DNA from: a virus
IMG/VR virus record: IMGVR_UViG_3300009788_000215
Coordinates: 1 to 35,177 of that record
Strand: one strand, 5' to 3'
DNA: 35,177 nt
In this document: positions 1 through 35,177 of the stretch, piece after piece
Position numbering within the stretch: position 1 is the first letter of the stretch
How the letters are laid out: each line of letters begins with the position of its first letter
The notes under the pieces: generated by a model
What the model saw: only the letters and a program-made list of their open reading frames with translations
What the model was told of the DNA's origin: nothing
Database searches by the model: none
Translations under genes and position numbers: made by a program

Positions 1-3000
1 AGCTCTCCACCCTGCTTCAAATTGATAAGTCGTACGAGAAAGTCTTTATTTTTCTCTACGATGTCATCAATCTCGGCTTGATTCTCGTATAATTCGCCTT
101 GAAGCTCATAGTAGTTGAGTTCTTCCCGAGTGCGTGCTCCTAAGAGACCGCGTGCTAGGATCGCATCCATTGTAGGACGGATTGGAAGAGCCTCCCCTGA
201 CGCTGAGTACCACTCCTGCATTTGCCAGCCCAGATGGGCCATTGCCACGTCGTTGTACTGCGGGAAGAAGCCCCGGAGCATAGCATCAGCGGTGAAAGCG
301 AACTTGTCCACAGGGTCCATGTCCGGATTTCCGGACGCATACCAGCTTGCGAACTGGAATGACTCGAGTGTGTTGCTAAAGACGTTACCGAAGGCCCCTA
401 ATACGGCCATCGCTGGTTGCTTGATGATGGTCTCTATCTGCATCTCCCACATCTGTTTAGCGTTAAGGCCCGGAGCCGCGAAGCCAAGGTCGATGTCTTT
501 CGTATCTTCCATTGTGACCTCTCGGATCTTGTTGATCCCGGTCTCAACGATACCTGCGGAGATGAGGTCGACGAGTGTAGCGCCGTCGATCCCTGGGATC
601 TGGGCGTCAGCCACTCCCATTACTGTAAGCTGTTCTTCGACCCAATCTCTACCACCAAACATGTTGGCACCAAAGAGTAGGTATGTACCCATAAGGATCT
701 TGACGCCTTGCAGCTTGGTGATCGCTGGGTTCTGGCCCAGTATACCCAGCGCAGCCTTGTGGCCGAAGCTAAGGAACTGTGTTCCGACGCTTGCGAGGCC
801 CGTCTGGTAACCGAAGTTGTTGGGGCGCATCATTCCGAGTGCCAGGTTAGAGGCGTCGAGGCCGATGACATCCCAATCACGAGCGTCTATATCGAGCACG
901 CTCTTAAGTTTGTTCTTCTTCATATGACGCCGAAGGGCTACCATATAAGTAAAGGTTAGGTTGTTGCGTTCTCCCCAATCGAAGCCGATCCGCTGCATAA
1001 AATCGCGGAGGGCTACGGTCATCTGCTTACCTCGGTAGCCTATGTGTCCGGCTGCCGAGTCAGGGAGCGCTTGCTTGTTGAACCTGCGGGCACCGCCCGC
1101 GAACGAGTGTACGTTCACTAGCTCGAGCAAGCCACTACGCTCGAACTGCTTGATAAGATGTGTGTATTCTTTAGCGGACAAGCCCATGACTTTGGCCCAC
1201 TTCGACTTCGACATCCCAGTATCAAACCCGGAGTCCCGGAGTCGAGAGACGCCCACTCGGAGTGCTACTGCATCTCCGAATACTCGCCCTGAACCCACAT
1301 AAATCGGATCAAGGGGAGCCAGGTAAGAGACCTGTAGGCTCTGCAAGAATGCTTGGCGGAAGGGCCTGAACACCATGAAGGCGTGGAAGGCTACAGAGCG
1401 CATGGTCCTTGTCGGGTCCATCTGCTGTGCATACCGATCCAGCATTCGAGACACTGGCATACTGCCAGGGATGTCCTTCGTCAACCGGTTGAACGTATAG
1501 CCGAGGCTAATCATAGCCTCTCGCATCTTTGGAATCGCTACGGATTCCGTACCACTGATGAGACGGAAGTAGTTAACCAGCTCAATAGCTTCGTTGTACC
1601 TCTTCTTAAGAGGGTCGGAGGACGTGTTAGCACGTGATACCCTCAGCTCCTTGACAATTTCTGCCATCGACTTCACGTCGAAGGAGCCTCTGGGAACCAG
1701 GTCCCCATACTCCTCGGTGAAGGCTCCCTTGAAGCCCTTAAGTAAATCCTCATGGGTTAGCTGCCGAGCGATAATGGCAATGCCTCGCTCTAGGGACGGG
1801 ACGAAGTCCTCAATAGTAGACCTGTTGTTGTTTACGTCAGGCAGCCTATCGAAGTTTCGATCATCCCAGAACAGACGGCCTTCTCTGTGAAGGGTCTGTT
1901 TCTGCATCAGCGTGTTCTCTGTCTGTGAGATGTCTCTTGCGCGCACAACCTCGTAGGATACCGCAGTATCTTTACGGTCGTTGTAGCGACCGGTCTTAGC
2001 GTCGAGGTCTCCGAGGCGCTTAGCAAAGCCCTCCCCTTCCAGCTTGGTGCCTGCCGTACGGATTGCGTCCTTGATGGGCACGCCCGAGATCTGTCCGTTC
2101 ACGCTCATATCGTCTGTGTGCTTCACGATAAAGTAAGGGTCATCGTAGAAACGAAAGTGGTAGCCGGGATAATAGACCAGCGGCCTGGTGCTCAGTTCGC
2201 CTACTTCGTAGCCCCGACCGGGACCAACGATTACTTGGTTGTACTGGGAGCGAGCCGAAGTTGAAGCGCTGACTGCGATGTCGAGTTCCATGATGCTGTC
2301 ACCAGCATTGTAGAGGTCGTCGAGGTCACGAGTTCTAAGCCGAACTCCTTCTCCTGTTAAGGGATCTAGGAATTCTCCTGGCCGTACCTGTGCTCGGTCA
2401 AGACTCTTGCCGTGGAAGGTAGGCAGATTGGCTTGTGTCGTGCGAGCTGTCTTGAAGCCAGCTACGGAAAACTCCCGGTAGAGACGTCGGTTGAACAGTT
2501 CGTGCATGACGTCGTAGCCTGATCGAACAGCAACCATACCCTTTACTTGGGATTCAGTGATACCGTCGTACTTGGCGTAGATCTCCACAAGCTCTGGAGC
2601 ACGCCCGTGGGCCTTACCAAAGTCTTCCATCCACTCAAAGGCACCTGTTACAAAGCGCTTATCAGTAACACTCAGCTCGTAGAACGGCTTGAACATGAAC
2701 TCGAAGTTCTTAACAAGCTGCTGCTCCTTGATGTAAGCGTTAGCGAAGCTACCGTAGATGTCATCTAGCCCACTACCTAGTCTGCCGTTGGGCGCTACTA
2801 GGACACGTGGTATGATGCCTGTGTTCTGGAATGTCTCTGGCCCCATTGTCTTGTTGTCAACATTGTGCCAGAAGCGTTGGTGATTGTAGCGTAGGTAGAA
2901 GTCCTGCCTTAGCCCCGGTTGATTCGGAGCCGCGCTAATGGGAGCATCCACCTTGAATGCTGCGCGGAGGAACTCCTCACGGTTAGCAAAGACAGGGCCT

Positions 3001-4529
3001 ACAATACCGTCGTCGGTGATACGCACCAGTTCGAAGAGTTCCCCTTGGGGATCAATCTTGAACAACGCATCAACTGCTTCGTCGAAGCTAGACCAGCCAC
3101 CCTCGACGGTCTCGCCTAGAATAACGTCCAGCTCCATGCCTGTCTCATTCGGAAGCATCCGAACGGTGGACATGGCTGTGTGTGGGTAGGCTATGCCATC
3201 TGCCACATCGAGCTTCTCTAGCTCTTGGGTTAGTACCTTGCGCTTATCGCGGACGTTTAGTCCAGCGCCTGTGAACCCATCTGTGGTCTCTAGAATCTCG
3301 GAGCGAATCCGCTCGGAGCGTTCTAGTACACGCTTAGCGCCATCGGGCAGCTCATCAATATCATTGACAAACCGTGACGGGCGGGGGAGTAGGACGGGGA
3401 CTGCGTCATCCGCAGGCATCCGCCACTCTGCTGCTACATCATCGTACTGCATGTCAATGTCAAACTGACTACGTGACTTGGTCTGGTTTGTGATGCGAGC
3501 CGCTTGACGGTACGTGGAAGCATCTGTCCCTCGTATCATACCGCGCATTCCCTGGCCGAACGCTCGCATGAGCGCGGCAGAGAAGATGGCTTCAAGGCCA
3601 AAGGCCACATCACCGACAATCCGGTCTATTGTATTCTTGTCATCCTGCCCAGTGAGTACACCTTCGGTGAACGTGTTCTCCATGAACTCTAGGTAGCCAT
3701 ACTTCGTGAGTAGTGGCCCCCATACGGGGCTGTTCAGTAGCTCGTCGCTCTTAAGAGCAATGCGCTTAACCGCCTCGTTGTACTGTTCTGGCCCTAGCTC
3801 TACCAGGGCTGTACGAATGTTCTGCCTAATCTCAGCAGGCACCAACTCGTCTGCGACGTTGAAGGGAGAGCCTATCTCCTTTCCGGAAATCTCTTCGACG
3901 ATCTCTTCCATGCTTTTGGCAATGAACCACCGGTTCCACTCATTGTAAATAGGGATCAAATCGGTGGCGAAGAAGTTGACAGCCATGTCGCCGTAGCTGG
4001 TGAAGCCCTTACTGGCCACGACATCGTTAACTACTCGGCGTCCTCGCTCACGCTGTTGGACGGTCAGCCTGTCGGTCACCTCGTCTACCTGGCTGGCAGA
4101 GAGGTTATAGTACGCACCCTCGAACCTGTCGAGGGGTAGCTCTCCTGCACCCATCATCATTGCAGCGATGATGGCCTTTCGGTAGGGATCATACTTTCGG
4201 TGGTCGACGCGATACAGCTCGTGTATCGTAGCATCCATCCGCTGTGCTGTGGTGAGGGGGTTATCCGGATCGAAGATGTCCTTCTCACGGAGCCGCCCTG
4301 CGGCATACTCCTCCTTGACAATCTCGGTGGCTCGGTCGAATACGGTGCCACGCATACGGGCCTCCTTACGAGCTTCGTAAGAGGGCGGATCATCAAAGAG
4401 AGCTGACTCCGCATGGGCATAGTTGCCCGCCACGCTTTTGTCCACGAGCGAAGGCGCTTCCTGGAAGAGCTTATTGACCTTCTCGGATTGCGCTTGGCGA
4501 TCAAATAGTTCGTCAGTTCGTGCTACCAT
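1..4529 (-). CDS. Giant internal virion protein (partial, C-terminus beyond window)
   Basis: The frame is open without a stop from an ATG at 4529 to the left edge, giving 1509 residues of an incomplete protein. The start overlaps the stop of the upstream gene as TAATG. By position (last of the tail and internal-protein genes) and size it is the likely counterpart of the large T7 gp16-type ejection protein of podoviruses, which leaves the virion at infection and helps form the DNA-translocation channel. The visible part is a mostly soluble alpha-helical protein rich in Arg and Glu, with a hydrophobic, membrane-like stretch near residues 1250-1292. No lysozyme or transglycosylase motif is recognisable in the visible part. 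Role is inferred from synteny and size; the coding call is secure. Confidence 0.85.
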   Translation of the reverse strand, partial: MVARTDELFDRQAQSEKVNKLFQEAPSLVDKSVAGNYAHAESALFDDPPSYEARKEARMRGTVFDRATEIVKEEYAAGRLREKDIFDPDNPLTTAQRMDATIHELYRVDHRKYDPYRKAIIAAMMMGAGELPLDRFEGAYYNLSASQVDEVTDRLTVQQRERGRRVVNDVVASKGFTSYGDMAVNFFATDLIPIYNEWNRWFIAKSMEEIVEEISGKEIGSPFNVADELVPAEIRQNIRTALVELGPEQYNEAVKRIALKSDELLNSPVWGPLLTKYGYLEFMENTFTEGVLTGQDDKNTIDRIVGDVAFGLEAIFSAALMRAFGQGMRGMIRGTDASTYRQAARITNQTKSRSQFDIDMQYDDVAAEWRMPADDAVPVLLPRPSRFVNDIDELPDGAKRVLERSERIRSEILETTDGFTGAGLNVRDKRKVLTQELEKLDVADGIAYPHTAMSTVRMLPNETGMELDVILGETVEGGWSSFDEAVDALFKIDPQGELFELVRITDDGIVGPVFANREEFLRAAFKVDAPISAAPNQPGLRQDFYLRYNHQRFWHNVDNKTMGPETFQNTGIIPRVLVAPNGRLGSGLDDIYGSFANAYIKEQQLVKNFEFMFKPFYELSVTDKRFVTGAFEWMEDFGKAHGRAPELVEIYAKYDGITESQVKGMVAVRSGYDVMHELFNRRLYREFSVAGFKTARTTQANLPTFHGKSLDRAQVRPGEFLDPLTGEGVRLRTRDLDDLYNAGDSIMELDIAVSASTSARSQYNQVIVGPGRGYEVGELSTRPLVYYPGYHFRFYDDPYFIVKHTDDMSVNGQISGVPIKDAIRTAGTKLEGEGFAKRLGDLDAKTGRYNDRKDTAVSYEVVRARDISQTENTLMQKQTLHREGRLFWDDRNFDRLPDVNNNRSTIEDFVPSLERGIAIIARQLTHEDLLKGFKGAFTEEYGDLVPRGSFDVKSMAEIVKELRVSRANTSSDPLKKRYNEAIELVNYFRLISGTESVAIPKMREAMISLGYTFNRLTKDIPGSMPVSRMLDRYAQQMDPTRTMRSVAFHAFMVFRPFRQAFLQSLQVSYLAPLDPIYVGSGRVFGDAVALRVGVSRLRDSGFDTGMSKSKWAKVMGLSAKEYTHLIKQFERSGLLELVNVHSFAGGARRFNKQALPDSAAGHIGYRGKQMTVALRDFMQRIGFDWGERNNLTFTYMVALRRHMKKNKLKSVLDIDARDWDVIGLDASNLALGMMRPNNFGYQTGLASVGTQFLSFGHKAALGILGQNPAITKLQGVKILMGTYLLFGANMFGGRDWVEEQLTVMGVADAQIPGIDGATLVDLISAGIVETGINKIREVTMEDTKDIDLGFAAPGLNAKQMWEMQIETIIKQPAMAVLGAFGNVFSNTLESFQFASWYASGNPDMDPVDKFAFTADAMLRGFFPQYNDVAMAHLGWQMQEWYSASGEALPIRPTMDAILARGLLGARTREELNYYELQGELYENQAEIDDIVEKNKDFLVRLINLKQGGE

Positions 4530-5002
4530 TATTCATCAACTCCAGGGACATCAAAACCGCCACCACCACTGGTATCAACTGATACGTCCGGAGCAGTTAC
4601 TTCTTGGTTCGCGGCTGCGCCTGCGAAGAACGACGACCCTGCATCAGCGATGCTGGCTCGGAACTCCTTCTTGGCCGCCCGGCTCTCTGCGGCTGAGGCT
4701 TGTACTGCAAACTTAGCTTGCAACTCTTGCTCGAACACGCCGAACCTGGCTTGAGTCAGGAGCGATGAGACCTGGCCTTGGAAGGCCGAGGACTCTAAGC
4801 CACCTGCTCGTGCTCCTCTCCCTGCAACCTGTGCAGCTTGAGCGCTACGAAACTGGCGTAAGAACGCCCGTCTCTTCTGTCTGTTTTGAATCCGGCCAAT
4901 TGCTTCTCTGAAGCGTTTCGCTTTCTCACGTGCTAGGCGCGCATCGTTCTTGTGGAAGATGCCAGCAATCTTAAAGGCCGCTGCTGCGATCATGAATCCC
5001 AT
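4529..5002 (-). CDS. gp14-like internal virion protein
   Basis: 157 aa. An N-terminal hydrophobic stretch (residues 1-14) is followed by a basic, Arg/Gln-rich helical region (about 20-60, with the motif RRAFLRQFR). A Gly-rich segment, an Ala-rich helix and an acidic Gly-rich tail (GGGGFDVPG) follow. This layout and the place between the tail tubular genes and the giant virion protein fit the small internal-core or ejection protein (T7 gp14 type) that inserts into the outer membrane during DNA ejection. Start ATG overlaps the preceding stop as TAATG and its own stop overlaps the next ATG. Assignment is by composition and position only. Confidence 0.7.
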   Translation of the reverse strand: MGFMIAAAAFKIAGIFHKNDARLAREKAKRFREAIGRIQNRQKRRAFLRQFRSAQAAQVAGRGARAGGLESSAFQGQVSSLLTQARFGVFEQELQAKFAVQASAAESRAAKKEFRASIADAGSSFFAGAAANQEVTAPDVSVDTSGGGGFDVPGVDE

Positions 5003-5220
5003 TAGAAAGGTCGCCCGCGTGCTAATCCTCTAAGGATACGTCTCCGACGTTTGTCGAAATCCGCTTGACTTGGGTCCGGGGCGGCAGCTTCTTGTGCAAC
5101 ATGTCGCAACGTCTCGGCGTTCCGACGAGCGTTCTGTTCTTCGTTCATGGCTTTATTAATCCGCCTGGCCCTGGCAAGAGCCTTGCCTAAGCCTGCAATA
5201 GAAACACCCATCAATGCCAT
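5002..5220 (-). CDS. Small basic virion-region protein, unknown function
   Basis: 72 aa, strongly basic, with an Arg/Lys-rich C-terminus (KRRRRILRGLARGR, residues 57-70) and a Gly/Ala-rich N-terminus. I do not recognise it. It lies between tail tubular protein B and the gp14-like protein, coupled to both by TAATG overlaps, so it is probably a minor virion or assembly protein. An adjacent frame (5344-5156) is a shadow without a ribosome-binding site. Confidence 0.65.
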   Translation of the reverse strand: MALMGVSIAGLGKALARARRINKAMNEEQNARRNAETLRHVAQEAAAPDPSQADFDKRRRRILRGLARGRPF

Positions 5221-7682
5221 TATGCTGCCCTCTGTACTTTGTAGTTCGTGGAGAAGCCAAGGATATGGGTGTCCTTCGTAGGCTCTCCTTCAAACCTGAG
5301 TTGTAGTACGCGGCCTCGGCCACGCACCTTGTTACGTGTGACAACTACGGGGTAGCCGTCCTCATATGGCCCAGCGCCTGCGGGCTGGAATGCTCGCACA
5401 TGACGGTAGACCTGATTCGTAGTCGACACCTTGCCTGAGACATTGTCATCGGTCCAGTCCCAGTTCGCTGTCATGAGACAGGAACTCTCGTTCACTGGAT
5501 CAAGGCCATTGCCAGCCGGGACAAACTCTGTCTCGGTTCGCTTTTGAAAGACCGTGATGACCGGAGCCTGACGACGTCGCTGGAAGTCTCCGATGTTGTC
5601 ATGTCCTGTTAACATGAACGGGAGCGGACTCTCTGCTCCATCGTAGTCGATATAGTCGAGCTGCTCTAGGTCCGCAGTATCAAGGTCATTTGTCGCTTGA
5701 ATGGTCCACTTGAGTTTCTTATCTGAATCTGACGCATCAGAATCTGTAATCGCATAAGCATTAAGGATCGCTGAAGTGCCTGAAACATTGAATCTAAACT
5801 TGTACCATGCGCCGACTCGTCCGTCGAGGATGAGAGCGTTAGCGTACTGGTTGATATTGTCACCGCTGTCTCCGTACAAGAAGTAGATACGCCGTAGCGC
5901 ATCGTCATAAACTGTCTTCACTACCTTCTGGTTTGCCACCGGAATGTCATTCCAGATGGACTGTACTAGTTGCTCGCTGATATTGGTAGCCTCCAGCGTG
6001 CCTGTGAATTCATTGGGGCCTATCTGAAAGATGCCCTTAGTACCAGTGAAGAGAGCTGTGTTGCCCCGTAGGATCGGGCTGAAGTGAGAGGTACACTCAT
6101 CGTCAGTGATCTTCCGCACGGAGTAACCGTCGGCTGTAAAGAAGCCGCGTTGTCCACCGCCGATCTCCCAGACTCCATTCTCCGAAAAGATGAGCAGGGA
6201 ACTCCGAGTCGAAAGCATTGACTGCACGGCTCCGAGTTGCGGTATAACAATCGTACCGCCGTCGTCCGGCAGTAACGTATTGAAATCGCTAGCAGTTGGG
6301 TCGGCTTGCTGATGGCATTGGCCATAAGCTATCGGTTTCTGTGCGGTGCGCGAGAAGAAGACCGTATCGGTCCACTCCTGATCATCGAACCCTGCATAGA
6401 ACACTCGGCCTTGGTGAAACTCCACGGCCTCGGCACCAACTGAAAGCACCTGGCCATCGCTCTTGAGAAGCGCGTCCCCACCACCAATCTGGCCGTCGGG
6501 TGACGTGCTTACAAAGTTTGCGAACTGTGAGTTGATTGGTCCTACAAAAATCGTGATGCTATTAGTCTCATCACCCGCTGTCCGCACTGCTTGTCCAAAG
6601 GAACTAGGTGTACCCCCATCTGCGAGCAGGGTATAGGTTCGATTGTAGTTAAACGAAAAGATTGTACTCGTGGCGAGATAGGTCCAGGCGCTGCCTGTAA
6701 TCTCAATCATGTCTCCACCGATGCGCCCATGTGCGGTAACATCAAGGACGAACGTACCACCTGTGATGCCATTACCCGTGGTGAACCCGTTGACCGGGAC
6801 ATCAATCGGAACGATGAACCCGCCGCCCGAGTTGGACGCGGCGAAGGTTGTATTCAGTGGATCAAGAAACAACGATCCCTGTGGAGCTGAGGAGTTACCG
6901 AAGGCTTCGGCGTCTATCTTGTCTTCATCGAAGACTTGGATTCCATCCTCATCTGCAAAGTTGGTATCAATCTGTCGGCGGTATCCAGTATACCAAATGG
7001 TATTCTTAGCTGGATTTTTACCGAACGTGGTCTTGTACGTATCCATGTCTTCCTGCTTCCAACCTCGATTGCGGAGGTTGTAGCGGTGATCGTCCGTGAT
7101 CAGGCCGAAAGGTGCTAGCTCCACATCGACACCATCGTCGATGCCATCAAAATCTCGGATCAGCATATTGATCTGCTTCACTAAGAAGGAGTCGGCTAGC
7201 GCATTGTATGTGATGTACTGCGTTCGTAAATACTTGTGCGAGATGAACAGATGGCCACGCCCACTTGAAAACTGGACAGGCCACTCCGCGACTTGTGCAT
7301 CTGTAGTCAGCGGATCAATCTTAAGCGCTAGGAGATCAATCTCAGTTGCGTGATACGTAGTACTGATTGTCTCTGCATCGTCCGTGAAGAAGAGGGTGGA
7401 GCCTACCTGATGAACGATAAAGTTCTTGTCAGATATGCCATCCACCCCTCGCCATTTGAATGCTGTAAAGACATCGGCAGCACCAATAGTCAGGCCGGTC
7501 ACCTTAAGTGCCCCGCCTGCCTCTTGTGCTAGTCCGTTCCGTCTGCGACGCGAACCGTCCACCAGGAGTTCATAGTTCTGCTCGTCGGTCGTAAAACCGT
7601 CGGGGAAATTGATCTCGTTGGCTTCAGTATTCAGGCCCCTGTTCAGACGGAAGAAGTCTTTTTGAACAGTCTGTTGTGGCAT
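5220..7682 (-). CDS. Tail tubular protein B (T7 gp12-like)
   Basis: 820 aa, close to the 794 aa of T7 gp12. The N-terminus has the family hallmark: a short lead, then LNRGLNTEANEINFPDGF and NYELLVDGSRRRRNG (residues 13-49), with a run of Arg after DGS. The body is beta-rich with many Gly/Asp turns, as expected for the nozzle of a short tail. Its partner, tail tubular A, lies two genes upstream. The start overlaps the upstream stop as TAATG and its stop overlaps the next ATG. Function is from family resemblance and synteny. Confidence 0.9.
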   Translation of the reverse strand: MPQQTVQKDFFRLNRGLNTEANEINFPDGFTTDEQNYELLVDGSRRRRNGLAQEAGGALKVTGLTIGAADVFTAFKWRGVDGISDKNFIVHQVGSTLFFTDDAETISTTYHATEIDLLALKIDPLTTDAQVAEWPVQFSSGRGHLFISHKYLRTQYITYNALADSFLVKQINMLIRDFDGIDDGVDVELAPFGLITDDHRYNLRNRGWKQEDMDTYKTTFGKNPAKNTIWYTGYRRQIDTNFADEDGIQVFDEDKIDAEAFGNSSAPQGSLFLDPLNTTFAASNSGGGFIVPIDVPVNGFTTGNGITGGTFVLDVTAHGRIGGDMIEITGSAWTYLATSTIFSFNYNRTYTLLADGGTPSSFGQAVRTAGDETNSITIFVGPINSQFANFVSTSPDGQIGGGDALLKSDGQVLSVGAEAVEFHQGRVFYAGFDDQEWTDTVFFSRTAQKPIAYGQCHQQADPTASDFNTLLPDDGGTIVIPQLGAVQSMLSTRSSLLIFSENGVWEIGGGQRGFFTADGYSVRKITDDECTSHFSPILRGNTALFTGTKGIFQIGPNEFTGTLEATNISEQLVQSIWNDIPVANQKVVKTVYDDALRRIYFLYGDSGDNINQYANALILDGRVGAWYKFRFNVSGTSAILNAYAITDSDASDSDKKLKWTIQATNDLDTADLEQLDYIDYDGAESPLPFMLTGHDNIGDFQRRRQAPVITVFQKRTETEFVPAGNGLDPVNESSCLMTANWDWTDDNVSGKVSTTNQVYRHVRAFQPAGAGPYEDGYPVVVTRNKVRGRGRVLQLRFEGEPTKDTHILGFSTNYKVQRAA

Positions 7683-8056
7683 TACTCTTCCGTAGTTTCT
7701 TCTACGCCGAGGATGTCAGCAATGGCTGCCTCCTCTTCTGCTTCGGCTTCCGGAGAAGCTCCTTGTGTAGTCAAGTCGACTCGAGCTTTGCTGGCTGCTT
7801 GCTTAGTAGCCGCTTCAGCTTTATCCCATGTGTTCTTCAAGTGTACAGAAATCTTTGCCTGTGCTCTATCCGGATGGGTATACTTGCCTTGAAACAGTTT
7901 GGGGATCTGCGCATCCTCACGGTCTGGGTCCGGTCGAACCGTGTACAGTGTGGAGTGTGCGATGTGTTTGATTACCCACTTCTTGCCAAGGGCGTCGATG
8001 TTATTTGCGATGCAATTCTCTCGGTCGATCTGTGCTTTTGCTTGTTCGAGTGACAT
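7682..8056 (-). CDS. Small acidic protein of the tail module, unknown function
   Basis: 124 aa from the ATG at 8056, preceded by a clear TAGGAG ribosome-binding site 7 bases away. A longer frame to 8119 would overlap the tail tubular A gene and lacks such a site. The N-terminus (SLEQAKAQIDREN) is helical, the middle holds an HSTLYTVRPDP segment, and the C-terminal 40 residues are Ala/Glu-rich and disordered-looking (EAEAEEEAAIADILG). It sits between tail tubular A and B and is probably a tail or assembly protein. I do not recognise a family. Confidence 0.7.
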   Translation of the reverse strand: MSLEQAKAQIDRENCIANNIDALGKKWVIKHIAHSTLYTVRPDPDREDAQIPKLFQGKYTHPDRAQAKISVHLKNTWDKAEAATKQAASKARVDLTTQGASPEAEAEEEAAIADILGVEETTEE

Positions 8057-8066
8057 AGTTGGTCTC

Positions 8067-8867
8067 CTAGTGTCGTCTTCCAGTTGTGCGACCACCACCT
8101 CGACGTCGGAGACGTCCAAAGTCCTGGCCAGTTTGTTTCTCTACATTCTCCATCTTGGTAAGATGCCGATGCCGCTGAACGCGAACCTCGGAGCGCCGAG
8201 AAAGCTTGTCGATCTCTCGTGTGGAACCGTCTTTGTAGAGGTCAAAAAACAAAGCCCTCGCTTGGAACTTGAGCTGATTGAACAGGTGCTCCGGGAGATC
8301 CGGGACTGATAAATCGGTCAAGGCTAGCAAGGGCTTAGTCTTTCCATAAGCCAACGATTTGCTGGCTTGTAGATTTGAGTCGAGGTTGCGGTCATACGCA
8401 TCGAAGATGAAATGGTCCTCGCCTTCCAGGAATGTCCAGAAGGTGGGCTGTACGTCATTCCGTACCAGCATCTCATATCCGCTTTCCAGCGTGACTGACT
8501 CGACAGTTGGATCGTCACTCGCACGCGAGGACGTCCAATCAATAAATTCATCTGCGTCCTGATACCGAATCTTCTCAAACTTGTTCGGATCAGACGTAGC
8601 GTTCTTGATATTGTAACGAACCCATTCGACATCATAGAAGCCTGCGGGTCGTAACATAACATTTGGTGTAGCGACGGACGTTGCGTCCAGTTCTACGATA
8701 CCTTCCTTGTACTTGATATCGGTGCCATCTTGGATCTGATTAAAGATCGTGCGTACGACACGGGCGCACTGCTCTGCTTCTACGGTGGCCGAGATTGAAT
8801 TCACAGCATCGCTGTCTGCATCCGACAGGATGTCTTGTACAATTTGTAGCAGGTTCTCTTTAGCCAC
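8067..8867 (-). CDS. Tail tubular protein A (T7 gp11-like gatekeeper)
   Basis: 266 aa. Start is a GTG at 8867 with GGAG eight bases upstream. The N-terminal helix pair with DSDAVNSISATVEAEQCARVV (given here as DSDAVNSI at 17-24 and VEAEQCARVV at 29-38) is typical of podovirus tail tubular A proteins, which form the ring joining portal to tail. The C-terminus is basic (RRRGGGRTTGRR). Length is slightly above T7 gp11 (196 aa) but usual for environmental podoviruses. It begins 14 bases after a strong terminator, so tail genes are probably expressed by read-through or from a weak promoter not identified here. Confidence 0.85.
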   Translation of the reverse strand: MAKENLLQIVQDILSDADSDAVNSISATVEAEQCARVVRTIFNQIQDGTDIKYKEGIVELDATSVATPNVMLRPAGFYDVEWVRYNIKNATSDPNKFEKIRYQDADEFIDWTSSRASDDPTVESVTLESGYEMLVRNDVQPTFWTFLEGEDHFIFDAYDRNLDSNLQASKSLAYGKTKPLLALTDLSVPDLPEHLFNQLKFQARALFFDLYKDGSTREIDKLSRRSEVRVQRHRHLTKMENVEKQTGQDFGRLRRRGGGRTTGRRH

Positions 8868-8880
8868 TTACTTCTCCATT

Positions 8881-8907
8881 AAAAGGATCGAGGGGCCGAA
8901 GCCCCTC
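8881..8907 (-). terminator. Rho-independent terminator with UUCG tetraloop
   Basis: Read on the minus strand: GAGGGGC, loop TTCG, GCCCCTC, then GATCCTTTT. The stem is seven perfect base pairs closing a UUCG tetraloop, with a short U tract. It lies between the capsid-associated gene and tail tubular A, so it should reduce transcription of the tail genes relative to capsid genes. Confidence 0.85.
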
Positions 8908-8922
8908 TCACCAATCGGGGGT

Positions 8923-9423
8923 CTATACCGGGGGCTGGTATTTGATAACCACGCGAGCTTTACCTGCGGTGTAAGCTGCTGTATCAAACGTAGCTGCGAT
9001 CTTGACGCGCTGTGTTACCACCGCTCCAATATCTGCACCTGCGCCTGTTACAACGGCATTTGCACCGAGGTTACCAAGTGCTTCAGCGGCGATGAGGGAA
9101 TCATCGTCAACTGCAACACCAGTATCCGCGTCGTATGTACCAACATCGAGTACGGCTGCGCCACCGGACGTAAACGCCTCGGTAACGACTAATACTGCAC
9201 TCACGATTAGACTTCCAGCCGGGATTTCCGAACCGTTTACAACTGCATTACCATCGGTCGCTTGCACGTCCTCTAGTAAAGTTGCATCAGTCAGGTCCAG
9301 CACCAGCTCTTCAACCGCGCCTTCTACTGCGATTTTCTTAGCCGAGTTGCATGAAACATCCCGTTGGCCGAAGCCTACAACCAGCCCATCTTGGTTAGAC
9401 CAATACTCTTCTCTTGCTGACAT
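8923..9423 (-). CDS. Capsid-associated (decoration or head-fibre-like) protein
   Basis: 166 aa, directly after the major capsid gene, with a strong AAGGAGG ribosome-binding site. The N-terminus (EEYWSNQDGLVVGFGQRDV) leads to a beta-rich, Gly/Ala/Val-rich, acidic body with the pattern IPAGSLIVSAVLVVTEAFTSGG (residues 67-88), ending in VVIKYQPPV. Proteins with this pattern commonly follow the capsid gene in marine phages and are thought to decorate the capsid; this is from general knowledge of such loci. No enzyme motif is seen. It is followed by a terminator. Confidence 0.7.
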   Translation of the reverse strand: MSAREEYWSNQDGLVVGFGQRDVSCNSAKKIAVEGAVEELVLDLTDATLLEDVQATDGNAVVNGSEIPAGSLIVSAVLVVTEAFTSGGAAVLDVGTYDADTGVAVDDDSLIAAEALGNLGANAVVTGAGADIGAVVTQRVKIAATFDTAAYTAGKARVVIKYQPPV

Positions 9424-9436
9424 TAGTCAATCCTCC

Positions 9437-10390
9437 TTAGACTTGGTCGGTATCCGACAATACACAAACCAGGTTTTCAGGTCGGAAGACCTTCAGCCCG
9501 TAACGAGCAGTCGTAACATACTCTTCACGTTGTTTGTTGTAGTTATAACCACCATCAACCTTCGGCATCTGCCGCATTGCACCCATGAAGGGCATAATGT
9601 CGCCACCAGCCGCGCTGAAGAACGCATTCGCTTTACCAGCGCTGGTCGTAAGACCATCAATGGTTTCGTTTGCATCAGGCAGATAGTTGGAAACGAATAC
9701 GTCGAATCCGAAGATGTTCTTGATGAACGTCATTCCGGAGCCGATGCCCGATTCTACTATGCCTTCCCAGCGGGGGTTGTTGCTGATATTGGTAATGTTC
9801 GTAATCGTATTGATAGCGAACTCTACCGAGGGATCAACAATAGCGATCATCGCGGTCTGCGGTACATTAGCTTTCTTCAAGCCATATAACGCTTTAGCGA
9901 AATCGTTAACAGTAATCGTTTCACTTGCGCCAGTGGCGACGAAACGATGGTCTGCGTTGTTGATCACGTTTTGGTCGTCAGCCGTTTGACCGCCTGACGC
10001 ACCACCTGCACAAAGAGCGAGGATGTCCGTCTCTATTTTCTCGGCTAGGGCACGTGCCTGTTTGGGCAGGAACGATGCTTCTAAGCGAGCGGCATAGAAA
10101 AGGTCTTGTCGCGCTTTCTCGGTGATGTAGTGACCTGAACTCAGGTACTCAGTGATTGTGAAGGGAAACTCACCAAGATCAAGGGCGTCATACTGAATGT
10201 CAGTATCTTCCACATAATCTCGTACGTTCGATTCACCTATAGACGGGATGGTGAACTGGTCACCGTCCGGAAACTCACTCAGCCAGTTTACCCAGCCTTG
10301 TGCGCGTAGTTCGTCTTGGAGAACTTCTTTGAGGTTCGTACTCCAAATCTCTGAGCGAGTGAGAATGGCACTATTTTGGGTAGTGTGCAT
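9437..10390 (-). CDS. Major capsid protein
   Basis: 317 aa, starting at an ATG with GAGAGGAAG upstream. It follows a scaffold-like gene, the usual podovirus order. The sequence has features of an HK97-fold capsid protein: a helical region around residues 115-150 with ARLEASFLPKQARALAEKIE (the spine helix), a VDPSVEFAI segment, and a C-terminal domain with NGLTTSAGKANAFF-type and YGLKVFRPENLV segments. It is likely the abundant structural protein of the head. A long opposite-strand reading frame over it (9002-9889) is a shadow. Confidence 0.87.
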   Translation of the reverse strand: MHTTQNSAILTRSEIWSTNLKEVLQDELRAQGWVNWLSEFPDGDQFTIPSIGESNVRDYVEDTDIQYDALDLGEFPFTITEYLSSGHYITEKARQDLFYAARLEASFLPKQARALAEKIETDILALCAGGASGGQTADDQNVINNADHRFVATGASETITVNDFAKALYGLKKANVPQTAMIAIVDPSVEFAINTITNITNISNNPRWEGIVESGIGSGMTFIKNIFGFDVFVSNYLPDANETIDGLTTSAGKANAFFSAAGGDIMPFMGAMRQMPKVDGGYNYNKQREEYVTTARYGLKVFRPENLVCVLSDTDQV

Positions 10391-10413
10391 TTCTACTTCC
10401 TCTCATGTTGAGA

Positions 10414-11145
10414 TTAGTTGCTGAAACGCTCCCCTAGTGCAATGGCGTCGGCCATCATTGCATTCTGCAATGCGTGGTCGTCCAGATACTTGCTGACACC
10501 CATCTCCTTCTTCTGGCGGTCGTAGAACGCTTTGGTCTTATGACCGTCCACTTCTTCTGCGACAACCGGTTGAAGGTTGTTGGTGTTAACATTAGGTAGC
10601 TGCGCCGTGCCTTTGGGAGCAGTACTAGTATCGAGTTCCATCGCTTTGGCAAAGAGTTCAGGGCTATCTTCGCTCAGCTCGCGCAACTTGGCTGGTGTAA
10701 CGCCAAGCGCTTTTGCGCGTTCTGCTACATAAGTCTTGGCGGCTTCAACATTGCCGTCAACCTTCTGTAGTACTAGCGAGTTGCCTATCTCACGATTCGC
10801 TGTACGGGTAGTATCAGCAGAATCTCCTTGGACAATGGACCGTACTTTCTCTTGAAAATCCTCATCAGACAGCGGTTGGTTAACGTCGTCGTCTGTTTTT
10901 TGCGCGGCTCGAACAGCCTCTAGAAGTTCAGCAACAGTCTTGCCTTCACCCACATCCTTCTGGGCATCCTTCAGCGCATCCAGCGCTTCCTGCTTCTCTT
11001 GCTTCAGTTGTTCGATGAAGTTGTCTGATTCCTGCTTCCCTTTTGCAAGGGCTTCATTGTCAGCAAACTTCTTGCCATCGCCTACCAGCTCTTCAAGAGC
11101 ACTGGTAGATTGATCACCTTGGTCAGTGTCAAATACATCGGTCAT
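10414..11145 (-). CDS. Capsid scaffold protein
   Basis: 243 aa, very acidic and predicted helical. It has long coiled-coil-like stretches (FIEQLKQEKQEALDALKDAQ, about residues 43-62) and a basic, Lys/Arg-richer C-terminus (FYDRQKKEMGV) of the kind used to contact coat protein. It lies immediately upstream of the major capsid gene, as in T7-like and many other phages. No protease motif is seen, so it is more likely an internal scaffold that exits than a self-cleaving one. Gap to the capsid start is 23 bases. Confidence 0.82.
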   Translation of the reverse strand: MTDVFDTDQGDQSTSALEELVGDGKKFADNEALAKGKQESDNFIEQLKQEKQEALDALKDAQKDVGEGKTVAELLEAVRAAQKTDDDVNQPLSDEDFQEKVRSIVQGDSADTTRTANREIGNSLVLQKVDGNVEAAKTYVAERAKALGVTPAKLRELSEDSPELFAKAMELDTSTAPKGTAQLPNVNTNNLQPVVAEEVDGHKTKAFYDRQKKEMGVSKYLDDHALQNAMMADAIALGERFSN

Positions 11146-11156
11146 GGTCGGACCTC

Positions 11157-11429
11157 CTATGGTAAGATTCCTACGATCTCTCGTAGGGTTTTGCGTCGTG
11201 CATTCAGGGCTATGATGCGCTTCTTCCAGCCTGGGCTTTGGAAGTCATCTTCGATCTGAATACATTTCTCATATTCTTCCTCGAGTATTCCTTTCAAACG
11301 TCTCGACATCAATGTCGAATTTCGAATGGCTACCTCGGATTGTTCTTTCGCTTTCTCTTGATCTTCTTTAGGGAGTGCTCTATCTTCCTTGAACCAGCGT
11401 TGGTCTAGCTTGGTTTGTCGTTCAGTCAT
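11157..11429 (-). CDS. Small helical protein between portal and scaffold
   Basis: 90 aa, charged and predicted all-helical, with a single Cys (KCIQIEDDF). I do not recognise a family. Its ATG at 11429 abuts the portal stop and it ends 11 bases before the scaffold start, so it is part of the head-assembly operon. It could be a head completion or portal-associated protein. Confidence 0.65.
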   Translation of the reverse strand: MTERQTKLDQRWFKEDRALPKEDQEKAKEQSEVAIRNSTLMSRRLKGILEEEYEKCIQIEDDFQSPGWKKRIIALNARRKTLREIVGILP

Positions 11430-13208
11430 TTAGACTGGCTCCTCTGTGTCGGCGGCACCTCGGTCGAGGATCTCGCCTGCTACGTCTTCGTCGGCCTGAG
11501 TTACCAGGGCTGCGGTCTTCTGCTGCTCTGCGACTCGGACATTCTCTACGACCAGCTCGAAACGATCCAGTCCTAGGTTCTCTTCCATCAAGCGAGCGAT
11601 CCGCAGACCACTGACGTGGGTTACCACGGAGGGGTCGGAGTAGGCTGCGCTATTGATGAAGCCGATAAGGTTCTGCACAATCTGTGCTTGCTTAGCGAAA
11701 TGTCGTGCCCCAATGGGGTAGAGCTTTCCTTTCGCTCCGATTATTTCCGGTGTCACCTGCAAGAACTGTGTCACCGCGAAATCTTGGTCGAGTACCTTAA
11801 CGACCTCGACTGCGTTGATGTTGCGCCTGGCTGACTCCAACATCTGATTCAACAGAGGCTCGACGAAGTGCTCTTCGAACTTCTGGATCTTCTGCTGGAA
11901 GATACGACCTGCGGCGTTCTCCAGCGCCTGGATTTCAAACGCTGTCTTCTCGCCAGGGGTACGTATGCCCATCGCCTCGCGGGGCGCACCCGCTAGTTCC
12001 TCCATGTCCCGCATCAAGCGGTCCATTTGGAAATCGGCGTTCAGGGCCGTGGCATCTGGGCGAAGGACTTGAACGTCCGAGTCTACGTCGCCGTAGATCT
12101 TCTCGCCTGGACCCCAGTCCCAGTCTTCAACGTAGCCGCGTGTGTACACAACCGGGTGGGCGATCTGGTCCATGACGTCCGCTCGGAGGTTCTCCAAGTG
12201 GTCGAGACGGTACTGCATCCCCACGAGATTGTCCAGCGGTCCCATACCCATGAGATTGTCAGGGCGGTCACGCCAGCACACGTGTTCTTTATTCGACTTA
12301 CCTAGCCAGGAATCGTACGGCTCGTCGAAGACGACGACCCTTCGATCCATCACGATTATGCGACGGCCCGACTTGACCTCACCAGTTATGATGTCGAACG
12401 TATCGCCTTCGTACTCGAGTAGTTCAACCAGGTCCGAAGAGTAGTACGAGTTGAGCTGGTGGAAGCCATCAATCTGCATACCTTCTGATTTGTCGATGTC
12501 GCTGTCGGAGTAGCCGCGCATGTGTGTGCGCAGCTCCACGGTATTTGCTATGGCGGCGGGCACCCACGCAAACGCGGGGTCTACCTCAGCGGCCTTCTTC
12601 AGCGTGCCTAGTGAAACAATCGTGCGGGTGATCTTCGCGGCGTTCTTGAAGTCCGACGCGGACAGATCAAACAAGATGTCATAGGGGCTGATGCGATGTA
12701 CGCGCGGGCCTACATAGACCGCGACATTCGTACCGTCGCCCGTCTGGTGGACGTCGTTCTCGTACGTGACCTCACCGAATACGTTACCGTAGTCGATGTA
12801 GTCGTATAGGGATTCACTAATGACCTTCTTGAAGTCTGACTCCCGGATCTTCTGCTTCATGTAGCTTTCGATCAGGAGGGCTGACTCATTGTCAGCCGCT
12901 TCGTCTGTAGCTGATTCCCACTTGAACCAGTTGTCATTCGGGAACAGGGCAGCCATATAGTTGGCGTGTAGGTTGTCCCTTAGCTGGCAGATCTTGGGGA
13001 CCGACGTGGTGTTCTTCCACGGTAGGGTCTTGTTCGAGGTCTGCGAAGTGTCTGTCTGGAAGATGTAGTTCCGCAGCTCCTTCATGTCTTCGATCCAGTG
13101 AACGCGGCTTCCACGCCACGTCACGTACTTGTTCACTACGAAGTCTGAGAGATCATCGCTCCGTAGGAGGGTGTTAATCTCTTGTACGGCTTTGGCTACT
13201 CTAGGCAT
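11430..13208 (-). CDS. Portal protein (head-tail connector)
   Basis: 592 aa. It sits directly downstream of the large terminase (ATG overlaps the terminase stop) and upstream of scaffold and capsid, the canonical portal position. Supporting stretches are LPWKNTTSVPKICQLRDNL with NYMAALFPNDNWFKW (residues 63-98), DYIDYGNVFGEVTYEND (about 141-157), and the GPLDNLVGMQYRLDHLEN clip/wing-type helix. These match podovirus portal proteins, which form the dodecameric DNA entry ring. Length is typical (536 in T7, larger in environmental relatives). The C-terminal tail is acidic. Confidence 0.93.
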   Translation of the reverse strand: MPRVAKAVQEINTLLRSDDLSDFVVNKYVTWRGSRVHWIEDMKELRNYIFQTDTSQTSNKTLPWKNTTSVPKICQLRDNLHANYMAALFPNDNWFKWESATDEAADNESALLIESYMKQKIRESDFKKVISESLYDYIDYGNVFGEVTYENDVHQTGDGTNVAVYVGPRVHRISPYDILFDLSASDFKNAAKITRTIVSLGTLKKAAEVDPAFAWVPAAIANTVELRTHMRGYSDSDIDKSEGMQIDGFHQLNSYYSSDLVELLEYEGDTFDIITGEVKSGRRIIVMDRRVVVFDEPYDSWLGKSNKEHVCWRDRPDNLMGMGPLDNLVGMQYRLDHLENLRADVMDQIAHPVVYTRGYVEDWDWGPGEKIYGDVDSDVQVLRPDATALNADFQMDRLMRDMEELAGAPREAMGIRTPGEKTAFEIQALENAAGRIFQQKIQKFEEHFVEPLLNQMLESARRNINAVEVVKVLDQDFAVTQFLQVTPEIIGAKGKLYPIGARHFAKQAQIVQNLIGFINSAAYSDPSVVTHVSGLRIARLMEENLGLDRFELVVENVRVAEQQKTAALVTQADEDVAGEILDRGAADTEEPV

Positions 13209-14749
13209 TAGGCTGCGACTCCTCCGAATCTAGGATGACTGACGACGGTATTCTTGTTGCGCCGCCGCGAAGCATTATAAGGCGTACGGATAATTCCCAT
13301 GACGGAATGGAGGGCATCTTTGATATCATCAAATGCAGGATTGTATTGGATAAGTTCCTGCTCCAACTCTTCGCAAAGTCCGCCAGCGTAGTGCCAGATT
13401 GTATGGTTCTCGTAGCGAGGGCTAAGAGCAGCATGGATTCGTTCCTCCTTTGTACCCATTGTTCGGGTGGGTCTGAAGTCGTCTACCGCCAGCACTAATC
13501 CATCGCGTCTGATGTCATCTCTGATACGCTCTGCAATTACTGCCTGGCCTGCGGTGACCTCGGCCCGGATCTTCTTGAACCCCCATTTCATATGGAGGTC
13601 ATAGATCATTTTGTAGTATTCAGTCGTTTTGTTCGTGCGCTTACGCTTAATGTCAAGTATATAGATGTTGCCATCAACGTCGACTCCAACAATAACCACG
13701 ACGGTATAATCCGCCGTCTTCCGGATGCTGAACGCAAAGTCAACAGCGGCGAAGATTGCGAGAGGCTTGCCATTGAAGCACCAGACGCCATCACGCTTTT
13801 TGAGAAACTCTCTATCGTAATGCTGGAAGTATTCACTGGCTATCGCTTCTTCACCCGGATCGTTAGGGTTATTGTAGTACTGGGCGTAGTATTGTGTGCG
13901 ATCCAGATACTTGGCACGCTTGAGAGCAAGGACCTTAGCGTTGAAACCGAACCACTTGCCGTCGCCTCTTTGCTGGCGCGGCCATAGATACTGACCTGTA
14001 CCATCTCCCATGTCCTCTACTTCTTTCTGCCACACCTCATATACAAGTGCGGAATCCAGGACTTCTCCGTGCTCGTCAACAACGTCTTGAGTAGTTGTGA
14101 TGAGCGTTCCGTAAAGGTCCCTGGGATGGTAGCGTGTCCCCACAATCCACTCCTCTGCGTCGGTTGTTTCAATTGACGCCAGGAGAGAGTACTGTGATTC
14201 GACCTTGTCTCTACCATCTACGGTGTAAGCATTCTCTTTGATGACCACATCGTCAAGTACTGCGATGTTGCAGTGGAGGCCAGTGATTTGCGTAGTAAGA
14301 CCCGCAGCAAAGACAGTGGCGTCCCTGACGCCTTCTTTCTTCCTGGCCGGATGGTCAACCATGATTTCTGTGTTAGTCCACTTCTCACGCTTGCCCTCAT
14401 CTGGGTGAACTATATCGGGCCAGTACTTGCGGTACTTGGGATGGACCAATATGTCTTTGATAAACTTGAGCTGCTTCTCTGCGAGTCCGGAGGTGGCGCT
14501 GATGTACAACACCGTTACTGCGGGATTGCGCGTGATCTCCCACGCTACTCGGTAGGCAACCATTGTACTCTTCTGATGATCCCGTGGCAGCAGGACCATC
14601 TGATGTGTTCCTGCACCGTCTCTGAGCCACCATTTGATAAGCTCTTTGTGTGCGTGCCCGAGCACCCTATGGGGCGCTACGAGGGCTATGAATGTTAGGA
14701 GATCATCCTCTGCCGCTTGCCGGATGTCATCCGCTGTAAGCTTCGGCAT
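13208..14749 (-). CDS. terL: Terminase large subunit (packaging ATPase/nuclease)
   Basis: 513 aa. The ATPase domain has a Walker A-like PRDHQKST (residues 55-62), a Walker B AVLDDV (163-168) and the VGTRYHPRDLYG coupling segment (203-214). The C-terminal RNase H-type nuclease shows AVDFAF with Asp337 and a later acidic cluster FDDIKDAL (473-480). The enzyme pumps DNA into the prohead and cuts concatemers. It overlaps the upstream gene and the portal by TAATG and ATG contacts. All key motifs are present; this is the most secure call of the window. Confidence 0.97.
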   Translation of the reverse strand: MPKLTADDIRQAAEDDLLTFIALVAPHRVLGHAHKELIKWWLRDGAGTHQMVLLPRDHQKSTMVAYRVAWEITRNPAVTVLYISATSGLAEKQLKFIKDILVHPKYRKYWPDIVHPDEGKREKWTNTEIMVDHPARKKEGVRDATVFAAGLTTQITGLHCNIAVLDDVVIKENAYTVDGRDKVESQYSLLASIETTDAEEWIVGTRYHPRDLYGTLITTTQDVVDEHGEVLDSALVYEVWQKEVEDMGDGTGQYLWPRQQRGDGKWFGFNAKVLALKRAKYLDRTQYYAQYYNNPNDPGEEAIASEYFQHYDREFLKKRDGVWCFNGKPLAIFAAVDFAFSIRKTADYTVVVIVGVDVDGNIYILDIKRKRTNKTTEYYKMIYDLHMKWGFKKIRAEVTAGQAVIAERIRDDIRRDGLVLAVDDFRPTRTMGTKEERIHAALSPRYENHTIWHYAGGLCEELEQELIQYNPAFDDIKDALHSVMGIIRTPYNASRRRNKNTVVSHPRFGGVAA

Positions 14750-15861
14750 TAGGGTGTATCGTACTGATCATACCGCCACGCCGAGCCATTACTAGCTCCA
14801 CCAAGCGGGTATGTTAGGACCAGCCGGAAGGTGCTATCCGGATTAGCCCAGACGAACAGTCCGAGTAGGACTGTGCTTGCAGGCGTTACCGTAATTTGTT
14901 TACCGCTGTATACACCAGTATTGACATCATAGGCAGTGCTTAAATCATACTGCGCGACGATCACTGCGGCGCTGTGCGTACCTACTACAAACAGTTTGCT
15001 TCCGTCAGGACTATAGATTATGCAAAATAGATTGGTGTCAAACTCGGTGCTTACATCTAAGGCTTGGCCTTGGTCTGTCGAAGTATCGGCATCTCCGAGT
15101 ACACTCATCTGGTGGTGATAAATTGCACGGTCGCCCACGTCAGCCGACATTGCATACATGTCGAGATTATTGGGTGCTACGACGAAAGCGGTGGGTGTAA
15201 CAGGACTGGCAATACCGCCTAGGAACCCCGATACACCTGTCAAGGTATATGGATTACCACCAGAAACGTCGCCAACTTCATCATTAGCGAACGGATCAGC
15301 AGACACAAATATGTCACCTGAACCACCGGACCTACGTATGCGATAGAATTTGTCGTTGGCTGGAGGCAGGGAAATAGCCCGTTGTAATTGGGTAGGTGCG
15401 CTCCAGTCATGGGTGAGTTCGAACGACAGTGTCGATAGATCACCCGGCGTTGACAGGCTATACTGCCAGGTCTCCCAAGACGAGGTCCTATTAAAGTACG
15501 CTCGGGTTCCAGCTACATTAAAGTATGGAGTGTTGTGGTTGTTACCAGAAATCGTGAAAGCGCCAGCAGCAGTCGTGAGACTGTAGCTGGTGATATCCGG
15601 ATCACCGGATGCGGCCAGATCAAAACTGAATGGCTCTGCTGCATTGACAAGCCCCTGGTCGTCGAGGTAGTGTTTCCACATATCGTCGACTGAGTGGGCG
15701 AGTATCTCTGTATCGGATAGGCCCAGGAAATTGCCTAGGGCCTTGCGGAAGTCTCCGTCAATGCCTAGACCAAAGGGTCCACCCTGTGCTGCTATCGCGT
15801 CGATGATCCTTTGATCATCGGCGCGAGGTGGGAAGATGTGTGCTCCATCTGAGTCTGTCAT
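14749..15861 (-). CDS. Beta-propeller-like, possibly virion-surface protein between terminase subunits
   Basis: 370 aa. The first 75 residues look like a helical attachment domain (FRKALGNFLGLSDTEIL). From about residue 80 the protein is beta-rich with blade-like repeats: WQYSLSTPGDLSTL (132-145), YSPDGSKLFVVG (283-294) and QYDLSTAYDVNTG (304-316). Such repeats resemble those of NHL/YncE-type propellers and of glycan- or receptor-binding phage proteins. It lies between small and large terminase genes, overlapping both (ATGA and TAATG). A role in host binding is inference; a structural role in packaging is an alternative. Confidence 0.6.
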   Translation of the reverse strand: MTDSDGAHIFPPRADDQRIIDAIAAQGGPFGLGIDGDFRKALGNFLGLSDTEILAHSVDDMWKHYLDDQGLVNAAEPFSFDLAASGDPDITSYSLTTAAGAFTISGNNHNTPYFNVAGTRAYFNRTSSWETWQYSLSTPGDLSTLSFELTHDWSAPTQLQRAISLPPANDKFYRIRRSGGSGDIFVSADPFANDEVGDVSGGNPYTLTGVSGFLGGIASPVTPTAFVVAPNNLDMYAMSADVGDRAIYHHQMSVLGDADTSTDQGQALDVSTEFDTNLFCIIYSPDGSKLFVVGTHSAAVIVAQYDLSTAYDVNTGVYSGKQITVTPASTVLLGLFVWANPDSTFRLVLTYPLGGASNGSAWRYDQYDTP

Positions 15862-16460
15862 GCTACCTTCATACCTATGCTGGCGGCGTCAGCCGCGAGA
15901 TCCTGTGCGTCACGCTCTACTTCTTTGAGGTGCGCTTTTTTTTCTTCTTTCGTCGGCCTGCCCCTGCGCTTTTGCTCTGCGGGCGTGTACCGCTCCGCGA
16001 GCCACTTGGTCGCTTGGATTTTCCTAGCGTCTTTCCCGGATGCTGTGGCATTGTCTACCTCTTCAATCATTTCAAAATAACGCTCTGACTCCATCTTCAC
16101 ACGGAGTTCATTACGCCATTCGGTTACTAGCTCTTGGAACCACTTGGAGCCAAGCAAAGCTTGCCAGTGGTCCCATGAACCGAGCAGCCTAATGGCTACT
16201 TGATACTCCGTGGGATCGCTGATCTCCATGTACTTCTCGTAGAGACTGATGTATGTCTTACCGTCGCGCGAAATCTGATGCTTCTTAGTGGTGAAGTGGG
16301 CCGGATACGATTCGTGTCTGTGCTCCCAGAATAAGGACTGGGTTCGGAATCGACCCTGAGAGTCCTTGAGCTGATCAAAGATCTCCGGCCCAACTTCGTC
16401 AGGCTCGGCAACCCCTACGGGGTTGGTTGGTAATTGATTCACAAGATGGTCCAAGTTCAT
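15858..16460 (-). CDS. terS: Terminase small subunit (DNA recognition)
   Basis: 200 aa from the ATG at 16460, which has GGAG seven bases upstream; the frame extends further upstream to 16529 but that part covers a non-coding-looking hairpin. The central region (ISRDGKTYISLYEKYMEISDPTEY, here ISLYEKYMEI and DPTEYQVAI around 74-95) and SWDHWQALL match small-terminase-like proteins of environmental phages. The C-terminus is basic with RGRPTKEEKKAH, suited to DNA or large-subunit contacts. It is two genes upstream of the large terminase. Assignment rests on position and these segments. Confidence 0.72.
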   Translation of the reverse strand: MNLDHLVNQLPTNPVGVAEPDEVGPEIFDQLKDSQGRFRTQSLFWEHRHESYPAHFTTKKHQISRDGKTYISLYEKYMEISDPTEYQVAIRLLGSWDHWQALLGSKWFQELVTEWRNELRVKMESERYFEMIEEVDNATASGKDARKIQATKWLAERYTPAEQKRRGRPTKEEKKAHLKEVERDAQDLAADAASIGMKVA

Positions 16461-16667
16461 GCAATCTCCATTGTAAGGCACCAGCCCCAGGGAATCGACC
16501 CTGGAAACAACGCACCAGCCGAACTCCATTAGAGGATCTCCACCATTTAGCCAATGTCTCTGTGCATATAAAACCCCTTGGTCTTGGGGCCGACTTAAGC
16601 TGTAGCTTCAAAGATCCGGAAGAACTTTTGGCCGGTCGCCGCCTCTCACCAGAGCGACTGGTATAAA
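16461..16667 (-). other. 207-base non-coding gap with hairpins upstream of terS
   Basis: No gene with a ribosome-binding site is visible. Read on the minus strand, it holds a weak terminator-like element (CCCC, 8-base loop, GGGG, TTTTAT; 16570-16589). It also holds a perfect 6-bp stem-loop CCAGGG/CCCTGG with loop TCGATT (about 16487-16504). That stem-loop is flanked by a direct repeat GGCTGGTGC. The second hairpin looks like a tRNA T-arm but no cloverleaf can be completed. Because packaging sites often lie near terS, a pac-like role is possible but unproven. Confidence 0.45.
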
Positions 16668-17111
16668 TTATCGTCTGTCTAGCTTCGGTGCGTACCATCT
16701 TGCGCAGGAGGGGACTTGATTCCTCACCATGTTCTGAGATTTCTCTGCTTGACGCAAGTAGGCGTTCTGCACGCCGTAAGCTTCTACTTCACGCTGGTTG
16801 GCCTTCTCGCAGCCTTCATAACCCTCGTATTCGTAGTCGTTGTTCATGTCCTGAAGCCAGTGTGTGAACTCATGCACTAGGATGGACCTAGCGTACTCGT
16901 CTGTCTTCAGGTCGTATTCTTTTGACAGCCATATCTTGCCGTCGTGGTATACGCCCCGTATGCCGCACCCGTTAGGTGCCATTGGGCATATCATTAGGCT
17001 CAGCTCGGCGGGCGTAGCGAAGGATATCTCTGGATAGCCTCCTGGGTCTTCGTAGCCTGTAAGTAACAGCGTCCATGCCATTAGGACCCGCATCATCTCT
17101 GCCCAGGCCAT
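16668..17111 (-). CDS. HExxH metallopeptidase-like protein, exported or membrane-anchored
   Basis: 147 aa from the ATG at 17111, which overlaps the stop of the lipoprotein gene as TAATG; an upstream extension to 17270 only reads through that gene. The N-terminus (VLMAWTLLLTG, residues 9-19) is a short hydrophobic signal or anchor. The core has ILVHEFTHWLQDM with HEFTH at 80-84, followed by REVEAYG with Glu110, fitting zinc ligands of a gluzincin-type site (two His plus a downstream Glu). Cys residues at 42, 49, 101 and 136 suggest an extracytoplasmic fold. With the lipoprotein it may act at the cell envelope, perhaps in lysis or exit. The substrate is unknown. Confidence 0.7.
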   Translation of the reverse strand: MAWAEMMRVLMAWTLLLTGYEDPGGYPEISFATPAELSLMICPMAPNGCGIRGVYHDGKIWLSKEYDLKTDEYARSILVHEFTHWLQDMNNDYEYEGYEGCEKANQREVEAYGVQNAYLRQAEKSQNMVRNQVPSCARWYAPKLDRR

Positions 17112-17440
17112 TAGTAGAACAGCCTTACGGCATCCTCCCTGGCCAGGCAACCTGAATTGTATCCTACCGTCACCCAGATCTTTTTCTGGGCTGCGCACAG
17201 CTCTTTTCGAGCCTCGATCTGCTGTAGCTGAAAAGCGCGGTCCTCTCTCATGAAGACACGCTTCTTGCACTTGATAATGTCTTTCTCTTCCGCGAAATGC
17301 GCGGGGCAGTCGTCCGCCATCTCTGGCGTGGCGCTACATCCGGTCACACTGAAGAATAGCAGCGCTAGCGCCGCTACAAACAGTAGCTTAAAGGGCCAAC
17401 GGGCCTCCTGAAGCAAGATTGACCAGATCTTATCAAACAT
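17111..17440 (-). CDS. Small Cys-rich lipoprotein, first gene of the leftward operon
   Basis: 109 aa. A membrane segment (about residues 17-31) ends in the lipobox VTGC with Cys35 as the lipidation site. The mature part has four Cys (45, 58, 82, 98), enough for two disulfides. A helical, charged region (about 46-85) precedes the C-terminus. The ATG at 17440 has AGAGGAG upstream. An outer-membrane spanin or other lysis protein is possible from size and lipobox, but no partner inner-membrane spanin is seen. An envelope role together with the metallopeptidase-like neighbour is inference. Confidence 0.72.
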   Translation of the reverse strand: MFDKIWSILLQEARWPFKLLFVAALALLFFSVTGCSATPEMADDCPAHFAEEKDIIKCKKRVFMREDRAFQLQQIEARKELCAAQKKIWVTVGYNSGCLAREDAVRLFY

Positions 17441-17456
17441 GTTCTCCTCTATGGGA

Positions 17457-17476
17457 GCGCCGACGAAGTCGGGCGC
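17457..17476 (-). promoter_or_regulatory. Leader hairpin of the leftward operon
   Basis: The arms GCGCCGAC and GTCGGGCGC pair over 8 bp with one bulged base and a three-base loop (GAA on plus, TTC on minus). It lies just upstream of the ribosome-binding site of the lipoprotein gene, mirroring the hairpin in front of the first rightward gene. Confidence 0.5.
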
Positions 17477-17523
17477 GAACCTAGAGATAGCCCCAAGTGT
17501 ACTGAGACATATCTAGAATAGTA

Positions 17524-17540
17524 ACCATTCTACGAATGGT
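17524..17540. repeat. Inverted repeat at the leftward promoter
   Basis: ACCATTC, TAC, GAATGGT: a perfect 7-bp inverted repeat. It overlaps the proposed minus-strand -10 region and start of transcription, so it could be an operator or a leader hairpin. Confidence 0.5.
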
Positions 17541-17566
17541 AATACTTTCTTTTATGTATTAGACAA
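17539..17566 (-). promoter_or_regulatory. Candidate leftward sigma-70-like promoter
   Basis: On the minus strand TTGTCT (17566-17561), a 16-base spacer, then TATTAC (17544-17539). Each box matches consensus at 4 of 6 positions. It would start a transcript about 90 bases upstream of the lipoprotein gene. The region is AT-rich compared with its surroundings. Prediction by eye only. Confidence 0.35.
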
Positions 17567-17640
17567 TAGTTAGAGGAGAAAGTTCAACATTTCTATGAGA
17601 AATTTAAGACCTCCCTTTCGCCAGAGGCGATGGCTTTCGA

Positions 17641-17658
17641 TCCCCCTCCCTCCCCCTT
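17641..17658. repeat. Homopyrimidine/homopurine tract
   Basis: Eighteen bases of pure C/T on the plus strand (C runs of 5, 3 and 5 separated by single T). The minus strand is therefore G-rich with three G runs, a possible two-tetrad quadruplex or easily melted element in the divergent control region. Confidence 0.6.
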
Positions 17659-17714
17659 ATGTCAAATCGACCAAATGTGGTCATTAAATCCCATATGCAG
17701 CAGAATTATGTCAA
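17657..17714. repeat. Direct repeat pair TTATGTCAA
   Basis: TTATGTCAA occurs at 17657-17665 and 17706-17714, 49 bases apart, in the divergent spacer. A small inverted repeat GACCA/TGGTC (17669-17682) lies between. Possible protein-binding sites. Confidence 0.4.
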
Positions 17715-17723
17715 GTGGCACGG

Positions 17724-17753
17724 ATATTGCAACGCGCAGGCGATAATATTGCA
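17724..17753. repeat. Direct repeat pair ATATTGCA spaced 22 bp
   Basis: ATATTGCA at 17724-17731 and 17746-17753. The 22-base period is about two helical turns, placing both copies on the same face of the DNA just upstream of the proposed rightward promoter. Suggestive of an activator or repressor site. Confidence 0.4.
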
Positions 17754-17761
17754 CACGTTAC

Positions 17762-17790
17762 ACGACAATCAACTAGTTGATTGTTATACA
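17762..17790 (+). promoter_or_regulatory. Candidate rightward early promoter
   Basis: ACGACA (17762-17767), a 17-base spacer, TATACA (17785-17790); 4 of 6 matches in each box. A perfect palindrome fills the spacer. Transcription would start near 17797, giving a leader of about 175 bases with two long hairpins before the first gene. Confidence 0.45.
17765..17784. promoter_or_regulatory. Perfect 20-bp palindrome, probable operator
   Basis: The half-site ACAATCAACT is followed by its exact reverse complement AGTTGATTGT. Such two-fold symmetry is typical of dimeric repressor sites, and its position over the promoter spacer fits direct control of the rightward early genes. The regulator is not identified; the ribbon-helix-helix-like protein at 21255 is one candidate. 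Confidence 0.6.
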
Positions 17791-17816
17791 GTTCGGATAG
17801 TTTCCACTCTGCTCAA

Positions 17817-17858
17817 AATCCACACCATGTCAACCTACGGTTGACTATGGTGTGGATT
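17817..17858 (+). promoter_or_regulatory. Long leader hairpin 1
   Basis: Arms 17817-17835 and 17839-17858 form a 19-bp stem (12 bp plus 7 bp, separated by a single bulged T at 17846) with triloop TAC. It is about 20 bases downstream of the proposed start of transcription. No U tract follows, so it is not a standard terminator. A processing or stability element is a possible role. Confidence 0.75.
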
Positions 17859-17907
17859 CCATATATGCTACGTCATGCGCCCGGTATCTACCACGCGAGG
17901 CAAAAGT

Positions 17908-17956
17908 GGGGCTAGGATTCCCCCCTCTTCACGTAGTGAAGGGGGGAATCCGCCCC
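17908..17956 (+). promoter_or_regulatory. Long leader hairpin 2, immediately before the first ribosome-binding site
   Basis: Three stacked stems: GGGGC/GCCCC (5 bp), GGATTCCCCCC/GGGGGGAATCC (11 bp) and TTCAC/GTGAA (5 bp) with triloop GTA; two 2-base bulges (17913-17914 and 17926-17927). Total 21 bp. It ends four bases before AAGGAG of the first gene and would leave that site just exposed. Candidate RNase III substrate, mRNA 5' stabiliser or protein-binding site. Confidence 0.78.
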
Positions 17957-17971
17957 AACAAGGAGTTCGAA

Positions 17972-18196
17972 ATGTCCATGACCAATTCGCTGCAACAGCT
18001 AGCTTTGCTAGCTGGATACAAACCGGAGCCAGTGCCGAAGGCACTTGACTTCGACGACGGTTACACAGGCTATAGCGATTCGTACAACTACTTCGTAGTT
18101 GACTACGACGACCTGATTGAGTCGCACCATCAAGCTTTGCTTGATGAATACGACATTATCGCCACACTCAGCGAAGCTGAGGCCAACTGGAGCTAA
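17972..18196 (+). CDS. First rightward early protein, unknown function
   Basis: 74 aa from the ATG at 17972, with AAGGAG six bases upstream; a longer frame from 17852 would run through the leader hairpin. The protein is acidic, with Tyr/Asp-rich stretches (SYNYFVVDYDDLIE). I do not recognise it. Its coding sequence contains five perfect stem-loops. First-expressed phage genes commonly act on the host; that role is inference from position. Confidence 0.75.
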   Translation: MSMTNSLQQLALLAGYKPEPVPKALDFDDGYTGYSDSYNYFVVDYDDLIESHHQALLDEYDIIATLSEAEANWS

Positions 18197-18197
18197 C

Positions 18198-18401
18198 GTG
18201 ACAATCACACGACGCTACATAGGCTATGTTGCTGGCCGGTCCATTATCCTACCGGATAATGTAGATCGGCTGGCTTACTGCCAACGATTCAAAGTACCAA
18301 GCGATTGCTTGGTACTTAGGTACTCCGAGCTACAATGTTCTGTGAACATTGAGTTCGCCACTCCCCACAACTTGCCGAAGGCAAGGAAGGACATGAAATG
18401 A
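18198..18401 (+). CDS. Early protein 2, unknown function
   Basis: 67 aa, starting at a GTG (18198) with GGAG seven bases upstream and one base after the previous stop. The frame extends upstream to 18117 but only over the first gene. Basic protein with TRRYIGYVAGRSIILPDNVDR and a Lys/Arg-rich C-terminus (PKARKDMK). No family recognised. It carries four perfect stem-loops, including the longest of the array (11 bp at 18292-18317). Its stop overlaps the next ATG as ATGA. Confidence 0.7.
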   Translation: MTITRRYIGYVAGRSIILPDNVDRLAYCQRFKVPSDCLVLRYSELQCSVNIEFATPHNLPKARKDMK

Positions 18402-18658
18402 CCACACGTAACGTCATGACCGTAGAGCAAGCTCTACGTAGTGCTGCTGCCGAGTTCATGGCAGATCGAGGCCCTCAACTGTTCATCACAGATGAACAGG
18501 TTGAGAGGGAAATGTCCACTAACATGCTCCAGTGTAGTTCCCAATGGGAACGACTGGAGTTCTATGGCCTGCCCCTCATCGAAGATGAGGGATTCTACGA
18601 TGACACTCCAGTTACACTGGAGGTCATTACACTCGATGCTCCGCCTCGCGCACAGTGA
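18398..18658 (+). CDS. Early protein 3, unknown function
   Basis: 86 aa, acidic, beginning in an ATGA overlap with the previous gene. Segments include EQALRSAAAEFM (helical) and LEFYGLPLIEDEGFYDD. No motif recognised. Five strong stem-loops lie in its coding sequence (18421-18626), one of them nested (18527-18559). The stop codon falls in the loop of a GCCTCGC/GCGAGGC hairpin (18643-18674). Confidence 0.75.
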   Translation: MTTRNVMTVEQALRSAAAEFMADRGPQLFITDEQVEREMSTNMLQCSSQWERLEFYGLPLIEDEGFYDDTPVTLEVITLDAPPRAQ

Positions 18659-18681
18659 TTACCGCGTGCGAGGCACCGAGA

Positions 18682-18738
18682 CCCTATCTCTCTCGTCAGG
18701 GGAGGAGTCTTACGACTCCCCTGACAGAGAGAGAAGGG
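18682..18738 (+). other. Long intergenic hairpin with TC/GA-repeat arms
   Basis: The outer part pairs CCCT with AGGG and TCTCTCTC with GAGAGAGA; the next part pairs GTCAGGGG with CCCCTGAC; the apex is AGTC/GACT with loop TTAC. About 24 bp in all, interrupted only by small bulges. It lies between early genes 3 and 4, 40 bases before the next ribosome-binding site. No adjacent U tract, so RNase III-type processing is more likely than termination. Confidence 0.75.
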
Positions 18739-18791
18739 GAGAGTTTTGAAAACCCAACAGACGAGGCCCAAGTGGTCCGAAGGAGTTGAAA

Positions 18792-19142
18792 ATGGGTGAC
18801 AAGAGAACGAGCATGAAGGACGTACTCAACGCAGTTGAGTCGCAGACCCAGAGCATTGATGCTCTGGTCACGGCATTAACCGCCAACGCTATTGCCCCGG
18901 CAGCTATTGCTGCCCCGGTAGTTGATGGTGGCGAAGCGCCGAAGGTCGAGGTAGCCGAAGGCTACATGGCTAAAATGACCGAGAAGGCAGCCAACCACGC
19001 CACTACCAAAGGTAGTGAGGTCGTGCTTTATGCACGAAAGAACCAACGTGGCGAGACCAAGCTGGCCTATGCACTGAGGGATCGCTTCGATTCGCTCAAT
19101 GACAAGGGCTTGATTGGCGCTGTCGGCACATTCCAGCCGTAG
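18792..19142 (+). CDS. Early protein 4, unknown function
   Basis: 116 aa from the ATG at 18792 with AAGGAG six bases upstream; this start region (AAGGAGTTGAAAATG) is almost identical to that of the first early gene (AAGGAGTTCGAAATG). The N-terminal 30 residues are helical, followed by an Ala/Pro-rich linker (AIAPAAIAAPVVDGGEAP, about 31-48) and a basic, globular-looking C-terminal half (VVLYARKNQRGETKLAYALRD, partly cited). No family recognised. It holds seven stem-loops, the last of which includes its stop codon. Confidence 0.75.
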   Translation: MGDKRTSMKDVLNAVESQTQSIDALVTALTANAIAPAAIAAPVVDGGEAPKVEVAEGYMAKMTEKAANHATTKGSEVVLYARKNQRGETKLAYALRDRFDSLNDKGLIGAVGTFQP

Positions 19143-19250
19143 GCTGGAGTGTTCAGGGTAACACAGCATAGCTGTGTTATCTTGAGCATTAAGCGGAGTG
19201 GCACATCACTCAGATAATCTTGCGACGGTATACCACGCTCGATTGTGTTT

Positions 19251-19277
19251 GTTTGTGCCTACTCCCACACTTTTTTT
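19251..19277 (+). terminator. Weak possible terminator after the first early unit
   Basis: A short stem (TGTG/CACA around an 8-base loop) is followed closely by seven T. It lies just before the next promoter, where an end of transcription would make sense, but the stem is short. Confidence 0.25.
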
Positions 19278-19288
19278 GCCCGTTGGAT

Positions 19289-19317
19289 TTGACATAACGT
19301 CACTGTTCTTTGATAGT
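19289..19317 (+). promoter_or_regulatory. Strong sigma-70-like promoter for the second early unit
   Basis: A perfect TTGACA (19289-19294), a 17-base spacer and GATAGT (19312-19317; 4 of 6 matches). Transcription would start near 19324, leaving a leader of about 315 bases before the gene at 19639. Best promoter match seen in the window. Confidence 0.6.
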
Positions 19318-19542
19318 GGCATCTAGTCTCATAGGACTGAACCCATAGGTGAAACACAGGCTCGGTAGTTGACGTCCATGCCCTACCTAAGTAGCCGTGC
19401 TATATGGGGAACGACCGTCGAGTGTAAAGCTGGAGCCACTATTAAAGCATAGAACGTGTGTCTTGAGTGACCAACACCTATGTATTGGACGCTTGCTCTC
19501 ACCAAGTAGCGATGACATTAGAGTCAGAGCTACGCTGTCACT

Positions 19543-19567
19543 GGTAAGGTACTTGAAGTACCTAACC
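19543..19567 (+). repeat. Inverted repeat in the leader before gene 19639
   Basis: GGT-A-AGGTACT, loop TGA, AGTACCT-A-ACC: ten base pairs with one A/A mismatch. It belongs to the same triloop style as the upstream hairpins. Confidence 0.55.
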
Positions 19568-19638
19568 CTGTGGACCAGAGGTTGAGTGTAAAGGCAGGCG
19601 TCCACCTATTCTACCACTGTCCTATTAAGGAGGACACC

Positions 19639-20031
19639 ATGAACCAAGTGAAACTGAGGTATGCAAGGGAACGACTGAGTTCCATCGTTGCACTGAAGTG
19701 TAGTGCAGTACCGGGGTATGACCATGAGGACGAGCTTGAGTGGGACGACGTACTCAAACGTCTGCGTGCTGGCACAGCCACCGTCAACTGGAACACCATT
19801 GGCAAATCGAAGAACCAATGGGGCCACAGACATGGCATTAGCGACAGTATCGAGCATCAGGTTGTCGGCAAAGAGAACGCTGCTATTGAGCGGCGTAACA
19901 AGGCAGCCAATGTCCGTCGTGACAAGGCCCAAGAGAAGATACGTGCAGCGGGTCGCCGGGTAGAGGACGAGCTAGTGTTGGGTGACGAGGCCAAGGCAAT
20001 GGCCCTGCTTGACAAGTTCGCTGCCTCATGA
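19639..20031 (+). CDS. Early helical protein, unknown function
   Basis: 130 aa from the ATG at 19639, preceded by the strong TTAAGGAGG site; the frame extends upstream to 19570 without such a site. Charged and basic; the C-terminal half is a long Lys/Arg/Glu-rich helix (RRNKAANVRRDKAQEKIRAA), possibly a coiled coil or nucleic-acid-binding. The N-terminal half has an acidic patch (YDHEDELEWDDVL). Its stop overlaps the start of the pseudopilin gene (ATGA), so the two are probably translationally coupled. Confidence 0.78.
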   Translation: MNQVKLRYARERLSSIVALKCSAVPGYDHEDELEWDDVLKRLRAGTATVNWNTIGKSKNQWGHRHGISDSIEHQVVGKENAAIERRNKAANVRRDKAQEKIRAAGRRVEDELVLGDEAKAMALLDKFAAS

Positions 20032-20495
20032 GGGGCTTCTCACTTATCGAGCTGTTGATTGCACTAGCTATCGCTAGTATCCTGGCAATGGTCGCTGGCC
20101 CCCTGATATTTGGGGGCATCGACTGTAAGAAGCAGAGGATAGGGTGGATACCTAGTGCCAAGGTAAGTGCTGCTATTGGTGAGGTAGGCTCGGCCTACCT
20201 TGACCTCTTACGTAGGACTGAGTTCATCCAAGGTCCCATTGACATCGGTGAAGTGGACCTCGGCCTTGATTATTGGGGCAACCCTTATCAGTTCCTCGAC
20301 CACTCAACTGTCAATGGCAATGGACCCAAGCGTAAGTACAAGAGCAACGTACCTGTCAACAGCAGGTATGACTTCTATAGCATGGGACCAGACGGTAAGA
20401 CAGCCACACCTATGGTGTCGGAGCCGGGTGGTGATGACATTGTAATAGCTAACGACGGCAGCTACGTAGGTGTAGCCTGCTTCTACGGAGACTGA
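20028..20495 (+). CDS. Type II secretion/type IV pilus-like pseudopilin (GspG-like)
   Basis: 155 aa. The N-terminus MRG|FSLIELLIALAIASILA carries a canonical prepilin site: Gly before the cut, Phe at +1, Glu at +5 (residue 8), then a hydrophobic helix to about residue 24. The C-terminal domain has DYWGNPY (81-87), YDFYSMGPDG (114-123) and GGDDI (134-138), matching the conserved Trp-Gly-x-Pro-Tyr and calcium-site pattern of GspG major pseudopilins. Cys33 and Cys151 may bond. Processing would need the host prepilin peptidase (PilD/GspO type). It could join or poison host pili or secretion pseudopili, for example to block other phages. That function is inference; the family resemblance is strong. 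The gene is in frame, with an ATGA overlap upstream and a TGACATG contact downstream, in a phage operon. Confidence 0.88.
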   Translation: MRGFSLIELLIALAIASILAMVAGPLIFGGIDCKKQRIGWIPSAKVSAAIGEVGSAYLDLLRRTEFIQGPIDIGEVDLGLDYWGNPYQFLDHSTVNGNGPKRKYKSNVPVNSRYDFYSMGPDGKTATPMVSEPGGDDIVIANDGSYVGVACFYGD

Positions 20496-20496
20496 C

Positions 20497-20814
20497 ATGA
20501 TTGCATCTGAACTGATTGTTATTACCCTGCTCATTATCTATTCGATCTGCTTAACATGGATGTGGGCTGTAGCACATGCCGAAGTTAAGGACCGGGCATC
20601 AGCACTCAACACAGAGTATCTTGCTTGCCAAAGGGATCGTAACGTGGCATGTGAGAAGTTCGACTCGTTACTGGCCCATCTCAATGCAATATGTCTGATA
20701 GCGGAGGATGCAGACCAAGCTGCGGAGCGTACTGAGTTCACGCACCGATACGAGACACCACTCTCGGAACTCAATGCTCGTATCATGCAGACCCAAGATC
20801 ATGACGTATTCTAG
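20497..20814 (+). CDS. Single-pass membrane protein next to the pseudopilin
   Basis: 105 aa. One N-terminal membrane helix (about residues 5-27, IVITLLIIYSICLTWMWAV) is followed by a charged helical domain with four Cys in total beyond it (about 44, 51, 66). The ATG is one base after the pseudopilin stop. It may be an accessory to the pseudopilin or an independent membrane effector; no family recognised. Confidence 0.7.
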   Translation: MIASELIVITLLIIYSICLTWMWAVAHAEVKDRASALNTEYLACQRDRNVACEKFDSLLAHLNAICLIAEDADQAAERTEFTHRYETPLSELNARIMQTQDHDVF

Positions 20815-20872
20815 CATCGAGGACTACTGGTTCTGGTACGTACACATGTACCAGCATTTCGACAACTACTAA
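20801..20872 (+). CDS. Possible 23-aa aromatic micro-protein
   Basis: MTYSSIEDYWFWYVHMYQHF and three more residues: 23 aa with 9 aromatic residues. It overlaps the previous gene by 14 bases and fills the gap to the next, in keeping with the compact layout, but has no good ribosome-binding site. Its codons include a CTGGTAC/GTACCAG hairpin. Confidence 0.3.
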   Translation: MTYSSIEDYWFWYVHMYQHFDNY

Positions 20873-20882
20873 GGGTAAGGAC

Positions 20883-21080
20883 ATGGCAAAGACCCGAACG
20901 GTAGTCACGACATTGAAGTGTCGCTTGGATCAAGTGATCACTCAACGTGACACCATAGCACAGGACGGTACAATCACGGAACGTGAGGTCATAATGGAAA
21001 CACCGGACCTTGTATCTATTGACTTTGATATGCTGCGACTAGCAGAAGAGGTGAGGGACGATGTACATAATAAAGAATGA
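20883..21080 (+). CDS. Small early protein, unknown function
   Basis: 65 aa with GGGTAAGG upstream. N-terminal beta-like segment (TRTVVTTLKCRLDQVITQ) and an acidic C-terminus (MLRLAEEVRDDV). No motif recognised. It overlaps the next gene by 20 bases. Confidence 0.65.
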   Translation: MAKTRTVVTTLKCRLDQVITQRDTIAQDGTITEREVIMETPDLVSIDFDMLRLAEEVRDDVHNKE

Positions 21081-21258
21081 CCATCGCAATGCGTTCAAGA
21101 CCTATGATGGGTGGACCACCATCGAAGATGGTGTACTCACTGGGTTGCAGAATGTGATGCGCTTCACTGAACGTGAGGCTACGCTCAACGAGGCCCGGCT
21201 ACCTAGTGGTAGTCGGTTCATTTACTTTCCCCGCCGAAGGTGGAAGGATTTACCATGA
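21061..21258 (+). CDS. Small early protein, unknown function
   Basis: 65 aa. Contains KTYDGWTTIEDG and a basic C-terminus (YFPRRRWKDLP). The CACCATC-GAA-GATGGTG hairpin (7 bp, 21117-21133) lies in its coding sequence. Overlaps its neighbours at both ends. Confidence 0.65.
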   Translation: MYIIKNDHRNAFKTYDGWTTIEDGVLTGLQNVMRFTEREATLNEARLPSGSRFIYFPRRRWKDLP

Positions 21259-21431
21259 CTGATAAGACAGAGACAGAGACCATTGAGATCCACTTGTCTG
21301 AGCATGAGCTATTGACGTATGCCATGCTCGCACATGACGAGGACATTACACTCAATGAATGGTTCGTGCGTGCTATACGAGCACGCCTTGAAGCAGAGGG
21401 TATCACTGATAACACACTCGACACTAGCTGA
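21255..21431 (+). CDS. Ribbon-helix-helix-like small protein
   Basis: 58 aa from the ATG at 21255, with AAGGA upstream; a 5-residue extension to 21240 is less likely. After an acidic, Thr/Glu-rich strand (TETETIEIHLSE) comes DEDITLNEWFVRAIRARLEA, resembling the helix pair of Arc/MetJ or HicB-type DNA-binding proteins (strand, helix, turn with a small residue, helix). A transcription regulator, perhaps of the early promoter palindrome, is a reasonable guess. A 7-bp hairpin (21368-21386) lies within it. Confidence 0.65.
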   Translation: MTDKTETETIEIHLSEHELLTYAMLAHDEDITLNEWFVRAIRARLEAEGITDNTLDTS

Positions 21432-21684
21432 CCTGCGTAGGTTGTACCATCACCTGATACATGGTGGGCGGTGGAACTATAACGTAGATACCGACCGGCT
21501 AGCTCAAGGTATCCGCACTATCGAGGAACTGGACGAGGGTAACTGCCGTCGTCATTGCACTACAAGCAAGACACAGTTCGCACGTGGTGCAGAGTGGGCT
21601 ACTGGATTCCTTCCCGATGGTTGGGAAGAGGCATACACTGAGCTAAAGGGACGAGAGCAATGGAAGACTACGAACGAAAGCTAG
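21388..21684 (+). CDS. Small early protein with uncertain start
   Basis: The frame is open from 21319, but that ATG would overlap the previous gene by over 110 bases and no candidate start has a good ribosome-binding site. A TTG at 21388 (98 aa) or 21442 is possible. The protein-like part runs from LRRLYHHLIHGGRWNYNVDTD to WATGFLPDGWEEAYTEL. No family recognised. Confidence 0.5.
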   Translation: MKQRVSLITHSTLADLRRLYHHLIHGGRWNYNVDTDRLAQGIRTIEELDEGNCRRHCTTSKTQFARGAEWATGFLPDGWEEAYTELKGREQWKTTNES

Positions 21685-21743
21685 TGCGGGTAGTGGTCGG
21701 CCTGCTGCTCATCACTATCGTGTGCATACATGCTGTGCTATAG
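21660..21743 (+). CDS. Possible 27-aa membrane micro-protein
   Basis: Short charged N-terminus (MEDYERKLVR) followed by one hydrophobic helix (VVVGLLLITIVCIHAVL). Overlaps the genes on both sides. One of several tiny membrane proteins in this region. Confidence 0.45.
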   Translation: MEDYERKLVRVVVGLLLITIVCIHAVL

Positions 21744-22050
21744 AGACAGAGCATGGTGTAGTGAACGACGATGTGGTAACCTAGAGTGTAGCCGCAACGT
21801 AACACCCGAGGTACATAAGGCAGCTTGTCATTGGTGGAATAGTGACGACTACCCTATATCAATATCGAATTTCAAATCAGATGACTGTGGCTACGTGCCA
21901 CTGAAGGAGGACGTATGCGTTTTAAGGACAGGTGGAAGCGGCACTCAATCGCCGTGCCCAAGCTCACTCGGACCTATGAACGACTCGTTAAAGCAGACGA
22001 TTGGACCCGAGAAAACAAGCGAGCCAATCACGTTAAGGTTGAAGAGATAG
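21730..22050 (+). CDS. Cys/Trp-rich small protein
   Basis: 106 aa as read. The first 65 residues hold seven Cys (CYRDRAWCSERRCGNLEC, then CHWW and DDCGY) and the segment WWNSDDYPIS, a pattern resembling small metal-binding phage proteins. The last 40 residues overlap the next gene, which has a much better start signal, and look like out-of-frame sequence. A short indel near 21920 or a true long overlap would both explain this. Confidence 0.5.
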   Translation: MLCYRDRAWCSERRCGNLECSRNVTPEVHKAACHWWNSDDYPISISNFKSDDCGYVPLKEDVCVLRTGGSGTQSPCPSSLGPMNDSLKQTIGPEKTSEPITLRLKR

Positions 22051-22139
22051 TGTATGCTCACAACGTGTACCGCCAGGTAGTAGACGGTAAGGTAACCAAG
22101 CAACTATGGCACAAGGGTGCATTGGTTGGGTCAGTGTGA
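21915..22139 (+). CDS. Small basic protein, unknown function
   Basis: 74 aa, with one of the strongest ribosome-binding sites of the region (GAAGGAGGACGT before ATG). Basic and helical at the N-terminus, beta-like C-terminus (YRQVVDGKVTKQLWHKGALVG). Followed directly (TGATG) by a membrane micro-protein. Confidence 0.7.
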   Translation: MRFKDRWKRHSIAVPKLTRTYERLVKADDWTRENKRANHVKVEEIVYAHNVYRQVVDGKVTKQLWHKGALVGSV

Positions 22140-22231
22140 TGTGGCTTGTACTCAGTGCCATCGCACTAATCACAGGACACATGGCCTTGGCCATTGTGTT
22201 CTTCATCATGTACTCCATTGGAGATAGCTAA
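22139..22231 (+). CDS. 30-aa membrane micro-protein
   Basis: Almost wholly hydrophobic (MWLVLSAIALITGHMALAIV and ten more residues). The start overlaps the preceding stop as TGATG and its stop overlaps the next ATG as TAATG. Likely one membrane helix. Confidence 0.55.
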   Translation: MWLVLSAIALITGHMALAIVFFIMYSIGDS

Positions 22232-22401
22232 TGACCATCCGACAACGCATTGCGTACCGCAAGGCTCGCTTCTATGATAAGCTGAGTGACTACGCCAAGT
22301 GGAGAGCACAAGACCTGCACTACTACGCCGAGACAGGGCGTGATAGGATGGCCGACCTCGTAGCACTACACCTGGGCATGAAAGGGGACGACAATGAATA
22401 A
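22231..22401 (+). CDS. Small basic helical protein
   Basis: 56 aa, rich in Arg, Lys, Tyr and Asp, predicted helical (KARFYDKLSDYAKWRAQDL). Coupled to neighbours by overlaps on both sides. No family recognised. Confidence 0.55.
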   Translation: MTIRQRIAYRKARFYDKLSDYAKWRAQDLHYYAETGRDRMADLVALHLGMKGDDNE

Positions 22402-22561
22402 CCTCACTGGCACACTGGCAGTAATAGCCTTGTGTCTCATCAGCTACCGAGTGTATGAAATCGGAGAGCTATTGCGAGAGCGTCATGAGGCATCAGTAAC
22501 GGCGGAGTGTACTGCCCCTACTGTATGTCGTAACGAATTCGGACACAGAAAGGAGTGTTGA
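22394..22561 (+). CDS. Small protein with N-terminal membrane helix
   Basis: 55 aa. Hydrophobic helix at residues 5-20 (TGTLAVIALCLISYRV), then a charged helix and a C-terminal part with Cys 39, 45 and 55. Overlaps the previous gene by 8 bases. Confidence 0.5.
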   Translation: MNNLTGTLAVIALCLISYRVYEIGELLRERHEASVTAECTAPTVCRNEFGHRKEC

Positions 22562-22563
22562 CA

Positions 22564-22770
22564 ATGTGGAATAAGATCATGGAGTACGTGTTAATCGCCG
22601 TCATCGTAGGTATCATCATGGTGACATTACTCATAGCTGGAACGCTGCTCTTACCTGTGTTTGTATTGGGCTGCGGCACACTAACAGTAGCTTGGGTGGT
22701 AGTGAAGTTCTCCTCTCTCTTCCGTCGGAGCGAAGCGACGACGGAGAGAGAGAGGAGGGAAGGTGGATGA
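22564..22770 (+). CDS. Small membrane protein with two hydrophobic segments
   Basis: 68 aa from the ATG at 22564, with AAAGGAG upstream. Two hydrophobic segments (about residues 9-27 and 30-48) are followed by a charged tail (RRSEATTERERREGG). That tail is encoded by a long hairpin (22711-22756), so its sequence may be set by the RNA structure. Confidence 0.65.
   Translation: MWNKIMEYVLIAVIVGIIMVTLLIAGTLLLPVFVLGCGTLTVAWVVVKFSSLFRRSEATTERERREGG
22711..22756 (+). other. Long hairpin with TC/GA-repeat arms at a gene end
   Basis: TCCTCTCTCT pairs with AGAGAGAGGA (10 bp), then after one bulged G, TCCGTCG pairs with CGACGGA (7 bp), with an 11-base loop. The arms resemble those of the hairpin at 18682-18738. 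It ends 10 bases before the next start codon. Confidence 0.72.
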
Positions 22771-23207
22771 TGCAACTCACAGTAACGAAGAACAGATTTG
22801 ATGCACCGAATACAATCAGCCGGTTCCATGCAAACAGGCAAGCTATGTTTGATGCAGTAGCAGAGTGGGACGGTAGTTGGCCCGGTGTTAAAGAGTGGAA
22901 CGTGTGGTTTAACGACACGATCTTCTTCGGTCGATACCGCAACCTAGCCGAGCTTCACAAGATGGAAGCCGAGGTAGCAGAGGAAGAATCAGATGAGCAC
23001 ATGGATGCAACAGCACACAGCGAAGCTGTCGAGGTCGCCGCTCTCAGTGGGGAAGAGTTCCTTACTGAACTCGACGAACTCCTTACTGACGATATCCCCC
23101 TCGAAAGTATTGTCTCCCCAGTGGAGCAGCGGAGCGTGGTCACACCTGAACAGGACGATGAAGCTAGGCCAAGTCTGCCTCTCATTGACATCACGGTGCG
23201 CTCATGA
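22767..23207 (+). CDS. Acidic early protein, unknown function
   Basis: 146 aa from tandem ATG codons at 22767/22770 after GAAGGTGG. The first 65 residues look globular (WPGVKEWNVWFNDTIFFG); the rest is very acidic and disordered-looking (EVAEEESDEHMD, LTELDELLTDDIPLE). Such acidic tails occur in DNA-mimic or partner-binding proteins, but no family is recognised. Confidence 0.65.
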   Translation: MMQLTVTKNRFDAPNTISRFHANRQAMFDAVAEWDGSWPGVKEWNVWFNDTIFFGRYRNLAELHKMEAEVAEEESDEHMDATAHSEAVEVAALSGEEFLTELDELLTDDIPLESIVSPVEQRSVVTPEQDDEARPSLPLIDITVRS

Positions 23208-23286
23208 CTTCAACCTCACCGGGAACCACGACACCCTCGGACGAGAGTGGACCTGCTCCAAGTGTGGACACACCGAGGGTGAGTAA
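23185..23286 (+). CDS. Possible 33-aa zinc-ribbon mini-protein in an overlapping frame
   Basis: From a TTG at 23185: a CxH (residues 5-7) and WTCSKCGH (22-29) form a plausible zinc site of the C-x-H...C-x2-C kind. The frame overlaps the ends of both neighbouring genes. No clear ribosome-binding site, so the call rests on the motif alone. Confidence 0.4.
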   Translation: MTSRCAHDFNLTGNHDTLGREWTCSKCGHTEGE

Positions 23287-23461
23287 GGCCAAGCTATTCA
23301 AGCACGACACCATTGAGAAAGAGAACTTCGATCTCGTTGCTAAGGTAGTCGAGCTTATCAATGTCATCGGATGGAACGACGATGATACTTATACGTTCGA
23401 GGATGGAGAACGATGGGCGAAATTCAACCCGGAAGGAGAGACCAGTGAAGATCAGGATTGA
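23204..23461 (+). CDS. Small acidic early protein
   Basis: 85 aa if started at the ATGA overlap (23204). The first 25 residues are Ser/Thr/Pro-rich and overlap the zinc-ribbon frame, so a GTG at 23279 (60 aa) is an alternative start. The main part (IEKENFDLVAKVVELINVIGW) is helical and acidic. No family recognised. Confidence 0.55.
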   Translation: MTSTSPGTTTPSDESGPAPSVDTPRVSKAKLFKHDTIEKENFDLVAKVVELINVIGWNDDDTYTFEDGERWAKFNPEGETSEDQD

Positions 23462-23672
23462 AGCAGTACTAGGGCAGCAGGTCGATGTCACCTATGACAT
23501 TGACGATGCGACCCTTGATCAGATCGTCCACGACGAGCCACAGTTTGAGGACACACCCAATGATCGAGTCATAGTGGCAGCGGAGATAGCACAGGAAATG
23601 TTCGATGCTGACTACGAGTATGACAACCTCGATCACATCACCATGTACGACGACGAAGGGATTGAGCTATGA
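23445..23672 (+). CDS. Small acidic early protein, unknown function
   Basis: 75 aa from the GTG at 23445, with GGAAGGAGAG upstream; an ATG-started version from 23361 would lie over the previous gene. N-terminal strand (KIRIEAVLGQQVDVTYDI) and a strongly acidic remainder. Stop overlaps the next ATG. Confidence 0.6.
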   Translation: MKIRIEAVLGQQVDVTYDIDDATLDQIVHDEPQFEDTPNDRVIVAAEIAQEMFDADYEYDNLDHITMYDDEGIEL

Positions 23673-23896
23673 GTGACGAAGAGGTAGTAACCAAGGACAT
23701 TGGGCTAGCTGATCAGTTGACAATGGATGACTTCATCCGTACACTGGTGGCTCAGATGTTCGAGAACGACAACGACACAGCCGAGCTAGAGGTTGTACTC
23801 AAAGGGTCCGAGGGGCAAGAGCCACCGCGCCTCATGCTTCAGTTGAAGCTGACCTCCATCAACGGACAAGCTACAGAAGGAGAGGACAATGGCTAG
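23669..23896 (+). CDS. Small acidic protein upstream of the AAA+ ATPase
   Basis: 75 aa. Helical N-terminus (DQLTMDDFIRTLVAQMFEND) and a beta-like C-terminal part (RLMLQLKLTSI). Begins in an ATGA overlap and ends within the start of the ATPase gene (8-base overlap), so it is co-translated with it. Function unknown. Confidence 0.65.
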   Translation: MSDEEVVTKDIGLADQLTMDDFIRTLVAQMFENDNDTAELEVVLKGSEGQEPPRLMLQLKLTSINGQATEGEDNG

Positions 23897-24977
23897 TGGC
23901 GGTTCACTAAAGGGTAAGTACGACAGCGATATCATCGCTGCTATTGTCGAGACCAAGCAGCAGGAGGACCTTGCTAATGTCACGGACCCATTCACTGAGA
24001 TCGAAGACTACAAGGTGGACGTACCTGCCGGGTCAGTCCTGTTCAGTAAAGCGTTCTGGAAACCCAAAGAGATACCCGATCTGGCAATCACTATGTTCAA
24101 GCCCGAAGATTGGGACGAGGAAGCACAGTTTCATATACCAGCGGTCGATCCCAACTGGATTTGGAACAAGCAAGTTACGGAAAAGTTTGCTCTCGCTATG
24201 TACTGCGGCGATACCACTCTACTGCACGGATTACAGGGAACCGGTAAGTCGTGCCTTGCCGAACAGTGGTGCGCTAAGTTTAAGATTCCAGCGTGGCGCA
24301 TGTCATGTAACCGAGAGACAAGGGAGGCCCACTTCCTAGGCTCACCATCAGTGGAGTACAATGATGAAGGACAAATGTTCATCAAGCAAGAGCCAACGAT
24401 TCTCACTGATAGCCTCCGGTATGGAGGGATGTTCATTGAGGATGAAGCGTTCAGACACAACGCAGCTCTCGTCCTCCAAGCACTCCGTGAAAAGAATACT
24501 CGCAGCATCCTACTTCCTGATGCACCGGGTCGAACATCTGAGGAGCGTAAGCTCGTTGCACCTGACGGTCGATGGTGGTACACACTCACGGACAACACAT
24601 GTGGATCTGGAGACGAGACAGGTATCTTCGACGCTGAGGTGCAAGATGCCTCCACGCTTGACCGCATCGGCGCATCAATTGAAGTTAAGTACTTGGGCAA
24701 ACCTCAAGAACGTCGCATCCTCAAGAAACATTGCAACCTGAACACACCCATACTTGATGGGATGCTCGACTTCACCAAGCTAGTACGCAAGGCGTTCGAG
24801 CAGCAGAATCTACTGGCTACACTCAGTGTTCGGTCCCTGTTAGCATGGGCCGAGAAGATTGAAATGACAGGTAGCATAGAGACTGGCCTCAAGATGTCAT
24901 GGTACGACAAGCTGTGCAATGACGACAAGGCTACCGTTCGGGATATGTTCCATCAAGTATTCGAGAGGGCCTTATGA
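23889..24977 (+). CDS. MoxR/CobS-like AAA+ ATPase
   Basis: 362 aa. Walker A GLQGTGKS (114-121), Walker B MFIEDE (181-186), a sensor-type TDNTCGSGD (234-242) and ASTLDRI with a likely Arg finger (254-260). The pattern around sensor 1 matches the CobS/MoxR branch of AAA+ proteins, which work with a VWA-domain partner. Exactly such a partner follows, overlapping by four bases. In cobalt chelatase the pair drives metal insertion; in other systems it remodels proteins. Here a remodelling role in the phage cycle is more likely than cofactor synthesis, since no cobalamin genes are near. An 80-residue N-terminal region precedes the ATPase core. Confidence 0.85.
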   Translation: MASGGSLKGKYDSDIIAAIVETKQQEDLANVTDPFTEIEDYKVDVPAGSVLFSKAFWKPKEIPDLAITMFKPEDWDEEAQFHIPAVDPNWIWNKQVTEKFALAMYCGDTTLLHGLQGTGKSCLAEQWCAKFKIPAWRMSCNRETREAHFLGSPSVEYNDEGQMFIKQEPTILTDSLRYGGMFIEDEAFRHNAALVLQALREKNTRSILLPDAPGRTSEERKLVAPDGRWWYTLTDNTCGSGDETGIFDAEVQDASTLDRIGASIEVKYLGKPQERRILKKHCNLNTPILDGMLDFTKLVRKAFEQQNLLATLSVRSLLAWAEKIEMTGSIETGLKMSWYDKLCNDDKATVRDMFHQVFERAL

Positions 24978-26887
24978 AGAAGATCAGCTCAGTACTCGAC
25001 GTCAACAACTTGACCAGCGTACTACAGCGGCGGTGTAACTCAATGGGTATCACCCTTGAGTGGTCACAGACTAAGCACATCGCCATGACTGACGGGCAAC
25101 GCATCATACTGCCCGCCATCCACCAACCAGTAACCCAAGAGGCATTGGATAATTTGTATGGGTATGTGATCCACGAATGTGGACACCACTCTAGGGCCGA
25201 AGCGTTCACCATTCTCAATGCAGCGAAGCCACCGCAGGCACTGTGTGCTATGTACAACATCGTGGAAGACGATGCAATGGAGCGGGACGTAGCTCGAGCC
25301 TATGCTGGTGATGCCAAGGCACTCGGGCAGCACAACGCACGTACCATTAAGAAGATCGGTGAGACATGGAAGGAGACCATTGATACGTGGCCCGACGACA
25401 TAACCGAGCAGGACATGGCACCAGTAGCGGTCACCGCACTGAGCCAGCTCTCTCGTATGTCGTGGGACAGCTACTCCAACGTGAGTCGGCACATCTTCAT
25501 GAACAACCTGCATCCGGTAGCTAAGAAGCTGACCGATGATCTGGTAAGTGAGGGTTGGGTCGACAAGATGGAGCAGGTCGGTGACGAGCATGACACTTGG
25601 GACCTAGCTGTTGACCTAGTGAAGCGGCTGTATCCTGACGCTGACGAGGAGCAGCTTGAAGAGTGTCGCCAAAAGGGACACGACGGCCCCTCTGAAGAGG
25701 GTGAAGGTGAAGAAGGTGAGGGCCAGAAAGGAGAAGGTGATGGTCAAGGTGACGGTGAGGCCCAAGGTAAGGGAGACAACGGTGAAGGCAATGATGGAGA
25801 GGGGACTGGAGAAGGAGATGCTACTGAAGGCGATGGACTCACTGATGGCGAGGGCAAACTTCCCGGTGAGGGTAAGGTTATCCATTGGAAAGAGGCAGTA
25901 AACTCACAACATGACGAGTGGCAGGCCAAAGATTTCAATGCACCTGCCGGTAACATCGGCATTGACTGGACCGACTACAAGACAGGCAAAGTAGCGCTCA
26001 TGCCACAGAAGCTGATCAATGTGGTGGACTGCACCAAGAAAAGCAGCGAGCCAATTGAAGATCACAAGTACTACCGTAGCTGTGGTATACCTGAAGCGTT
26101 CATGCCTGACAATAAGGAGAGCCGAGCCTTTGCCAACCAGATCAGGCGGTATGTGCAAGCCCAAGCTAGGGTGAGGTTCGAGCGAGACAAGTACCACGGT
26201 CGGCTGGACAAGGGCAGCATAGTCAAGCTAGTCCTACCACCCATTGATGGTGGTGAATACAACAAGCGTCTGTTCTATCAGATGCACAAGGCAGAAGCAC
26301 AAGACACGTGCATCATGGTGCTTACGGACTGGTCCGGCTCAATGCAGGGACAAAAGATGGTACATGCAGCAGATGCCAGTGGTCGCTTAGTGCAGGTGTT
26401 CGACCGCATACTGCGGATGCCAGTACAACTGGCCGCCTTCACTAACGGCAGATCCAGGTGCGACATTGGCCTCATCAAGAAGTTCGATGATCGCAGCGTG
26501 TCTCCATTAGACATAGCCAGTGGGTTCTCCAAGTTCTACAAGTACAGCTCAGCTAACAATGACGCTGATGCTGTGATGTGGGCATACAACCAGATAAGGA
26601 ACCGCAAAGAGAACCGCAAGATACTGATGGTACTCAGTGATGGGTGTCCAGCAGGCACATGGATGCGTGGGTGTGGCAGTAGCAACCTGTCCTACGTTAC
26701 CAACCATATCCAGAAGGAAGGCAAGGTAGAACTCTATGGTGTGGGCATATGTTCCGACGCCGTGGAAACCTACTACGAAAACGTACAGGTCTTGGAAGAT
26801 GAGACCCAAATCAACCGAGCACTATTCGAGATCATTAAAGGAGGCGTTAAAAATGCCAGACAACGAAGAGTACAACAAGATCATTGA
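24974..26887 (+). CDS. CobT-like VWA-domain protein with an HExxH motif
   Basis: 637 aa. N-terminal part: VIHECGHH with HECGH (67-71) followed by NIVEDDAMERD (95-105), an arrangement seen in zinc-peptidase-like and CobT-type proteins. Middle: a Gly/Glu/Asp repeat linker of about 65 residues (235-299). C-terminal part: a VWA domain with MIDAS motif TDWSGSM (449-455), NNDADAV (526-532) and LSDG (552-555). The gene overlaps the AAA+ gene as ATGA, and the pair is the typical ATPase plus VWA adaptor module. The metal centre may be catalytic or structural. The substrate is unknown. Confidence 0.85.
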   Translation: MKKISSVLDVNNLTSVLQRRCNSMGITLEWSQTKHIAMTDGQRIILPAIHQPVTQEALDNLYGYVIHECGHHSRAEAFTILNAAKPPQALCAMYNIVEDDAMERDVARAYAGDAKALGQHNARTIKKIGETWKETIDTWPDDITEQDMAPVAVTALSQLSRMSWDSYSNVSRHIFMNNLHPVAKKLTDDLVSEGWVDKMEQVGDEHDTWDLAVDLVKRLYPDADEEQLEECRQKGHDGPSEEGEGEEGEGQKGEGDGQGDGEAQGKGDNGEGNDGEGTGEGDATEGDGLTDGEGKLPGEGKVIHWKEAVNSQHDEWQAKDFNAPAGNIGIDWTDYKTGKVALMPQKLINVVDCTKKSSEPIEDHKYYRSCGIPEAFMPDNKESRAFANQIRRYVQAQARVRFERDKYHGRLDKGSIVKLVLPPIDGGEYNKRLFYQMHKAEAQDTCIMVLTDWSGSMQGQKMVHAADASGRLVQVFDRILRMPVQLAAFTNGRSRCDIGLIKKFDDRSVSPLDIASGFSKFYKYSSANNDADAVMWAYNQIRNRKENRKILMVLSDGCPAGTWMRGCGSSNLSYVTNHIQKEGKVELYGVGICSDAVETYYENVQVLEDETQINRALFEIIKGGVKNARQRRVQQDH

Positions 26888-27302
26888 CCATGTAGACGAG
26901 AACGGTGAGACACACAAGGCTATGAAGCTGAAGATACCCGTATCTCGACCAGCGACAAGCGGTAGGTTTGCCTCAATCGTGTATGCCTTCATCATAGTTG
27001 GCATGATCCTCCCGTTCAGCTACCCTACCTTGGCAGCATGGTCCATCGTGGGCCTAGGTATAGCCTGCTTAGGTTGGTTCACACTATACCGTTTTGCCAG
27101 TTCCGCAGCGAGCAGGCACAACAATGACCTGATGATGATGGAGGGTCTGTTCTTTGCCCAAGGCAAGATGATGGAGCACTATCTTACTGAAAACCAAGAG
27201 AAAAAAGAAGGAACTAATGACAACGAAACTTGTCTAAGTAAGGACACAAAGGAAGGAACGGGCGATCCAGTGGAACCGTCCGAGCTTAAAAGTGGCGAGT
27301 AA
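26853..27302 (+). CDS. Membrane protein with two helices
   Basis: 149 aa from the ATG at 26853, preceded by AAAGGAGG; the frame is open from 26736 but that part lies over the VWA gene. Two membrane helices (about residues 42-60 and 63-82) are followed by a helical, Met-rich stretch (NNDLMMMEGLFFAQGKMMEH) and a polar, Glu/Lys-rich tail. It overlaps the VWA gene by 35 bases, so it may anchor the AAA+/VWA complex at the membrane; this is inference. Confidence 0.7.
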   Translation: MPDNEEYNKIIDHVDENGETHKAMKLKIPVSRPATSGRFASIVYAFIIVGMILPFSYPTLAAWSIVGLGIACLGWFTLYRFASSAASRHNNDLMMMEGLFFAQGKMMEHYLTENQEKKEGTNDNETCLSKDTKEGTGDPVEPSELKSGE

Positions 27303-28216
27303 TGATTGACCTGACTGACTGGACAAAACATATACGCGACCTCGACAGAGGTGAGTCCATTCGAGTCAACCATCATGACTGTCCAGCGGGTCAAGATACC
27401 CGACGACGATTGTATCTGACCAAGCCCGCTGGCTCTCCGGATGTAGTGCTAGGCTATTGCCACAACTGCCAAGACAAGGGTGTACTGAGCATCAAGACAG
27501 GCTCGGGTAACTACCGACAGTTCGATGCTCCTCCCGACAGTGTGGACCTGCTCCCTAATAACGGGGAATTTTCTGCGCCAAAAAATTTGGTGACTGACAC
27601 AACAGAGTGGCCTACTGAAGCAATAGCGTGGCGTATCCGAGCCAACCTAGACTCGGACGTATGTGAGGGCCTCGGCATAGCTTACGATCCATCAACGCAC
27701 CGAGTGTACCTGCCTATGTTCGACACCATGTACTATGCTGATCAGCACCACATGCAAAGCTTAGAGGGCTATCAATTGAGACGATTAACAGACCGGGGAC
27801 CGAAGTATCTAACCGCAGTAAAGGATTCTGACCGACAACCAAGTACGTTATTGCTCCCCGACCATGATGCTACGGCCCACAAGAGACAAGTGAAGATGGG
27901 TGTGCTAGTGGAGGACCTGATCAGTGGTGCAGCGGTAGCTAATGCGTGCCGCAACACACCATGTAAGGTCGAGGTCATTGTCAACTACGGAACAAAGGTG
28001 ACACCCGAGGTACTGGCCCGGTGTACTGAGTACGACAAGGGGCTAGTGTGGTTGGACAACGATAGTGAGCATGTGTGTGACCAGTCACACAAGATAGCGA
28101 GAGTATGGCGCATGATCAGCGGCTCATACGTAGCTGTCGAACCACAGGCCAAGGACCCCAAGAATTTATCGGACCTAGAAATCTACGACATCATTAACGA
28201 GCACGCCAATGGATAA
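27302..28216 (+). CDS. TOPRIM DNA primase with zinc-binding N-terminus
   Basis: 304 aa. Zinc-binding region with HHDC (24-27) and YCHNC (52-56), as in DnaG/T7 gp4-type primases. Next GYQLRRL and GPKYLT (156-171), then the TOPRIM motifs VLVEDLISG (Glu204) and VWLDND (249-254). It would make RNA primers for lagging-strand synthesis. Unlike T7 gp4 the helicase is a separate gene, which follows with an 8-base overlap. The ATG overlaps the previous stop as TAATG. Confidence 0.88.
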   Translation: MIDLTDWTKHIRDLDRGESIRVNHHDCPAGQDTRRRLYLTKPAGSPDVVLGYCHNCQDKGVLSIKTGSGNYRQFDAPPDSVDLLPNNGEFSAPKNLVTDTTEWPTEAIAWRIRANLDSDVCEGLGIAYDPSTHRVYLPMFDTMYYADQHHMQSLEGYQLRRLTDRGPKYLTAVKDSDRQPSTLLLPDHDATAHKRQVKMGVLVEDLISGAAVANACRNTPCKVEVIVNYGTKVTPEVLARCTEYDKGLVWLDNDSEHVCDQSHKIARVWRMISGSYVAVEPQAKDPKNLSDLEIYDIINEHANG

Positions 28217-28766
28217 TATTGACCTTGATATCCTCAAGTTCATGAGCGAACGAGAGAACTATGACACACACAAGAGTACGATCACGAAGAACCTATGCAC
28301 TAAGGAATCGTGGCGTCTAGTCGAGGACTTCGGCAAATACTTTGACGAGTTCCCCAACGTAACCGAGATAGATAAAGACTTCAACCTATGGTTCCGGGTC
28401 ACTGGACACCCCGGTTGGAAGGCAGAGGAACATGAACTCTACAGTAAGATTATCAGTAACGTGCAAGAGAGTAAAGCCCCTGTACGGGACGTATTCCTTG
28501 CCCAGTTGGAGCGTACTAGACAAACTGAAATCATCGCATCCCTTTATGAAAACTACGTAACGGGGGTATCACTCTTGATGAGTTCCACACAGATGTGGCG
28601 GGACTCCCTAAAACCGGGGGAGCTACTGTTCGGGAACAGACTGTGCAATCTTTCACTCTCGGAGCTATCTCTGCGGATCGTAGATCGAACGCCGGATACT
28701 ACTGGCGACTCGAAGACCTCAATAAGAGCATCGGTCCAATTAGAAAGGGAGACTTCATTGTCGTAG
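28209..28766 (+). CDS. Replicative helicase, N-terminal fragment (frame broken)
   Basis: 185 aa as read. The first 117 residues look like the N-terminal helical domain of a DnaB-type helicase and run naturally to YENYVTG. After the G5 run at 28562-28566 this frame turns into Ser/Thr/Arg-rich sequence that overlaps the start of the ATPase domain in the other frame and is probably not genuine. Moving one base back at the G run continues as GITLDEFHTDVAGLPKTGGA and joins the ATPase domain, giving a normal helicase of about 418 aa. Confidence 0.75.
   Translation: MDNIDLDILKFMSERENYDTHKSTITKNLCTKESWRLVEDFGKYFDEFPNVTEIDKDFNLWFRVTGHPGWKAEEHELYSKIISNVQESKAPVRDVFLAQLERTRQTEIIASLYENYVTGVSLLMSSTQMWRDSLKPGELLFGNRLCNLSLSELSLRIVDRTPDTTGDSKTSIRASVQLERETSLS
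28560..28568 (+). other. Frame-change point in the helicase gene (G5 run)
   Basis: Zero-frame codons are ACG GGG GTA. Re-reading one G gives ACG GGG GGT ATC and restores a full helicase. Either a one-base sequence or assembly error in the homopolymer, a real mutation, or a programmed -1 frameshift. The P-site tRNA could re-pair fully on GGG, the A-site tRNA could not, so it is not a classical slippery heptamer. Confidence 0.7.
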
Positions 28767-29464
28767 GCAAGCGGCCAGAAGTTGGAGGGACATCGTTCCT
28801 AGTCAGTGAGCTAGCACACATGCTAGAGCAGGGCAAGGGGAACGTGGTACTGTTCAACAATGAGGAAGCACCGGACAAGGTATTCACTCGCATGGTATCA
28901 ACGGCCCTCGATGTAGACCACCGCACTATGATGCAAGCTGACAAGCTGTATCAACAGAGGTACGAGGCGTGGCTTGATGGCCGAACGTGGGATCTGGTAC
29001 ATGATACCAGCATGACCACCGGCAGCATCCATGCCCAACTAAAGGAGAAGGAGTATGGTCTCATTGGCATTAACGTCCTGCTTAAAGTCGGCGGAACGTC
29101 AGCGAAGGAGGATCATGATAAGTTCCAGGCACTCGGAGAGGAATTCCGTAGAATTAGCCAAGAGTACGGACCGGTCATTGCCATTGTACAAGCTGATCCT
29201 TCTGCTGAGGGTCAGCGTTTCATCCCACAGGATAGGATCTATAAATCTAAGACTGCATTGCAAGGCGAGGCCGACGCACTCGTCATGATAGGTAAGGACC
29301 ACGACCTACCCGACACCAGTCGGTTCATTAACGTGGCGAAGAACAAGATACCCCCGGCTCCATGTACTGACATCAGTGTCAAGCACATCAAGTCGGAGGT
29401 CGAGTTCGACATGGGGACAGGGCGGTACACATCGCTGAACTACAAGGGGAACAGTCGTGATTGA
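28595..29464 (+). CDS. Replicative helicase, C-terminal ATPase domain (DnaB/RecA-like)
   Basis: 289 aa if a GTG at 28595 is used, but no ribosome-binding site precedes it and the frame is open only from 28550. Walker A-like GKRPEVGGTSF (54-64, GGTS in place of the usual GKTS), FNNEEA (about 87-92) as in DnaB H1a, and VIAIVQAD (H3-type) near 192-199. It fits a hexameric replicative helicase. Loss of the Walker A Lys, seen as Gly in GGTS, is known in a subgroup of phage DnaB-like helicases that take the Lys from elsewhere in the loop; here a Lys is present at the start of the loop. Overlaps the polymerase gene by 8 bases. Confidence 0.82.
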   Translation: MAGLPKTGGATVREQTVQSFTLGAISADRRSNAGYYWRLEDLNKSIGPIRKGDFIVVGKRPEVGGTSFLVSELAHMLEQGKGNVVLFNNEEAPDKVFTRMVSTALDVDHRTMMQADKLYQQRYEAWLDGRTWDLVHDTSMTTGSIHAQLKEKEYGLIGINVLLKVGGTSAKEDHDKFQALGEEFRRISQEYGPVIAIVQADPSAEGQRFIPQDRIYKSKTALQGEADALVMIGKDHDLPDTSRFINVAKNKIPPAPCTDISVKHIKSEVEFDMGTGRYTSLNYKGNSRD

Positions 29465-31337
29465 CATTACCGTAGATCTAGAGACCACGGCCAATGGTCC
29501 GAACAATAGCCCCGAAGCACACTGGCCACAGAATCGTGTGATACTGTGGGGTTGGCACGAACCCGGTGGTCCCATCCGTACTGACACCACTGGCGGTGAC
29601 CTCAAGAAACTACTGGTCGACTGTGTTGACAACGGGTTGCAGGTACGTATCATCGGCCACAACCTCAAGTTCGACTTGAAGTATATGATGCGTGAGTGGC
29701 CTGACCTACCGTGGCATGAGTTCAACTATGCTTGCACTATGCACCGGCACTACAGGCTGACGGGACACAAGGACAAGTTCATTAGTCTCGAGCAACTGGC
29801 AGCATACCACGCATTCCCATTCGTCAAGGGTCTCAATCTAGGTGCGCTCATCAAGTCGGGCATCAAGATGGAGGACATACCTATGACTGATCTGATCCCA
29901 TATCTTGAGGAAGATGTGAAGATCACACGGAACATAGCGTTCGCCCAAGATTCAGTGGACCCCTTGCTCGAGAGTGCATTGGTCCTGCCCTTAGCACACA
30001 TGGAGCTACTTGGATTGAAGCTCGACAGTGTGCAGGCAGCCAGCCTCATGACTAAGTTAGTGAAGGACGAGGCTAGGCTGGCCCATGAAATGGAATTATT
30101 TATAGCTACCCACCTACGGTGGAGCACTGGTGACCCCGTGATCGCAGGTGAGGTGAAGTTCAATGCACCCCGGACCATCAGCTACCTGCTCACTGGCAAG
30201 CCAGTGGCAAGCATCATGGATAGTAAGCGGATACTTGAATGGAAGACGGGCAGCGCGCCCTTACTGCCAGCAAGTGACTGGTCGACCTTCTGGCCAGGTA
30301 AGGTGCCGACCAACCTCGGCTTCCCAATGCCAGCAGATAAACTGAAGCAGGTGCAAGCAATGTATCCCGGCTATGACTACATAAAGTGGGTGCTAGAGTA
30401 CCGCAAGGTACAGAAGCTGATGAACACGTACGTCGGCCCCTTCTTGGAGAAGACCAAGACAATACCGACGGTTCACCCGAAGATGAACGTCAATGCCACG
30501 GCAACGGGGCGGCTCAGTTCATCTGATCCCAACGGGCAGAACCTACCACTCGCAGCACGGGAGCTGTTCGAATCTACACATGGGCTGTTCCATGAGATAG
30601 ACTTCAAACAACTGGAGGTCGTGTGTCTCGCTGCTATTACAGAGGACCCGCAGCTCATTGCCGATCTGAACAATGGGGTGGACGTTCACTTCAAGACAGG
30701 CCAGCGGGTCATGGGTTGGAAGACACCCGCTGATATGACAGACGATGAACGTAAGCTAGTGAAGAACGTGAACTTCGGCCTGATCTATGGTGGTGGTGCA
30801 GCAGGGCTGGCACTACAAACAGGACAGACCAAGAAGCTAGTCAAGTCCCTGATAGATGGGTTCTATGATCGCTACCCCGGCGTTGCCGATTGGCAAGCCA
30901 AGTTCTATAAGCAGGTAGCACGCAACCTCAAGCCCTATGACATTAAGGATGGGGAGCAGAGATACCACTCGTATGTAACGCTGCCTATCTCGAACAGGAA
31001 GTTCCACTTCGTGGAGTCAGCGTCACCCAAGTGGCTGCGCATTAAGACGGGCCGGAAGTACAGCTTCAAGCCCACGGAAACGAAGAACTATCCCGTGCAA
31101 GGATTTGCAGGGGGAGACATTGTCATGCTGGCACTGGTGCTATTGCACCAAGCCCTGTGGGACTTTAGCAATACGGATATTAGAATGACAGTGCATGATA
31201 GCATCCTCGTAGATTCGGACCTCGACGTCCATGACCTGGAAGTAATTATGCAGAGCGTATGTATCAAAATCGTAACGGTGTTCAACTTACCGTTCGCATT
31301 AGCGTTCGACATTAAGTCGGGCAAAAACTGGAGGTAA
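29457..31337 (+). CDS. Family A DNA polymerase with 3'-5' exonuclease domain
   Basis: 626 aa. Exonuclease motifs: DLET (Asp7, Glu9), HNLKFD (about 68-73) and YLEED (about 145-149). Polymerase motif A DFKQLE (Asp382), motif B RKLVKNVNFGLIYG (Arg432, Lys436, Phe440, Tyr444) and motif C VHDS (579-582). The residue equal to E. coli Pol I Phe762 is Phe. Motif C has Ser where most family members have Glu after the catalytic Asp. Size is near T7 polymerase (704 aa). It replicates the genome with the primase and helicase just upstream. Confidence 0.95.
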   Translation: MIDITVDLETTANGPNNSPEAHWPQNRVILWGWHEPGGPIRTDTTGGDLKKLLVDCVDNGLQVRIIGHNLKFDLKYMMREWPDLPWHEFNYACTMHRHYRLTGHKDKFISLEQLAAYHAFPFVKGLNLGALIKSGIKMEDIPMTDLIPYLEEDVKITRNIAFAQDSVDPLLESALVLPLAHMELLGLKLDSVQAASLMTKLVKDEARLAHEMELFIATHLRWSTGDPVIAGEVKFNAPRTISYLLTGKPVASIMDSKRILEWKTGSAPLLPASDWSTFWPGKVPTNLGFPMPADKLKQVQAMYPGYDYIKWVLEYRKVQKLMNTYVGPFLEKTKTIPTVHPKMNVNATATGRLSSSDPNGQNLPLAARELFESTHGLFHEIDFKQLEVVCLAAITEDPQLIADLNNGVDVHFKTGQRVMGWKTPADMTDDERKLVKNVNFGLIYGGGAAGLALQTGQTKKLVKSLIDGFYDRYPGVADWQAKFYKQVARNLKPYDIKDGEQRYHSYVTLPISNRKFHFVESASPKWLRIKTGRKYSFKPTETKNYPVQGFAGGDIVMLALVLLHQALWDFSNTDIRMTVHDSILVDSDLDVHDLEVIMQSVCIKIVTVFNLPFALAFDIKSGKNWR

Positions 31338-31343
31338 GACAGA

Positions 31344-31883
31344 ATGACTGAGCAAATCAGTGGAGTAATTGATAGCATCTTCACCAAAGAAGTGCAGATT
31401 AAGAGAGGCCCCAAGGCTGGCTCAACTAGCACGGTGTACCATGCTATGATACAAGGGCACGATGTGAACCTCGGGTTCCAGTGTGCATTTCAAGAGGGCG
31501 AGAGTGTCACCCTTAACGTGGAGCAGAAGTATGGTGGTTATCAGGTGGTCCAAGGGAACGGGAGTGGTACGCCAGTTGCGCCCGCTCCAGCTAGTAACGC
31601 TGGACAAGCTAGCGCGCCCACTAAGGTATCGGCAGCGAAACCTGCTTTCCCTACGATTAAGAACACAAAGGACGTGTCCATTATCCGACAGAACAGCATG
31701 ACCCATGCGTCCCGGATAGTGCGGGACATGGTTGACCTTGGTGTAGTAGCAGCACCGCCAACGGAAGCTGAGTACGTCGAGAAGGTGATCGAGGTAGCGT
31801 ACAGCATTGCTGACTTCAGCACTGGCTGGCGTGAGCAGAAAATGGCCGATGCTATGGCCGGGTACACAGAAGGAGACGAGTAA
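31344..31883 (+). CDS. Possible single-stranded DNA-binding protein
   Basis: 179 aa, directly after the polymerase. Residues 1-75 are beta-rich with the look of an OB fold (ISGVIDSIFTKEV, GHDVNLGFQCAFQEGESVTL, YGGYQVV). A Pro/Ala/Gly-rich linker (about 75-100) follows, then a helical C-terminal domain ending in an acidic tail (GYTEGDE). An acidic tail and position in the replisome cluster fit an SSB-like protein. No diagnostic motif, so the call is tentative. Confidence 0.5.
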   Translation: MTEQISGVIDSIFTKEVQIKRGPKAGSTSTVYHAMIQGHDVNLGFQCAFQEGESVTLNVEQKYGGYQVVQGNGSGTPVAPAPASNAGQASAPTKVSAAKPAFPTIKNTKDVSIIRQNSMTHASRIVRDMVDLGVVAAPPTEAEYVEKVIEVAYSIADFSTGWREQKMADAMAGYTEGDE

Positions 31884-32065
31884 TGTACAAGACCGTTGAA
31901 TTGAATGAGTATCTCGACGAGTCCGATAAAAGTATCGCCGCACGTATTGGTGAGGACGAGGGCGACATTACATTGACCATTGAGTGTCAAGAGATTATTG
32001 TGAGTAAGAAAGATCTGCTTACGATACGGCGCTGGCTCAATGCTGTGATCCGAGAGGCTACCTAA
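31883..32065 (+). CDS. Small acidic protein, unknown function
   Basis: 60 aa, with the start overlapping the previous stop (TAATG) and its stop overlapping the next ATG. Acidic N-terminal half and a helical C-terminus (KKDLLTIRRWLNAVIREA). No family recognised. Confidence 0.6.
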   Translation: MYKTVELNEYLDESDKSIAARIGEDEGDITLTIECQEIIVSKKDLLTIRRWLNAVIREAT

Positions 32066-32979
32066 TGAGTGACCAGAAGTCCATAACTACACTCACCGCT
32101 GACATCTATGACGTACTGGATGCTTCCAAAGACCACACGCCGAACTCAGATAAGGCAGCAGAGTATGCCATGCGCATAGGTGGGGAGTTCGCAACGTCTA
32201 CCCTGAAGCGGGACAAGCCCAGGGAACATGGGAAGTTGTGGGCTTCTGACCTCGGTAAGAAGTGCCGACGGCAACAGTGGTATCAGTTCAATGAGCCACA
32301 TCATGGTGAGAAACTAACAGGCAACACCAAGTTCAAGTTCCTGTATGGTAACATACTGGAAGAGGCGGTGTTGTACATGGCAGAGGAGGCAGGGCATGAG
32401 GTCTCACACCAACAGTTCACCGTCGAGCATAAGGTCGACGACTGGACCATCCGGGGCAGGATCGACGCCATCATTGACGACGTCCTTGTCGACGTTAAGA
32501 GCACAAGCAGTTTCGGCTTCAAGAGGTACAAGACTGGCATCGACGCTTCGAATGACTCGTTCGGATACTTGGAGCAGCTCGGCTTCTACTCTGCGTTCGG
32601 TGATTATGGGGTCACACCCACTGATCAGGGCTTCGTGTGGATTGACAAACAAAACGGGCACATCAAGTATACAAGCGCTGCTGTTAAAAGTGCCGCGCAA
32701 CTCGACGCCCTTGCCCGTGATATCAGTGACGCTGTGGAACAGGTGGCTGAGTCTGCCGTGCCCAAAGCCTTCACCGCTGCGCCCTATGGCAAATCAGGTA
32801 ACGAAGCACTACCAATCTCATGTAGTTACTGTGCCTTTAAGCGACACTGTTGGCGCGACTCTAACAGTGGCAAGGGACTGCGAACATTTGCTTATAACCA
32901 AGGGCCGGTGCATTTCACGACCATTAAACGCGAACCTAATAGTACAGTCCCGGAGATAACCAATGAAGGCAAATCCTAA
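32065..32979 (+). CDS. Cas4/RecB-family PD-(D/E)XK exonuclease with four-Cys cluster
   Basis: 304 aa. GKKCRRQ gives Cys67; GNILEEA (95-101); GRIDAI with Asp134; LVDVKS with Asp143 and Lys145; YLEQLGFY with Gln171; and CSYCAFKRHC with Cys253, 256 and 262. This is the full Cas4-like pattern: PD-(D/E)XK active site plus four Cys for an iron-sulfur cluster. Phage Cas4-like nucleases probably act in recombination or end processing; no CRISPR array or cas gene is nearby. Lies between the polymerase block and endonuclease I. Confidence 0.88.
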   Translation: MSDQKSITTLTADIYDVLDASKDHTPNSDKAAEYAMRIGGEFATSTLKRDKPREHGKLWASDLGKKCRRQQWYQFNEPHHGEKLTGNTKFKFLYGNILEEAVLYMAEEAGHEVSHQQFTVEHKVDDWTIRGRIDAIIDDVLVDVKSTSSFGFKRYKTGIDASNDSFGYLEQLGFYSAFGDYGVTPTDQGFVWIDKQNGHIKYTSAAVKSAAQLDALARDISDAVEQVAESAVPKAFTAAPYGKSGNEALPISCSYCAFKRHCWRDSNSGKGLRTFAYNQGPVHFTTIKREPNSTVPEITNEGKS

Positions 32980-33322
32980 ACACATTCAAGCAATGAAAGA
33001 AGGGAAGATACCGTATGAGAAACTACCTCTGGCAGTACTCGAAGCCGACGCAATCGTACATGCTCACGGTGCTGACAAGTACGGAGAAAGGAACTGGCGC
33101 ATCGACAAGATACTTTGTTCCACGTACGAGGGAGCAATACTCCGCCACTTTATTGCTTGGGCGTCGGGAGAGGACACTGACCCCGACTCAGGCCAACCAC
33201 ATCTTAGCCACATTCGAGCGTGCTGCGGAGTAATGCTTGATGCACAGATGCACGGTAAATTAATAGACGACAGAGACCGAGCTGAATCAAAGGACAAAGA
33301 CAATGAATGTACAACTGACTAG
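32963..33322 (+). CDS. DUF5664-type (dATP/dGTP pyrophosphohydrolase-like) protein
   Basis: 119 aa. HGADKYGERNWR (33-44), then YEGAILRHFIAWASGEDTDP (54-73) and SGQPHLSHIRACCGVML (74-90) match the short DUF5664 family, related to MazG/MazZ-type all-alpha NTP pyrophosphohydrolases. Conserved Glu, His and Asp residues are present in these segments. It may clear a dNTP from the pool; in some phages such enzymes help replace adenine by 2-aminoadenine, but no PurZ is seen here. Confidence 0.72.
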   Translation: MKANPKHIQAMKEGKIPYEKLPLAVLEADAIVHAHGADKYGERNWRIDKILCSTYEGAILRHFIAWASGEDTDPDSGQPHLSHIRACCGVMLDAQMHGKLIDDRDRAESKDKDNECTTD

Positions 33323-33524
33323 TACCAGCGGCATGAGTATGGACATCAATGTGATGTACTACTACTTCACGATGGATCAATTCCAAAACGTGACGCATGT
33401 GAACTATGCGTATGATGATCCGACTGGTCCGTATTCACAGAACATAGGGGACTTCGCTACTTTCAAGTCGATGAACCCCGGCTACTTATACATACCGGTG
33501 CCCTCTAGTGTCATCGGGAAATGA
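33303..33524 (+). CDS. Small Tyr-rich protein, unknown function
   Basis: 73 aa, beta-like and unusually rich in Tyr, Asn and Met (MYYYFTMDQFQNVTHVNYAY). No family recognised. Overlaps neighbours by 20 and 17 bases. Confidence 0.6.
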   Translation: MNVQLTSTSGMSMDINVMYYYFTMDQFQNVTHVNYAYDDPTGPYSQNIGDFATFKSMNPGYLYIPVPSSVIGK

Positions 33525-33924
33525 GTACGCCAGCAAGTTCGAGGCTCGCATCGCCAAAGAACTTGGAGAGGCAGGAGTGTCGTTTAAGTATGAGGAAATT
33601 TCCTATGAGTACGACGAGCCACTCAGGAAGAATAGGGCCAGATGCGCAGATTGCGATAGCACAAATCTATTGCGAACAGGCTGGTATACCCCTGACTTCT
33701 TTCTGGAAACGGGAGTCATCATTGAAACTAAAGGTAGGTTTACTGCGGCTGATCGTCGCAAGATGCTCGCCGTCAAGCAAGATCACCCCGATGTGAACAT
33801 AGTGATGTTGTTCATGCGGGACAACAAGATACACCGCAACAGCACGACGTTCTACAGTGACTGGTGTATGGAGAATGGGTACGAGTACGCTATCGGACAC
33901 CCCAAACAGGAGTGGTTGAAATGA
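33508..33924 (+). CDS. T7-type endonuclease I (Holliday-junction resolvase)
   Basis: 138 aa (T7 gp3 is 149). SKFEARIAKEL gives Glu12, YTPDFFL gives Asp63 and IIETKG gives Glu73 and Lys75; these match T7 Glu20, Asp55, Glu65 and Lys67. A Cys pair (CADC, 46-49) lies in an insert before the catalytic Asp, which may bind a metal. It resolves branched DNA before packaging. The GTG/ATG choice: the listed start is GTG-like at 33508; a downstream ATG at 33522 is in another frame. Confidence 0.88.
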   Translation: MSSGNEYASKFEARIAKELGEAGVSFKYEEISYEYDEPLRKNRARCADCDSTNLLRTGWYTPDFFLETGVIIETKGRFTAADRRKMLAVKQDHPDVNIVMLFMRDNKIHRNSTTFYSDWCMENGYEYAIGHPKQEWLK

Positions 33925-34256
33925 AGAAGTGGACCAAAAGGAATCGTGTGTTCCTGAATAGCCCAGCTAGCGGATGCTTTGCTGGCGTGGCATGGTCGGT
34001 GGCGTTGGAGCAGCAGACAGATTGGCGCTCGGTAACCGACAAAGAGATAGACAGCGCCGACTTTGACCCAAAGAAAAAACCACAGAAGTGGGCCGTGGAT
34101 GCCCACATTGAAATAAACAGGGAGGCGCTGGACCATTACGTCAGCCGCAAGGCTCACCTGCGCTCCGTGAAGAACATGCAGCGCGAACTGAACAGGTTTA
34201 TTGCGCTGTCTGAGAAAGCGTTAAGGGACGCGGAGAAGGAAAATGCCAAGAGTTAA
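33921..34256 (+). CDS. Small basic protein, unknown function
   Basis: 111 aa from the ATG at 33921, which overlaps the endonuclease stop (ATGA); the frame is open to 33864 but that lies over endonuclease I. Basic, with a SPASGCFAGVAW segment and a C-terminal helix (KNMQRELNRFIALSEKALRD). No family recognised. Overlaps the next gene by 14 bases. Confidence 0.65.
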   Translation: MKKWTKRNRVFLNSPASGCFAGVAWSVALEQQTDWRSVTDKEIDSADFDPKKKPQKWAVDAHIEINREALDHYVSRKAHLRSVKNMQRELNRFIALSEKALRDAEKENAKS

Positions 34257-35019
34257 ACTACCACTGAAGCTATTGTACTTGGACATCGAGACCACGCCCC
34301 TCAAGGGTACGTTCTGGAATCTATGGCCCAAGTACATACCGCTGAATCAAATGCAAGAGCCGACCTACATACTGTGTTGGGGTGCGCAATGGCATGGAGA
34401 CCGAGAGGTAATCTTCTCGTCGGTCAAGGCTGACGGGCGAGAGAACATGATACGTCGGATGCACGCGCTATTGGAGGAGGCCGATGCTGTCTGTCACTAC
34501 AATGGCAAGGCGTTCGACATGAAGCACCTGAACAGGGAGTTCGCACTCTATGGGTTGAACCCACCGAGTCACTACTCCCAGGTGGACCTGCTCAGTGAGG
34601 TCAAGAAGAACTTCAAGCTGCCGTCCAACAAGCTGGACTACGTGTGCCGATACTTCGGTCTCGGTGGCAAGGTCAAGCACGCAGGTATAGAGCTATGGTA
34701 TGGCTGCATGGAGGGCAATGAGCGGGACTGGAAGATCATGGAGAGGTACAACAAGCAGGACGTTAAGCTTCTGCCCAAGCTGTACCGGTTCATGAGACCT
34801 TGGATCAAGGATCACCCCAACGTGGGCCTGTACATCAAGGACCCATTGAAGCCTACGTGTCCCAAGTGTGCCAGCACCAAGCTGCACAAGAAGGGGACAC
34901 AGCACAACACCAAGAAGGCGTCGTACGACAGGTACACATGCCTGTCATGTGGTGAGCCGTGCCGTAGTAGGTTCCAGTCAGCCAAGACTAGCGCCAATGT
35001 ACTAGTGAGGTCACAGTAA
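34243..35019 (+). CDS. DnaQ/YprB-type 3'-5' exonuclease with C-terminal zinc ribbon
   Basis: 258 aa. RNase H-fold exonuclease motifs: YLDIETTP (Asp14, Glu16), HYNGKAFD (Asp92) and RYNKQDV (Asp173), a DEDD-type site as in YprB-like nucleases. The C-terminal 50 residues carry CPKC (206-209) and CLSC (233-236), a zinc ribbon that may bind nucleic acid. Probably a DNA or RNA exonuclease in recombination or host nucleic-acid degradation. It is separate from the polymerase's own exonuclease domain. Confidence 0.85.
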   Translation: MPRVKLPLKLLYLDIETTPLKGTFWNLWPKYIPLNQMQEPTYILCWGAQWHGDREVIFSSVKADGRENMIRRMHALLEEADAVCHYNGKAFDMKHLNREFALYGLNPPSHYSQVDLLSEVKKNFKLPSNKLDYVCRYFGLGGKVKHAGIELWYGCMEGNERDWKIMERYNKQDVKLLPKLYRFMRPWIKDHPNVGLYIKDPLKPTCPKCASTKLHKKGTQHNTKKASYDRYTCLSCGEPCRSRFQSAKTSANVLVRSQ

Positions 35020-35168
35020 TGGAGACTCAGGACTTCTACGACCACCTTGCTACCTTACGGGAGCAAGACCCGGACTACATCGTGGATGTACTAGATATAT
35101 CCAGCGATGAATTATTGATGGCCTTCGGAGTGAAGGCCGCTAACTTTATCGAGGAAGAATATGGCTAA
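35019..35168 (+). CDS. Small acidic protein, unknown function
   Basis: 49 aa, too short for many gene finders. Start overlaps the exonuclease stop (TAATG). Acidic and helical (LREQDPDYIVDVLDISSDEL). Its length and composition resemble small proteins often found beside phage nucleases, but no function is known. Confidence 0.6.
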   Translation: METQDFYDHLATLREQDPDYIVDVLDISSDELLMAFGVKAANFIEEEYG

Positions 35169-35177
35169 GTTTGTAAT
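35161..35177 (+). CDS. Start of a further gene (partial)
   Basis: ATGGCTAAGTTTGTAAT begins a frame that leaves the window, with GAGGAAG just upstream and an 8-base overlap with the preceding gene. Only five full codons are visible. Confidence 0.5.

Follow-up and report, generated by a model that had tools for sequence, protein, structure and literature searches.

A dense array of small hairpins through the leader and first early genes of one phage clade

The locus and its hairpins

The window, by which we mean the whole stretch of DNA analysed, is a virus record of 35,177 bases in which late genes run leftwards up to position 17440 and early genes rightwards from position 17972. From within the non-coding leader that separates these blocks to just past the fourth early gene, a span from about 17524 to about 19180, the sequence is densely set with short perfect stem-loops, referred to below as the array (Table 1). 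None of the four array genes matches a Pfam family, and the window has no Rfam match at the gathering threshold. Gene 4 is also without a match in INPHARED or in a pattern-limited scan of genome contigs, and its predicted structure, of middling quality (pLDDT 69), has no convincing counterpart among known folds (none at E <= 0.001). A protein that binds the hairpins was not found. The long nested hairpin between genes 3 and 4 looks like part of a structured RNA or a protein-binding element, and its loop recurs on differently sequenced stems in two related contigs, once in G003 (16354) and twice in G009 (11028 and 11761). In G009, a hairpin resembling an intrinsic terminator, with a T run, directly follows gene 4, so that the array may be coextensive with the first transcription unit.

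Table 1. Features of the hairpin array, in window positions (stems written arm-loop-arm)
Feature	Positions	Strand	Remarks
Hairpin array	17524..19188		Perfect stems of 6-11 bp, mostly three-base loops
Non-coding leader	17441..17971		Between divergent late and early genes; hairpins at 17524, 17589, 17765, 17829 and 17927
Array gene 1	17972..18196	+	74 aa; ATG start chosen by the authors; no Pfam match
Array gene 2	18198..18401	+	67 aa; GTG start chosen by the authors; no Pfam match
Longest perfect stem of the interval 17996-19185	18292..18317		11 bp, loop GATT
Array gene 3	18398..18658	+	86 aa; the G003 ortholog keeps hairpins by conservation, paired change or shift
Hairpin CCCTCATC-GAA-GATGAGGG	18573..18591		G003 has an overlapping GTCTACC-TTT-GGTAGAC in the same gene instead
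Hairpin CTCCAGT-TAC-ACTGGAG	18606..18622		G003: CCCCAGT-TTC-ACTGGGG, both arms changed
Long nested hairpin, loop GAGTCTTACGA	18682..18739	+	Between genes 3 and 4
Array gene 4	18792..19142	+	116 aa; ATG start chosen by the authors; near the array end in all eight array phages
Hairpin CACTACC-AAA-GGTAGTG	19001..19017		G003: CACTTCC-AAA-GGAAGTG, both arms changed
Array-closing hairpins at 19132 and 19159	19132..19179		Across and after the gene 4 stop codon

The first-pass annotation of this DNA had reported 22 perfect stem-loops at 17996-19185. The array is real, and when hairpins are defined by a stem of at least 6 bp and a loop of 3-5 bases, the count in this interval becomes 24, with stems of 6-11 bp. 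The true start lies earlier than had been stated, in the non-coding DNA at about 17524, and the end at about 19180. GAA is indeed the commonest loop in the interval, with five instances (at 18031, 18167, 18371, 18573 and 18951), and hairpins are, as had been stated, far fewer elsewhere: the whole window holds 78 stem-loops by the same definition, and three-base-loop hairpins number 20 in 17500-19200 against 21 in all the rest (0.63 per kb).

Both chance and codon bias are rejected as explanations. Dinucleotide shuffles of 17996-19185 (300 in number) gave 0.78 stem-loops on average and 3 at the most against the 24 observed, and codon-preserving shuffles, by which the annotation had held that its claim could fail, did not reproduce the hairpins either: the four genes of the window carry 14 with three-base loops, whereas 100 shuffles averaged 1.07 and in no case gave more than 3. 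Folded as single-stranded DNA, 17996-18695 reaches z = -10.7 (20 shuffles), and a control stretch outside the array, 20900-21599, also folds better than its shuffles on the coding strand, but to a lesser degree (z = -4.4, 20 shuffles). An assembly artefact is likewise rejected. The contigs L006 and L007, which bear other IMG/VR sample numbers, are 100% identical to the window over 17001-20200, and this agreement of three contigs rules out a single-contig assembly error; a second pair of array contigs, from two samples, is 99.6% identical.

Array phages and the turnover of their hairpins

The distribution of the array was followed through 92 sequences, made up of 80 loci from a terminase search, nine annotated phage genomes, 12 kb of N4, the window and contig L129. 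Eleven of these sequences contain 15-26 three-base-loop hairpins within some 1.2 kb, while the other 81, many of them short contigs that may not reach the array site, contain at most 7, and none lies between. The eleven sequences represent eight distinct phages, for the window, L006 and L007 belong to a single phage and L026 is 99.6% identical to L129. One array each is present on the long contigs G001, G005, G006 and G008; the nine annotated genomes (at most 5 hairpins per 1.2 kb) clearly lack an array, and so do three further long contigs, G022, G024 and G029 (no more than 3). A short, weak array is seen in G011 (locus L034), and L021 ends inside an apparent array. G010 (locus L050) was considered and rejected, its count being produced by AT-rich repeats and a repeated GTTCTAA palindrome. 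In the array-less early region of this contig, GTTCTAA-N4-TTAGAAC is repeated at full-contig positions 24826, 25262 and 25943 and resembles a repressor operator. For the arrays proper, a repeat family or repressor operators were rejected, as the stem sequences differ and the flanks are without a strong motif: the bases beside the hairpins show no strong sequence preference across the eight phages. Nor was a promoter motif common to the leaders found, with no 9-mer present in five of the eight.

The array is a property of one phage clade. A profile search with gene 4 matched ten viral loci, all of them array phages, and of 19 further contigs, L129 alone, again an array phage, has the gene; seven of the 18 that gave no match exceed 43 kb, and several of the rest are too short for a verdict. 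The array genes are partly different among the eight distinct phages. The terminase of the window is 54-56% identical to those of roseophage SIO1, the Lentibacter phages ICBM1-3 and the Celeribacter phage P12053L, and the divergent gene blocks of the window phage are similar to theirs; on such resemblances the array phages appear to be an uncultured clade related to the Zobellviridae. In the cultured relative ICBM2, the terminal repeats lie at the divergent late/early junction that corresponds to the window's leader, and by this synteny the array is probably located at the physical end of a linear genome.

Counts for the eight phages, which exclude G010 and G011 and in which hairpins from different phages are pooled as if independent, show how the hairpins are accommodated in coding DNA. 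Each phage has 23-47 hairpins (three- and four-base loops counted), at a mean centre-to-centre spacing of 63 nt and a median of 49 nt. With the gene sets and starts of our own choice, 123 hairpins lie in genes against 9.2 on average after synonymous-codon exchange that leaves the proteins unchanged, and none of 100 codon shuffles reaches the observed count in any of the eight. With respect to codon phase, 73 loops are in phase 0, 37 in phase 2 and 15 in phase 1, although two three-base-loop hairpins of the window's gene 2 carry the wrong phase in this table, the gene having been taken out of frame. The rarest phase, phase 1, is by our reasoning the one that allows a wobble base in no more than one of every three pairs, which suggests that the hairpins are fitted around the proteins. 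Hairpins are somewhat denser inside genes (125 in 8,559 coding bases) than outside the gene calls (74 in 7,277); hairpin cover is higher in coding than in within-operon intergenic DNA in seven of the eight phages, and in the leader it equals or exceeds coding cover in three. Around 30 start codons, again as chosen by us, cover drops to 0.08-0.10 at -10 to +9, compared with 0.27 overall.

The annotation had also pointed to relatives as a check, and hairpins are in fact kept in orthologs, some of them through changes in both arms. In the window and G003, whose gene 4 proteins are 82% identical, the orthologs of genes 3 and 4 together carry 10 hairpins and 9 hairpins, respectively; simulated neutral change at the observed rates leaves means of only 2.0 and 1.2 in the two directions, and none of 500 simulations reaches the observed number in either. 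In our reading, three of the window's ten retain the same stem core in G003, two differ in both arms, four have given way to another hairpin that overlaps or lies within about 20 bases, and one is now a stem with an eight-base loop. In more distant gene 4 orthologs (a comparison in which the G003 row is out of frame), the hairpins are mostly at other places and of other sequences. Number is thus held while stems and positions change, and what is conserved is the presence of hairpins, not particular hairpins. The two 99.6% identical contigs, which have few differences, show no marked difference in any stem inside the array, and one difference breaks a five-base-loop stem just after it. Evolution is no slower at the stem sites of genes 3 and 4 than elsewhere in them, the fraction that differs being 0.21 against 0.19 over all sites (p 0.49) and 0.37 against 0.28 over third positions (p 0.33), and the upkeep of the stems could therefore be mutational.

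Hairpin anatomy, upkeep and possible work

Loop size, stem length and mismatches were counted in a pool of ten contigs that includes G010 and the weak array of G011. Among perfect stems of at least 6 bp in this pool, 180 have three-base, 34 four-base and 19 five-base loops, and the excess over stem lengths (loops of 3-4 bases) peaks at 6-8 bp with little at 4-5. In the eight phages, the loop is closed by a C-G pair in 159 of 192 array hairpins, compared with 76 of 174 outside. The loops TTT, TCT, GAA, AAA, TTC, TAC, GTA, ATA and GGA are enriched 2.8- to 14-fold and the remaining loops, with few counts, at most 2.3-fold; in the enriched loops, bases one and three are T-T/A-A or G-A/T-C, pairings that form compact loop closures in DNA. 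Of 159 C-closed loops, 71 (0.45) are GNA on one strand or the other, a share that is 0.11 in background CNNNG, and GNA shows no strand bias beyond background (p 0.34). A bias to one strand is present for TCT over AGA (p 1.3e-5), TTT over AAA (p 0.006) and ATA over TAT (p 0.008). Shorter stems are richer in GC: without the closing pair, inner GC is 0.56, 0.53 and 0.42 at 6, 7 and 8 bp (rho -0.23, p 0.001, for the inner five pairs), whereas outside the arrays it is 0.52, 0.51 and 0.49, with little trend and only five stems of 8 bp. The trend does not run steadily through all lengths, for in the arrays the inner pairs of stems from 10 bp upwards are GC-rich again (0.53), yet the richness of short stems reads as if stability had been selected.

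The annotation had listed several RNA roles, among them mRNA protection, RNase III processing, translation pacing and the binding of an RNA-binding protein. An mRNA-level function, in which hairpins of the first transcript protect it, limit the access of Rho or RNase, pace ribosomes or bind a protein, agrees with the coverage of the leader and first early genes, the terminator-like hairpin of G009, the thinning of hairpins at start codons and the coding-strand bias of some loops. It is nevertheless quite improbable, given how the stems treat G-U pairs. In the ten-contig pool, perfect 6-bp stems with three-base loops number 211 against 12.2 expected from the rest of the contigs, while those with any one internal mismatch number only 94 against 66.5: G-U 13 (11.8 expected), A-C 23 (11.8) and other 58 (42.9). 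At 7 bp the corresponding counts are G-U 3 (5.1), A-C 10 (4.1) and other 29 (16.7), so that in neither length is G-U tolerated above A-C on the transcribed strand. At 8 bp all kinds are raised (G-U 11 against 1.8, A-C 9 against 2.1, other 26 against 6.6), a rise which chance extension of perfect 6-bp cores would give. Internal G-U occurs in 27 of 196 hairpins on the + (coding) strand, with 32 mirror cases on the other, compared with 63-71% of random hairpins selected for RNA stability. Nor does RNA folding energy differ consistently between the strands, the mean difference over the eight arrays being -0.03 kcal/mol per 100 nt. The coding strand folds better in five arrays (in two of them by <0.2) and the complement in three, within a range of +1.80 to -2.88; away from the arrays, seven of the eight phages show a slight advantage of the coding strand. 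Against an RNA role stand also the loops, which are of three and not four bases, and the extent of the array, which ends within about 55 bases of the gene 4 stop in four phages but runs 180-620 bases further in the other four. With internal G-U at background and the strands alike in RNA folding, the constraint seems to act on the DNA rather than the mRNA; mRNA structure as the main explanation was put aside on these tests, and of the roles listed by the annotation, only structure in single-stranded DNA is left standing.

Whether selection acts on this structure, as the annotation had proposed, is answered in part: the codon shuffles, the relatives and the trade-off between stem length and GC speak for it, and its main rival, a mutational reading, accommodates the same hairpins without it. 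According to that reading, they would be footprints of polymerase template switching (quasi-palindrome conversion) focused on the early region, and a function would not be needed. Stems that are mostly perfect or absent fit such an origin, as the 6-bp counts above illustrate, and the same logic has been applied to the coding palindromes of Nematomorpha (PMC6649704). Template switching is able to generate perfect stems and to keep them so, and some DNA-stable loops are over-represented among instantaneous paired changes (PMC8794818); in yeast, quasi-palindrome mutations appeared only when transcription was high (PMC3820800). The unslowed stems of genes 3 and 4 point the same way, as does the A-T to T-A change in both arms at 19001, which would need a mismatched intermediate if stepwise. 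Decaying copy lengths, however, should by our reasoning give an excess at 4-5 bp and not the observed peak at 6-8, and the length/GC trade-off together with C-G closure suggests a stability threshold. Three-base loops, dominant in the arrays, are depleted among instantaneous paired changes, at 3.5% versus 6.1% in the same source (PMC8794818); hairpins are somewhat denser in genes, though the coding cost should thin them there; and mutational upkeep leaves open why one region of one clade is affected. On balance we favour selection over mutation, to which we accord a minority chance, and selection at the DNA level as such is about an even call. If it is true, then coding DNA can carry a second, sequence-independent structural code whose elements recur every 50 bases, and the phage must have some process that deals with this stretch as a folded single strand; if template switching is true, the arrays are a strong natural case of localised hairpin-making mutation, the mechanism of which would become directly testable.

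We found no known system that matches the array. Among the papers listed in searches of the open-licence PMC literature, judged mostly by title and the start of the abstract, none dealt with a phage array of this kind. The same scan applied to phage N4 finds AAGAAGC-TCC at 557 and AAGCTGC-TCC at 4546, both C-G closed as in the arrays, which we take to be N4 early promoters; in the first 12 kb of N4, three-base-loop hairpins number 10 and are scattered, not gathered in an array. The promoters of N4 share with the array hairpins the short stem and three-base loop and a place near the early genes, and their 7-bp stems are extruded with the help of gyrase (PMC4496689). That the arrays are N4-like hairpins, extruded by supercoiling to serve an RNA polymerase or another structure-recognising enzyme, is very unlikely all the same. 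N4 possesses a virion RNA polymerase, and its early promoters, three in all, have conserved bases (PMC4496689), whereas the phage arrays consist of 23-47 sequence-variable hairpins, many inside genes, with no strong sequence preference beside them. No N4-type virion polymerase was recognised among the virion proteins tested: the large late proteins of G001 gave no polymerase match in Pfam or PHROGs, and polymerase motif patterns are absent from the largest late open reading frame of four phages.

Other likenesses are equally partial. The mitochondrial coding palindromes of Nematomorpha are also perfect inverted repeats in protein genes, gained and lost between species, unequal in their phases relative to the code and without an excess of imperfect repeats, but they are long (up to 284 bp) and scattered over the mitochondrial genes (PMC6649704), while the phage hairpins have stems of 6-11 bp and mostly three-base loops and are packed at one per 50 bases into one region only. 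Quasi-palindrome template switching makes or restores perfect stems and produces multi-base paired changes, as seen here, and is described in the sources cited as mutation events or RNA-gene upkeep, not as a dense array in one region (PMC8794818, PMC3820800). Streptomyces telomeres have packed hairpins with three-base loops near the end of a linear replicon, paired changes between relatives, and loops of sheared G-A closure that resist single-strand nucleases (PMC7205883, PMC4513846). Their terminal sequence of about 160-300 nt contains only a few palindromes and is bound by Tap, with a terminal protein providing the priming (PMC7205883, PMC4513846); the phage array extends over about 1.7 kb, is largely coding, and no such proteins were recognised among its genes.

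As the similar known DNA acts at single-stranded replicon ends (Streptomyces) or is extruded by supercoiling (N4), we propose a structural role of the DNA at the entering or replicating end, in which protection would be the likeliest task. The array would be a set of selected small hairpins, stable as DNA, running through the leader and first early genes, with perfect Watson-Crick stems of mostly 6-8 bp and a mostly three-base, C-G-closed loop about once per 50 bases. These hairpins would act when the stretch beside the presumed genome end is single-stranded or strongly underwound; the strand would then fold up as successive compact loops, withstanding single-strand nucleases and restricting how far SSB or RecA can coat it, a role resembling that of the Streptomyces telomeric palindromes at their ends. 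Alternatively, the hairpins might work as landing sites for a phage protein. It is offered tentatively, and with the chances against it, that the first genes double as a folded single-stranded or cruciform element, coding for protein while forming a 'telomere-like' row of mini-hairpins that would shield or mark the entering genome end; the specific role in end protection is somewhat less likely again.

Other features of the window

Directly after the array, some 440 non-coding bases (19200-19640) contain a match to TTGACA-17-GATAGT (10 of 12 positions) and are perhaps the next promoter region. An early open reading frame at 20028-20495 starts, as read from its translation, with MRGFSLIELLIALAIASILAM and resembles a prepilin-type N terminus. 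At 28209-29464, the window has two frames where G001, a contig of the same phage, has a 418-aa gene for a DnaB-like helicase (matched by position), pointing to a frameshift or a sequencing error in the split gene. Adjoining genes at 23889-26887 match PHROGs for porphyrin biosynthesis and for the cobaltochelatase CobT, and the oyster-derived phage PQ867845 has genes annotated as CobS and CobT.
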